From Branchiostoma floridae (lineage: Eukaryota; Chordata; Leptocardii; Amphioxiformes; Branchiostomatidae), in the NCBI RefSeq assembly GCF_000003815.2, contig NC_049981.1, positions 31,436,836 through 31,500,835 of the forward strand: a DNA stretch of 64,000 nucleotides, given 5' to 3'. The notes below the pieces were generated by a model. It had not been told where the DNA came from, searched no databases, and was given only the letters and a program-made list of their open reading frames with translations. Made by a program: the position numbers and the translations under genes. Shown piece by piece: positions 1 to 64,000 of this stretch. Numbering within the stretch: the stretch's first letter is position 1; every line of letters begins with the position of its first letter.

Positions 1-32
1 AAGGCATGGTGCTTCGACAACTTTCACAGATA

Positions 33-146
33 CTAAAAGAAGAACGTTTCCAAGAAAACGTAGAAAACAAAACCCAAGATGGCGATGATCAGGAAGTTGA
101 TCGTCAGTAGCTGGACCTGTTGGATGGTCTGCTTGTCTAATTCCAT
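33..146 (-). CDS. Phospholamban/sarcolipin-like membrane micropeptide, copy 1
   Basis: A single-exon 37-residue reading frame. The ATG at 146 has a strong Kozak context (AACACCATGG) and the stop is TAG at 33-35. Residues 1-12 are polar (MELDKQTIQQVQ); residues 13-32 form one hydrophobic span (LLTINFLIIAILGFVFYVFL); the tail is ETFFF. The I-N-F of residues 16-18 aligns with I33-N34-F35 of phospholamban, and Gln12 and Leu14 align with Gln29 and Leu31. Asn34 is known to matter for SERCA binding, and sarcolipin also carries N-F here. Inferred role: SERCA regulator in muscle or ER membrane. The RRxS phosphorylation segment of phospholamban is absent, so the architecture is closer to sarcolipin. 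Against copy 2 there are 8 synonymous and 4 replacement codons, which indicates selection on the protein. It could be an unrelated small membrane protein; homology rests on motif reading only. Confidence 0.7.
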   Translation of the reverse strand: MELDKQTIQQVQLLTINFLIIAILGFVFYVFLETFFF

Positions 147-2616
147 GGTGTTTTCTTTTGGGTGGGTTTTGGTATTCTCAGTCCACTTCTCTTAACTTGA
201 TGCCTTCGGGTCAGTGAGTTAACCACTGCTCCAAGGAAGACTTCTCGTAGCCTACTTTTATGTCATCACACACAAAGAGCATAACATGTTCACAACAGTT
301 CACGAAAACTAACAAATTCTTGGCTTGAATTGGGATGCGTATAGGTTCCACATTGGAAAAATAGACTTTTAAGTACTTGTTTGCTTTTGTTGTCTCAATT
401 CAAGCCACCAAACATACGAGAAACACATACAAAATATGAAAAGGTCTGTCGGAGCTTCAGTCGAGTCGTTGAAGCGGTGCTGTCGATACAGCGGTGAATG
501 AAGTGGCAGATCGAGCGAGGCCGCGGCCGTCGGCAAGCCGTGAAAATGTTATCTACCAGGGTTGGACAGGTTTTCTAAAATTCACTTGTCCTATCAGACA
601 AGCACACAAAAAATTTTACTTGCCCGAACTAATTTTTGACTTGCCCAAAATTGAAATGTCAACGTTATATACATTTTCACCTCCAGCAATGGAATTCTTA
701 TTATTGCCTCTGTTTCTCTATGTTGGCCATTGCTTGATATCATGACTGCAAAAAGTATATAAAATCGCACTGGACATAGAGCTAGTGGACTTGTCCAACC
801 TTGTCTACATAAAAACGTATGATTTGCAAAAGCACGAAAACCTTGATGCTGCGGGCGAATCTGATACATGGCATGGAAAAATAGAAACGACAGCGATATC
901 ATTATGCTGTGACACTCGAGTATGGACACTCGAGTGGAAGGACTGCAAGAGAAGCCAGTACAGTTTACTGTGATGCAAGGGGATCCCAACCACAAGGAAC
1001 ACATAAAGAAGCAATGGTCTGCGTCAAGCTCCGTTTGGAATTGTATCTACAGGTTTCTTCGTGAAAACTTTCGGTATCATACTCTGTTAACGTTGGTACT
1101 ACATGAAGTGTTGGCATATCAGTTCATTTAGAATCAGCAGAGTCTGGATATCTTTAAGTAGTCTTTCGGCAATCATGATGTTACCAATCACATGCTGAAA
1201 TTTAAATTGCAATTATTAGACCTTTTTTATATTGAAATGCTGGGCCAAAATAAGTGTCTATCTAATATGTAGATGTACTCTTTTTTTTTATTCAGTCAAA
1301 TTATTCAGAAAACCGTACAGTATTTCTATAACAGTTCTGAAAATGCGAGTTTAATAGTTTTTTCAACATACTGATTTGTTAGTATTTCCTGATTCTAACA
1401 TATAACATGCGTTCATAAATTCTGAAGAGGGTTTGCCTGATCGTATCCTTTGACTTGACGTGGTTTTTAGCTCTGTAGGTATGTAGGTATGTGTAAATAG
1501 TAAAGTTACGTAGATTTAACCGACATCAAGTCGTACAACATTAACCTGGAATCCAGGCTGTTCCCAGGGCCCACAAAGGCTAGCCTCCACCAGACTTTTC
1601 TCCGGGGGTACGGGGATGATAGAATTAGGCAAAAAATCCCGAAATTGGCCAGGGTAGTCAGTTCACGCTAAGGTACTAGTAAATCTTTACTGGTCCCTGC
1701 AGCAGGCCAAATCGTCTGGTGGCAAAACTCCCATGGCAAATTATTATCTGTGTAATAACCAGCATAGTCAGTCTGGTAAAGACAACTTAAAGGTCAGCTC
1801 TTCTGCACGGCCATCTGGTCTAGCATAATCCCAAGGAAATGTTACTTCAACTTTCATTGAACCGGGTTATTGACTAAATTATCGTAACGAGCGTAGTTGG
1901 TCAGACGTGTATAGAATTTTACAGTGCCAACTAATCTCAGCCTACAGCCCTGGGAGAGACTTGGACTCGTTTTTTTTTCATACATGCAACAACAAGGAAG
2001 AGACGGAAACCAACGAACAAACAAGCTTTAATCACAACTCTGATGGAAATGTGTAAAAGAATGCATGACTAGTTTGTATTGCGTGAATTTCAGATATGTA
2101 GATAATCTGTGTTTTGCTGTCTGGTCATGTAAGGGCAATAACAATGTAGCAGTCTCAGGACATCCGGGTATCCTGATATGGATGCTGAATACTAGCTGGA
2201 GGTCATGCTTTTGTGGTGAACAGTATTTCTTCGATCTTTCTTCTGACTACAGCATGCTTTTGACTACAGGCCGTAGCATTCGTTTGTGTGCAGCGTTCTA
2301 TACGAAAATTACTTTTATAGGCACATCCACGGGAGTGCCTCGTTCATAAGGCCACCTCTTGAATTATGCGCAATCTCTTTTCGACCAGCAGTAGGTTGCT
2401 ATTGGCAACAGGTGCTCATAGATATGTTCTTTTTTCTATAATTACATGCTTGTACTACATTGTATTAGTCTAAACTACTAGGGGCTGCAAGAGGTTTCCA
2501 TGTATCACATCTTTCCAGTTACATATGTACATGTATCACACTGGACAAGTAAGCAGTTTCTTACAATCACAAGGTGTATGCTACTAAGACATCTTGCTTC
2601 AGTAAGACAACGGACA
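147..2616. other. Intergenic region between micropeptide copies 1 and 2
   Basis: No gene supported. The first 150 bases, upstream of copy 1, share short blocks with the region upstream of copy 2 (TGCCTTCGGGT near 200 and ATCACACACAAAGA near 266), candidate promoter or 5' leader. A small inverted-repeat transposon lies at 1579-1783. The remainder is AT-rich and unrecognised; short open frames in it show no family resemblance. Confidence 0.5.
1579..1783. mobile_element. MITE, family 'CTAGCCTCCACCAG'
   Basis: Begins GCTAGCCTCCACCAGAC and ends GTCTGGTAAAGAC, an imperfect terminal inverted repeat. A second copy in opposite orientation lies at 60990-61172 (starting TAGTCTCTACCAGAC, ending TGGAGGCTAGTCTG), with internal sequence alignable over most of its length. 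A truncated copy is at 49341-49395. It is non-coding and so a non-autonomous DNA transposon. Confidence 0.65.
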
Positions 2617-2730
2617 CTAAAAGAAGAACGTCTCCAAGAAAACGTAGAACACAAAGCACAAGATGGCGATGATGAGGAAGTTGATCACCAGTAGTTGGAC
2701 CTGTTGAAGGGTTTCTTTATCCAGCTCCAT
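2617..2730 (-). CDS. Phospholamban/sarcolipin-like membrane micropeptide, copy 2
   Basis: Single-exon, 37 residues, ATG at 2730 (context TAAACCATGG) and TAG stop at 2617-2619. N-terminus MELDKETLQQVQ, one membrane span from about residue 13 to 32 (LLVINFLIIAILCFVFYVFL), tail ETFFF as in copies 1 and 3. It differs from copy 1 at Q6E, I8L, T15V and G25C; the Cys at 25 lies where phospholamban also has a Cys/Leu-rich face. The 3' flank is near-identical to copy 1 and short blocks upstream are also shared (about 2775-2790 and 2830-2860), so the duplication included flanking DNA. Inferred to sit in the sarco/endoplasmic reticulum membrane and bind SERCA. No second coding exon is needed: start and stop lie in one open frame. 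Confidence 0.7.
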   Translation of the reverse strand: MELDKETLQQVQLLVINFLIIAILCFVFYVFLETFFF

Positions 2731-3366
2731 GGTTTAGACGTTACTTAATGTTCTTATTCGCGATTCTTGCTGCCTTCGGGTAAGAAGGTCTTGTCTGGGG
2801 TCTTGCCCGCTTGCAACCAGCGTGCTTGATATTATCACACACAAAGATCATAACATAACATTGGCGAAATATGTAGACAACATAAGTCGTAGAAGTGGGA
2901 AGTAAAGAGTGACTTTTCAATTTCAAAAATTGATACTTTCTTCTCGACAAAAAATGGCAGATACGCTCTTGGATGTCCCACCTCAAGCCACAGTATAGAA
3001 GATACGTCACGAGACAGACTATCGGGTCTGACGTCTGCACGTTGCTGTGAAGTCAGCAATGATGGTGTGTTCTTGCCGTTACGTCAGCAATGATGTCATG
3101 GTTCTTGAGCGTGAAAATTTCTCGGGTATGGAGTCGGTGCGCGTAGCTAAGGTCATGGCAGGCTAAATGCCTAAGTTATTGTTAATTGAAAATCTTTGCT
3201 GTTTACATGTTGTTGATGGTATTTGTTTAAAGCTTCTGGGTAAAGAGTATTGAAAGCCGCAGATTGGCGATATGCTGCATTCCAGGTGAAAGAAATAAAC
3301 TGAAACTAAAGCTTTGGAATCTCCAATTCTCTGAAAAAAGGAGTCGTTCATAGCGCGAAAATGTTC

Positions 3367-3525
3367 ATCTCCAAGCAGATCCTACGGTGCCCTAAGATAG
3401 TATCAAAGCTTGCCAAGGAGTATAGACGGCCAAAGGGAGTCAGACGGGCACTGAAGGTGCACACTCCTAGGCCGGCTTCACTACTCTGCCAGCTTTTGCT
3501 ACGATAGGATCTGCTTGGAGATTAG
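3367..3525. mobile_element. MITE, family 'CTCCAAGCAGATCCTAC'
   Basis: Terminal inverted repeats start TCTCCAAGCAGATCCTACGG and end GGATCTGCTTGGAGATTAG. The internal arms (near ATAGTATCAAAGCT and AGCTTTTGCTACGATA) are also complementary, so the element can fold. Relatives in this window are at 7708-7909, 39035-39121, 43302-43337 (one end only), 44914-44968 (one end) and 62154-62317 (diverged). This is the most frequent transposon family here. Confidence 0.75.
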
Positions 3526-3744
3526 AAAACTTTAGCTGCGTGTGCATGTGGATGAAGCTTGAGACAACACCTGACAGTGTGTAAAAGCTCCTGGAAGCTT
3601 AAAGTGAGAGCTTCATTTGTAAAAGCGCGAAAATGTCGAGGCAGATGACGTGAAAACGACCCCTAGCGACTACAGAGCGTCATGAGGCTGTGCATATGTG
3701 TCGCGATGCACGTAGCATGACCAGGGCCGAAAGTATTAAAAAAG

Positions 3745-3990
3745 ATCAACTGCAAATATGGAAATATTATGATATTATGAAATGATGATTAGATATCAAC
3801 TGAAAAAGATGTGATTATGATATTATAATTAGATAACGTCATAATCAGCTATGAACAGATATTACGTGAATATCACGATATCGTAATCGAAGATCAACTG
3901 AAAATATGTGACTACATTGATATTAATAACTAGTTTAGTGAATATCAACTGAAAATTAGTGAATTTATGTGAATTTTTCCGCAAAAAGCT
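3745..3990. repeat. Degenerate AT-rich tandem repeat
   Basis: About four diverged units of roughly 55 bases, each containing ATCAACTGAAAA followed by an AT-rich stretch with GATATTA. The period is read by eye. Confidence 0.4.
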
Positions 3991-5191
3991 AAGAAGTGAT
4001 ATTATGTAAAAAGAATCCCGGGGGTCGACGACTTAACAATGGATTAATGCAACATCAAATTTCCATATATTTAAACAGATTTCACATTCATGCGACTGTT
4101 AATTATCTAATCTAGTAAGGTTTAGTTAGAATCAAACTCGTGGAAGTTTCACAGGTGCAAACTAGTTACCACATTGATAATAGTAACGAAAAATAAAAAG
4201 TTAAGAAAAACATCTATCATTTGGGACGTCTTGCCTTGCATACGATTTTACCTATGAAGAGATCATTGTAAATTTCATACTGTAACTGTAGTTATTGAGA
4301 CTTATGGCTAATGCGGCTATGCTACACTAGAATAGGTCGAAAAACTGTCTGCTTATCATTCAGTACAAATGTAGGTGGTTCTATATTTTAAAGCCTTGAG
4401 TAACCCCTCTTTTCAACGGATATATAAATCATAAGATCACTAAAGCCTGGTTAAGTACTCCAGAAATGCTCTCAGCTACACCGGGTAATGAAATAAAGTA
4501 GCAAAATTCCGCTGGGAATTGCATGAGGCAAAGCCCAATGCTGTTATGTCATACAGCTGTGAACAGCACGTGGACAGCACGTGATTGAAGCCGTCAAGCT
4601 GGAGGTATTGTTGTACAGTAAAACATAAAACGTCACATATAACATGGCGTCAGGACGAAATCAACAGGAATGCAGCCTAACAACCTATGTTGCATATTTT
4701 TTCTACGCATAGATATTGCAGAACATATATACGGTAAAATTGACGGGACTGGAACTATATAGAAATTAATATTTGGATGCAATCTTTGACTATCAAGAAG
4801 AATACCCAGCTTCACCAAAGTAGCCCAGGTCGTCACCTACCTTAAATCAAGGGCAATGCCTCTCTGTGTCGTCACTTCCGGTTGTCAGTGGCCACAGCCC
4901 CTGTGAGGGACAAGCATGGGCGGATGGAACATTCCTGTGCCATATTTGGAATCTACATATTTTGTTGATTTGGATTGATACTTGTTATCGAGGAAACTGT
5001 TTGACAATGTTTTGCCCTTCAGTAAGCTACATGAGATATCAAGAGATATTCCATTTCTGTAGGGGCAATCAATGAATGTATGCCAAAAAGTAGTTACTCA
5101 AGCAACTGGATATGATTTTGAAAACGCTCAGACGTTTCAAATAGTATCCACTATCCATTTGTGAAGATTAGACATCCAGGTATCGTTAACA

Positions 5192-5298
5192 TTGAAGAAG
5201 AATCAATCTTTACTTCTGGATACTTTATTTTTTTTTTTTTAAATAATAAATAAAATAAATAATAAAGTATCCAGAAGTAAAGATTGATTCTTCTTCAA
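5192..5298. repeat. Perfect 38-bp inverted repeat (hairpin)
   Basis: The left arm, TTGAAGAAGAATCAATC onward, is repeated as its exact reverse complement at the right, ending GATTGATTCTTCTTCAA. The arms are about 38 bases around an A/T-rich loop with a T tract. No element body is present; this is a small fold-back repeat. Confidence 0.8.
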
Positions 5299-6397
5299 AG
5301 TATCCACTATCTTTCGTCAGTGACACTGAAGTAATTTGGAAGGAACTGGTCTTTTACACCCTAACTATGAATGAAGATAATTTTAGATGTCCAATAGGAG
5401 ATATTGTAAGACAATGGCCATCAATCAACGAATGAAGTAAATAAATGAAATGAATCGCATGATTGTTCATCAGGATCATCAGACCATCAAAGCTACCACT
5501 TTAAAACGTTGATTTCCTTGTAAACCATTGTGTATGTTTGCGCTAAAGAATCATCCACGTTTGCACCGTGTGCTGAGTCTACACTGGATACCACATGCAC
5601 CAAAGCTATTCTAAGCTACCATGAACATCTGATATGACAGCTCTGCCTATGTCGGTCCCCCATGTGTCCATGTGTACTGTGTAAATGTACATGTATGTAC
5701 TTTAGTTTACACACATCCGGCTGTAGTGTAGATATGGACTAGGAATTAACCATTGTCTGTACGGACGGATGCCAAGGAGGTTTGCTCAGTAAACAGAGAG
5801 ACAAGAAGGAGGCATGATATTAATAATTCTTGTAATTTTCATATTCATTTTATTCTCCTTTACAGTCTGTGCTCAGGAAATTTATGCAATCAATTCAAAA
5901 AGACATGAACAGCCCCAACATCATATGTACCAATCTCAATGAAGCACAATAATTGTAAAGCCCATCTATAGCAAAATCATTTGATAAATTCGTGGCCTCT
6001 TCACTCAGTGCGAACTACTATACGATCTATTTGAAGAAACACTTTCAAATCCACGCAGGTCTAGCCTGGATGCCAGACTGTTTTCAGGGCCTAATGAGTT
6101 ACACAGGTTGTACTTATAAACAAATTACGCTGCTATTTTCGACAAAAATAACTCAATACACCCTTGAGCCATATCTACTCCGTGATTCTACTCTGTGATA
6201 GCCTGTTGGTCAGCTGTGGTGCGTTGTAGCTGGCCACCTGTGGTATGAATGGTCATCAATCATAGGTTCTCTTTCTACAGCTCGAGATCCTTTCTACAGC
6301 CATCTGGCCAGACCCCTACACGGTGGATGCCATTGAGATCGTGCTGGGGGGGGGGGGTCTAGAATCCAGGCTAACACAGGTGGGTATGACTGTTCTA

Positions 6398-6617
6398 AGG
6401 CTTAGGTCCCATCGATCCTAGGTCCTACCCGGGCCCGGCTTGGATGTTTAGGGAAACGAAAAATGAAACTGTGGAAACGAAAAATGAAAAGGGATATACA
6501 TAAATTATACTCATGACTAATTTAAAAAAAAGTTCTGCGTGTTTTGTTGCCTTTCTTATTTTTCGTTTCCGAAAGCTACCCGGACGGGTCCCGGGTTGGG
6601 AATCGGGACCTAAGCCT
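6398..6617. mobile_element. MITE with AGGCTTAGGTCCC inverted termini
   Basis: Starts AGGCTTAGGTCCC and ends GGGACCTAAGCCT, a 13-bp perfect terminal inverted repeat, with GC-rich subterminal sequence around CCCGGGCC and CCCGGG. Lies 57 bases 3' of micropeptide copy 3. Related GGGACCTAAGCC-type sequence recurs near 33520 and 36690. Confidence 0.6.
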
Positions 6618-6673
6618 AATATAGGCAACTGCTTATTCATCACAACCGTGCATGGCATGTCATACTTTGTGCT

Positions 6674-6787
6674 CTAGAAGAAAAACGTCTCGAAGAAAAC
6701 AATGCAGACGATACACAAGACTGCGATGATGAGGAAGTTGATGACCAGAAGCTGGACCTGTCGGATGGTCTCTGGCTCTATCTCCAT
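6674..6787 (-). CDS. Phospholamban/sarcolipin-like membrane micropeptide, copy 3
   Basis: Single-exon, 37 residues, ATG at 6787 (context CAACGATGG), TAG at 6674-6676. This is the most diverged of the three: N-terminus MEIEPETIRQVQ, span LLVINFLIIAVLCIVCIVFF, tail ETFFF. It looks most like phospholamban, with C25 and C28 in an Ile/Val/Leu-rich span, Arg9-Gln10 before it, and the shared Q-x-L-L-V-I-N-F core. Relative to copy 2 the third codon positions are changed at many sites while the core Q-V-Q-L-L-V-I-N-F-L-I-I-A is unchanged, the pattern expected of a translated, constrained peptide. Upstream DNA is not recognisably similar to that of copies 1 and 2, so this duplication is older. Confidence 0.7.
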   Translation of the reverse strand: MEIEPETIRQVQLLVINFLIIAVLCIVCIVFFETFFF

Positions 6788-7707
6788 CGTTGCTTAGCAA
6801 CTTCTTGGCCTTGCGTCTGTCTTAAGGAGTATCAACGTCTTACACTATCCTGCTGTATGGTCGTTTCCTTCTTGGACGTTCTTGTGATGCAGTCTTGGTC
6901 CAAGAGCGCCTCTTGCCCGACTCTACGACACCGGGTTTTAGAGCCTAGGCTCCAACTGCACCGATGACAATGCGCTTCTTTTGAAATGTCGAGGGAAGAA
7001 ACAAGCATCATTGCATCCATTAAAGCAAATAAGTGATTTCAAATCACAAAGAAGAATTTTCTTCAATTTCCGCTGTTAAAATTCGCAATGGTAGCTGAAA
7101 AACATGATTCAGCATTGCCCAATCAAGAAATAAGATTATTTTTGTCAAAACGTTGGAAAGCTTTCCAATTTCCAGTTCTACGTCGCAAGGAAACGGTGAA
7201 AAACACATTCACAGGGACACTTCTGGATGAGTTCACGTGCTGTGCTTTTTGCTATACGTTTGCTGTGATTTTTCCATAGAAACATGGTTAAACGGCTGTA
7301 ATATACGCACACATTCAGTCGGTGAAAACTGTGCAACACTCCCCTCTGCTCAACACGGCAATGGTTACTACCGCAGTGGCGACTGAAGCTTGCTGACTTA
7401 GAGTGGCAGAACTTGGTAAGTGCAGATCACCATAAGCCAGGAGAAAGTGTGACAGGTGCAGATAGATAGAGGCCTTGGGCAAATGGTGGATGACGTCAGC
7501 ATTGTCGTCGGCAAAGTCTTATCCAACGTCATCAGGTCAGGGGTAATCGTGTGGGTCGGCTCCCCTGATGATTGGTCGGTGTTGCTTTCGTCATGTGACC
7601 GATTCGTTCACGTCAGCAGTCATAGCCGTGATCAGATGAGACGCGTAGGATAAATCGTGGCAGGACGAAAAGTGACTAGTCCATACACGGCGAGCGCTGT
7701 CTATGTG

Positions 7708-7909
7708 TAATCTCCAAGAAGATCCTACAGTAGCATAAGGTAGTATCAAAAGAGGAGTGAAGCAGGCTCAGGAGTGTCTATGGCTAGCGGCTAGCGGAGG
7801 CACACTCTCTTAGGACGTTTTCACTCCTCCAGCTTTTGATACTGTCTTATGCTACCGTTAGCCTGGAGGGTACCCAGGCTATGCTACCGTAGGATCTGCT
7901 TGGAGATTA
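7708..7909. mobile_element. MITE, family 'CTCCAAGCAGATCCTAC' (second copy)
   Basis: Starts TAATCTCCAAGAAGATCCTAC and ends GTAGGATCTGCTTGGAGATTA. The inner arms GTAGCATAAGGTAGTATCAA and TTGATACTGTCTTATGCTAC are complementary. The right half carries a short insertion containing TAGCCTGG...CCAGGCTA, the ends of the hairpin family seen at 48407. Confidence 0.75.
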
Positions 7910-10389
7910 GTCTATCTGTGCTATTATGAACGCTGTTCAAGCGGTACTCATGATCATAAGGTGCGTGCATGTGGTGGTGGTTAAAGCTATACAACCCAGG
8001 AAGGTTACAGTGCTGTTTTATTGGATGGTGGTGCTCTACATGTGATGTCTGTAACGTCAACTCTCATCAATTACGCCTTGTACCCTCTTACCACCTACTA
8101 AACGCGTCAATTTAAAGCAATCTACTAAATGTAGCTTCAGTAAACGTATGCATGCTTCAGATATCCAGGTGTTCAAGCCAAGAGGTTTTTTTTTAATGTG
8201 TAAGTCATCCTCCTACGCAGGAACATCCAAAGCGAAACCGCCTGTCTGGATGTTCCCTGCTTTCTCAACCGTCACCCTTAGTTCCTGACCGGCCTGCTTA
8301 TAAATCAAGCAAGTTTGATGGTACAAAGCGGAATTATGAGAGCTGATGCTACTAGTATAATTCAGTGCTGTGCTATAGTTAAGGGCATCCGGGGCATTAA
8401 AATAGCAACGAATCAAAAAAGAGTAAAAAGAATAACAAGAATTTGAAGTTTTGTTGGGGGCAAAATTAATTCCTGAGATAAGGAGTTCCCGTACCTCTGA
8501 AGTCCTTGAGACGTTGATGTGAGATCCTTAGTCAGACCACTGTGGGAAAATAAAATGTGGAAACAACATGTGAAAATGTTACACACAAGGGATATTCACA
8601 GTAGTAATATATACTTTTTTAAATTTATTTATTCAACAACAAATCTCAAAACAGGACAGAGAGGTGATGCACTCTAGCTACTATGCTAATCTTAAAGATA
8701 TAGTTGATGATACAACATACCAGGTGGAAAAGGGTGAAAGAACTGATGCACAGGAAAACATACCTGCAGTCCTGGATACACACAGTTCCCAATCCAGGAT
8801 GCCTCTCCGTAGCACAAGTTTACCTGAAAAGGTAATAAAATGGTATGTCTTTGTCATTCAACGGCTCTGTTAATTGTATTTTCCATGCCCATTCGCGTCG
8901 TCGATTTTATTACCCATTGCGAACCAGTACCATTGAGGCAATGTTTTCAACTGAATATGTCGTTGTTCAAAGAAACGTTGAACCGGTGGTATTGCCGGTA
9001 AAATATAACGTCGTCGAACGAAAAATCGACTCCATGTCAGATATTCTCTTATTATTACGTTTGACTTCCTACGCGTACAGCATTGGACGTCAAGCAAAAT
9101 CCCGAAGAGGGAAGTCGACAGAACACTCTGGAAGGTCATTAACCTCTAAGCTTCAGATTCTTCCTACATATATAGAGCCCGCTGGGTCGGGCGGCGTGTC
9201 CGGTGTCTCCACATCAGCAAACTGTGCCAAACAAACATGACCTTGGCATACTGGCACAGTTCTAGGTCAGGGGGACAAGGCTTTAAGCGGTGTAGGGGCT
9301 GTTTGTTGTAAATGACGGAGAGATTAGAAGAGAGGGTAAAATAATGCTCTCCATGTGTCATTGCCACCTTGATGTTAAACTAATTTTGATGAAAATAGGA
9401 TACTTACTGTTTGCATAAGAAGCCCCCCTCCCCCAATGAAAGGGGCAGATATTACATATGAAAGACCAGTGTCTGTGTAGTTTGGATGATTGATTACCAG
9501 TAATATCGAGGTATTCTCGTCAGTCAGCTTCAGACTGGTCTTTTAACCATTCTCCTCAGGACAGAGCTTGTAGTGCCACATCCAAATGGTCGTGTTGACC
9601 ATGTAAGGGCGATGTGCCGTCTGCTGGATCATTCCAGCCTTCTGGTGATAGCTGGAGCCAGTTATGGTGCCAAATATGACAGGAGGCGGATAAAGTTATA
9701 TCTGCTCCTGTGTCAGATGTGAACTACAGTGATCCCGTTTCCTTGTAATTAAATGTGAGACTGTTTCAAGAGCCTACACAGGTCATATCTTTGGCTCCAA
9801 TGTCAATATGCCCCAGTGACATTTTGCCACCCCAGGGACATGCATAGTCTATGATGCAGTCTATAGTCAGCTGTTCGGATATTTTCGTTGCTACGTTGCC
9901 ACACAGAGAAGCCGCACAGTTTCGGGTGGGGCAAGAACCAGTGACGCCCTCTCGGTCCCTCCCAGGACGTCTGCACGTAACCTCTAGACTGTCGTAAGAC
10001 CCAGACTGTCGTAAACTCCAACATAGATCATCCAATGGTCCAGAAAGGGGACAAAAACTCTTTCGTCAACATTTGTTTCTTCATACGGGTGGTATGAGAT
10101 AAGTCATGTGTGTTGGGTGGTTCCGGTGTGGGGGTTAAACACAATGCTCATCGCGAATTGTCAGTTGATCTGCTGGTAACATTAAAGCAAAAAGATTGTG
10201 TACCGCCTTGAACAACAGTGACATGTAACCATAGTCTTGTGAATCTAACTTGTGCACGATTATTGTTGCAGAAAAACACTGCACATATAGGAAGCTGTGT
10301 CCTTGCACGGAACACACGTAGCGCAAAAAGATTCCATTAATGTCTCGGCTGCAAATAAAAAGGCACTACACTCAGGCAACCAGTTTAGT

Positions 10390-10598
10390 TAGCCTCCGTT
10401 GCAGTATTCGAATGTGGCTTAGTTTATACGGGTGATACTTCCTTCCACGGCAAACTACCTTCCATGGTAAACTCCCTCCCTCGGTAAACTACCTTTCCCG
10501 GCATAAGAGAACCTAGCCAACGATGAAAATCGCAACCAGCGTCCCCCTTTCCCCCCAAAATAAAAACCGGCCCCGTTCAAAGACTGCAACGGAGGCTA
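10390..10598. mobile_element. MITE with TAGCCTCCGTTGCAGT inverted termini
   Basis: A 16-bp perfect inverted repeat: TAGCCTCCGTTGCAGT at 10390-10405 and ACTGCAACGGAGGCTA at 10583-10598. The interior has three tandem imperfect copies of a unit like CCTTCCACGGCAAACTA. Length 209 bp, non-coding. Confidence 0.7.
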
Positions 10599-11886
10599 CA
10601 GTTGAGTGCCCTATACGTGGTTTGACCTCTAGGAAATGTCCCGTCCTCCAACAAAGCACAACAAAACATGTCATCAACAGACAGATTTACGCAGAGGCAG
10701 TTACCTTAATTCCCCCACTCTTCTCTCGTTAACTCGCACTCATCGCGTGTTGTTTCCCGACCGGCCCACTGATTACATCTATTTTTCATTACCCACAGCA
10801 GCACGATGTGTACAGCAGCACGATGTGTACATGCCATATCTTTTACAGGGACGCTCCGGTTTAGGGGCGATGGACGCATACCGGCATCGCTTTGTTGGCT
10901 CTACAGCTTCAAGCAATACATGATTATACGAAAATATCGATATTTGCCATTTTGTACACCAGCTGATTGCGTTATGTTAAGAAGCACGCTAAAGAAAATA
11001 ATAATGTGTTTTTTGAAGTTATGATTAGTATATCATTATAAGTCGTGTAATATGAGCAGTGCAAGCTTGGATGCAAATGATCAGGCTCCTATAAATGAAT
11101 TTGCAGTAAGAAGAGATTAAATCTATTCTAGTCTAATGGACATTTAATAAAACATCGAACAATATGGGTGGCGTGGATAATCCCCAAGCAAAATTTGGAA
11201 GAGAAGACTGTTACTTTTCCTGGCTGCACACAAATCTTCTGATCATGACAGGGCTGCAATTTAGACAGACTTTTAGCAGATTCTTTATAATCGATGACTT
11301 CAACCTCAGGCAATTCGCAAACTGTTAAGTCCTCCATTCGTTAAAACTGCCAGATCCCAGATATTTGATCCGAGGAAAAAGTTTTGGTAACCCAACATAG
11401 AAAACTGGGTCAAGTTCAGACGTAGTAACATGACACTGCGCAGTTCTACATCAAACACATGCCAGCTGACATACGCAATATTTGGGTTATCAATACATGT
11501 AATCATATGAGTTTCAACGGGACTTACCCAGAATGCCGAGTGTAAGTCACCTATCTTTGTCACTCGGAATATTTTGGACAAACACCAATGCTGCAAGTAA
11601 AAATTTATGTAAGTCCAATTTTTGTGTTGGAAACTACAGAGAGAACTCTTTTAACTTTTTTAAATTCGTCGAGTAATTTTGTGCAATGAGATACCACCGT
11701 ATATAAACCACGGTAACCCCCCCCCCCCATTAGTCAACTGATGCCTTTGCCTCTTCCCAAGGACATGGCACATCAGCCCGGTAATGGAGAGAGTGTGTGT
11801 TTGTGTTCAGCGAAATGGCCTGTACTCAGGTCTGATCATGCCCCTTTTCATAAGGCACAGGCAAGCTATTCTAATTTTACGTTACC

Positions 11887-12259
11887 CATCTTGATTTGAT
11901 TATATGGATGACATCCTCTGGGAACCAAAACACTGAAGCGAGCGTACGAATAAAAAAAGAAGATTTACAAAAAAAGGTTGCATTTATCATGAAATCTAAG
12001 TGGTCATAAATGACTTAACACACAAAATACGATCTACCAAAAAAAAAAGATTCTTCATTTTTTGTTCTTTCACATCTTCTTTAACCTTGGAATATTTCAT
12101 GTCATTAGTATACATTTTACGATATTTGCTTTTGCAATATACAGCATATGTTTGCTTATCTTGCAGCTGCTTTGTACGATTCACAGTATGGTTGAAGTTT
12201 TTTCCATGCCGAAAATTGATGAACGCGCGGATGTCATCCATATAATCAAATCGACATGG
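11887..12259. mobile_element. MITE, family 'TTGATTATATGGATGACATC'
   Basis: The left end has TTTGATTATATGGATGACAT and the right end has ATGTCATCCATATAATCAAA, an almost perfect inverted repeat of more than 22 bp. A shorter relative with the same ends is at 24178-24318. Open frames on both strands inside it are by-products of AT-rich sequence. Confidence 0.65.
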
Positions 12260-13030
12260 CCCAAATAGGTATAAAAAACGTCGCTATGTTTACGTAAGGC
12301 TAGATAAAGTAAGTTTGCGTCAGTTTCTACCTTGAATTTAGCACAATACGTACAGGACCCGTATTTCGCTCCCCATACAGACCCTCGTTCATGGACAGGA
12401 TCCGTTTCCAAGCAGATGTAAGGAGGCCCCGACTTGCTTTGTACGTCCCTTTCTGACGTTTTGCGTATGTGTCGTAAGTTCTATTGGTGCGTCTTTCTTC
12501 TCTTTAGCCTCGTACAAACACATGACGAAGACGTGAGTAACGTCACGTTAAGTCTATGGAGTGCAAAGACTACTCAAGAAGGCTTAATCTTGTTGTTCTA
12601 CTTGACTTTATTCTACTTGCAGTACACATTAACCATGAGATATGTAATGTATGTATGTGTTGGCACCCAATATCAACTAAGCTGCCTAGATTTGCTATGC
12701 ATTGCATGCGCATTGTCTGCAATTTCATTAAATCTGCCCCCCCCCCCCCACACACACAAAAACTTGAAAACGAAAGCTGACACAGTATCCTGACCCAGAG
12801 TTGAGGACTTATGGCTATATAAACCCAGGATGATCTTGACCCGATATGTAGTTCTGCGCTGACGTGGAAGACGTTAGTTGGGTCGGCAGTGGCACGCACT
12901 TCGGATGCCTGAACACTTACCCTTCCCTTATATATATACAAGTACATGAGCGTGTAAGACAAATGGCACATGGTAGACTTATCATGGAATCTCATCTGTG
13001 TTGGTACTGTACTATCAATCATAGTATAAA

Positions 13031-13174
13031 GCTAAACTTTCTTCCAACACAAAAGTATACATGGATCAAATTTTCAACGACCACTAGTACTGTCGCCAAT
13101 ATTGATCCCGAAGAAGGCGAGACTGGGCGTTGAAAATTTGATCCGTGTATAGTTTTGTGTTAAAAGAAAGTTAA
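13031..13174. mobile_element. MITE, family 'CTAAACTTTCTTCCAACACA'
   Basis: A long hairpin: the left arm runs from CTAAACTTTCTTCCAACACA through GATCAAATTTTCAACG, and the right arm returns CGTTGAAAATTTGATCCGTG to TGTGTTAAAAGAAAGTT. Other copies: 38697-38815 (right arm decayed), 44293-44433 (nearly intact) and 45665-45741 (left arm only). Confidence 0.75.
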
Positions 13175-13963
13175 GCATTGTACTGTAAATGGTAGACTTG
13201 TTTCCGAGCTATCATCTTTTATGCAAAAACTTTCTGATTCTGTTTGGTAATATGTAGTAATAACTGACCTATATTGCATGATTTTGTCGAGTTGTTGCAC
13301 TTGTTCGGAATTTAAACGTAAACACTCGGGTCAGACGTGAATGATATACGATCCCAGCATGTTTGTTACATGCCTTTTACGGTGCTTTTCTTGGGGGAAA
13401 TTTATAGCAGACACGGGCAGAAGTTAGGTGCGTGATAGTATGTCTCATTTGTGGGACAGGACACTAAACAGACCACAAGCACAATGCTGACTGCCACACC
13501 CAGTAGTAAGTTATACAGACGTTACGCTCCAATGGATGGAAAAAAAGGTTTTAAGACAGCTTCGGGCATAAACGTGCATATCTATATAGTCATACAACCA
13601 TTGCACCTTACAACAGCGTTCCTAGTGTCCTTTTGCAATGAGGATATGTCGTCCCGTCATCAACAGTCAGAACTCTACTGATCGAGCACAGTTTCTGATA
13701 ATATTAGTTCTTAAGCCACACTGGTGTATTAGTAGTACCCAGGTATCGTTCGGGGCAACGCAAGAGATCGCTATATGCAGCTTCTCACCTGTATTTTTGC
13801 CCAGAAAACTGGAGTCTTTCCTGTCTCAGCGCCCAGCCGACTTGCTGCAGACCCAACCCAGCTCGCGACGGCAATGTTGTTCGTGTGAGAATGTGTGTTA
13901 TGCATAGACTATTTTATGAGCAGCCACCCTGCGTTTTGCCCTTACGGAGCAGCCCATGTGATC

Positions 13964-14063
13964 NNNNNNNNNNNNNNNNNNNNNNNNNNNNNNNNNNNNN
14001 NNNNNNNNNNNNNNNNNNNNNNNNNNNNNNNNNNNNNNNNNNNNNNNNNNNNNNNNNNNNNNN
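13964..14063. other. Assembly gap (100 N)
   Basis: Exactly 100 consecutive N, a conventional fixed-size scaffold gap, so the true length is unknown. It lies in the region 3' of GST-A. Confidence 0.99.
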
Positions 14064-14221
14064 TATGATATTTATACTCTAAACCTTGTGAAAACATTGT
14101 TACCACACATTAAGACAGAGCATCTAGGTTATAAACAATTCCATAGAGAAGAGTCAGAAGACTGTTCCACGTACAGCATCCCGAGACAGGTGTCTCACCC
14201 CAGAGTTTTCGCGGGAATTTC

Positions 14222-14301
14222 AAGATGGCGGACATGACAACGGCGCATGCGCAGTTACTATAACACTGATATGATAACACTAGCGGTGGAACAGGGTGAG
14301 T
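14222..14301 (+). promoter_or_regulatory. Possible YY1/NRF-1 type promoter with splice donor
   Basis: AAGATGGCGG at 14222-14231 matches the YY1 element and GCGCATGCGC at 14243-14252 is a palindromic NRF-1 core; this pairing is typical of TATA-less housekeeping promoters. About 45 bases further, CAGG|GTGAGTAA is a good splice donor on the plus strand. It could mark a non-coding first exon of a plus-strand transcript running antisense to the 3' end of GST-A. No downstream exon is recognised. Confidence 0.35.
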
Positions 14302-14803
14302 AATCTGCGTTTTCTTCGCATTTGGCAGTAACTACAGCAGCTGCTGTGTATGAGGGCCTGGAGATGGTCGTTAATTGGAGTGTAGGGGCGGAATGGGGCA
14401 ATGGGATATGTCAACGCTAGAATTGGATAATGTACAGTTACATTGCATGTACGTTTGGGATACTGCTACAACGTCATGGAAAGGTGTTTCGAGAATGAGA
14501 CTGTTCTGTTCTGTATCTGTTTTGTTTTGAATTGAATTGACCAAATTAACTTCTTTAGACATTCAATCTAACACTAAATTATGTGATTCCATATAGCTAA
14601 AGGGGTAGTTCGTTCAAACGGCAAGGGGCTATTATATTTACCAAGTCGTTGTGTGGCTTTACAAGAGCGGAAGGTAAACTGGTTGCTGTAAAGGCAGAAT
14701 AATCAGTAGATTATCCACGTAAATGTTTATGAGCGAATGGCCGGAGTTACCCGCAACAACAAAGGTGTTCAGCGAACAAGTGGCGAGAAAGCGAGTATTT
14801 GTT

Positions 14804-14817
14804 TTTATTTATTTATT
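14804..14817 (-). terminator. GST-A polyadenylation signals
   Basis: On the minus strand this reads as three overlapping AATAAA hexamers, about 150 bases 3' of the GST-A stop codon. Position and density make it the likely cleavage signal. Confidence 0.6.
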
Positions 14818-14966
14818 CATCAAGATTCTCCAAATACAGTTGAAGGTTTGGTGGAACAGGTGTTTCTTGTTAGAAGACACCGTTTCACGGCCGCCATACC
14901 GAAACCTCCTGTGTAAGCCTTGTGACAGGGAAGAGGACTACAAGGCGTGTCATTGCTCAACGGCCA

Positions 14967-17900
14967 CTATATGTCCGATTCCGGACGCTCGGCGATGTAA
15001 GCAGCGACTCCCTTGTTCTCCCTGACGCGCTCCACCACCTTGGCCAGCTTGGGGTACTTCTCCAGTGCGTCTGCGCGGTGTTTCAGTACGTCATGCATTC
15101 CCACGAAGAAGGCCAGGTCAGCGTAGGTCAGCTGTAGACAAGAAAAAGAAGCTTTCAGTTGAGACAGTACAGATGTGATACAAGTACTGGTCATTAAAAG
15201 CTATAGGCACGGCAAAAGCAGACTTTATAATTACGATAGCCTCTGCCGTACATTCATCCCTATCGGAATAAATAAGTGCATCCAAACAGGTACAAAAGTC
15301 GTAATAAGGTACATGGTGACATGTATTTAAAATACTAATTTAAAACAGTTTTGAAACTACTCTAATACATAGGCTCCGTTGCCGCTCTTCTCCGTTATGT
15401 TGGAAATATAGCTCGAGATGCGTTCGCATTATTATAAGAAGTCAACCCATTTAGAAATAGTCAGCATTAGGATTCGAGTAGTCTCTTTTTGCAATCATGA
15501 ATGTTTATCACTGTTCATTATCCTATGTTTGTTTCTACCATGTACTTGCAATTATCCTCCGGGCATGAACTTGCAAATAAACTTACATTTGTTTATGATA
15601 GTAAAGCAACTACTCACACTGGCACCAACAAGATGGCCGTCGGGACCGCTCAGTTTCTCGTAGTTGCCGAGGAACTTGGAGACGTAAGGACCGAGAGCCT
15701 TCGTCCTCTCCTCCTGGGGAACGTAAGAAAATTTAAGACGTTTGTAAGCAAAATGAGTTTCTCATAAACAGAACCATGCTTAAAAAATTAGTAGTTCTGT
15801 GGTCATCAGATATACAAATATTTTGTTTGTTTTATTTATTGAAAGTCGATGTTGATTTGGTGTAAAGACATGTGACGAGGAAATGTCTAATCATGAATTA
15901 TAACAATGATTGATAATCAATAATATATAGTTACAAATACTCTACACGCACAGCAAGGACCTAATTTCATAGTGTAAGCAACTAACACTTATTGATATAC
16001 TTTAAAATATCAATCACATTCGCGAAAGTTTCTTTCACATCGATAAACGTTTAACTTAATCGTCTAAAAACACTCTCTCTATATATATAATTCTTGTCTT
16101 GGTAGTTTTTACTGTCTTTTATCGAAAATAATTCTTGCCATGCATTCAATTGCTACTGTAGTCATACAATAGTAGTTATCTTTAACAGATGGCCTTCGTG
16201 TGCCATCAGCGCAGTCGTTTCCAAGACAAATTGCTGATCGGAAGTTTCTTTTTCGCGTTTGGTCCTTTTCGTGTTAGTGTCGGGTTTTCTGGCTGCATCT
16301 GTAACGAAGTTTTGAATGTTAATGATAAAAAGTGCCCGAGGGCTAATTTCAAAATACACGTAACATTAGAATAAGAAAGCTAGATACAATGGGATGCTAA
16401 GTCCCGATTTATACTACATACTAAAATACTAAAATATGGATTAAACTATCCATCCGTTTGTCCAACTATATAAAGGCCGAAAGTGTATCGAGTCCATAAT
16501 GGACGAGTCTGCCGGCAATCCTCGACCTCAACAGCCAAATTGAGATTTGTTACATGTAATTTATTTATTAGTTTGGCTGTTCGGCACGCACAGCTAGGGC
16601 TGCTAAACTAACCTGTGGCTATTACAAAGGGTTAGCCTTGCAGACGGAGACAGGGAAAATACAAATATAATTTCACATTGTCAGAATAACAGCCAATAAC
16701 GATATTCTAGGTGCATCATATCAAGACTATTACATAGATGTTGTCTCTAATGGTATCTACAGTGTCTATGATATAGTACAGTGGTCAGTGTATGCTATAT
16801 GAGGGTGGTCTAGACAGTCCAAGAGGCAGAGTTTGCTTTTTATAAAAAGATTCACAAAAGGCAAATCTTTTTATCTGTACCTTCGTGGCCTGGTCCGGTG
16901 CGAAGAAGGCGTCGCAGAACACGGTGATGAGGTCGTCCACCCCGCACACGAACATGTCCACTTGTGCCTCCTCCCAGCTGGACTTCCCTCCAAGACCTGT
17001 GTGGGTACGGTGCAAACAGAGCTGCAGTTCGGTAGGAAATCGCTGACTATCCTAGCGCTGCAAAGCAGTGAGAAAAAAGGGGGGGGAGGCAAACAGAGCT
17101 GCAGTTCGGTAGGAAATCGCTGACTAACTCAAAGTGTCATGGCGTTAATTTGATGTTGATTTTAACTGAGAGTTCAAAAAGTCCATGTACATCATCATGT
17201 ACATCATGTAAATCACTTAAGATGTCAGAACTCCCACAAATCAAAAATAGGCAAATATATAAAGCACTCCTTTATTATTAGAAAGAATACCGAAACTAAT
17301 TATTAGCCTACTCCGTTGTGACACTATATTAAAGAACTATGTATTTTGTTCTTTGTGTATAGTTGTTGTCATACATTGCTGATGATGATGATGACATTGC
17401 ACCTTGTACAACTGTCGTACAATAAAGCTCTTTTGTAAAAAAAAAAAAGGGGGGGCCCAGCCTTGCCCAAAAATAGTCCGGTAACCACATGGTGTTCCAC
17501 CGGGACACTTAGGGGTCACGCCCGAAACAGTCCGTAAACTACTCGGAGGGGCCCCTTTTTCCAGATGAAAAAAAAAACACGTGAACGTCTGCCGATATAA
17601 TCTGTTCATCTTCGAATCGGTCCAACATTAGGTCCACTGTTTTTGTCAGGTCCGGTTTTTCTGGACCAATCGAACGTTCAACAAGAAAAAAAAACGGTGT
17701 ACCGGTACCTACCCCTAGACCGTACTATTACCTGTTTCCCTGGCAATGTAGCGCGCTATCGCCCCGCTCTGACACATCACCTTCCCGTCAACCTCTAGGA
17801 GCGGCATCTGGCCCATCGGGGTTTCTGGTGAAAGAGAGCATAGATAGATGTTGACTAAAGTAAATACATTATGGGAGATATTAATGTTGGCTAGGTGTCC

Positions 17901-20443
17901 TTGAGGTTAGAATTGTCATCTCCATGAAAATATGAGATTATATAATTGTTGTGTGCGTGTGTGTATCTGTGTGTTTGTGGATTGTAGTCAGCATAATTCA
18001 AGAAGCTATCGATGTATTCCGGTGATATTTGGTATGTAGGTAGGTTGGTCATACAATTTGTTATTGTGAATGAAGGCAAATCATCTGCAAAACACCTGCC
18101 TCCGTTGATATGTGTGCACGTAAACACCCGTATGGTCCACCGTACCATTGAACTTTAAACTCTTTGGTTAGTGTCGACGCCGCCGCTTTAGCTGAGGGGG
18201 AGGATTGTTTGTACAGCCTGTTTGCCTAGTACGTTCACGGTGACAGCAATTTAAGGCAACTATTCTTGGTAACAATCATGGTATTCTAGAATATATAAAG
18301 AAAGCTCCAACAGTGGTCTTTGTCTTGTCTTTTGCAAGTGACAGCTGTAACACAATGATGTCTCTATTATAAATCCCTCCCTAACCCTACCCCCAACTCT
18401 GATATAGGGACGTCGGGAACGATGGGGCATTGGAACATAAGGCTATTCCTCGAGTATATTTAAAAAAAACAACTGAACTTTCATGTCCTTGTTGGGAGGG
18501 TTGCTGTCTCAGAACCTGGAGGTACTGAGTTCGAATCATAGACAGGTAACGATGCTGTGCTCACGAGGAAAGGCACTTTACATCAGTTTACTCACTCGTG
18601 TCAGGTTTACATGAGTTGCTAGCTTCACCTAGGGACGTCCCACGGATAGAACGTTAGATTGAGGTCCTCTGTTTTAAGTACAGCGACAGCTACGAGCACG
18701 TTGAAGAATGCTCTTATTGGAAAGCTGGGGTCCATCCCGGTGTGATTGGATCTAACAATCTGTTCGGATATATAGCTTGTACTTCTCTCTCTAAAGGTCG
18801 GCCCAGGCCACTTCGGGCTGTTGATCCTGTCGTCCTCGTATAGAATAATCATTGTGGTACATCTAACATTGAACTTCAGACTGTTGTGTGGGTTTACAAC
18901 ATATCGACAATGATTATTTGGGGGTGGGGGGCTAATTGAGATCTTTATTTTGCATGTTGTTGCCCACATGGGCTAAATGCAGTGATTTGATAGTAATTAC
19001 ATGAAGTACTAAAGAGGGTCTGCATGCCTTTTTCCGTTAAGCGTTACGAGCCATTTTAATTCACCGTTAATCGTTACCGACCCGCTCTAATTCAACGTTA
19101 ATCGTTATCGGTATATTCTTCGTGAAGCGTTATTGGTCGTTTTAATTCAACGTTAATCGTTATCTGTTACCCCGAATTCACCGTTAAGCGTTACCAAGAA
19201 ATTCTTCGTAATCCGTTAGACTATACACACGAAGTATAATGCCAGGTAGAACCCCTGAAAATGCAGGAAAGGGCGTTTCAAAGGGTCCAGATTTCAAAAT
19301 TTCTCCTGGCCTTCGGCTCTGAACATGGTAAAATATGCTGCGGAAGCGTCGCCCTCAAAACTTTATCACGCATACAGATTTCAGTGTCAAACATAGCTTA
19401 GTTTCGGGCAAAAAGTTCTCCTAGAATGCGGAAAATGAGGTTTCTCCGGACCTCCATTGCGACGGCTTGCGCCTTTGGCGCTCACGACGACATGGCGAAA
19501 ATATGTTAGGGGCGTGGGTTTGCGCCCCCCCCCCCCCCCCAAAAAAAATTTTCTCTCTAATAAAATGTCATTTAATTTAATTTAGCTTCGTCTTACGGCA
19601 AAATTTGTCCTTCAAAATGCAGTAAATGGCGTTTCAGACGGTCCAGATTTTAACATTTTCCCGGACTTTCCCGGACTTATATTGCAACGTCTCGTGCCTT
19701 CCGAGCTCGACATGGTCAAAATATGTCGGGGGCTCTGGGGGTGGAGGCCAAAGCTACGAGTATAATCATGTGTAATTTAAAGAAAAGGTCAAAATCAACT
19801 TAGCTTAGTCGGTCGGCAAAATTTGCCGAAAATGTAGGAAATAGCATTTAAGAGGGTCTTGATTTTAAAATTTTGCTGCCGCCGTCTCTGTGGCGGCCCG
19901 GGAACTCTGCCTCCGTCAATTTACAGATGTCATGGACATTGTCCCTGTCATTCCTCGGGTTCTTGGCACCTTTTGCTTTTCACAATGTATTTTCACCCAT
20001 TTATATAACTACTCTAGCGTTGTATGAATAGGAATGCACGCCAAAGTTACTGTTAAGTTTTGCAACTCATTCTAAATTTACCGTTAAGCGTTACCGGGCC
20101 TCCTGAATTTACCGTTAAACGTTACCGGGCTTCTTGAATTCACCGTTAAGCGTTACCAAGACCCCCCCATGCAGACCCTCACTAAAGACTGTAAGGCCTC
20201 TCACATGTGATGCAATTTTGTATGATATTATAAGCATGTTCCGTATGTGTTGACGCAGTTGAGGATCTTGTACTTGCATGTTGACACAATAAATGCCGCA
20301 AACTTACTTTCCTTCAGCTTAGCCCAGGAGGGGCGGTCGATCCTGTAGTCCTCATACTGCACACCGGCGGCGGCGAAGATCAGCCTGGTCAGCTCTCCGC
20401 GCGCGCGCAGGTCGAAATATGTCAGCTTGTACTTGGGAGCCAT
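14967..20443 (-). CDS. GST-A: sigma-class glutathione S-transferase (HPGDS-like)
   Basis: Five coding exons: 20308-20443, 17732-17824, 16881-16996, 15618-15713 and 14967-15131 (606 nt, 201 residues), all with GT-AG borders. It conjugates glutathione to electrophiles or isomerises prostaglandin H2 in the cytosol, as known for the class. Exons 1-2 form the thioredoxin-like N-domain: start [10 protein letters not shown] with catalytic Tyr9, Arg15, Trp40, cis-Pro53 in MGQMP, and Gln64-Ser65. Exons 3-5 form the helical C-domain: [18 protein letters not shown] in exon 3, [14 protein letters not shown] in exon 4, [14 protein letters not shown] in exon 5, ending RPESDI. No frameshift or stop. Intron 1 is about 2.5 kb and contains repeats; intron 2 shares a tandemly repeated block with GST-B. 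Which sigma activity it has cannot be told from sequence. Confidence 0.95.
18490..18620 (+). repeat. tRNA-derived SINE fragment
   Basis: Contains a B-box-like ACTGAGTTCGAATCATAG followed by TGCTCACGAGGAAAGGCACT, the arrangement seen in the better preserved SINE at 43950-44160. Lies in GST-A intron 1. Not a functional tRNA: no acceptor stem is evident. Confidence 0.5.
19015..20179. mobile_element. DNA transposon remnant with CGTTAAGCGTTACC subterminal repeats
   Basis: Starts AGGGTCTGCATG and ends CATGCAGACCCT. The flanks are TACTAAAG (19007-19014) and CACTAAAG (20180-20187), an 8-bp duplication with one mismatch, as in hAT elements. Both ends carry clustered copies of a unit like CACCGTTAAGCGTTACC (about 19036-19220 and 20080-20160), orientation-matched subterminal repeats. 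The interior repeats a segment around AAAATGCAGGAAAGGGCGTT three times and has no open transposase frame. Inserted in GST-A intron 1. A reverse-orientation relative of the interior lies at about 23870-24010. Confidence 0.65.
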
Positions 20444-21534
20444 GATGGTGCAGTCGTCACAGAACAGGAACCAGCGCGGAACAATCGTCTTTCGTTGTGT
20501 CTTGTGACAAGAGGAGTGTTTTTGTCCAGTGCAGACAAGCTGACACAACAACTTATGGATTATTACATTGAGTTCTGAGGGGGCGCCTTTAATAAGATAT
20601 CAGCCAATCTAGCAGTAGTCTGTGCAATGATAGATGTACATCGAACCATGGTATGTTTCCTTGTACAAAATTGTAGTTCAGACAAGCTTACATAAGTTTT
20701 TCTGCGCTCTCTGTGCCATTTAAAACTTCACCGTTATCAGAATGTTACCATTCTACCCCTTGTTCTTGAGACTCCATCTAATGGTCCGTGCGAAACCATT
20801 TATAAGTCATCCATCTATAAACCAGACGAATAACAACCTGTTAATGTTTGAAAAGGCTATGCTATTTCTGTAATTAAGGAAAAGGTCGAAGACCAAAGTC
20901 AACTACTACACGCGCCCACACAGCCACGAGCTCAACCCGTACGCAGTCTGGACTGTTTATTGTTCGGGGCAGGGCTGATGGATTGACCCCCTAACCCCGA
21001 GATCGTGGATTCATGAGTTTCACGGCCGTGGAATTCCTCACCTTTGGTGATGGTGGAACTTATACTAGTCTAAAGCTATGGAAATCATCAACTAAGTGAC
21101 GAAATTCAACGTTAGGGTTAGGTTAGCGTCTTGGACCGTTAACCCAAACCCCTTAGTTAGGTCCCTAACCCTAACCCCATTGCCGCCAATGCAAGAGATG
21201 AGTGCATGCATGTCCTTCCATAGCCTCGAAACTCAGCAATCATCAGACTTCGGTAAATAAGTCTAATTACGATTTAATGGAAAACTCTGTAACTTCGTCT
21301 ACACATGTTTTAAGAACAGAGAAGAAGCATGTAAATTATAGTATATCTATAGCTTTTCGTTTACTCCCTTTCTACCAAACTGACTTCCAATGGGCATGGA
21401 TATGCAATAAACTTCATTGTCATTGTCATTGTCATTGATAATAGCTCGATTGCCTGTGACAACAGCAACCAGGGGGTAAGAAATCAAGTATCCATTTGCA
21501 TTAGATTTGCAACAGAATAAAGGACTACAAAACA
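20444..21534. other. GST-A upstream region and A-B spacer
   Basis: The GST-A promoter must lie here. TGACACAAC at 20541-20549 sits where other copies have an antioxidant-response-like TGACACAGC but lacks the G, and no convincing TATA box is present. GAGGGGGCGCCTTTAAT near 20577 resembles the AGGGGCGTCTTTGAT upstream of GST-B. A SINE/LINE-like 3' end with AATAAA and a (CATTGT) tail is at about 21407-21437. Nothing else recognised. Confidence 0.4.
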
Positions 21535-22519
21535 GGGTTCTCTTAAAAGGCTGGGCTGTCTACCAGGCCAGGCTACCTGGCCTGTCTACCTGGCCTGGCT
21601 ATCAGGTCAGGCTACTCAGATCCCCCCATTCATAACCCCATCATATGGCATTCAGCCCAAATAGCTGATTGACAGGCATAGTAATTGCTAATCTTTAACC
21701 CTGCAAGTGACCTGAGGTTGGCCTGTCCACCACTGGCTGGGCCCTTCGGGAATGTGTCTGGTAGGCCTTCCTTGCAGCATGTCAGGAACACATTCAAGTA
21801 CTGTGTTGACTCGAGTAAATGCTTTAGGGTTTAGACCTAGAAAACAGAGGTCCTGGGTTCAAATCCTTTGACATGTCACAAAATCTGTGCTGTTAACAGT
21901 ACTTTCCCCACTCCAAATTGTACATGGGGGTTGGAAAGATTATTGGTAGTGGAATGAGAGGATTGGGTTCTGTCCTGGACACAAAAATTGTACATTGGAT
22001 AACAATCCACAGCCTCAAAAAGGCTATGTGACTACCGAGATTGTGTATGTCAACTAGCATAGAGAACAAGGAGGTACATGTAATTATACCCCCCTTGGTC
22101 AGTACAAGTTTAGCTTTACAGTGATTTATGCTCTTCCTTCTTGAAGATATTCAATAAAGAAACAAATGTCTGTTGCTGGCAAGCCCATTCTTACACACAC
22201 ACACACACATACATACATGTACACACCCACATTCACACACCCACAAACATACACCCACACAGTACTGGTACTTGTGTTCCTGACGCTGCAAGGAAGGCCT
22301 CCCAGACACATTCCCGAAGGGCCCAGCCAGTGGTGGACAGCCAACCTCAGGTCACTTGCAGTGTCGGGAGATTAGCAATTACTATGCCTGTCAATCAGCT
22401 GAATGCCATATGATGGGGCTATGAATGGGGGGATCTGAGTAGCCTGACGTGATAGCCAGGCCAGGTAGACAGGCCAGGTAGCCTGGCCTGGTAGACAGCC
22501 CAGCCTTTTAAGCGAACCC
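21535..22519. mobile_element. Fold-back transposon with about 250-bp inverted termini and 10-bp target duplication
   Basis: The left arm starts GGGTTCTCTTAAAAGGCTGG and runs through the CCAGGCCAGG-rich stretch to about 21795. The right arm, from about 22270, is its reverse complement and ends CCAGCCTTTTAAGCGAACCC. Exact direct repeats CTACAAAACA flank it at 21525-21534 and 22520-22529. Long inverted termini with a 9-10 bp target duplication are characteristic of Mutator-like elements; no transposase is present, so it is non-autonomous. The middle (about 21835-22045) resembles a tRNA-derived SINE and is followed by a CA microsatellite. It lies 14 bases 3' of the GST-B stop codon. Confidence 0.85.
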
Positions 22520-22543
22520 CTACAAAACATGCCATATTCAAAA

Positions 22544-24895
22544 CTATATATTTGTTTCCGGGCGCTCTGCGATGTAAGCAGCGACTCCCTTGTTCTCCCT
22601 GACACTCTCCACCACCTTGGCCAGCTTGGGGAACTTCTCCAGTGCGTCTGCGCGTTCCTTCAGGATGTCGTGCATTCCCACGAAGAAGGCCAGGTCAGCG
22701 TAGGTCAGCTGTGAGGAAATGAATGAGCAGCAAATTGAAAGTTTCCACTCAGGAATTGCTCTCCTCTACTGGTTGTCTCCCCCGCAACCTTGACTCAAAA
22801 CGAATTAACTTGTATGTCTTAGTAGATGAAATGGTTACTTACTAACCATTACTTATGAAAGTAATGCAAATGATACTACAGGTAGCAATGGCCTGTTATA
22901 TATGTAGTGCAGGGTACGAAACAATATTATATGAGCTAACTCAGGCGGCTCTATTCTACCAACTTAACATTTCCTTTCGATGAACAAAATACGGGTTTAC
23001 TTTTGCGAAAAGCAATTTTACAATCATGTGCATCCCAAAGGCTCAGTAGAGTGTTATATAACAGTAATTACTCACACTGGTACCAACAAGATGGCCGTCA
23101 GGACCGCCCAGTTTCTCGTAGTTGTCGAGGAACTTGGTGACGTAAGGACCAAGAGCTTTCGTCCTCTCCTCCTGAGGAACGTAAGAAGATTTATGAGGGC
23201 CAGGCAAGTAGGTTAATGTTATTAGATGCAATGAAAATGTGTGACGTTGGATCATTTCAAATTGCACCCAATTTTTGGTAATACTTGTATTTCGTACCTA
23301 GTGACAGTATAGGGCAGCAGGTGTCCTTACGTTTTTGGCGGTACCCAGGTAGGGTTTGCTCACCTTTCGCTCAACGATGGAGGGGCGAATGTGTGTTCCT
23401 AGTAAATCCAGAACGGAAATGTCTGCCCGAAAGAGCCTATTCCAGATGCGGTCACCATGTTTAATGTATTCACGCGAGAACACATTTATCACGTGAACGC
23501 GCGTGAACTTGCACCAAGGAGCACCAAAACGACCACAAAATACATCTTAAGCTGTAAAGTTACCTTGATGGCCTCGTCTGAAGCGAAGTGAGCATCGCAG
23601 AGCTTGTCGATGAGATCGCCCACACCGCACACGAACATGTCCACTTGTGCCTCTTCCCAGCTGGACTTCCCTCCCAAACCTGAGTGGGTACAGTGCAAAC
23701 AGAGCTGCAGTTCGTTAAGAAATCGCTGACTATCCTGGCGCTGCAAAGCGGTGAGAATAATGTTTACAGTGTCACTGACAAAAGAGTGTGGATGCTGTCT
23801 AAAACGTCCGACCGTTTCCAAAATCATATCCAGTTGCGCGAGTAACTGATTTTTGGTGTATGCAGGGTTGTAGCCAGCCAGAAATCATTTTCCATCCCCT
23901 CGATTTTGAATGGCTTTGGCGCAGCGTTCCTAGGGGGGTCCGGGGGCATGCTCCCAAGGAAAATTTTGAAATCTAGACCCTCCGAAATGCTATTTCCTGC
24001 ATTTTGAGGGTACAATTCTGCTCACAGAGGACGGAATGGGCAAAACAATTGCCCGTCCCCAGCTGCAAAGTATCTTTGTGTGTACATCTTACCTTGATTC
24101 TTCATCGATTGTTCAAATAACACTGCCGTGCATCGGCCAAAGAAACCATTGCCAGATTTACCATTACATATCATTAAGCCATGTTGATTTTATTATATGG
24201 AGGACATCCACCCGCGCTTTCATTTTCGGCAACTTTTTTGGGGGCTCCTACGCTCGCACCAGTATTTTGGGTTCCCAGCTGCAGAGGATGTCAACCATAT
24301 AATCAAATCAATATGGCCTTATCGTTAAATATTGTGCAGTGATTACCTGTTTCTCTGGCCAGGTAGCGCGCTATCGCCCCGCTCTGACACACCACCTTCC
24401 CGTCAGCCTCCAGGAGCGGCATCTGGCCCATCGGGGTTTCTGGAGAGAAGAGAAATGTCCATGGCCTTGTAGCTAGTCGGACAAGTGCATGTCCAAAACC
24501 CTGATAATATATTACCTGCACTTGAAGTATCGAAGGGGGCCGGGGCAGTTTCACCCACTCTCACCTGTGATGCCACTTTGTACAGCCCGTTTGAATATTT
24601 TTAACTCTATTGAAATACCTATAGACGTTCTCCATATATATATTTCTCCTCAAGTCCTGCTGTCTTGCACCTTTAAACTTACATTGCATAGACCTTATGT
24701 GCCACTAAAGGGCAAAAAACAGTTTAAAAGACGCAATCGACGCCATAAACTAGGCTTACTTTCCTTAAAGGCCGGCCACTGGGGGAAGTCGATCCTGTAG
24801 TCCTCATACTGCACCCCGGCGGCGGCGAAGATCAGCCTGGAAAGCTCTCCGCGCGCGCGCAGGTTGAAGTACGTGAACTTGTACTTGGGCGCCAT
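22544..24895 (-). CDS. GST-B: sigma-class glutathione S-transferase (HPGDS-like)
   Basis: Exons 24760-24895, 24347-24439, 23564-23679, 23076-23171 and 22544-22708 (606 nt, 201 residues), intact with canonical splice sites. N-domain: MAPKYKFTYF with Tyr9, Arg15, Trp40, Pro53 and Gln64-Ser65 in [11 protein letters not shown]-domain: [30 protein letters not shown] and [14 protein letters not shown], ending RPETNI. It is the closest paralogue of GST-A, including shared intron 2 sequence. This is the shortest gene of the array (2.35 kb). The 3' end is unusual: a fold-back transposon begins 14 bases after the stop codon (target duplication included), and no AATAAA in gene orientation is visible inside it, only a CATAAA near 22114. 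Confidence 0.95.
23870..24015 (-). repeat. Dispersed repeat with GGACCCCCCTAGGAACG
   Basis: In minus orientation it reads AATGCAGGAAATAGCATTTC then GGAGGGTCTAGATTTCAAAA and a GC-rich GCATGCCCCCGGACCCCCC. It is related to segments inside the transposon at 19015-20179. Lies in GST-B intron 2. Confidence 0.45.
24178..24318. mobile_element. MITE, family 'TTGATTATATGGATGACATC' (short copy)
   Basis: The left end TTGATTTTATTATATGGAGG and right end GATGTCAACCATATAATCAA are inverted repeats matching the ends of the 11887-12259 element. Lies in GST-B intron 2, near exon 2. Confidence 0.6.
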
Positions 24896-24989
24896 GATGG
24901 TGAGGTCGTCTCAGAACACCGCGGAACTAACAAGACGTCTATCGTTGTGTCGCGTGTCAAACTTGGGTTAGATTTGGTCCCCTCCAAGT

Positions 24990-25063
24990 CTTATAGAGTT
25001 GAGAAAGAATGACGCAGCAATAAAGAGACCGTTCCACTTGATTTCAAGGGGCGTCTTTGATGA
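24990..25063 (-). promoter_or_regulatory. GST-B promoter: TATA, antioxidant-response-like element, conserved block
   Basis: Written as the plus strand: CTTATAG at 24990-24996 (TATA-like CTATAAG in gene orientation, about 97 bases before the ATG), TGACGCAGC at 25010-25018 matching the ARE core TGACnnnGC, and CACTTGATTTCAAGGGGCGT at 25036-25055 followed by CTTTGATG. The order and the 13-base TATA-to-ARE gap match GST-E, F and I. AREs are bound by Nrf2/small-Maf or their relatives and induce GSTs under oxidative stress; binding here is inferred. Confidence 0.5.
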
Positions 25064-25295
25064 CATAGACACGTACCCCTCTAGCAGCCGTACGTGCGAT
25101 GAAATAAATAAACAGTACTATATGGGTATTTTTGTGCATAGAGGCAAACGTAAGACAAGTTTACCACTGTTTTCGTACATTTCCTGAGCTTTTTGAAATC
25201 TCACCGTCCTTACCTTCCTACCCCTACCTTATCCAAGAGTCCGCGCGCACGCCTTAATAAGTCATCCATCTTTAAACCAGAAGAATATCAACTTG

Positions 25296-25665
25296 CTGCC
25301 CCAAACTCCAAACCCCAGCGAGAAACCTTCAGATGAGCCATTGCCTACCGTGGACCCAACATCTGGAAACGTCTACTACCTGACATACGTTCAGCCACAA
25401 CTCTGACTTCCTTCAAGAGACTATTAGAGCCAGAGTAACGGGAACAACCGAAATGAGCGGACTGAATCATAGTAGCAGCTCTCACTATTATGTATGTTGT
25501 ACTATGTATGTAAAATGTGTGCATAAACTTATAAGACTCATTAGGACTTTAATGATGTAAAGTATATATACTTTGACTCTTGCCTCTTCCCCCATGACCT
25601 CAATGAAAAGCGGCCTGTGGACCGATTAGAGATTTCATGAATAAACGAAGGTTCAAACAAACAAA
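25296..25665 (+). mobile_element. LINE 3' end (CR1/L2-like)
   Basis: One frame reads RGPNIWKRLLPDIRSATTLT then SFKRLLEPE and a stop. This is the conserved C-terminus of non-LTR retrotransposon reverse transcriptases, here with one in-frame TGA just before it. The 3' UTR continues to AATAAACGAAGGTTCAAACA with a short CAAA tail. The same family is at 39355-39805. Confidence 0.65.
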
Positions 25666-26310
25666 TAGTAACCAGGATTTTCTACTAGGAGTATTTATCC
25701 AGGAGCTGTTCATGTTTGGAAACGCTGTGGTAGCTGATCTGTAATGAAGTAAAAGGTCGCAGACCAAAGTCCACTGGAACACGCCACCCGCTCAGAGAGA
25801 CACTTGTCCGGTCAGTGGACTGATCGTTTATTGTTGTAGAGTAGAAACCAGTTAATTGCACAACGGATTACCGCACACTTCTGTTGATTGCATGGAATCC
25901 CAAACTCTCAATAACTTCGCATTGTTGTCCTACCCGGATAATTGTACGAAATACCCTGACAAATAGTGGGGTGAATATTTATCAAATGGCTTCTACTCTA
26001 ATTGGTGTTCCATGGTAGTGTTCACCTGAAAATAGACACTAAGTTTGTTCTATTTTAGAGCTCCACATCACTTCAACTACTTATAGCGATCACTCAGGAA
26101 GATTAAATATCAGATTATCTGTATAGACATGTCCATCACAACTAGCAGCTCAGTCAATGATAGCATGGCAGTTTGCGGTTCGACCAATGATAGACTAGCA
26201 GCATTTCTGCCAAATATTTGCAATCTCATGTTATATAACCAACAGCCTCAACCTTCTTTACCATCACCCTCAAAAGTCCCGTGGCGGTGGTACTCTGAAT
26301 GATGTTGTAT

Positions 26311-26323
26311 TATTTATTTTATT
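26311..26323 (-). terminator. GST-C polyadenylation signals
   Basis: Two AATAAA hexamers in gene orientation (26313-26318 and 26318-26323), about 205 bases 3' of the GST-C stop. Confidence 0.5.
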
Positions 26324-26526
26324 TGATCAAAATGCAACAGTACATTACACAGACCTATAGGCAGCACAAGCTATGTTATATTTTACTACGTTGTGATGGA
26401 GGTGGGCGGGACTGTTTGAGCAGCTATACAAGTTTTTAGAGATGATCAAGAACAGGTTTCATTTATCCATGTTCTCGTTTGTTAAACAAAACAATCAGCA
26501 CCATAGGAACCTAAGAGTTTCTTGCT

Positions 26527-28081
26527 CTATGACGGAGTGTCAGGACGCTTGGCGAGCCAGGTAGCCACTCCCCTGTCCGCCGTGACGTGCTCCACAACCT
26601 TGGCCAGTTTGGGATACTTGTCCAGACTGGTCACTTTCAGGATGTCGTGCATGACATTGAAGAAGGCCAGGTCAGCGTAGGTCAGCTGTGGGACAGCGGC
26701 AACAATGAAATCTTGAAAGTCAATACAAGCCACAGTTTTCAACCTCTTTGTTTAAAAAAAAAGGTCCACAAGAACTGATGTTATACTTCAAATAAGGTTA
26801 GATAGTGTAAATGACGAGTCACATTTTATTTCAAACTGCCCCTTCTACGATCAAGATAGAAAAGAGGTCTTTAAAGAGGCTGCCCAATTCCATACTAATC
26901 TCTCCACTTTCACAAATAGCAAAGTACTTTCCTTTATACCATGAAACCCACACATAACAAAAAGTGAGATCCTTCGTCTTCCACTATCTCAAAAAAAGGA
27001 GTCAATCCCATTAAGATACAATTTAGGGTAGTTAGCTTACTATACTGTTTACCATTGTTTGTCTGTTATTTGTGTCGTTTTTTAATCCAGTTGTAGAGAT
27101 TGTATTGTATTTGAAAACTGTGTACATCATTTGGACAAAGAAGTATTATGGTACTCACACTCGTTCCGACAAGGTATCCCTCAGTTCCACAGAGCTTCTC
27201 GTAGTTAGCGAGGAAGTTGGGGACATAATTCGCCAGATCCCTCTTCCCTTCTTCCTGTAAGAGTCGTTCATCAATCAAATTAAAGTCTATAGAAGGAGAA
27301 CAAATGGCGTTCAGTATGTCTGAAAGCGTCATTGCGACCTGCACATTTATGTGATCATACAGAAGCTTCCTATGTATCCAAATTAGGAATTGTATTATAC
27401 GTCCTGTTTTAATGTCTTGAAGCCCAGGAAGATTAGCTACTTATAAACTAATGTACAAGCTAATGGACTAAATAAAGTATCCAAGCATCCATGCAACTTT
27501 GAGCTCAGTGCATCAGACACATTGTAGCTTCAAATCTGTTTGATAGCAACCGACAAAAGGAAAAGGAAGCCAAGGGAGACCATAGACCAACTTCATTCAT
27601 GAATTCATAATCTAAGAACTGACTCCAGCATAACTAAGGTCCTGGACGACCTGGCTGGCCTTCCATAGCCAAAGGCTGGGGGCAAATCACTAGCTTGTCA
27701 CCATCAGTGTTTATCATTAACCTCCACTATGATTAGTTGACAAGCACCGGTACCTTCTTTGCCTCGTCCTTTTCGAAACGAACAGTTATGAGGTTGGTGA
27801 GGAGATCGTCCGCCCCGCACACGAACATGTCGGCTTGTGCCTCCTCCCAGCTGGTTGTCCCGCATAGACCTGCGTGGACACGTTAGAAACGTTGAAGATA
27901 AATAATAAACCTTTTGAAGAGAATGTCATGATATCATCATTGTCGATGAGAACACTTGCATCAAATATGCGTTTAATGGTTGACTAGATGAAACTGGTTT
28001 GAAGCATTCCTTTTCATATCTTGTGCCAACAAAGAAATAACCAGCATCAACCCCCCCCCCCCCCTCTCTCTCTCTCTCTCT

Positions 28082-28112
<31 letters not shown>

Positions 28113-28130
28113 ACTATATATATATATATA

Positions 28131-28186
<56 letters not shown>

Positions 28187-29327
28187 CTATACAAATGGAA
28201 TTTGATATGGACAGGATAACTATCAATAACTATGTTTTAAGCACATTTACATATACAAGGGTGACACGAAACAATATTAATGAGACTAAGATTTCCGAAG
28301 TGACTGAGATGAAGATAACGTTACCTGTTTCCCTGGCGACGTATCGAGCTATGGCCAGACTCTGGCACATCATGCGGCCATCCACCTCCAGGACCGGGAT
28401 CTGACCCATCGGCGTGGCTGGGAAACGGACATACGAAGAATTTTATACAAACTACATGTCTTGGAAGGCGTTCTGACAGATACAGAAACGCGTGGATGTC
28501 TTTTGACGTCGCTACAACTGGGGACAAGATGTTGAAATAGTGTCCCCAGTTGAAGACTTGCAAACCTAATACAACACAAAACTGTTAGCTCGGTCCGACC
28601 TGCTGGGACAGTGACCTAAGAGAGGCAGCCTGCTGCTGGATAACGAGATGGAGCAACAAGATATGATGATGAAGACGTCGCTACAAACGGACAAACGATT
28701 ATTATCTAAACTGTATATCTTGGGAATTGTTCTGCCAAATACAGAAATGAATAGGTGGTGGCTCGTGTTTAAAGGTAAAGAAAAAGCTGCCAAATTCTTC
28801 TAAATCGAGGCATGGAACAGTTTCTATGGTTAACACTGCAATGTGGCTCGCCACTGCCAAGGCGTGCCTTTTCAAGTTTAACACGTTCAAAGGTCGTTCT
28901 TGAACAAGTGGAACTGTATAATATCCAACACAAAAATCGGACTCACCCAAATTTTCGACTGAACAGCTCCAGTGATGTCACGGCAGCAGTGGATTGTTCA
29001 TTCCTTGACAAAGACTGGTGCTGTTCAGTCGAAAATGTGGGTGAGTCCAACTTTTGTGTTAGATATTACAGTTCAACTAGTTCAAGAATAACTTCTACCA
29101 ACTCAGATGAACTTTCAAGTTAACTGCAAAGGTAGCACTGCTTTCCCAGTAGCCAATGTACACTCTCAACACTCAGGAAACGTACTTCCTTTTGCCTTGA
29201 AGGCGAGCCATTGTTCCCAGTCGAACCTGACATCCTCGTACTCCACTCCTGCCGCGGCAAAAATCAGTCTGACCAACTCGCCGCGTCCTCTCGCGTTGAA
29301 GTACGTGAACTTGTACTTAGGCGCCAT
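26527..29327 (-). CDS. GST-C: sigma-class glutathione S-transferase (HPGDS-like)
   Basis: Exons 29186-29327, 28325-28417, 27754-27869, 27159-27254 and 26527-26685 (606 nt, 201 residues). Exon 1 is two codons longer than in the other copies (donor A|GTACGT after WLAFKAKG) and exon 5 two codons shorter, so total length is unchanged. N-domain: [17 protein letters not shown] with Tyr9, Arg15, Trp40, and QSLAIARYVA holding the Gln-Ser glutathione pair. C-domain: SWEEAQADMFVCGADDLLTN, NYEKLCGTEGYLVG and [14 protein letters not shown], ending RPDTPS. All junctions GT-AG. It belongs to the A-D subfamily but is its most diverged member. A fold-back MITE (28897-29089) lies in intron 1 and an AT/TC microsatellite in intron 2. 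Confidence 0.94.
28051..28183. repeat. Compound microsatellite: C tract, (TC)n, (AT)n
   Basis: A run of 14 C, then TC dinucleotides to about 28081, then about 95 bases of (AT)n interrupted by AACT. Lies in GST-C intron 2. Confidence 0.95.
28897..29089. mobile_element. MITE with about 72-bp inverted arms
   Basis: The left arm starts GTTCTTGAACAAGTGGAACT and continues through CCAACACAAAAATCGGACTC to CGACTGAACAGC; the right arm returns GCTGTTCAGTCGAAAATGTG to CTAGTTCAAGAATAAC with few mismatches. It contains CCAACACAAAA like the 13031 family but differs elsewhere. Lies in GST-C intron 1. Confidence 0.75.
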
Positions 29328-30114
29328 GGCGTGCGGGTGCTGACTCAGAGATAAAACGCCGTACGTAAAATGACACGTGTTCCTTAGGGGACGTCTTTGT
29401 CTTTCTCATAGAAGGACAAGATGAACACAGAACGGACCCACACACCTTTTCAGGCGATCGGATGCTACCACTCAAATTTCAGGGGACGACTTAAATGGGC
29501 AGGATACAACAGTTAAAGACGCGCACAGCCACATGCAAGCTAAGCTAAACATGTAACAGCATCCAGTTTCTCTATCGTACCGCGAGCATTTTTGTTACAA
29601 AGATGTTAGTCTATAATATCATTTCTTTCCCGTCGCCCCCGTCTTGCTTGTGGTCGCGTCTCCCGGTTGGTGGGCACCTGTTGATCATTGATTCATTAGT
29701 AAACTAACGTGGTAGACTCACGTAGCAACCGAAGATTTTTCCTACCTGACCTGGAGCTGTTAATGTTTGAGAAGCTGTGTGTCTCCGTCAAACATGATCA
29801 CGCCGCAGGTCACGCTTTCGTTCAGACAATCAGGTCCTTGTAGGTTTTCTGTAGCTGGGTATATTTATACAGGGAGGGCTCGCTAGCCCTTTGCCCCTCA
29901 ATATAATGCGAATGTGAATGAAGACCTTTATTGCACATACATACCCACTGGGTTTAGAACAGGTCGCAACAAGATATACATGAAATATGTACAATGGATC
30001 TACTATACTAAAGAATCGTATTCTACTACGTGAATTCGACTTCTTCTCGTTTCTTTGTGATAGTGAAAATATAGAAACAGATATGCTTTATAAGTAAAGG
30101 TTAGCACTTAACTG

Positions 30115-30300
30115 GGCTTTCCTCTTTCCACCCAGGTGTAAACATAAGTACCAGGTAAAAGACAGTGGGATGAGATGTTTTGGCTCCGCCTACCAATATC
30201 GTGCCCTAGACACGTGTACATGGATAACGACCCACTTCCCTTATTAAAGGCCTTAAAAGTACTACAGGAGTACCTTTACCTACGGATGTAATCGATTGAG
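30115..30300 (+). repeat. SINE 3' portion (diverged)
   Basis: Contains CCACCCAGGTGTAAACAT then GGTAAAAGACAGTGGGATGA and a later CACGTGTACATGGATAACGA, colinear with the SINE 3' part at 40105-40330. Lies in the C-D spacer, which from 29330 to 31280 contains no gene I can support. Confidence 0.45.
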
Positions 30301-31280
30301 ATTGTTTTGTATATCCATCTATCTATCATGTTTTGACTGTTTGTGCATTGTGTATATATTGATGGCATCATCATTATCATCGTTCGGCATGAGTGTTTTT
30401 AACTGATGTTTGTACATATTGACAATTGTATGTACGTTATTGTCTGTATGAAGTAGAGGAAGATTAGTGGCGTGCCCTAGGGCACTTCACTAATGGATTT
30501 CCTAATAAAGTCTCAAGTCTTTGGTATACAATTAAGTACGGAAGAAGTAATATTGAAATGTTAATTTGTCATGAAATATGTCTTGCCTTTATTAACCGCC
30601 GTGAAAATTGAGGGTCGAGGTATTACTATTGGTCTGTATGCTTGTTTATGTCGGTGTGCCTGGAAACTTATAGATGGAGACGTTTTAGGACGGGACGGAC
30701 GGAAAGGAAGTGATTGGCTTCTTTGGCGTGACGTGGGGAACCTGGAGATATAGCATGTGCGCAACAGTGGAGCATGTTCTGTATGAGATGGCATGGTTGT
30801 ATTTAGAGTATATACCGGTACAGAAATTTCAGGCCCGGTCCAGGTCCAGAGGATCAGGTCCCGGTCCAGACCTGAACCTTGACCTAGTTGTGAAAAGTTG
30901 TAAATTGGCGATACTCGATTCTGTTTTGGTGGATGCCCACTCGAATTTTTCAATCTTCACGGTAAACAAAGCTAAGTTTGACTGTAGAAACTTGGTAGAC
31001 ATAACAGTCAGGAAGTCAGGTCAAAGGTCCCAGAAAGCTCCCAGAAAAGGTAATGAAAGGTTATCTAATTTCCCGTCTTCAATTTCTTACCATATGCATC
31101 TCTGCTGCCCGATAAGAGTCAGTAAAGAAAACGCTTAGAGAGAACCAGTTAGAATTCACAACAGTGAATAAAACAAGAAATTCACAATGACGCTGAATAT
31201 TCACAGAGGTATGTATGGCATGAAATGTGTATTTGATGGCTGCGTTCCTCGAAACATGCGATGAAACGGACACTAATTCA

Positions 31281-35292
<4,012 letters not shown>

Positions 35293-36689
35293 TTAGAACA
35301 CGCGGTTGTGGTGACAAAACGCAGAGAAAAAACGGAGATAGAGACGCCTTCTGCGGATTCACTCCCACTGACCAGGTGACCGCTGCTGTCCTCCTTAAGT
35401 ACATGCAAGACGCAAACATGATGTTTGCCGATCGAGGATGATACGGCCTTTATCGTGGATTAAGATTGTACCATTCAATATAAAAGGTCGCGTTTAGACT
35501 AATCCATAATTATCCGTCCAATCATTCATATAGAAATACAACCTACTTGACGACAAATTGTTAACGTCGCCAATAGCAATTAGACGTGCACACATATATC
35601 CTTTTATGGTTTGTAAAGGTTTGTAGTGTTTAGTTTACGTTTGTATGCATCGTTTTAGCATTTAAATAACTTTTAATTGTGTGTCATGCTGCATTAGCCA
35701 GATGCTACAATATGCTATATGTGGCATGGACGTAATGAACTATTCAATCATGTGAAAAATGACCACTTATTCTAAACAATGCCACAGTGGTATCAACATG
35801 TATTAACCATTTACAGAGTGAAGTAAACATCCCTCTTTCATGTTAAACATGCTCTCAGGACCCTGCTTGTCTTGATCGCGTGCTCCCTGTTGGATGAGTT
35901 AGTAAGTCATGTGGATTCGCCTTTATCGTACTATACTAGACAAAGGTTAATGGGACAAGCAAACGCTACTATCTACAGTTAGTTTGCACTGCAGGCCTCT
36001 CCATGTAACTCTGTGACTTAGTGCTCATACAGGCTTTGAAAACTTAGACTTCGGTCCCAATTGTAAAAAGGGGCCCTGTGGGGCAGTTCACGGGCTGTTT
36101 TTGGTACTTTGGTGCGTGGCCCCGTGGGACTCCCGTACTATTTTTGGGGCACGGCCGGGCACCGGGTTGATTTTAAGGGACCCGGTAACAAATAGATGCT
36201 GTGACCTACTCATGGGAGAACACCAGCAGTCCAACTGGACAGATTTTATAATAAGATTGGTTTATTAGTTCAGTCAGTGAACAATAAAATACATCGCAGC
36301 TACTTCTACACAGTAGAAGAGGCTGAATTGCGCATTTTAGACATTGTACTTCATACATGTGTAAAATCTATGAAAATATACAATTACAAGAAGTCGTATT
36401 ATAGGAATAAAACAAAGGGAAACAAAACAAATTGTTATACAAAGTATAAATGAAGACTGTGGCGGTGGATTGAGAGACATGGGAGATCTTTTCAGGTACA
36501 TGTATTTAAAAGGTGGGTGAAGTATGGGATGGGGCTGTTTTTGTAACGATTTGTTTTGGTCGATGGAATGCAAAGTTTGTTCGCACTTTTTAGGTCTCTA
36601 CCATGAACTTCCGAACGTGTTGGGGGGGATTTTGGGCTTCGGAGCCCAGTCGGGCCGGGGCTACATCCCTCATGGGCACTGGTGACACT

Positions 36690-37065
36690 GGGACCTTAGA
36701 CCTAAACATGTACCCTGTTGTATGGATACTTCGTCTTCGTCTTTGTTACCCCTTAAAAACCCCACTGGGGTATCGCTGGGGGGGGGGGGGGGGTGCAGAT
36801 TAAGGCAGGCAAGCCAAACCGGCCTTAAAGGCCTCGACTGACGGGGCCTGGGCAGTGTGCCCCGGCAGCCTGTTCCACTCAACAACCGTGCGAGGGAAAA
36901 AAGAAATTTTGAAACAGTCTCTTTTCGCTGTGATTAACTGATATTTAAACATGTGACTTCCTCTGGTTCTGCTTTGGGCTGGTTTAAGGTACTGGGTTGA
37001 AGGTATGTCAATGATACCATTCACAATTTTGTAAAAGGTGATTAGACCTACGTGGATACGTGGGG
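36690..37065 (-). mobile_element. 5'-truncated LINE, reverse transcriptase C-terminus
   Basis: The minus frame reads TFYKIVNGIIDIP, then SRTRGSHMFKYQLITAKRDC and FFPRTVVEWNRLPGHTAQAP to FKAGLACLP and a stop. This is the standard C-terminal region of CR1/L2-type non-LTR reverse transcriptase. It lies in the D-E spacer. The sequence just beyond its 3' end (GGGACC / CCGGGGCTACATCCCT) recurs near 33490. Confidence 0.8.
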
Positions 37066-37765
37066 GATGAGAACATGTTTAGGTAAAGCAAAAAAAAAAG
37101 TAAGACCCATCAAACCACTTAGACGGTCGATTTTTCACATGTGTGCACTGAATGGTTTATTAGTCAAATCACTTATCACAATTCCGTTATCTTAACCACA
37201 ACTTTTGGTGAGCAAACTACATATCAATGTATTACATACGATATGGAGAGAAACAGCTAGGTCACACTGACACAATATTATGGATGACATCTGTGATTTT
37301 CGTTTGATCTTTTTAACTGTGGCCACATGTCTCCCAATAGCATCCCTGGTCAATCAGAATCTTATGCTTGCCAGTGGATCTGCTTGCCTGGGCAACTGGG
37401 CACATGGTTAGGGGATGGGGCAATAGCGCCCTTGTTCCCCTATTTAAGTAATGGTGAAAAAACAGTATTGAATAGTTTCTTGCAGTGGTGATTATTTCTT
37501 ACAGACTTACTAGAGGTGAACGTAACACAAACCAAGCCTGGAAAAGAATGGACTGGATGTTCAGTCCACGGGTTTAGCAACATTCTTTGGCTGATTTTTT
37601 CCGCCCTCGCGCATTAGTTCTGTGGTCTCCAGAGGCTGTCATCCATACAATTAACTCAGTGTTGCCTTACATTACTTTATCATGGTACCAAGGAGGTTAC
37701 ATGCCTTGATGGTACAGATTACACTGCTGCCATCAAACCATGCCGTAACCAAACAGTTCTGTGAA

Positions 37766-40700
37766 CTAGAACGTGGTGTCCGGACGCTTGGCGATCCACG
37801 CAGCGATTTTGGGGTTGGCGACGACGCTTGCCATGACCTTGCTGAGTTTGGGGTAACTCTTCATAGTTCCGGGCTTGTAGTTCTCGATGTTGTCGCCGAC
37901 GGTGTGCAGAACAAGGTCGCACCATAGAAGCTGGGGGGAGGGGGAGAGAGGGGAGTATTTATCTATTTATTGAGATTCTCCATATACATATACATATACA
38001 ATGGAGATATAAAACTAGTTCACCTTTATACGTGGGCTAACCTATATCCGTTGTTTTTAAAATCGGAGGTATTTAGGGATATACAAACGGCGGGCGGTGG
38101 TTTCATATTGCGATATTTTCAAAATATTGCAGTTTGAAATCATCCTTCGACTTGATATCGCTAATTGTTACTAGATATACTGTAGAAAAAAAATTTAACA
38201 AACGGATATAGGTTACTCCTCGGATAAAGGTGAAGTAGCGTTAATTCCATAGACTGATTTATTGAGATCAAATTAGAATATGTTTGTTTTCATCTAATTA
38301 AAAAAGATTAATTCTTAATAACTACAGATCGTTAGTAGATATCAGTTTGCGCAACACTACGTTTGTAGCTATCATCATTATGCAACGAAAAACCAAGTTT
38401 CATTACAGTGGTATGTACCAAAGTGCTGTATTTTGTCATAGAAAAAAATAATATCAGAGGTAATAAAAATGATGACGTCATCAATTTGGCCCCAAAAAAA
38501 TCAGATTTAGAATTCTTTAATGCCCATCTATCAACATTCGTTACGGCTCCATTCTTTCTTAATTCATTAATAAGAAAACAGTGGAAGGTCAAAATGCCAA
38601 TTTAGCCAACCGAGATACCTTAAGATTTCCTCTATACAAACATAGGTAGCGTCCACTACCTATCTTTCGTGACACTGAGTAGAGCTTAGTACATTGCTAA
38701 ACTTTCTTCCAACACAAAGGTGTACACGGATCGAATTTTCAACGACCACTGTCGCCTTCTTCAGGATCAATACTAATATCAGTATCCTACTAATATCAGT
38801 ATCCTGAAGAAGGATACGCAATGGAGGTGAGACAAATTTTAGATAGTCCAATAACAGAAATGATCCTTACGCTGTTCCCGACCAGAAAGCCGTTGGAGCC
38901 GCTGAGCTTCTCGCACCTCTCCAGCCTGCGGGCCATGTCCTTGTCGAATTCTGCCGCTTGCTCCGCCTGTAATTCACGCAAGGTGGCGTAGTCAAAGTGA
39001 AGGTGGCTTAGTCGTAGTTATAGTATAGAAAATATGCCAGAGGAGTGAAGCAGGCCGGCTTCACTCCTCTGGCAGCTTTTCTTACTACCTTATGCTACCG
39101 TAGAATCTGCTTGGAGATTAGTCATCCATAAAATCCTCCTACACTTTTAGGTGGAACTACTGTGCCAGAACAGCAATGAACCTACATTTTGTAAATGAAG
39201 CAAAGAATGCCAATAGAACTTTAATACGCTGTAGTAGTAATATATATATATATATATATATAACTATAGAATATGGATAAAGCCCTGAATATGCAGAATT
39301 AGCCCAAGGAAAGAAGATTTCAAAGACAAAAATTGCAATTCTTGGAACATTTAGAATTCAGATAACGAACCGTACACACCTACGGCTCCAAATCTGACCT
39401 CCTTTACGAGACTCTTGAAGAACCGACCAAAACGAAGGACCCGGACTATGAACCCTGAGCTTTCGCTCTACTATATGTTTTGTACCATGTATATGTAATG
39501 ATATATGCTGATAAATTTATCAGGACTCCAGTTGATAAACTTATCAGTACTCGATGTAATCTTAGCCTGATTAAATCTCGCTTATAGCAGCCCGCCAAAC
39601 ATCCGCCAGCCCCTGGCGAGGAGGGGCCAGTTACAGCCCTGGACAGCGGGGTTTGTGTTACACAGACTAATGTAATCTGCATCACTGATGTATCTTATCT
39701 CTTGAACTTTACTTCTCTTATGAACTCAATGAAAAGCGGTCTGCAGGCGGATTTGAGCTTCTCGTGAATAAACAAAGGTTCAAACAAACAAACAAACAAA
39801 CAAACCCTTTTAGCCTCATCAGTAGGGAAGTCGATCGCCACGTCGTACAGTGTGGGCAGGAGAGGGACGATCTCGTCCACGAAGGCGTCCGCCTGAGCCT
39901 GCTCGATGTTAGTCTTACCCGCCATGCCTGCAGAAGGGGTGGAAGTGTTGGGATGTGCCTTACTTACAGACTATACATGCTATCAGGAGAGCTAGCCTGC
40001 TCCAGGTTCGTCTTACCCGCCATGCCTGCAGAAGGTGTGGAAGTGTTAGGATACGCCAAATTTACTAGTATACTTACAGACTATCTGATGGGGCCGTCTT
40101 ACACCGTGGCCATGGCATGCAGTTCTTGTCCCTGTGGGACTTAGTGTGACGTTTTTCACTCCACCCATGGTCAGTTGTACATGTAAAACGGGTACCCTGA
40201 CTTCGGTTGGGGAGGTAAAAGGCGGTGGGAGGAGAGGGTTTGGCTCCACCTCTCAATACTGTGCATTAGACACAGTGGATAACAACCCACTGCCCATACG
40301 CTTCAAAACGGCTATGGGACTACCCTTCATCGTTATGTGTTTGTGCTCTTGTAACTCAGGAACGTATAGGTGGATTGTTAGGTTATTTCGTATGCAGTTT
40401 GGTGTTGACAAACCAAGCACAAGTTTGATAAGTGGCCCCAACGACTTTTTGCTGTACTGCAGCGGGACGTTTGGTCTTGGTATCTCATGATCAGATTCTA
40501 GACATGCTTTGGTCACGGTGTTGGAATGGCATGTTGTTTTCATCATTGTGAGTATTAAGTATGTGGAACACTTTGTGTTGCATTATGGATACAGACTTTG
40601 TCATCGTACACATTGTAAAGAAAAATTAACAAATGCACCTGTGTCGGAGGCACGTGGCGACGCCTGGCTGAGCTTATATAACAGTTACGTATACACTGAA

Positions 40701-41800
40701 CGATCTGTCACACTCAACCTTTGCACCTCTAACTCCAGACGTTGTTTAAAGTGGGTTCACCTCCCCCTAACCAACATTAGATGAACCAGTACTAGTGTGT
40801 TTACCTATCTCCTTGGCCACGAAGCGAGCTATCGGCATGCTCTGGCACAACTTGAAGCCGTCAACCTCCAGTACGGGCAGCTGGCCCATGGGAGTCGCTG
40901 AAACGGGAAGTTTACATCAGACTTATTACGTCTAACTGTCTTCTGAAGTTACGAATATTTTTTGCTGTCATCACATTTTCCGTGGGATAGGAAAGTAGCC
41001 ATTTGAGCTATTAACCAAGTTAGAAGTGAAATAGAAAAGCATTTTTACATGCTTTTCTTCTTCAACTTCACAGAGAAAAAGCACGTTGTGTACAGCATTT
41101 ACATGTTCATTTTAGGGGGAAATTCCCACAGCTCTTTTTGACAAGCACAATGAGCAGTGGACCAGGGCTTAACGTCCCGTCCTAAGGACTGTAACCCTGT
41201 CCAGTAGTTTGCGTGTCGGGTGAGCGACACAGCCGGGATTGGAAATCATGACCTCCTGTTCAGATGTGGAACATACAGTGGAAAGCTCAAACAATTACGT
41301 GCTACGGGATAGCAGCTGTTGATTTAATTATAAATTCAGGGACAGAGTAAACAGTGGAGAAACTTTCACTGCCCCGACGTTTGCTGTCAGACGGCTACCT
41401 GATTAATCACGAGCACATGTATACGAGACATTGACAACCAGTCTTACCTGCTTGATCGCGTCTGTTTCGTGTGACATTCTAACACGAACCCTACACAGAA
41501 TTTACCGATAAACACCAGTGGATCAGTGCTCACTCCCTTATATGCTATATGTTGTACTTGAGATATCAGCAGCCAGTCTTAGCTGCTTGATCGTGTCTGT
41601 TTCGTGTGGCATTCTAACAAGAACATTATACAGCTTTTACCGATCTAAACACATCAATGCTCACTTGGTTTAACTGCCGGCCACCCGTCGAAGGAGACCC
41701 TGTCGTCCTCGAAGTCTATCCCGGCAGCAGCGAACATCATCCTGGTCGGCTCGGCGCGAGCTCTCATGTCGAAGTACGTCAGCTTGTACTTGGGAGCCAT
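37766..41800 (-). CDS. GST-E: sigma-class glutathione S-transferase
   Basis: Exons 41665-41800, 40805-40897, 39806-39927, 38871-38966 and 37766-37930 (612 nt, 203 residues). N-domain: [17 protein letters not shown] with Tyr9, Arg15, Trp40, MGQLP and CQSMPIARFV. C-domain: [18 protein letters not shown] in exon 3 (two codons longer than in F, with VAIDFP), CEKLSGSNGFLVGNS in exon 4, [16 protein letters not shown] in exon 5, ending RPDTTF. It heads the E-I subfamily in which exon 5 begins L/M-LWCDL. The exon 3 donor is AGG|GTTTGT, formed by the (TTTG)n tail of an inserted LINE, and is weaker than in other copies. A partial second exon 3 lies upstream at about 39995-40025. It forms a segmental duplicate with GST-F. 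Confidence 0.94.
39355..39805 (+). mobile_element. LINE 3' end abutting GST-E exon 3
   Basis: Carries the C-terminal remnant APNLTSFTRLLKN, then a 3' UTR alignable with 25440-25665 (shared CTCAATGAAAAGCGG and GTGAATAAACAAAGGTTCAA), ending in (CAAA)n at about 39778-39805. Opposite orientation to GST-E. Its tail touches the first base of GST-E intron 3. Confidence 0.75.
39995..40025 (-). pseudogene. Partial duplicate of sigma GST exon 3 (start only)
   Basis: Minus strand reads an acceptor CTGCAG, then GC ATG GCG..., giving MAGKTNLEQA, after which homology ends and a stop follows 11 codons later. It matches GST-F exon 3 (NLEQA) better than the adjacent GST-E exon (NIEQA). Flanking intron DNA (GTGGAAGTGTT) is duplicated too. 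It is likely a trace of unequal crossing-over. Confidence 0.65.
40105..40330 (+). repeat. SINE 3' portion
   Basis: GGGTACCCTGACTTCGGTTG, GGGAGGTAAAAGGCGGTGGG and ACTGTGCATTAGACACAGTG follow in order; the first two match the SINE at 43950-44160 and the last matches 45838-45925. Lies in GST-E intron 2. A similar piece is in GST-F intron 2, so the insertion predates the E/F duplication. Confidence 0.55.
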
Positions 41801-41890
41801 GATGCTGTGTGTAGCGTGGGGTTTGTAGTGTGGACCAGACGAGACAAATGTGTTACACGTCAAGTGTTACCTGGTTAAGGTGCAGGTGTG

Positions 41891-41982
41891 CTTATATAGG
41901 TCACAAAAGGAGTGACACAGCAGTTCTCTGTGATGTGGGAACTTGACACTTGTTTCGAGGGGTGATACCATCAAAGAATGAT
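41891..41982 (-). promoter_or_regulatory. GST-E promoter: TATA, antioxidant-response-like element, conserved block
   Basis: Plus-strand view: CTTATATA at 41891-41898 (TATATAAG in gene orientation, about 92 bases before the ATG), TGACACAGC at 41913-41921 (ARE core TGACnnnGC), then CACTTGTTTCGAGGGG and GATACCATCAAAGAATGAT ending at 41982. The same series occurs upstream of GST-F at the same spacing. Confidence 0.6.
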
Positions 41983-43180
41983 ATATTTAACGTTTGTATT
42001 TGAAATGCTATGTGCATGTGAATGTTTTAGAGCATCACAACCAGAGTTTCACAATCAGCAGCTCTGTGTGTTAAGGGAACAAATATGAACTCTTTAATTT
42101 GGCCCTCTTTTTTTCATACATGTTGTTTGCGTTTGAAATGGACTGCTCCGTCTGACCTTGATTCCATTCATATCAAACGTGGCTTGATCTTTCATGTCTA
42201 TGAACCCGTTTACAAGGTGCCCGTAGTCATACTGGTGCCACACAGAGCTCCGGACCTCCAGAGCACTGGGCTTTTAGACAAAGGAATAAGTAGTAGAATA
42301 ACATGCATGTTATCCCTTCAAGTTTACACGGAACTGTCAACACAACAGGTGTAGTGGGCGTGTCGCAAGGTCCCGCCACGTAGGCGGTACCCTTTGACCT
42401 CCATAAGTAGGATGTATAGAGAAATGCCAACTGACACGTGCACGTGCTTTTGGGAAAGAACCATGACCATTATATAGTCGTTTGTGAGCTTTCGTGGGAC
42501 ACTCGTGGACTTGATGAGTTGGGGAATTCAGTTGTCTTGATCTGATTTTATTGTATACAGCCAGACCTCCCCACTAGATTATTATATAGGGCTAGCCCTG
42601 GGAACTCATTCTCCTACGCAAAGGCGAAACAGAGTCGTCAGAGGGACTCCATCTGTTTTCACCTCTGCTTGCCTGAGGTTAATATATGGGTATCATTGGC
42701 GTCGCCACAAACCAGCTGCCAGCCAACCAGAGAACAGGCGATGAGAGAGCTTTGAACGAGCTAAAGCTGTCCCGCAATGGCCGCTGGGAAGCTATCAGCC
42801 AATCATGTTACGTATTACCATGGCTTTGTTTGCTCACCATGCCGACGCCCGATCCTCAACGGCTGACTGCCCATATAAGGGTAAGCTCATTAATATTCAT
42901 AAGCAAGGCACCCCTAATAACCGAATACCGTGGCTGATTTGTCAGGGTTGATATCACAGGCTTTGCCGTGATTGTCAACCCTGAGTGTGAGGATGTGGGA
43001 ACTGCACAATATACAATCAACAATAAAAATGGTTACAATGCGTTTTACAGATACATGTAGTTTTTACATTCTAGTAGGTTATACAAATAATGCAAAGACT
43101 TGATCCTCTCACCTTCCGCACGACAAGGAATCGTACAATAAAGACTCGTATGACGAATGCCTTTTGTGTGAACTAAATTC

Positions 43181-43186
43181 TTTAAT
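43181..43186 (-). terminator. Possible GST-F polyadenylation signal (ATTAAA)
   Basis: ATTAAA in gene orientation, about 295 bases 3' of the stop. No AATAAA is seen closer. Confidence 0.3.
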
Positions 43187-43480
43187 ATAACAGCTATATA
43201 ACATAACACATAATTCTATTCTATTATTGCTGAAGTGAATAATAGAATAGAATATTACAGCTGCTCCGAAAAATTAGACCCCATGCTGGCCAAACTATAC
43301 GCTAATCTCCAAGCAGATCCTACACTACCATAAGATTAAGTATTCGTTGTCTCCAGAGGATGGAATCTATAGAATAAGTCAGTGTGGACTTACTAAGCTT
43401 TACGGTACAAATCACACAGCTACCATTAAACCGTGTCGTAACAATACAGTTCTATGAACTAGAAAATGGTGTCCGGACAA

Positions 43481-46400
43481 CTAGAACTTGGTGTCCGGGC
43501 GCTTGGCGATCCACGCAGCGATTTTGGGGTTGGCGGTGACGCTGGCCATGACCTTGCTGAGTTTGGGGTAGCTCTTCAGGGTTCCGGGCTTGTAGTTCTC
43601 GATGTTGTAGCCGACGGTGTGCAGAACTAGGTCGCACCAGAGAAGCTGGGGAGGGGAGGGGGGGTAGATATGTTATTGTAAATGTTTTATTGGAAATCCA
43701 TGCCCATGGGGCTACATGTAGATAATGTAAGTTCTAACATACAAATATTAAGTGAATGAATGTAAGGTACTCAATCTACGTAACTATTGCTGTGTTTGAC
43801 TTCTTCTTTGAACACAGTTGGAAATTAAACGCCCCATGTATTCTATCATAGACTGATTCGATGATCTTAGTAGGAAGAGAATCTTTTGTGGCGTTTACTA
43901 GTACACGTACATTCAATAGACTGAGTTATTGATTTCAAACTATTGACATCCAGGTAGGCTGCCAATGCCATGGCGTCGTGTGCGGCATAACTTGAAGAGC
44001 GTTCGGCTCGGAATCTAGAGAATCTAGAGAATCCCGAGTTCGATACCCGCCGTGCTCCGACGCTGTGCCCTTGGGAAAGGGACTTAACACGACCTTCCTT
44101 ACTTCACCCAGGTGTAAAAATGGGTACCTGACTTCGGTCGGGGAGGTAAAAGAAAATACTACCTTTACCCTCTGTCTGTATGTGGCACTGTTGATATAAG
44201 TTACTAACTTGAGTGCAGTGCCACATTGTCCTCGTCTGTCCATATGCAAACATAGGTAGCGTCCGTGACACTGAGCAGAGCTTAGTACAATTCTAAACTT
44301 TCTTCCAACACAAAAGTATACACGTATCAATTTTCCACGACCACTGTCGCCCTCTTCGGGATCAATAACTGGAGAAGGCGACAGAGGTCGTTGAAAATTC
44401 GATCCGTGTATACTTTTGTGTTGGAAGAAAGTTCATGATTATTAGTGTTGGATTAATTTCAGATAGTCCAATAACAGAAATGATCCTTACGCTGTTCCCG
44501 ACCAGAAAGCCGTTGGAGCCGCAGAGCTTCTCGCACCTCTCAAGCATGCCGACCATGTTCTTGTCGAATTCTGCCGCTAGCTCCGCCTGTAAATCACGCA
44601 AGGTGGCGTAGTCAAACTAGTCACTACGGACAGTACGGGCGATCGCGATGTCACAGTGACGCAGTGGTAGGCAAAAAGCAGGTGTTTTGTACAATATACT
44701 ACATATTTACACATTAATCAGTAATTTGATCTGCTAATTTGAATATTAATTTTTAATCTACTGACGTTCTAGCAAACACCAGCCGTCGAATACCCCGGAC
44801 ATAAACAACAACAACAGCGATCGCCCGTATGCGTATACCAGACTAATTACGTTGGTTATAGGTTTATTTGCTAGCAGAGTTTGTTCACCCGGTAGCCAAA
44901 CATACTTCTGGGACGGCCTCACTCCTCTGGCAGGTTTAATACTATCGTGGGATCTGCTTGGAGATTAGTCATCCAGAAAGTTTACTTGCTGTAGCTTAAA
45001 GAACTTAATACGCTGTGGTAGTGATATAGATATACATGTATTACTATAAAATAGCGATGAAGCCCCCGAATATGAAGAATTAACCCGAGAAAAGAAGATT
45101 TCAAAGGCAAAAATAAATAGCAATTCTTGGAAAATCTAGAATTCGGCTAACGAACCTTTTTCGCGGCATCTGTAGCGAACGTCACGCCGTACAGTTTGGG
45201 CAGGATGGGGATGATCTCATCCACGAAGGCGTCGGCCTGGGCCTGCTCCAGGTTCGTCTTACCCGCCATGCCTGCAGAAGGGGTGTGGAAGTATAAGGAT
45301 GTGCCATACGTAAGGTGCACTCTCACTGTACTTGTGTCAAGCCTGCGTCACTGCGGGGTTCGTCCACTACGTCACTGTTTTTTTTTCATTTTCTCTGATT
45401 TTTCATAATTTAGATATTGTGACATAAAACTATGACTTAGAAGACGACAAAATACACAAAAGGTAAAAGAATTCGTTCTTTATCTCTGAAATTCGTGGAG
45501 TATCTTTCAAACCCCGCAGTGACGCAAGCTTGACGCAAGTGCAGTGAGAGTGAACATTTACTTACAGAGTATGCATGCTATCAGGCGACCTGGATCAAGT
45601 TGCCATCAAGGTTACACATTTTATCACGAAACATCATCTCTGTTGGTAGTAATCATAGTACAATGCTAAAACTTCTTCCAACACAAAGGTATACACGGAT
45701 CAAATTTTCAACGACCTCTGTTGCCTTATTCAGGATCAATACTGATGACCGAACACTTCAGAACGTAAACTCGCGAGAGTTACAGACACGTGATCTCATC
45801 AACACGTGATCTTGTGGATACATGACGTCAGTAAGTGGGCTCTGCCTCCCAATACTGTGTCCCATATAGACACAGTATGTAATAGCCCACTGGCCCCACG
45901 ACATCAAAAAGGCTATATGGGACTTCTATTCTGGATTTTGTATTCCTATTTGTATTCTTGAAACACAAGAAGTTATTGTTACGATATTTCGTATGTGGTT
46001 TGGTGTCGACAAGTCAATCATCATCATCATCATCATCGGTCGGTTGCAACAAGTTCTGTAATCCCCCAACGACTTTTTATGGTACTGCAGCGGGGCGTTT
46101 GGTCTTGGTATCTAAGCTGCAGGTTCTGGACATGCTATATATGGTTGCGGTCTTGGAATGACACGTAGCATTCACCATTGTGTATGTGGGATACTTTGTT
46201 TCATTATGGATAAACACTTTGTCATCGCGTATAGAAAGATGAACAATTGCCATAAAGAAGAAACAACTGTCTGCTATTCATGAGATGCACAACCATTCAC
46301 ATATGGACCTGCTTTTGTTTAGGTTCATGCTTGTTCAAATAAAGAAAAAAAATGACTCGACAACTTTTCATTCATGAGAATGAAGCCCTTTTCATTGATG

Positions 46401-47765
46401 GCTACAACCGTAGAAAGTAGGCCAACACTTGATAATTGTTTCCCATACAAAGAGATACAATGGTGGATGGGTTATGCTGAGTCACAGAGACTACATGTGT
46501 TCTATGTGCAGTTAGCATGTCATTGTATATAGATATTGTGTCCAGTTGTCATAACTACCCTTCTAAATAACACGCCAGCTTCTGTATCTGAATAGCCGGT
46601 ACAACAGCCTTTCAGCGTAATACACCAGCTTCTGTATCTGTATACTTTCAGTCTAACCGCCTATACTACGCCTATAGCGTACCAAACCAGCCTCTTTATC
46701 TGTATTCATAACTTTATAGCCGGTATAACCGTCCTTGGGCTTAAGACACAAGCTTCGACAAGACTTGTGCCGTGTGGCGTTACGCGCCAGCTTCGGAGGC
46801 ACGTGGCGACACCAGCGTGACATTACAGTTACGTACACTGAACGATCTGTGACACTTAACCTTTGCACCTCTAACTCCAGACGTTGTTTAAACCCCTCCA
46901 ACCACCGAACATTAAATGTAACAGTGTGTTACCATAGCGTACCTGTCTCCTTGGCCACGAAGCGAGCGATCGGCATGCTCTGGCACAACTTGACTCCGTC
47001 AACATCCAGTACGGGCAGCTGGCCCATGGGAGTCGCTGAAACGGAAAGATTACGTTAGACTCTTCTGGCGAGACGTCTTACGTCACCTGAATTGGCTGAA
47101 TCTAAGAAAATTTCTCTGCTGTTATCACATTTACAGTGGAATAGGAATTTAAAGTAATCGTTTGAGCTATTGACCAAGGTATCTGTATCTATATAGCTGG
47201 TATAACCGCCCTTCGGCGTAACACACCAGCTTCTGTATCTGTATCTATATAGCCGGTATAACCGTCCTTCGGCGTAACACATCACCTTAGAACTGTATCT
47301 GTATTTACATAGCCGGTATAACCACCCTTGTGAGCGAGTGAGTGGGGTTAGCTCCTGCTAATTCAATTACTTATTCATCATCAGAAACAGAACAAACATT
47401 GGAGAAACTTTCACTCAGTCGCGGCTCCGACGTTTGATGTACGGCTACCTCGATACCTTGATTAAACACATGTACATGTGTTTGCATGCGTGTGTATTCT
47501 GTATATGTTCTATGTTACATGGGACACTGGCAGCAGGTTTTAGCTGCTTGATCGCGTCCGTTTCGCGTAGCATCCTAACATTAACAAGGACCCTGTACAG
47601 ATTTTACCGATAAACACATCAATACTCACTCCCTTTGAGTGCCGGCCACTTGTCAAAGGGGATCCTGTCGTCTTCGAAGTCTATCCCGGCGGCAGCGAAC
47701 ATCATCCTGGTCGGCTCGGCGCGAGCTCTCATGTCGAAGTACGACAGCTTGTACTTGGGAGCCAT
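43481..47765 (-). CDS. GST-F: sigma-class glutathione S-transferase
   Basis: Exons 47630-47765, 46943-47035, 45156-45271, 44491-44586 and 43481-43645 (606 nt, 201 residues), intact. N-domain: MAPKYKLSYFDMRARAE with Tyr9, Arg15, Trp40 and CQSMPIARFV. C-domain: [33 protein letters not shown] and [16 protein letters not shown], ending RPDTKF. Nearest relative is GST-E in every exon, in introns and upstream, consistent with a recent duplication of about 5.7 kb. Just past the stop, an ACTAGAA..GGTGTCCGG segment including the stop codon is tandemly repeated. A minisatellite flanks exon 2 on both sides. Confidence 0.95.
43950..44160 (+). repeat. tRNA-derived SINE, best preserved copy
   Basis: An A-box-like head (CGTGTGCGGCATAACTTGAA), a B box (CCCGAGTTCGATACCCGCC), then TGCCCTTGGGAAAGGGACTT and CACCCAGGTGTAAAAATGGG with TACCTGACTTCGGTCGGGGA. 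Contains a short tandem TCTAGAGAA duplication. Lies in GST-F intron 4 and is absent from the matching GST-E intron, so it inserted after the duplication. Confidence 0.7.
44293..44433. mobile_element. MITE, family 'CTAAACTTTCTTCCAACACA' (near-intact copy)
   Basis: Left end CTAAACTTTCTTCCAACACA, right end TGTGTTGGAAGAAAGTT, arms complementary for about 60 bases around GGATCAATAACTGG. In GST-F intron 4. The matching GST-E intron has a copy at 38697-38815 whose right arm has decayed. Confidence 0.75.
46560..47330. repeat. Minisatellite of about 55 bp on both sides of GST-F exon 2
   Basis: Units such as AGCCGGTATAACCGCCCTTC, GGCGTAACACACCAGCTTCT and GTATCTGTATCTATAT occur at about 46560-46800 and again at 47180-47330, separated by exon 2 and its flanks. 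The 5' block is more diverged. Confidence 0.65.
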
Positions 47766-47846
47766 GTTGTAGTGTGTAGCGTGGGGCTTGTAGTGCAGAC
47801 AGTGCGAGACAGCGGTGTTACACGTCAGGTGTTACGTGCAGGTGGG

Positions 47847-47933
47847 CTTATATAGGACACGCGAGGAGTGACACAGCAGTTCTCTGTTGGAACCCGACAC
47901 TTATGTGAAGGGGTGATACCATCAAAGAATGAT
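47847..47933 (-). promoter_or_regulatory. GST-F promoter: TATA, antioxidant-response-like element, conserved block
   Basis: Plus-strand view: CTTATATA at 47847-47854 (about 85 bases before the ATG), TGACACAGC at 47869-47877, and CACTTATGTGAAGGGG with GATACCATCAAAGAATGAT ending at 47932. Colinear with GST-E. Confidence 0.6.
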
Positions 47934-48406
47934 ACTTTTAACGTTTGTATTTGAAATGCGACACGCGTGTGCATACAGTAAAGTGTAGAGTTTCTTAATT
48001 AGCAGTTCTGTGCGTAAAAGGAAAAATATGAACTCCTTAAATTGGGCCTAGTTTTTTACAGATGATATTTGTGTTTAAAATGGACTGCTCCGTAATCTGA
48101 TGCTCATTCCATTCATATCAAACGTGGCCTGCTATTTCGTGTCTACGATGCCGTTAACAAGGTGCCCATAGTCACAATGGTGCCACACAGAGCTCCGGAC
48201 CTCTAAAGCCTTTAGTTTCAGGACAAAGGAATGAGTAAAAAAAAAACCAGCATGCATGTTTTTCCTTTTGAAATCTGCACGGAACAATCAACACAACAGG
48301 TGTAGTGGGCGTGTCGCCGGGTTCCGCCATGCTGGCGCTGCCCTTTGACCTACATAAGTAGGATGAATGGATGAATGCCACCTGGCACGTATTCGGCGTG
48401 CTTTGG

Positions 48407-48504
48407 TAGCCTGGTATCCAGTCGTAATAGAGCTCCCGAGTCTCTTCTCTCCTCTTTGCAAGAGAAGAGACTCGGGAGCTATATTACGGCTGGATACCAG
48501 GCTA
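48407..48504. mobile_element. 98-bp hairpin MITE with 9-bp target duplication
   Basis: Starts TAGCCTGGTATCCAGTCGTA and ends as its reverse complement; arms about 44 bp with very few mismatches (AGAGCTCCCGAGTCTCTTCT against AGAAGAGACTCGGGAGCTAT). Direct repeats GTGCTTTGG flank it at 48398-48406 and 48505-48513. The homologous site upstream of GST-E (about 42442-42452, GTGCTTTTGGG) is empty. Confidence 0.85.
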
Positions 48505-48568
48505 GTGCTTTGGGGGTACGGATCTTAATAAAGGGTTAATGCCCCGCCCCGAGGTGTATATGGTGAGA

Positions 48569-48668
48569 NNNNNNNNNNNNNNNNNNNNNNNNNNNNNNNN
48601 NNNNNNNNNNNNNNNNNNNNNNNNNNNNNNNNNNNNNNNNNNNNNNNNNNNNNNNNNNNNNNNNNNNN
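48569..48668. other. Assembly gap (100 N)
   Basis: Exactly 100 N, between GST-F upstream DNA and GST-G. The real F-G distance is therefore unknown and a missing gene copy cannot be excluded. Confidence 0.99.
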
Positions 48669-49753
48669 TATCCACTGACAGTTATTTCACACAAATTCCT
48701 TTATAACAAATAAACACTTTAATACATTACATAAAAATACATTTGCAATATATATATTGTACAATAGTGTCTATATATAATACAAACATTAAACTATTTC
48801 ATCATCATCATTTAACTAATAATTTTAACTAATCATCTGTTTGTGAGATAGCATATCAGCATCAACATGTGGCTTATTTGCAATACAAACTACATGTATT
48901 AAGTGGAGTCCTGGTACCCCCCATGCAGAGCCTTTTCACTTGGGCACGACAAAGTACGTATATATGAAGTGATTTAGGAAGGTACCGGCTTAATCACGTT
49001 AGAAAGCCATAATGAAAATGTGTAAAATCAGCATAATTCCTTTTCAAGTATCCCTATATTCCCCATGTGGAGCCCTAATCAACATAACCAATCAATCATA
49101 ATATTTTTGACAGTTATGCATGGTTTACACACAAACAACAGTACAAAAAAAATTCATGACTGTCCCCTGCATAATGGTGCGGTCCAAAAAGTGGTCGGTT
49201 ATTAGAATAACCGACCACTTTTGAGGTTACTGCCTGATAACCCATGGGAAATGGGGGCCTCTGATTGGCCAACTCCATCTGGCTATATGATAATGATCCT
49301 TAATATTCGGCAAAAAGGGAGTAATTGGGCCAAGAGAGTCCACGCTACTAAGGTAAACTATCCATAGCCGGAGTAGCTGGTCTGGTAGAGACTACTAATT
49401 TAAATTTACACACAATAGGCGTGCATAGGGATACCTTTCTCCCGTCATCCCTACCTGAATTTTTGGCCCGATCGTGTCACAGGTCACCGACCGAACGGAT
49501 GTACACCTGTTCAGGTCAGTAAAGTTAAACTGATTGAAGAAGACACCATTTACGAATACGATATTTCACTTATCGGTAAAGCTAAAACGTAAAAGTATTT
49601 GGGGATCCACAAAAGACTCCGTACACTTAAAAGTACATTTGATGTCAAATGGAAGGAAAAATAGTATTTATTCTGTGTCAAAATCCTGAGAAACTGCTTT
49701 GACTTCCATCTCTCCGTCATCAGTGACGTCATGTAACATCTCCCATCATCCCC
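48669..49753. other. F-G spacer
   Basis: AT-rich, with no gene. Contains a truncated MITE end at 49341-49395 and an AATAAA in GST-G orientation at 49667-49672, 82 bases 3' of the GST-G stop. Confidence 0.5.
49724..49731. promoter_or_regulatory. Palindromic TGACGTCA in GST-G 3' UTR
   Basis: A full CRE-type palindrome 23 bases past the stop codon, within TGACGTCATGTAACATCTCC, a segment also present at the same place in GST-H (52760-52767). It may simply be retained from duplication. Confidence 0.35.
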
Positions 49754-51919
49754 TCAGAAGTCGAACATCCCTGCGGGACGCTCGGCCATCCACTTGGCGA
49801 TGCGCGGGTTGGCCTTGACCGTGTCGCACACCTTGGTCAGTTTGGGGTAGTCCTGCATGGTTCCCGCTTTGTAAACCTCCTCGATGTTATGCGCGATGTT
49901 AAATAACACCAGGTCGCACCACAGAAGCTAGAAAGAAATGCAGAAAAGGTTAGCGTTATTCTGAACCACTGCTGCTGATTTGGTTTGACGTTATCTTCCT
50001 CGATACCTTTCACCCTGGTATTAATATCTACTGCACGCCGCATTTCTGCAATAATTTATTGCAGAATTCAAACAAAGTAGCCCTGCGAGTTCGTGTTTCA
50101 AACTATTTCAACGATACACACTTTTTCTTTCTCAAAACGTAATGTCAAACACATATGTCCTTCCTTCCTTCCTTCCTTCCTTCATTCAATTCTTTGGTTG
50201 TACTCACGCTGTTGCCCACTAGATGTCCGTCAGACCCGCTCAGCTTCTCACACTTGCCGAGTCTCTCTGCGATCAACTTATCCAACTCCTTCGACTTTTC
50301 CTCCTAAAATAGCAAAATGAGAGCATGGAAGTAAAGAAATTCAGTCAAAGGACTGCGTTCAGCTATTTGGTACCATTACAATATCATTGTTTATTCACAT
50401 TTCGCCCGCACCATAGCCCAGCAGAATACAAAACAAAGAAGAAAGAAAAAAACAGCACAACACAAATAAATCACCTTGTCTTTTTCATCCTTGGCGAATA
50501 CTACCACACCAGCCATTTTCGGTATCAGCTCCTCAAGCTCGTCTACAAAGGCGTCTGCCTGGGCCCGCTCTAGCCTGGTTTTACCGTCCAGTCCTACAGG
50601 AGTTGTAAATTGTTAAAGCCGCATTCATATTGTTTACGTCCCGCTATGGTAAGGACATGTGATGAGAGTCAGTTTGGTTTTACCGCCCATTCCTGCAGGA
50701 GTAGATGGAACAGACGCGCTCATACTCCGTGGACCACTCAACTTCCCTAGCGTTACATCACAAGGGGCGGCGAACACCAACATTCGAACACATTCCAGCA
50801 TGCTAGATTTGCGTTCGATCGAACGCATTCCAGACTTCGATCCTGCTAGATTTATGTTCTATAACTATGTTAGAACCACCGGATGCGTTCGAATGTGGGT
50901 GCAAATGACGCAGTCCCCCTTTTGTTACGCATGCAGATTCTTTAGCGGAGATACATTGTTTACGTCACGCTTCAGTAAGGTCACGTGATGTGAGTTACGA
51001 GTCAATCAACCTGCGTAAGGCTGGAGATTAGTACGAAAATTTGTCGAGTCATTTATAATCTGTTTTGCAAACAGTTCGCCGACAACAGGCCTACCCTTAC
51101 GCAAACCCCTTACAACAGCTGTTTGTGTAGCAATCAAAGTTAAACCCAGTGAACGCACTCACCCGTCTCCCTTGCAATGAAGCGAGCTATGGACATGCTC
51201 TGGCTGAGGGTGATCCCATCCACCTCGAGAATGGGCAGTACGCCCATCGGAGTGCCTGAAACATGGAGCATTCCTAGTATCTGCTGCATGGAGTAAGCAC
51301 TAGTTCTGTTGACTTTTGATGCCTTGTATCGTCATGAATCGGTTTGGTTGGAAAAGGCATATAGCCACGGTTGCCTCACTAGCCAGTCGAAAAGGGACTA
51401 CCGAATCGTTGGCAGGTCATTTCTGTTTGTTGTATGGGTTTTGATTTGACTTTATGCCAGGGCTTCCCAATTAGCCTCAGGCTATTATACAGTACAGGGC
51501 TAGCCCTGGTACCGCCGCTCAACAACATAAATGGTTACAATGCGTTTACAGATGGAGTTTGTTTATTCGTGCAATTACGTACTAAGTACAAAGTAAATCA
51601 GGGAAATAATTACTTAAAATACTAAGACGATCTGTGTTTACTTAGTAATACTAGCCTATCATGCGTGCTATATAACGAGCTTCAAAACGAGCATGAATTC
51701 TGTAACAATGTTATCCTAATTTCTTCTCACGTCTATTCACAAGGACCGTAACTTGAGCAAACATCACACATGCCACCACTCACTGTCTTTGTGTGCCGGC
51801 CACTGGTCGAATGTGATTCTCACATCCTCGTACTCAACCCCAGCAGCGGCGAATAGCAGCCTGGTCGGCTCACCGCGAGCTCGGACGTCAAAGTACGTCA
51901 GCTTGTACTTGGGCGCCAT
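49754..51919 (-). CDS. GST-G: sigma-class glutathione S-transferase
   Basis: Exons 51784-51919, 51163-51255, 50475-50593, 50208-50303 and 49754-49927 (618 nt, 205 residues). N-domain: [17 protein letters not shown] with Tyr9, Arg15 and Trp40. MGVLP replaces the usual MGQLP, and [10 protein letters not shown] has Ser in place of Cys before the Gln-Ser pair. C-domain: [33 protein letters not shown] and [16 protein letters not shown], ending ERPAGMFDF. Exon 5 is three codons longer than in A-F, and exon 3 one codon longer, both shared with GST-H. Exon 5 uses a TAG acceptor preceded by a pyrimidine tract. Confidence 0.95.
50158..50184. repeat. (TTCC)n microsatellite
   Basis: Six to seven TTCC units in GST-G intron 4, close to the exon 4 donor. 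Confidence 0.9.
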
Positions 51920-51970
51920 CCTGGGTCCTGTTTGGACGTTCTTGTGGCTAGCTAGCGGTGTCTCGATGCA

Positions 51971-52076
51971 GAACTGGAATGGGCGGTCCCTTATCTTCGA
52001 CAGGTGTAAATATGCCCGTGTGTGCCAACTGCGTCCGGGCATGGCACTTGTTTGAATGGGACGTACCATCAGAGAG
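51971..52076 (-). promoter_or_regulatory. GST-G promoter region
   Basis: A 45-base block at 51971-52015 (GAACTGGAATGGGCGGTCCC then TTATCTTCGACAGGTGTAAA) is identical in GST-H. It contains a GATA-type AGATAAG and a TATA-like ATATTTA at 52007-52013 in gene orientation, 91 bases before the ATG. Further up, CACTTGTTTGAATGGGACGT and ACCATCAGAGA (52045-52076) match the block of the other genes. The TGACACAGC element of E, F and I is absent. Confidence 0.5.
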
Positions 52077-52609
52077 GGTAGGACTCGCCACAGACAGTTA
52101 CATTGTAAATCTAGTGATACCAGGTGTCAAAGGTCACCGACCGACTGGATATGTCTAATGAATGGATTAACCTTTGATATGAATTTTAAGGAAATGCTTT
52201 ATACACGTCACAAAGAACACCGTGGCTATAAAAAAGTAAACCTACATAACCTATCTGAATTACAAATGCGTGATTGTAGCAATCTGTACTACGTATACTG
52301 CTGACCTAGCGGGGTCGGTTCAAAGTTTGAAGAAAAAGTGACACAAGGTGTATTCTAGTTGATATCAAATCGCGTAGGGAAGGGGTAATAAAGAGCGTAA
52401 CAGAAGAGTGTTCTCACATCGTAGTGTGTGTATAGAAGTCAACTTTTCCTACATACAGCATGGGAGGGTGGGTTTTGTAGTGTCCGTCATAAAGCTTTTA
52501 GATTATATAAGAAAGGAGTACACCACTCATTTATTCAATGATTTCTTCCTTCATACAGTTTTCCATACCGAAAAAGATGCACTTAAAACACTTGTTAAAA
52601 TGAAAAGCA

Positions 52610-52615
52610 TTTATT
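52610..52615 (-). terminator. GST-H polyadenylation signal
   Basis: AATAAA in gene orientation, about 175 bases 3' of the GST-H stop. Confidence 0.5.
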
Positions 52616-52789
52616 TAGCAGAATGTAAAAACCACTGCGTACACGATTTTCAATTCTTGAGTATACATGTCTGTCAAATGGAAGAAAAACATAGCATCTA
52701 TTTTCTTTCAACCTCATGTGAAACTGCCTAGACGTTTAACTCTCCGCCATGACCATCCGTGACGTCATGTAACATCTCCCCAGATCTCC

Positions 52790-56354
<3,565 letters not shown>

Positions 56355-57064
56355 GGTAGGGCAAAGTTACAAACAGTTGCATTGTGAAGCCGCGGGTGAT
56401 AACAGGTGTCTGTGGAGACTCTGTCGTTTTAAATGAAGTCGTGATTATTGACAAACTGAGGATAATTTCTTTGGCTTGGACCTATCATTAAGGTTGATAT
56501 TGTTCGCTGTTTACGGTGATCCGATCACTGCAGGATGAATAAGGTCTTTGGGGAAGAAAGTTGTTTGCAATAGAAAAATCAACTCCTCGTTTGTAGTGAC
56601 TCTGTTGCTATGGTGTCTTTTAAACGGAATGTTTGAGATACACAAAAAACTCGCCTGCTCTTTCATGCGACCACGTCTGCATAATTTGAGGACAAACATT
56701 GACACTGAAAGATCTCTAGCATTCTGGTCTGTCATGGCCTTTGGCCCCACTTTTCTTGTGTCAACTTGTGAACGCCGTCCATGTTGCCTTGTCGTACTCT
56801 GTTGTTTAGGCAACGCGAACAGGTGAGAGATGTTTGACGCGTGTACCTGGTGCGGTAGGTTCAAAGTCCACCTGCACCACCGCCAGCCGTCGGCACGGGG
56901 CGCTTCTCAGTGCAGATCAGTTGAGGTCAGGAGAGGTATTAGTCTGTCAAGCTCTTCTGTTTTAATCTGGGTATAACAATGCTGCCTTGGCAAATGAAAG
57001 ATGTGACAAGGGTGGAGTGGTTCAGGTGATCCGGTGAGTAAATGTTACATCGGACAAAATTATG

Positions 57065-57212
57065 TCACTCACTCACTCACTCACTCACTCACTCACTCAC
57101 TCACTCACTCACTCACTCACTCACTCACTCACTCACTCACTCACTCACTCACTCACTCACTCACTCACTCACTCTCACTCACTCACTCACTCACTCACTC
57201 ACTCACTCTCTC
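57065..57212. repeat. (TCAC)n microsatellite
   Basis: About 148 bases of nearly pure TCAC repeats between GST-H and GST-I; open frames of Thr-His-Ser-Leu through it are artefacts. Confidence 0.99.
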
Positions 57213-57700
57213 ATGTATATAACAATCAAGTATTACGTAAATAAACGTTTCAAAGTTTACTTTTTTATTCTTATGTATTGCAAGGACAGAGTTGTCAATG
57301 TAGTAAAGGTAGACATTCATGGAATGACTACCACACAAGTCGCAGTACACGTCGCATAAAGTATTACAGTGGCTCCCTTTTGTTCGAACAGCCTTTGTGA
57401 CCTTTTCAGCTGCAAGGAGGAGGTAGAGGTTTGAAAATGAAATTAACCCCACAATTATGAGATGTCTAGAAAATATGTTTTTCCGTGTCATACTTTCAAT
57501 CTACAGCAGCAACGTTACAAAAGAATTGTGGAATTGTGTAGAAGAATTGAATGTGTATCTACGTACGCGTGTATCCGTCTGTATTTGCTACTGAATGTGA
57601 AAAGCTAATAAAAAAAAACTCCCTGTGCTCTGTCGATCAAGCACTAACTGGTGGTAATATTGCCACAATTGAAACACATTTTTGTTGGTTTCTTTTCCAC

Positions 57701-61379
<3,679 letters not shown>

Positions 61380-61459
61380 TTAAATGCTACGTAGAGAGCG
61401 AGACGAGGGTTCTACTACTCGCTGGATGCCTGAGAATGGGCGTTTCTCACCTGAGCTGG

Positions 61460-61537
61460 TATAAATAGTGTGTGGGGGGTGACACAGCACTTATTTCCAA
61501 AGGAGGTCATGCTTGTTTAATAGGGAGGTACCATTAA
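61460..61537 (-). promoter_or_regulatory. GST-I promoter: TATA-like, antioxidant-response-like element, conserved block
   Basis: Plus-strand view: TATAAATA at 61460-61467 (about 95 bases before the ATG), TGACACAGC at 61480-61488, then GCTTGTTTAATAGGGAGGTA with CCATTAACC to 61537. Same order and nearly the same spacing as B, E and F. Confidence 0.55.
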
Positions 61538-62626
61538 CCATGCAAAACTAGGGAAACCTCTCAGACTTTTGGGGCTTTAATACAGGACCGAGGTGTCGTT
61601 GCACTTATGGAAACCTTGGGAGTCTTGAGTCAAACATTAACATGACGAGGAAAAGGAGATGTTTTTTTCGTCGATTGCTGCATTTTTAAGGGCACCGTCG
61701 CCGCTAATTCTGCCCTCAGCGAGGCGGCGTGCATTGAAGCATGATGTTTGAGATTCCGCTGTTGCCGCCGTGCAGGTATTTGCACTGGTGCTATGGAGAA
61801 AACAAAAGCTTGGGAACCACGGACCCACTTGTTTTCATTGACGCTCTGCCCAGTGGAATGAGACCAATGATTAACCTAAAGTAGATTTGTACGACCCATG
61901 AGTTTCTAAATTGAATATGATCCTTGATGTTAAAGTATGAGTTAAAAGACAAGAAAGGCACACAAAACATACATAGTACACTTCTTTAGGAATGAAATTC
62001 CTTTCGACTACTAATGACTCATTGGGTGACGTCCAATAATCGCTCAACCGTCGGCACCTGAGTGGAGAGTCCGAGAGGACGTGTGGACAAGTGGTTTTGA
62101 GGGCGTGGCACAATTTACGTGCTACCGGCCGTTGCCATGGGCGTGTCCTGATGATCTCCAAGCAGATGTACCGCTGGCATGGGATAGTATGAAACCTGCG
62201 CAAGGATTGTAGCCGGGCAAGGAGTGCTCATTATTTGTCCCGATGGCTAATAGACCGGCTACAATTTTTGCCAAGTCTTGAAACCATCTTATGCCAGCGG
62301 TAAATCTGCTCGTAATTTCTAACCTACGTTTAGACGGAAAAGCAGTTCATTACGCACATGTAACATGAATTTACGTTGGCGAATTGGAGGCATTCTTTGC
62401 ATGCGTTATACAACAGTGAGTTTGCATTGTGACAGGGGAGGTGTCGTAGGTCCTTGTCCATGGTTGGGTCTGTCAAGCCTCGCTGAAAACTTACAATGTC
62501 CACGAGTATAGCGTGACTTGGCACATTTTAGAACATGTCAGACTGCACCCGCTTACTCATACTCTATATCCACACACCCCAGTATGGATGGGCAACGATG
62601 CATTGTGTTTTTATTGGGAATGGTAG

Positions 62627-62681
<55 letters not shown>

Positions 62682-62684
62682 TCA

Positions 62685-62733
<49 letters not shown>

Positions 62734-63261
62734 TCACACACACACACACACACACACAGACAGAAGGTACATGCCCATTTACATTCGTAGACGCGAGCCA
62801 AATACATGTAGTTTCGCTCCATTAGGGTGAAGTAAATATTAATTGCCACCTTAAGTATTTATTTGATACTGCAGGAAAGTTTTAGTACTGTAAGTGCAGA
62901 AACTTTCGCGTTGGTCGCTTTACCGCGAACATTTCCCTTCTGTCTTCTGTCCGCGCCGCCTACGAAACCCCCTTCTCGCTACATGTACGTAGTAAACATT
63001 GTCAAAGTATGATGAAATGTTTGAGGTACTTGCCACGGTAAAGACACGTGAATACTTACAAAGACACATTTTACTTCGCATTCATTGATACAGGCGAATC
63101 AGGTAAAAATCACTTCACTTTATTTCACCACAGAGTCAGAGCAAACCTACATTCGAATAAATGCCAGCTCCCAGCTTTGGGAAGTACATTGAGTGAAATG
63201 TCTCTAAACATTATTGTTTAAAAGCAAAAACAATAACAAATAGATTCCACATCGCTTTAAT
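61538..63261. other. Spacer upstream of GST-I
   Basis: No gene recognised. Contains a diverged MITE of the CTCCAAGCAGATC family (62154-62317) and a long CA microsatellite (62629-62758). Confidence 0.5.
62629..62758. repeat. (CA)n microsatellite
   Basis: About 130 bases of CA with two CTCACTCA interruptions. Thr-His open frames across it are artefacts. Confidence 0.99.
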
Positions 63262-63267
63262 TTTATT
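63262..63267 (-). terminator. Possible polyadenylation signal for the right-edge gene
   Basis: AATAAA in minus orientation, about 385 bases 3' of the stop at 63650. Confidence 0.4.
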
Positions 63268-63649
63268 CCTTTCCTTTTTTTCCTGATGTGGATGCTTCTT
63301 ATAGTTCTGCTAGACTATTGTCTCTATAGCTTCAGGTCTGTTTGCCATACATACACGTAATACAGTTTGCTTTGCTATGTAATCATCAATTATTCTAGAT
63401 CTTAATGTCCTAACATATTAATGTCATTATTGTACTATTGTTGGAAAGTGTTATTACTATGATGTCTTTCAATTGTTGCTGTAACATCATCATTATAAAA
63501 TTATAGAACATTTTCAAGGGAGTGAATATTATGTGCAGAGACGTTTAGCCACAATAAACTGTTTCTTCTGTTGACATGAAGGTCTTGTCAATTCTCAAAT
63601 ATTTACATCATACAATAAATCTGAAATTTACTGATACAAGATATCATTA

Positions 63650-64000
63650 TCATTCATATACTACCCGAGGAGCATCATCGTCACTTCCGCTGATGATATA
63701 ACAGGCAATAGCTTGTGCCTGTTCTCCGTTATTCTGGTACATTACTGATGAGGCGTCAGCCACTACTACCTCCTTGGTACTAGTATTCTCATGGTTAATC
63801 TCAAAAGAAGCAAATGTTACTGCCTCAACCTCATTGCCAGATTCACAGTTAAACCGAGAATGGGTAGATACTGCCATATCATCATCGTCGTCATTTCCAT
63901 AGACAATATGAGAGGCAGAAGATTTCGCCTGTTCACCATCATTCTTGTAGATGGCTGGCGAGGCAGTAGATATTGCTTCGCCATTCCTATTTCTATAGAT
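63650..64000 (-). CDS. C-terminal part of an unidentified protein with repeated YxN motifs
   Basis: Open from the window edge to TGA at 63650-63652 (116 residues visible; the start lies outside). Sequence is acidic and Ser/Thr/Ala-rich with an imperfect repeat: IYRNRNGEAIST, IYKNDGEQAKSS, VYGNDDDD, MYQNNGEQAQAI. Four tyrosines stand in Y-x-N, the core of Grb2 SH2-binding sites, so this could be the cytoplasmic tail of a signalling receptor. No membrane span is visible in this part. Family not recognised. Confidence 0.5.
   Translation of the reverse strand: MYRNRNGEAISTASPAIYKNDGEQAKSSASHIVYGNDDDDDMAVSTHSRFNCESGNEVEAVTFASFEINHENTSTKEVVVADASSVMYQNNGEQAQAIACYIISGSDDDAPRVVYE

Follow-up and report, generated by a model that had tools for sequence, protein, structure and literature searches.

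An array of micropeptide genes

Three short genes of one family lie on the minus strand of the window, the whole 64,000-nucleotide stretch of Branchiostoma floridae DNA analysed here. Member C (33..146) encodes MELDKQTIQQVQLLTINFLIIAILGFVFYVFLETFFF, member B (2617..2730) MELDKETLQQVQLLVINFLIIAILCFVFYVFLETFFF and member A (6674..6787) MEIEPETIRQVQLLVINFLIIAVLCIVCIVFFETFFF; each frame has 37 codons, a Met and 36 further residues, before the stop. The first-pass annotation had described a tandem trio without naming its strand. The three frames exist, all on the minus strand, and the plus-strand reading of C and B contains stops; the trio, however, is part of a larger set. When all frames of at least 20 residues in 300 kb (21,542 of 300,000 bases being N) were scanned with an eight-member profile, these eight members scored 75.0–87.6 bits and the next-best frame 9.2 bits. 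At least eight genes make up the family, where the first-pass annotation counted three. The eight occupy 15.5 kb on one strand (G000:C3:31428081-31443622), in agreement with the proposed tandem expansion; five lie to the left of the window and three (A, B and C) inside it. Peptide lengths are 35–37 residues (35 in E, G and H). These eight genes in a row are apparently absent from annotation.

In members C, D and E the whole unit is duplicated at a spacing of ~1.5 kb, with identities in the longest matched pieces of 84.5% (C-D) and 81.1% (D-E). The similarity of the other seven members to A ends at most 4 bases before the ATG and at most 1 base past the stop. To its left, member H is bordered by sequence with four runs of N, each between 436 and 10,018 bases long. 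The description of the genes as single-exon holds for the coding part and is limited to it; a non-coding exon farther upstream, like that of vertebrate phospholamban (PLN) and sarcolipin (SLN) genes, may exist. By reading, plausible 3' splice sites were recognised in the 600 upstream bases of two members only, G (-51) and H (-15, -129). Around the ATG, positions -3 and +4 are A and G in every one of the eight copies (read by eye), bearing out the good Kozak contexts noted earlier.

Within 600 bases upstream, MEF2 and CArG consensus sites were found for none of the eight members, and E-boxes numbered 12 in total versus ~14 expected (background 1.75 per 600 bases). The motif ATAAAAG at 255..261 on the minus strand, which precedes the start codon of C by 115 bases, is a weak candidate signal, and a TATA-like role would be a guess. 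It recurs upstream of D (-139) and E (-133), against a background of 0.127 per 600 bases on both strands, but because D and E repeat the whole unit of C, the three count as one observation. Up to 800 bases downstream, AATAAA occurs in D and E only; ATTAAA is present in these two and in B, C and F.

The peptides are under purifying selection, as had been proposed. The earlier count of 8 synonymous and 4 replacement codons between the first two copies (C and B) proved exact, and dN/dS values (NG86) for the three pairs in the window were ~0.07, 0.24 and 0.17. Pooled over all 28 pairs of the eight members, pN/pS was 0.26 (500 codon resamplings; 2.5–97.5% range 0.17–0.37, maximum 0.44), which excludes chance frames. 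Leu14, Asn17, Phe18, Ile21, Phe31 and Glu33 are invariant, and L-x-x-N-F is kept in all eight members. The fixed core and ETFFF tail reported earlier hold for the three window copies; G has NAQSLVINFLVIA instead, and H terminates in ETVFF. Member A, with Ile at position 29, is the only one without Tyr there. AlphaFold2 predicted one helix (residues 5-36, mean pLDDT 93.7), which from its hydrophobicity would cross the membrane. With 35–37 residues and a single predicted C-terminal membrane helix, the peptides have the form of regulins. On inspection by eye, the acidic start and hydrophobic C-terminal part led us to reject a toxin or secreted peptide.

Profile searches and alignments with known regulins

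No homologue was found among ~5.8 billion proteins when candidates of 0.55-1.75 times the query length were considered; because of these length limits, a copy lying within a long annotated protein would escape the search. Member C extended by its three preceding in-frame codons (40 residues) gave no candidate sharing three 5-residue words, and the same query heading the eight-member alignment gave 36 candidates, none at E ≤ 10. Animal proteins are included in this database, which yielded 39 phospholamban matches from ncbi, uniref, nr, eukprot and others. The lack of a homologous protein there suggests that the array may reveal gaps in the gene annotation of a model chordate.

In the profile comparison suggested by the first-pass annotation, among Pfam families at E ≤ 10, Phospholamban (PF04272) was matched by most members (seven of eight, best E 0.0011), but the three window members scored 14.4, 13 and 14.1 bits, below the cut-off of 25 for membership. 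Five members matched DUF4519 (best E 0.016) and two matched CoxIIa, at scores which for the window members lie close to the Phospholamban ones; for member B, DUF4519 (E 0.016) was the better match (Phospholamban, 0.075). The Sarcolamban model PF21898 was absent from the five Pfam families matched by the eight members (E ≤ 10, filters on). Searches of the PDB with the three-member profile, and with C by itself, gave no match, and the eight-member profile placed PsbT (E 0.079, 0.2), an unrelated helix of a photosystem, above phospholamban (2.6, 2.9). On a profile of the 39 phospholambans, the eight members scored 8.9-14.4 bits, sarcolipin 20.8, sarcolamban A 8.2, sarcolamban B 3.9 and myoregulin 1.6 bits; out of 5,000 hydropathy-pattern shuffles made for each member, 4-208 reached its score.

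Best ungapped pairwise alignments were compared with 20,000 hydropathy-pattern shuffles. The score of Drosophila sarcolamban B was reached by 7 shuffles and that of catfish phospholamban by 17. Human phospholamban (441), sarcolipin (849) and sarcolamban A (2,337) were weaker, another-regulin (ALN; 549) was marginal, and myoregulin (2,536), DWORF (3,334) and endoregulin (2,804) gave no signal. Reversed sequences of coelacanth phospholamban, sarcolipin and sarcolamban A outscored the true ones. In all eight members Asn17-Phe18 aligns with Asn34-Phe35 of phospholamban, Asn11-Phe12 of sarcolipin and Thr10-Phe11 of sarcolamban B, so that the earlier claim of an Asn-Phe pair heading the membrane helix in the phospholamban/sarcolipin register stands; sarcolamban A shares this register in five members. 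Leu at -3 from the Asn/Thr is common to phospholamban, sarcolipin, both sarcolambans and the array. At +12, seven members have Tyr, and catfish phospholamban, sarcolipin and both sarcolambans Tyr or Trp. The +12 residue of human phospholamban is Cys, which is not aromatic.

The likeness to phospholamban includes, besides Asn-Phe atop a C-terminal membrane helix and Leu at -3, Gln at -5, Ile/Val before the Asn, and an aliphatic face at what we take to be the phospholamban zipper positions. Met1-Glu2 of the array falls on Met18-Glu19 of catfish phospholamban. Since the peptides begin opposite phospholamban residue 18, the phosphorylation domain is missing, as the first-pass annotation stated: in the domain layout given in PMC8184213, this is the cytosolic domain Ia (residues 1-17), with Ser16/Thr17. 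The array tail is also three residues longer than that of phospholamban, and the second half is rich in aromatics. Sarcolipin resembles the array in its Asn11-Phe12 and Trp23, in register, and in having a short cytosolic part and an aromatic-bearing luminal tail (the topology of the array peptides being presumed), but its tail is RSYQY where the array has ETFFF. Sarcolamban B aligns without a gap at 11 of 29 identities with B, C, D, E and G, its tail YAFYEAAF (sequence from PMC9338278) falling on YVFLETFF; the array differs in having Asn for its Thr10 and seven extra N-terminal residues. By sequence, it is the best-supported pairwise likeness, with the array's helix and tail matching it no less well than phospholamban. 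Myoregulin, DWORF, endoregulin and another-regulin, described in PMC8396278 as single-pass micropeptides acting on SERCA, share with the array a single (here predicted) span.

Proposed function and competing explanations

We consider it reasonably probable (about two in three) that the array encodes a C-tail-anchored micropeptide family of the SERCA-regulator (regulin) kind. On its best reading, the sequence suggests regulators of the phospholamban/sarcolipin/sarcolamban kind without a phosphorylation domain. Because they resemble vertebrate phospholamban and insect sarcolamban, the peptides of the eight genes probably tune the muscle-relaxing calcium pump. The earlier proposal of a SERCA micropeptide family is partly supported: its selection, tandem copies, Asn-Phe register and missing phosphorylation domain hold. 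Formal Pfam membership falls short for the window members.

It is hardly credible that the frames are not genes (chance or transposon debris) or owe their number to unmerged haplotypes in the assembly. The duplicated units of C, D and E, the N runs beside H and the empty protein search within its length limits would fit such an origin; against it stand the pooled pN/pS and the restriction of similarity to A essentially to the frame. Given their 84.5% and 81.1% identity and tandem position on one 34 Mb contig, C, D and E look to us too diverged for two alleles. A tail-anchored family with another membrane partner (a pump, a channel, or an ER or mitochondrial complex), like phospholamban and sarcolamban by convergence of short hydrophobic helices, is unlikely, though it has more in its favour: the DUF4519 and CoxIIa scores close to Phospholamban, the rank of PsbT and the reversed controls all point that way. 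Convergence of this kind, however, sits poorly with sarcolamban B and catfish phospholamban standing clear of 20,000 hydropathy-preserving shuffles, with one Asn/Thr-Phe register recurring across phospholamban, sarcolipin and sarcolamban B, and with the lack of such signal from myoregulin, DWORF and endoregulin.

The peptides could also regulate SERCA and yet have arisen independently of the phospholamban/sarcolipin and sarcolamban genes, an origin considered for other regulins; here we find it rather improbable. The sequence scores are modest, and shared synteny was not seen: human PLN and SLN neighbourhoods include SLC35F1/SLC35F2, and approximate queries for SLC35F2, RAB39A and ASF1A gave no tblastn match at E ≤ 1 in the 300 kb of C3:31.30-31.60 Mb. 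Myoregulin and DWORF, moreover, act on SERCA according to PMC8396278, and they hardly resemble phospholamban. The array, in contrast, is more like phospholamban than are these two, endoregulin or ALN, and aligns gap-free from N-terminus to tail. The likeness seems more likely to stem from an ancestor shared with phospholamban/sarcolipin and the sarcolambans of arthropods.

As SERCA regulators, the peptides would expose a short N-terminus to the cytosol and place the helix in the groove of M2, M6 and M9. Asn17, as the counterpart of phospholamban Asn34, would lie against Gly801/Thr805 of M6, and this contact may lower the calcium affinity or rate of the pump. The luminal tail Y-x-F-L-E-T-F-F-F could anchor and tune the peptide, by analogy with sarcolipin and sarcolamban tails. 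As domain Ia is absent, there would be no Ser16/Thr17 switch, and control would therefore fall to dose, set by which of the eight genes are on, or else to self-association through the aliphatic face (20/23/27/30) or tail proteolysis. A SERCA gene is present in the genome (C11:17.556-17.557 Mb), and the rabbit groove residues checked are kept (M6 Gly801, Leu802, Thr805 and Phe809; M9 Trp932 and Leu939); as M6 is widely conserved in animals, this discriminates little. Four of six SERCA contact columns are invariant, an enrichment that is not significant (P 0.23).

A wider reading

Regulins, known from vertebrates and insects, set the speed of muscle relaxation. With few residues in common, the two groups are linked mainly by function. 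Tentatively, and at somewhat less than even odds, the array may represent cephalochordates in a single SERCA-regulator family of bilaterians, bridging these two barely matching groups; the phosphorylation domain would be a vertebrate addition before the ancestral start Met, and amphioxus SERCA would be regulated by eight or more tandem genes, through their dose and without a switch. We know of no described eight-gene array of one regulin. No amphioxus regulin appeared among the literature matches listed, and no paper joined 'phospholamban' and 'amphioxus', in a literature set that takes in a minority of subscription journals. The front of the array peptides is phospholamban-like, [MI]-E-x(9)-Q-x-L-x-[IV]-N-F, and the back, in members B, C, D and E, sarcolamban-B-like, F-L-I-x-A-x-L-x-F-x-x-Y-x-F-x-E-x-x-F. 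If the wider reading is true, an invertebrate-chordate set with features of both groups shows what the ancestral peptide may have been, and suggests that phospholamban gained its phosphorylation switch on top of an unswitched inhibitor.

A tandem array of micropeptide genes

The three single frames of 37 residues proposed in the first-pass annotation exist at the stated positions and lie on the minus strand, at window positions 6674-6787 (member A), 2617-2730 (member B) and 33-146 (member C). The claimed tandem expansion was borne out and is larger, with at least eight members instead of three. Searching all six frames of the complete assembly (513,431,437 bases, 431 contigs) with the middle peptide as query gave at least eight matches (E 5.2e-9 to 1.8e-15), all on the minus strand of contig C3 at 31428084-31443622; eight candidates were scored, making the count a lower bound. 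On this contig the window spans 31436836-31500835. Members D to H lie left of the window, with 37 (D, F) or 35 residues (E, G, H). The same eight were recovered by a motif scan over 50 kb and by a profile scan of 300 kb that took in all frames of at least 20 residues (75.0-87.6 bits; next best frame, 9.2). Because 21,542 of these 300,000 bases are N, further copies could hide there.

Selection on the peptide, also claimed earlier, was supported by a pN/pS check of all 28 pairs over the last 33 codons of each member. The pooled pN/pS was 0.26 (2.5-97.5% range 0.17-0.37, maximum 0.44, in 500 codon bootstraps). Residues Thr7, Gln12, Leu14, Ile16, Asn17, Phe18, Leu19, Ile21, Leu24, Phe31, Glu33, Thr34, Phe36 and Phe37 (numbering of C) are invariant in all eight members, and the ATG has A at -3 and G at +4 throughout, as judged by eye. 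AlphaFold2 predicted one helix, residues 5-36, for the three window members (mean pLDDT 93.7).

Between A and each other member, the frame-to-frame match (72-79% identity) ends at most 4 bases 5' of the ATG and at most 1 base 3' of the stop; far upstream, A and B are joined by two more short matches. Other older pairs likewise start close to the ATG, yet may extend beyond the stop (B-D, 186 bases; B-E, about 80; F-H, about 67). About 125 bases upstream are common to B and C. Duplication of a unit of about 1.5 kb links C, D and E, whose longest matched pieces are 84.5% (C-D) and 81.1% (D-E) identical.

No homologue turned up among 5,772,631,384 proteins, either for member C extended by its three preceding codons or for the eight-member alignment, candidates of similar length being considered. 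Human phospholamban returned 39 hits from this database, nearly all named vertebrate phospholambans, so animal proteins are present in it. In the literature searched, 'phospholamban' and 'amphioxus' did not occur together in any paper, and no amphioxus regulin (a micropeptide regulating the calcium pump SERCA) was among the matches listed. As far as could be seen, the eight genes appear to be unannotated. That this selected, apparently unannotated family of at least eight tandem copies is real is near certain; its peptide sequence, its arrangement as eight genes in tandem and its combination of features are, as far as is known, new.

Resemblance to known SERCA regulators

We estimate a probability of about two in three that the family is of the SERCA-regulator kind. 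Profile comparison bore out the claimed phospholamban likeness in part: seven of the eight members hit the Pfam model Phospholamban (best E 0.0011), but the window members fell far under curated cut-offs. Phospholamban was the top family for C and A (E 0.027 and 0.033); for B, DUF4519 (E 0.016) ranked ahead of Phospholamban (E 0.075). DUF4519 matched five members (best E 0.016), CoxIIa two, and EVI2A and Orf78 one each. As a yardstick, sarcolipin matched the Phospholamban model at E 0.0073 and phospholamban the Sarcolipin model at 0.034; neither sarcolamban was among the matches listed for either model.

Against a profile built from the 39 phospholamban hits, the members scored 8.9-14.4 bits, compared with 20.8 for sarcolipin, 8.2 and 3.9 for sarcolambans A and B, 1.6 for myoregulin, -1.4 for DWORF, -2.8 for ALN and -2.7 for endoregulin. 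Hydropathy-pattern shuffles (5,000 per member) reached the member's score 30 (A), 85 (B), 8 (C), 4 (D), 208 (E), 8 (F), 26 (G) and 37 (H) times; counts per member were 5-133 for shuffling within two segments and 0-11 for full shuffling. Speaking against the likeness, the eight-member profile run against the PDB ranks photosystem II PsbT (E 0.079, 0.2) above phospholamban (2.6, 2.9): profile scores alone do not tell the family apart from other membrane helices. What carries the argument is a shared register together with the shuffle tests.

Allowing for the N-terminus two residues shorter in E, G and H, all eight members have one best ungapped offset against human and catfish phospholamban, sarcolipin and sarcolamban B; five share it against sarcolamban A. 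The Asn-Phe likeness noted earlier thus holds in all eight, with Asn34-Phe35 of phospholamban and Asn11-Phe12 of sarcolipin under Asn17-Phe18; sarcolamban B has Thr10-Phe11 there. Leu14 is Leu in all five aligned peptides. At Tyr29 (Ile in A), catfish phospholamban has Tyr46, sarcolipin Trp23 and both sarcolambans Tyr22, whereas the human phospholamban has Cys46. The member tail YVFLETFF aligns with YAFYEAAF of sarcolamban B, as printed in an excerpt of PMC9338278. Opposite Met1-Glu2 stand Met18-Glu19 in the catfish phospholamban and Ile18-Glu19 in the human one. Because Met1 aligns at residue 18 and domain Ia comprises residues 1-17 (excerpt of PMC8184213), the micropeptide corresponds to phospholamban minus domain Ia, in agreement with the proposed absence of the phosphorylation domain. 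Invariant Thr7 aligns with neither sarcolipin Thr5 nor phospholamban Ser16/Thr17, so we claim no phosphorylation switch.

In pairwise tests (ungapped BLOSUM62, mean over eight members, ten targets, 20,000 pattern shuffles each), the score was reached by 7 shuffles for sarcolamban B and by 17 for catfish phospholamban, a target hand-picked from the 39 for its Tyr46 and thereby favoured. Counts were 441 for human phospholamban, 549 for ALN, 849 for sarcolipin, 1,826 for coelacanth phospholamban (added to the set later than catfish), 2,337 for sarcolamban A, 2,536 for myoregulin, 2,804 for endoregulin and 3,334 for DWORF. Reversed scores were below forward scores for sarcolamban B (24.5 vs 49.9), catfish (37.9 vs 48.8) and human phospholamban (34.5 vs 39.9), myoregulin, DWORF and ALN, and above them for coelacanth phospholamban (38.9 vs 34.8), sarcolipin (36.9 vs 32.2), sarcolamban A (32.1 vs 30.1) and endoregulin (32.2 vs 28.1). 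By these shuffle and reversal outcomes, the signal is clear in two of ten targets and weak in the rest.

Candidate contacts with SERCA

A search for SERCA located a single site, C11:17.556-17.557 Mb, with 3 matches at E <= 1e-5 among 7 candidates scored; there, the exons for membrane helices M6 and M9 retain Gly801, Leu802, Thr805, Phe809, Trp932 and Leu939. At the phase that corresponds to the phospholamban zipper, Ile or Val fills 30 of the members' 32 cells (other phases 4, 8 and 1 of 32), a count closer to one observation than eight as the members are related. According to excerpts of two papers, inhibition requires phospholamban Asn34, whose M6 partner is given as Thr805 (PMC8396278) or Gly801 (PMC7583845). 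SERCA-touching phospholamban residues, as listed in the latter excerpt, map to columns 14, 17, 21, 25, 31 and 32, which are not significantly enriched in invariant residues (4/6 vs 10/22 columns overall, P 0.23). The sarcolipin luminal tail is required for inhibition (excerpt of PMC8396278), and neprilysins cut the luminal ends of sarcolipin and sarcolambans (excerpt of PMC9338278); the conserved acidic-aromatic tail of the members could act likewise. More tentatively, and with the balance slightly against it, the array might be a chordate bridge between phospholamban/sarcolipin and sarcolamban. A conserved-synteny check of C3 31.30-31.60 Mb (300 kb) found no SLC35F2, RAB39A or ASF1A.

Neighbourhood of the array

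Between B and A lies an inverted repeat (window 5189-5238 and 5252-5301; 50-base arms, 94% complementary, 13-base spacing). Two foldback elements, at 3367-3384/3505-3522 (18-base arms) and 7708-7737/7880-7909 (30-base arms), have similar ends (..ATCTCCAAG[CA]AGATCCTA../..TAGGATCTGCTTGGAGAT..) and probably represent a single small mobile element present twice. The remainder of the window looks like a tandem cluster of glutathione S-transferase (GST) genes, with GST-like first exons at 51767-52126 (-), 56059-56346 (-) and, by eye, 20228-20599 (-). In Pfam, two of five window frames given matched PF02798 GST_N (E 4.5e-5 and 1.3e-4) and another two window frames, outside those five, had no match. 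Such a cluster, like the LRR-Ig gene right of the window described below, fits an amphioxus genome.

Some 40 kb to the left of the array, a frame in flanking stretch L022 (7972-8598, +) encodes a histidine N-acetyltransferase C-terminal domain (PF24066, E 1.6e-12); left of it is a reverse transcriptase frame (L014:6284-8023, +; PF00078, E 3.4e-38). Right of the window lie a kringle domain (L031:8829-9578, -; PF00051, E 3e-12) and, close to the window's edge, a 1,011-residue frame with leucine-rich repeats and immunoglobulin domains (L024:3069-6101, -; PF13855, E 4.6e-64; PF13927, E 1.6e-19).
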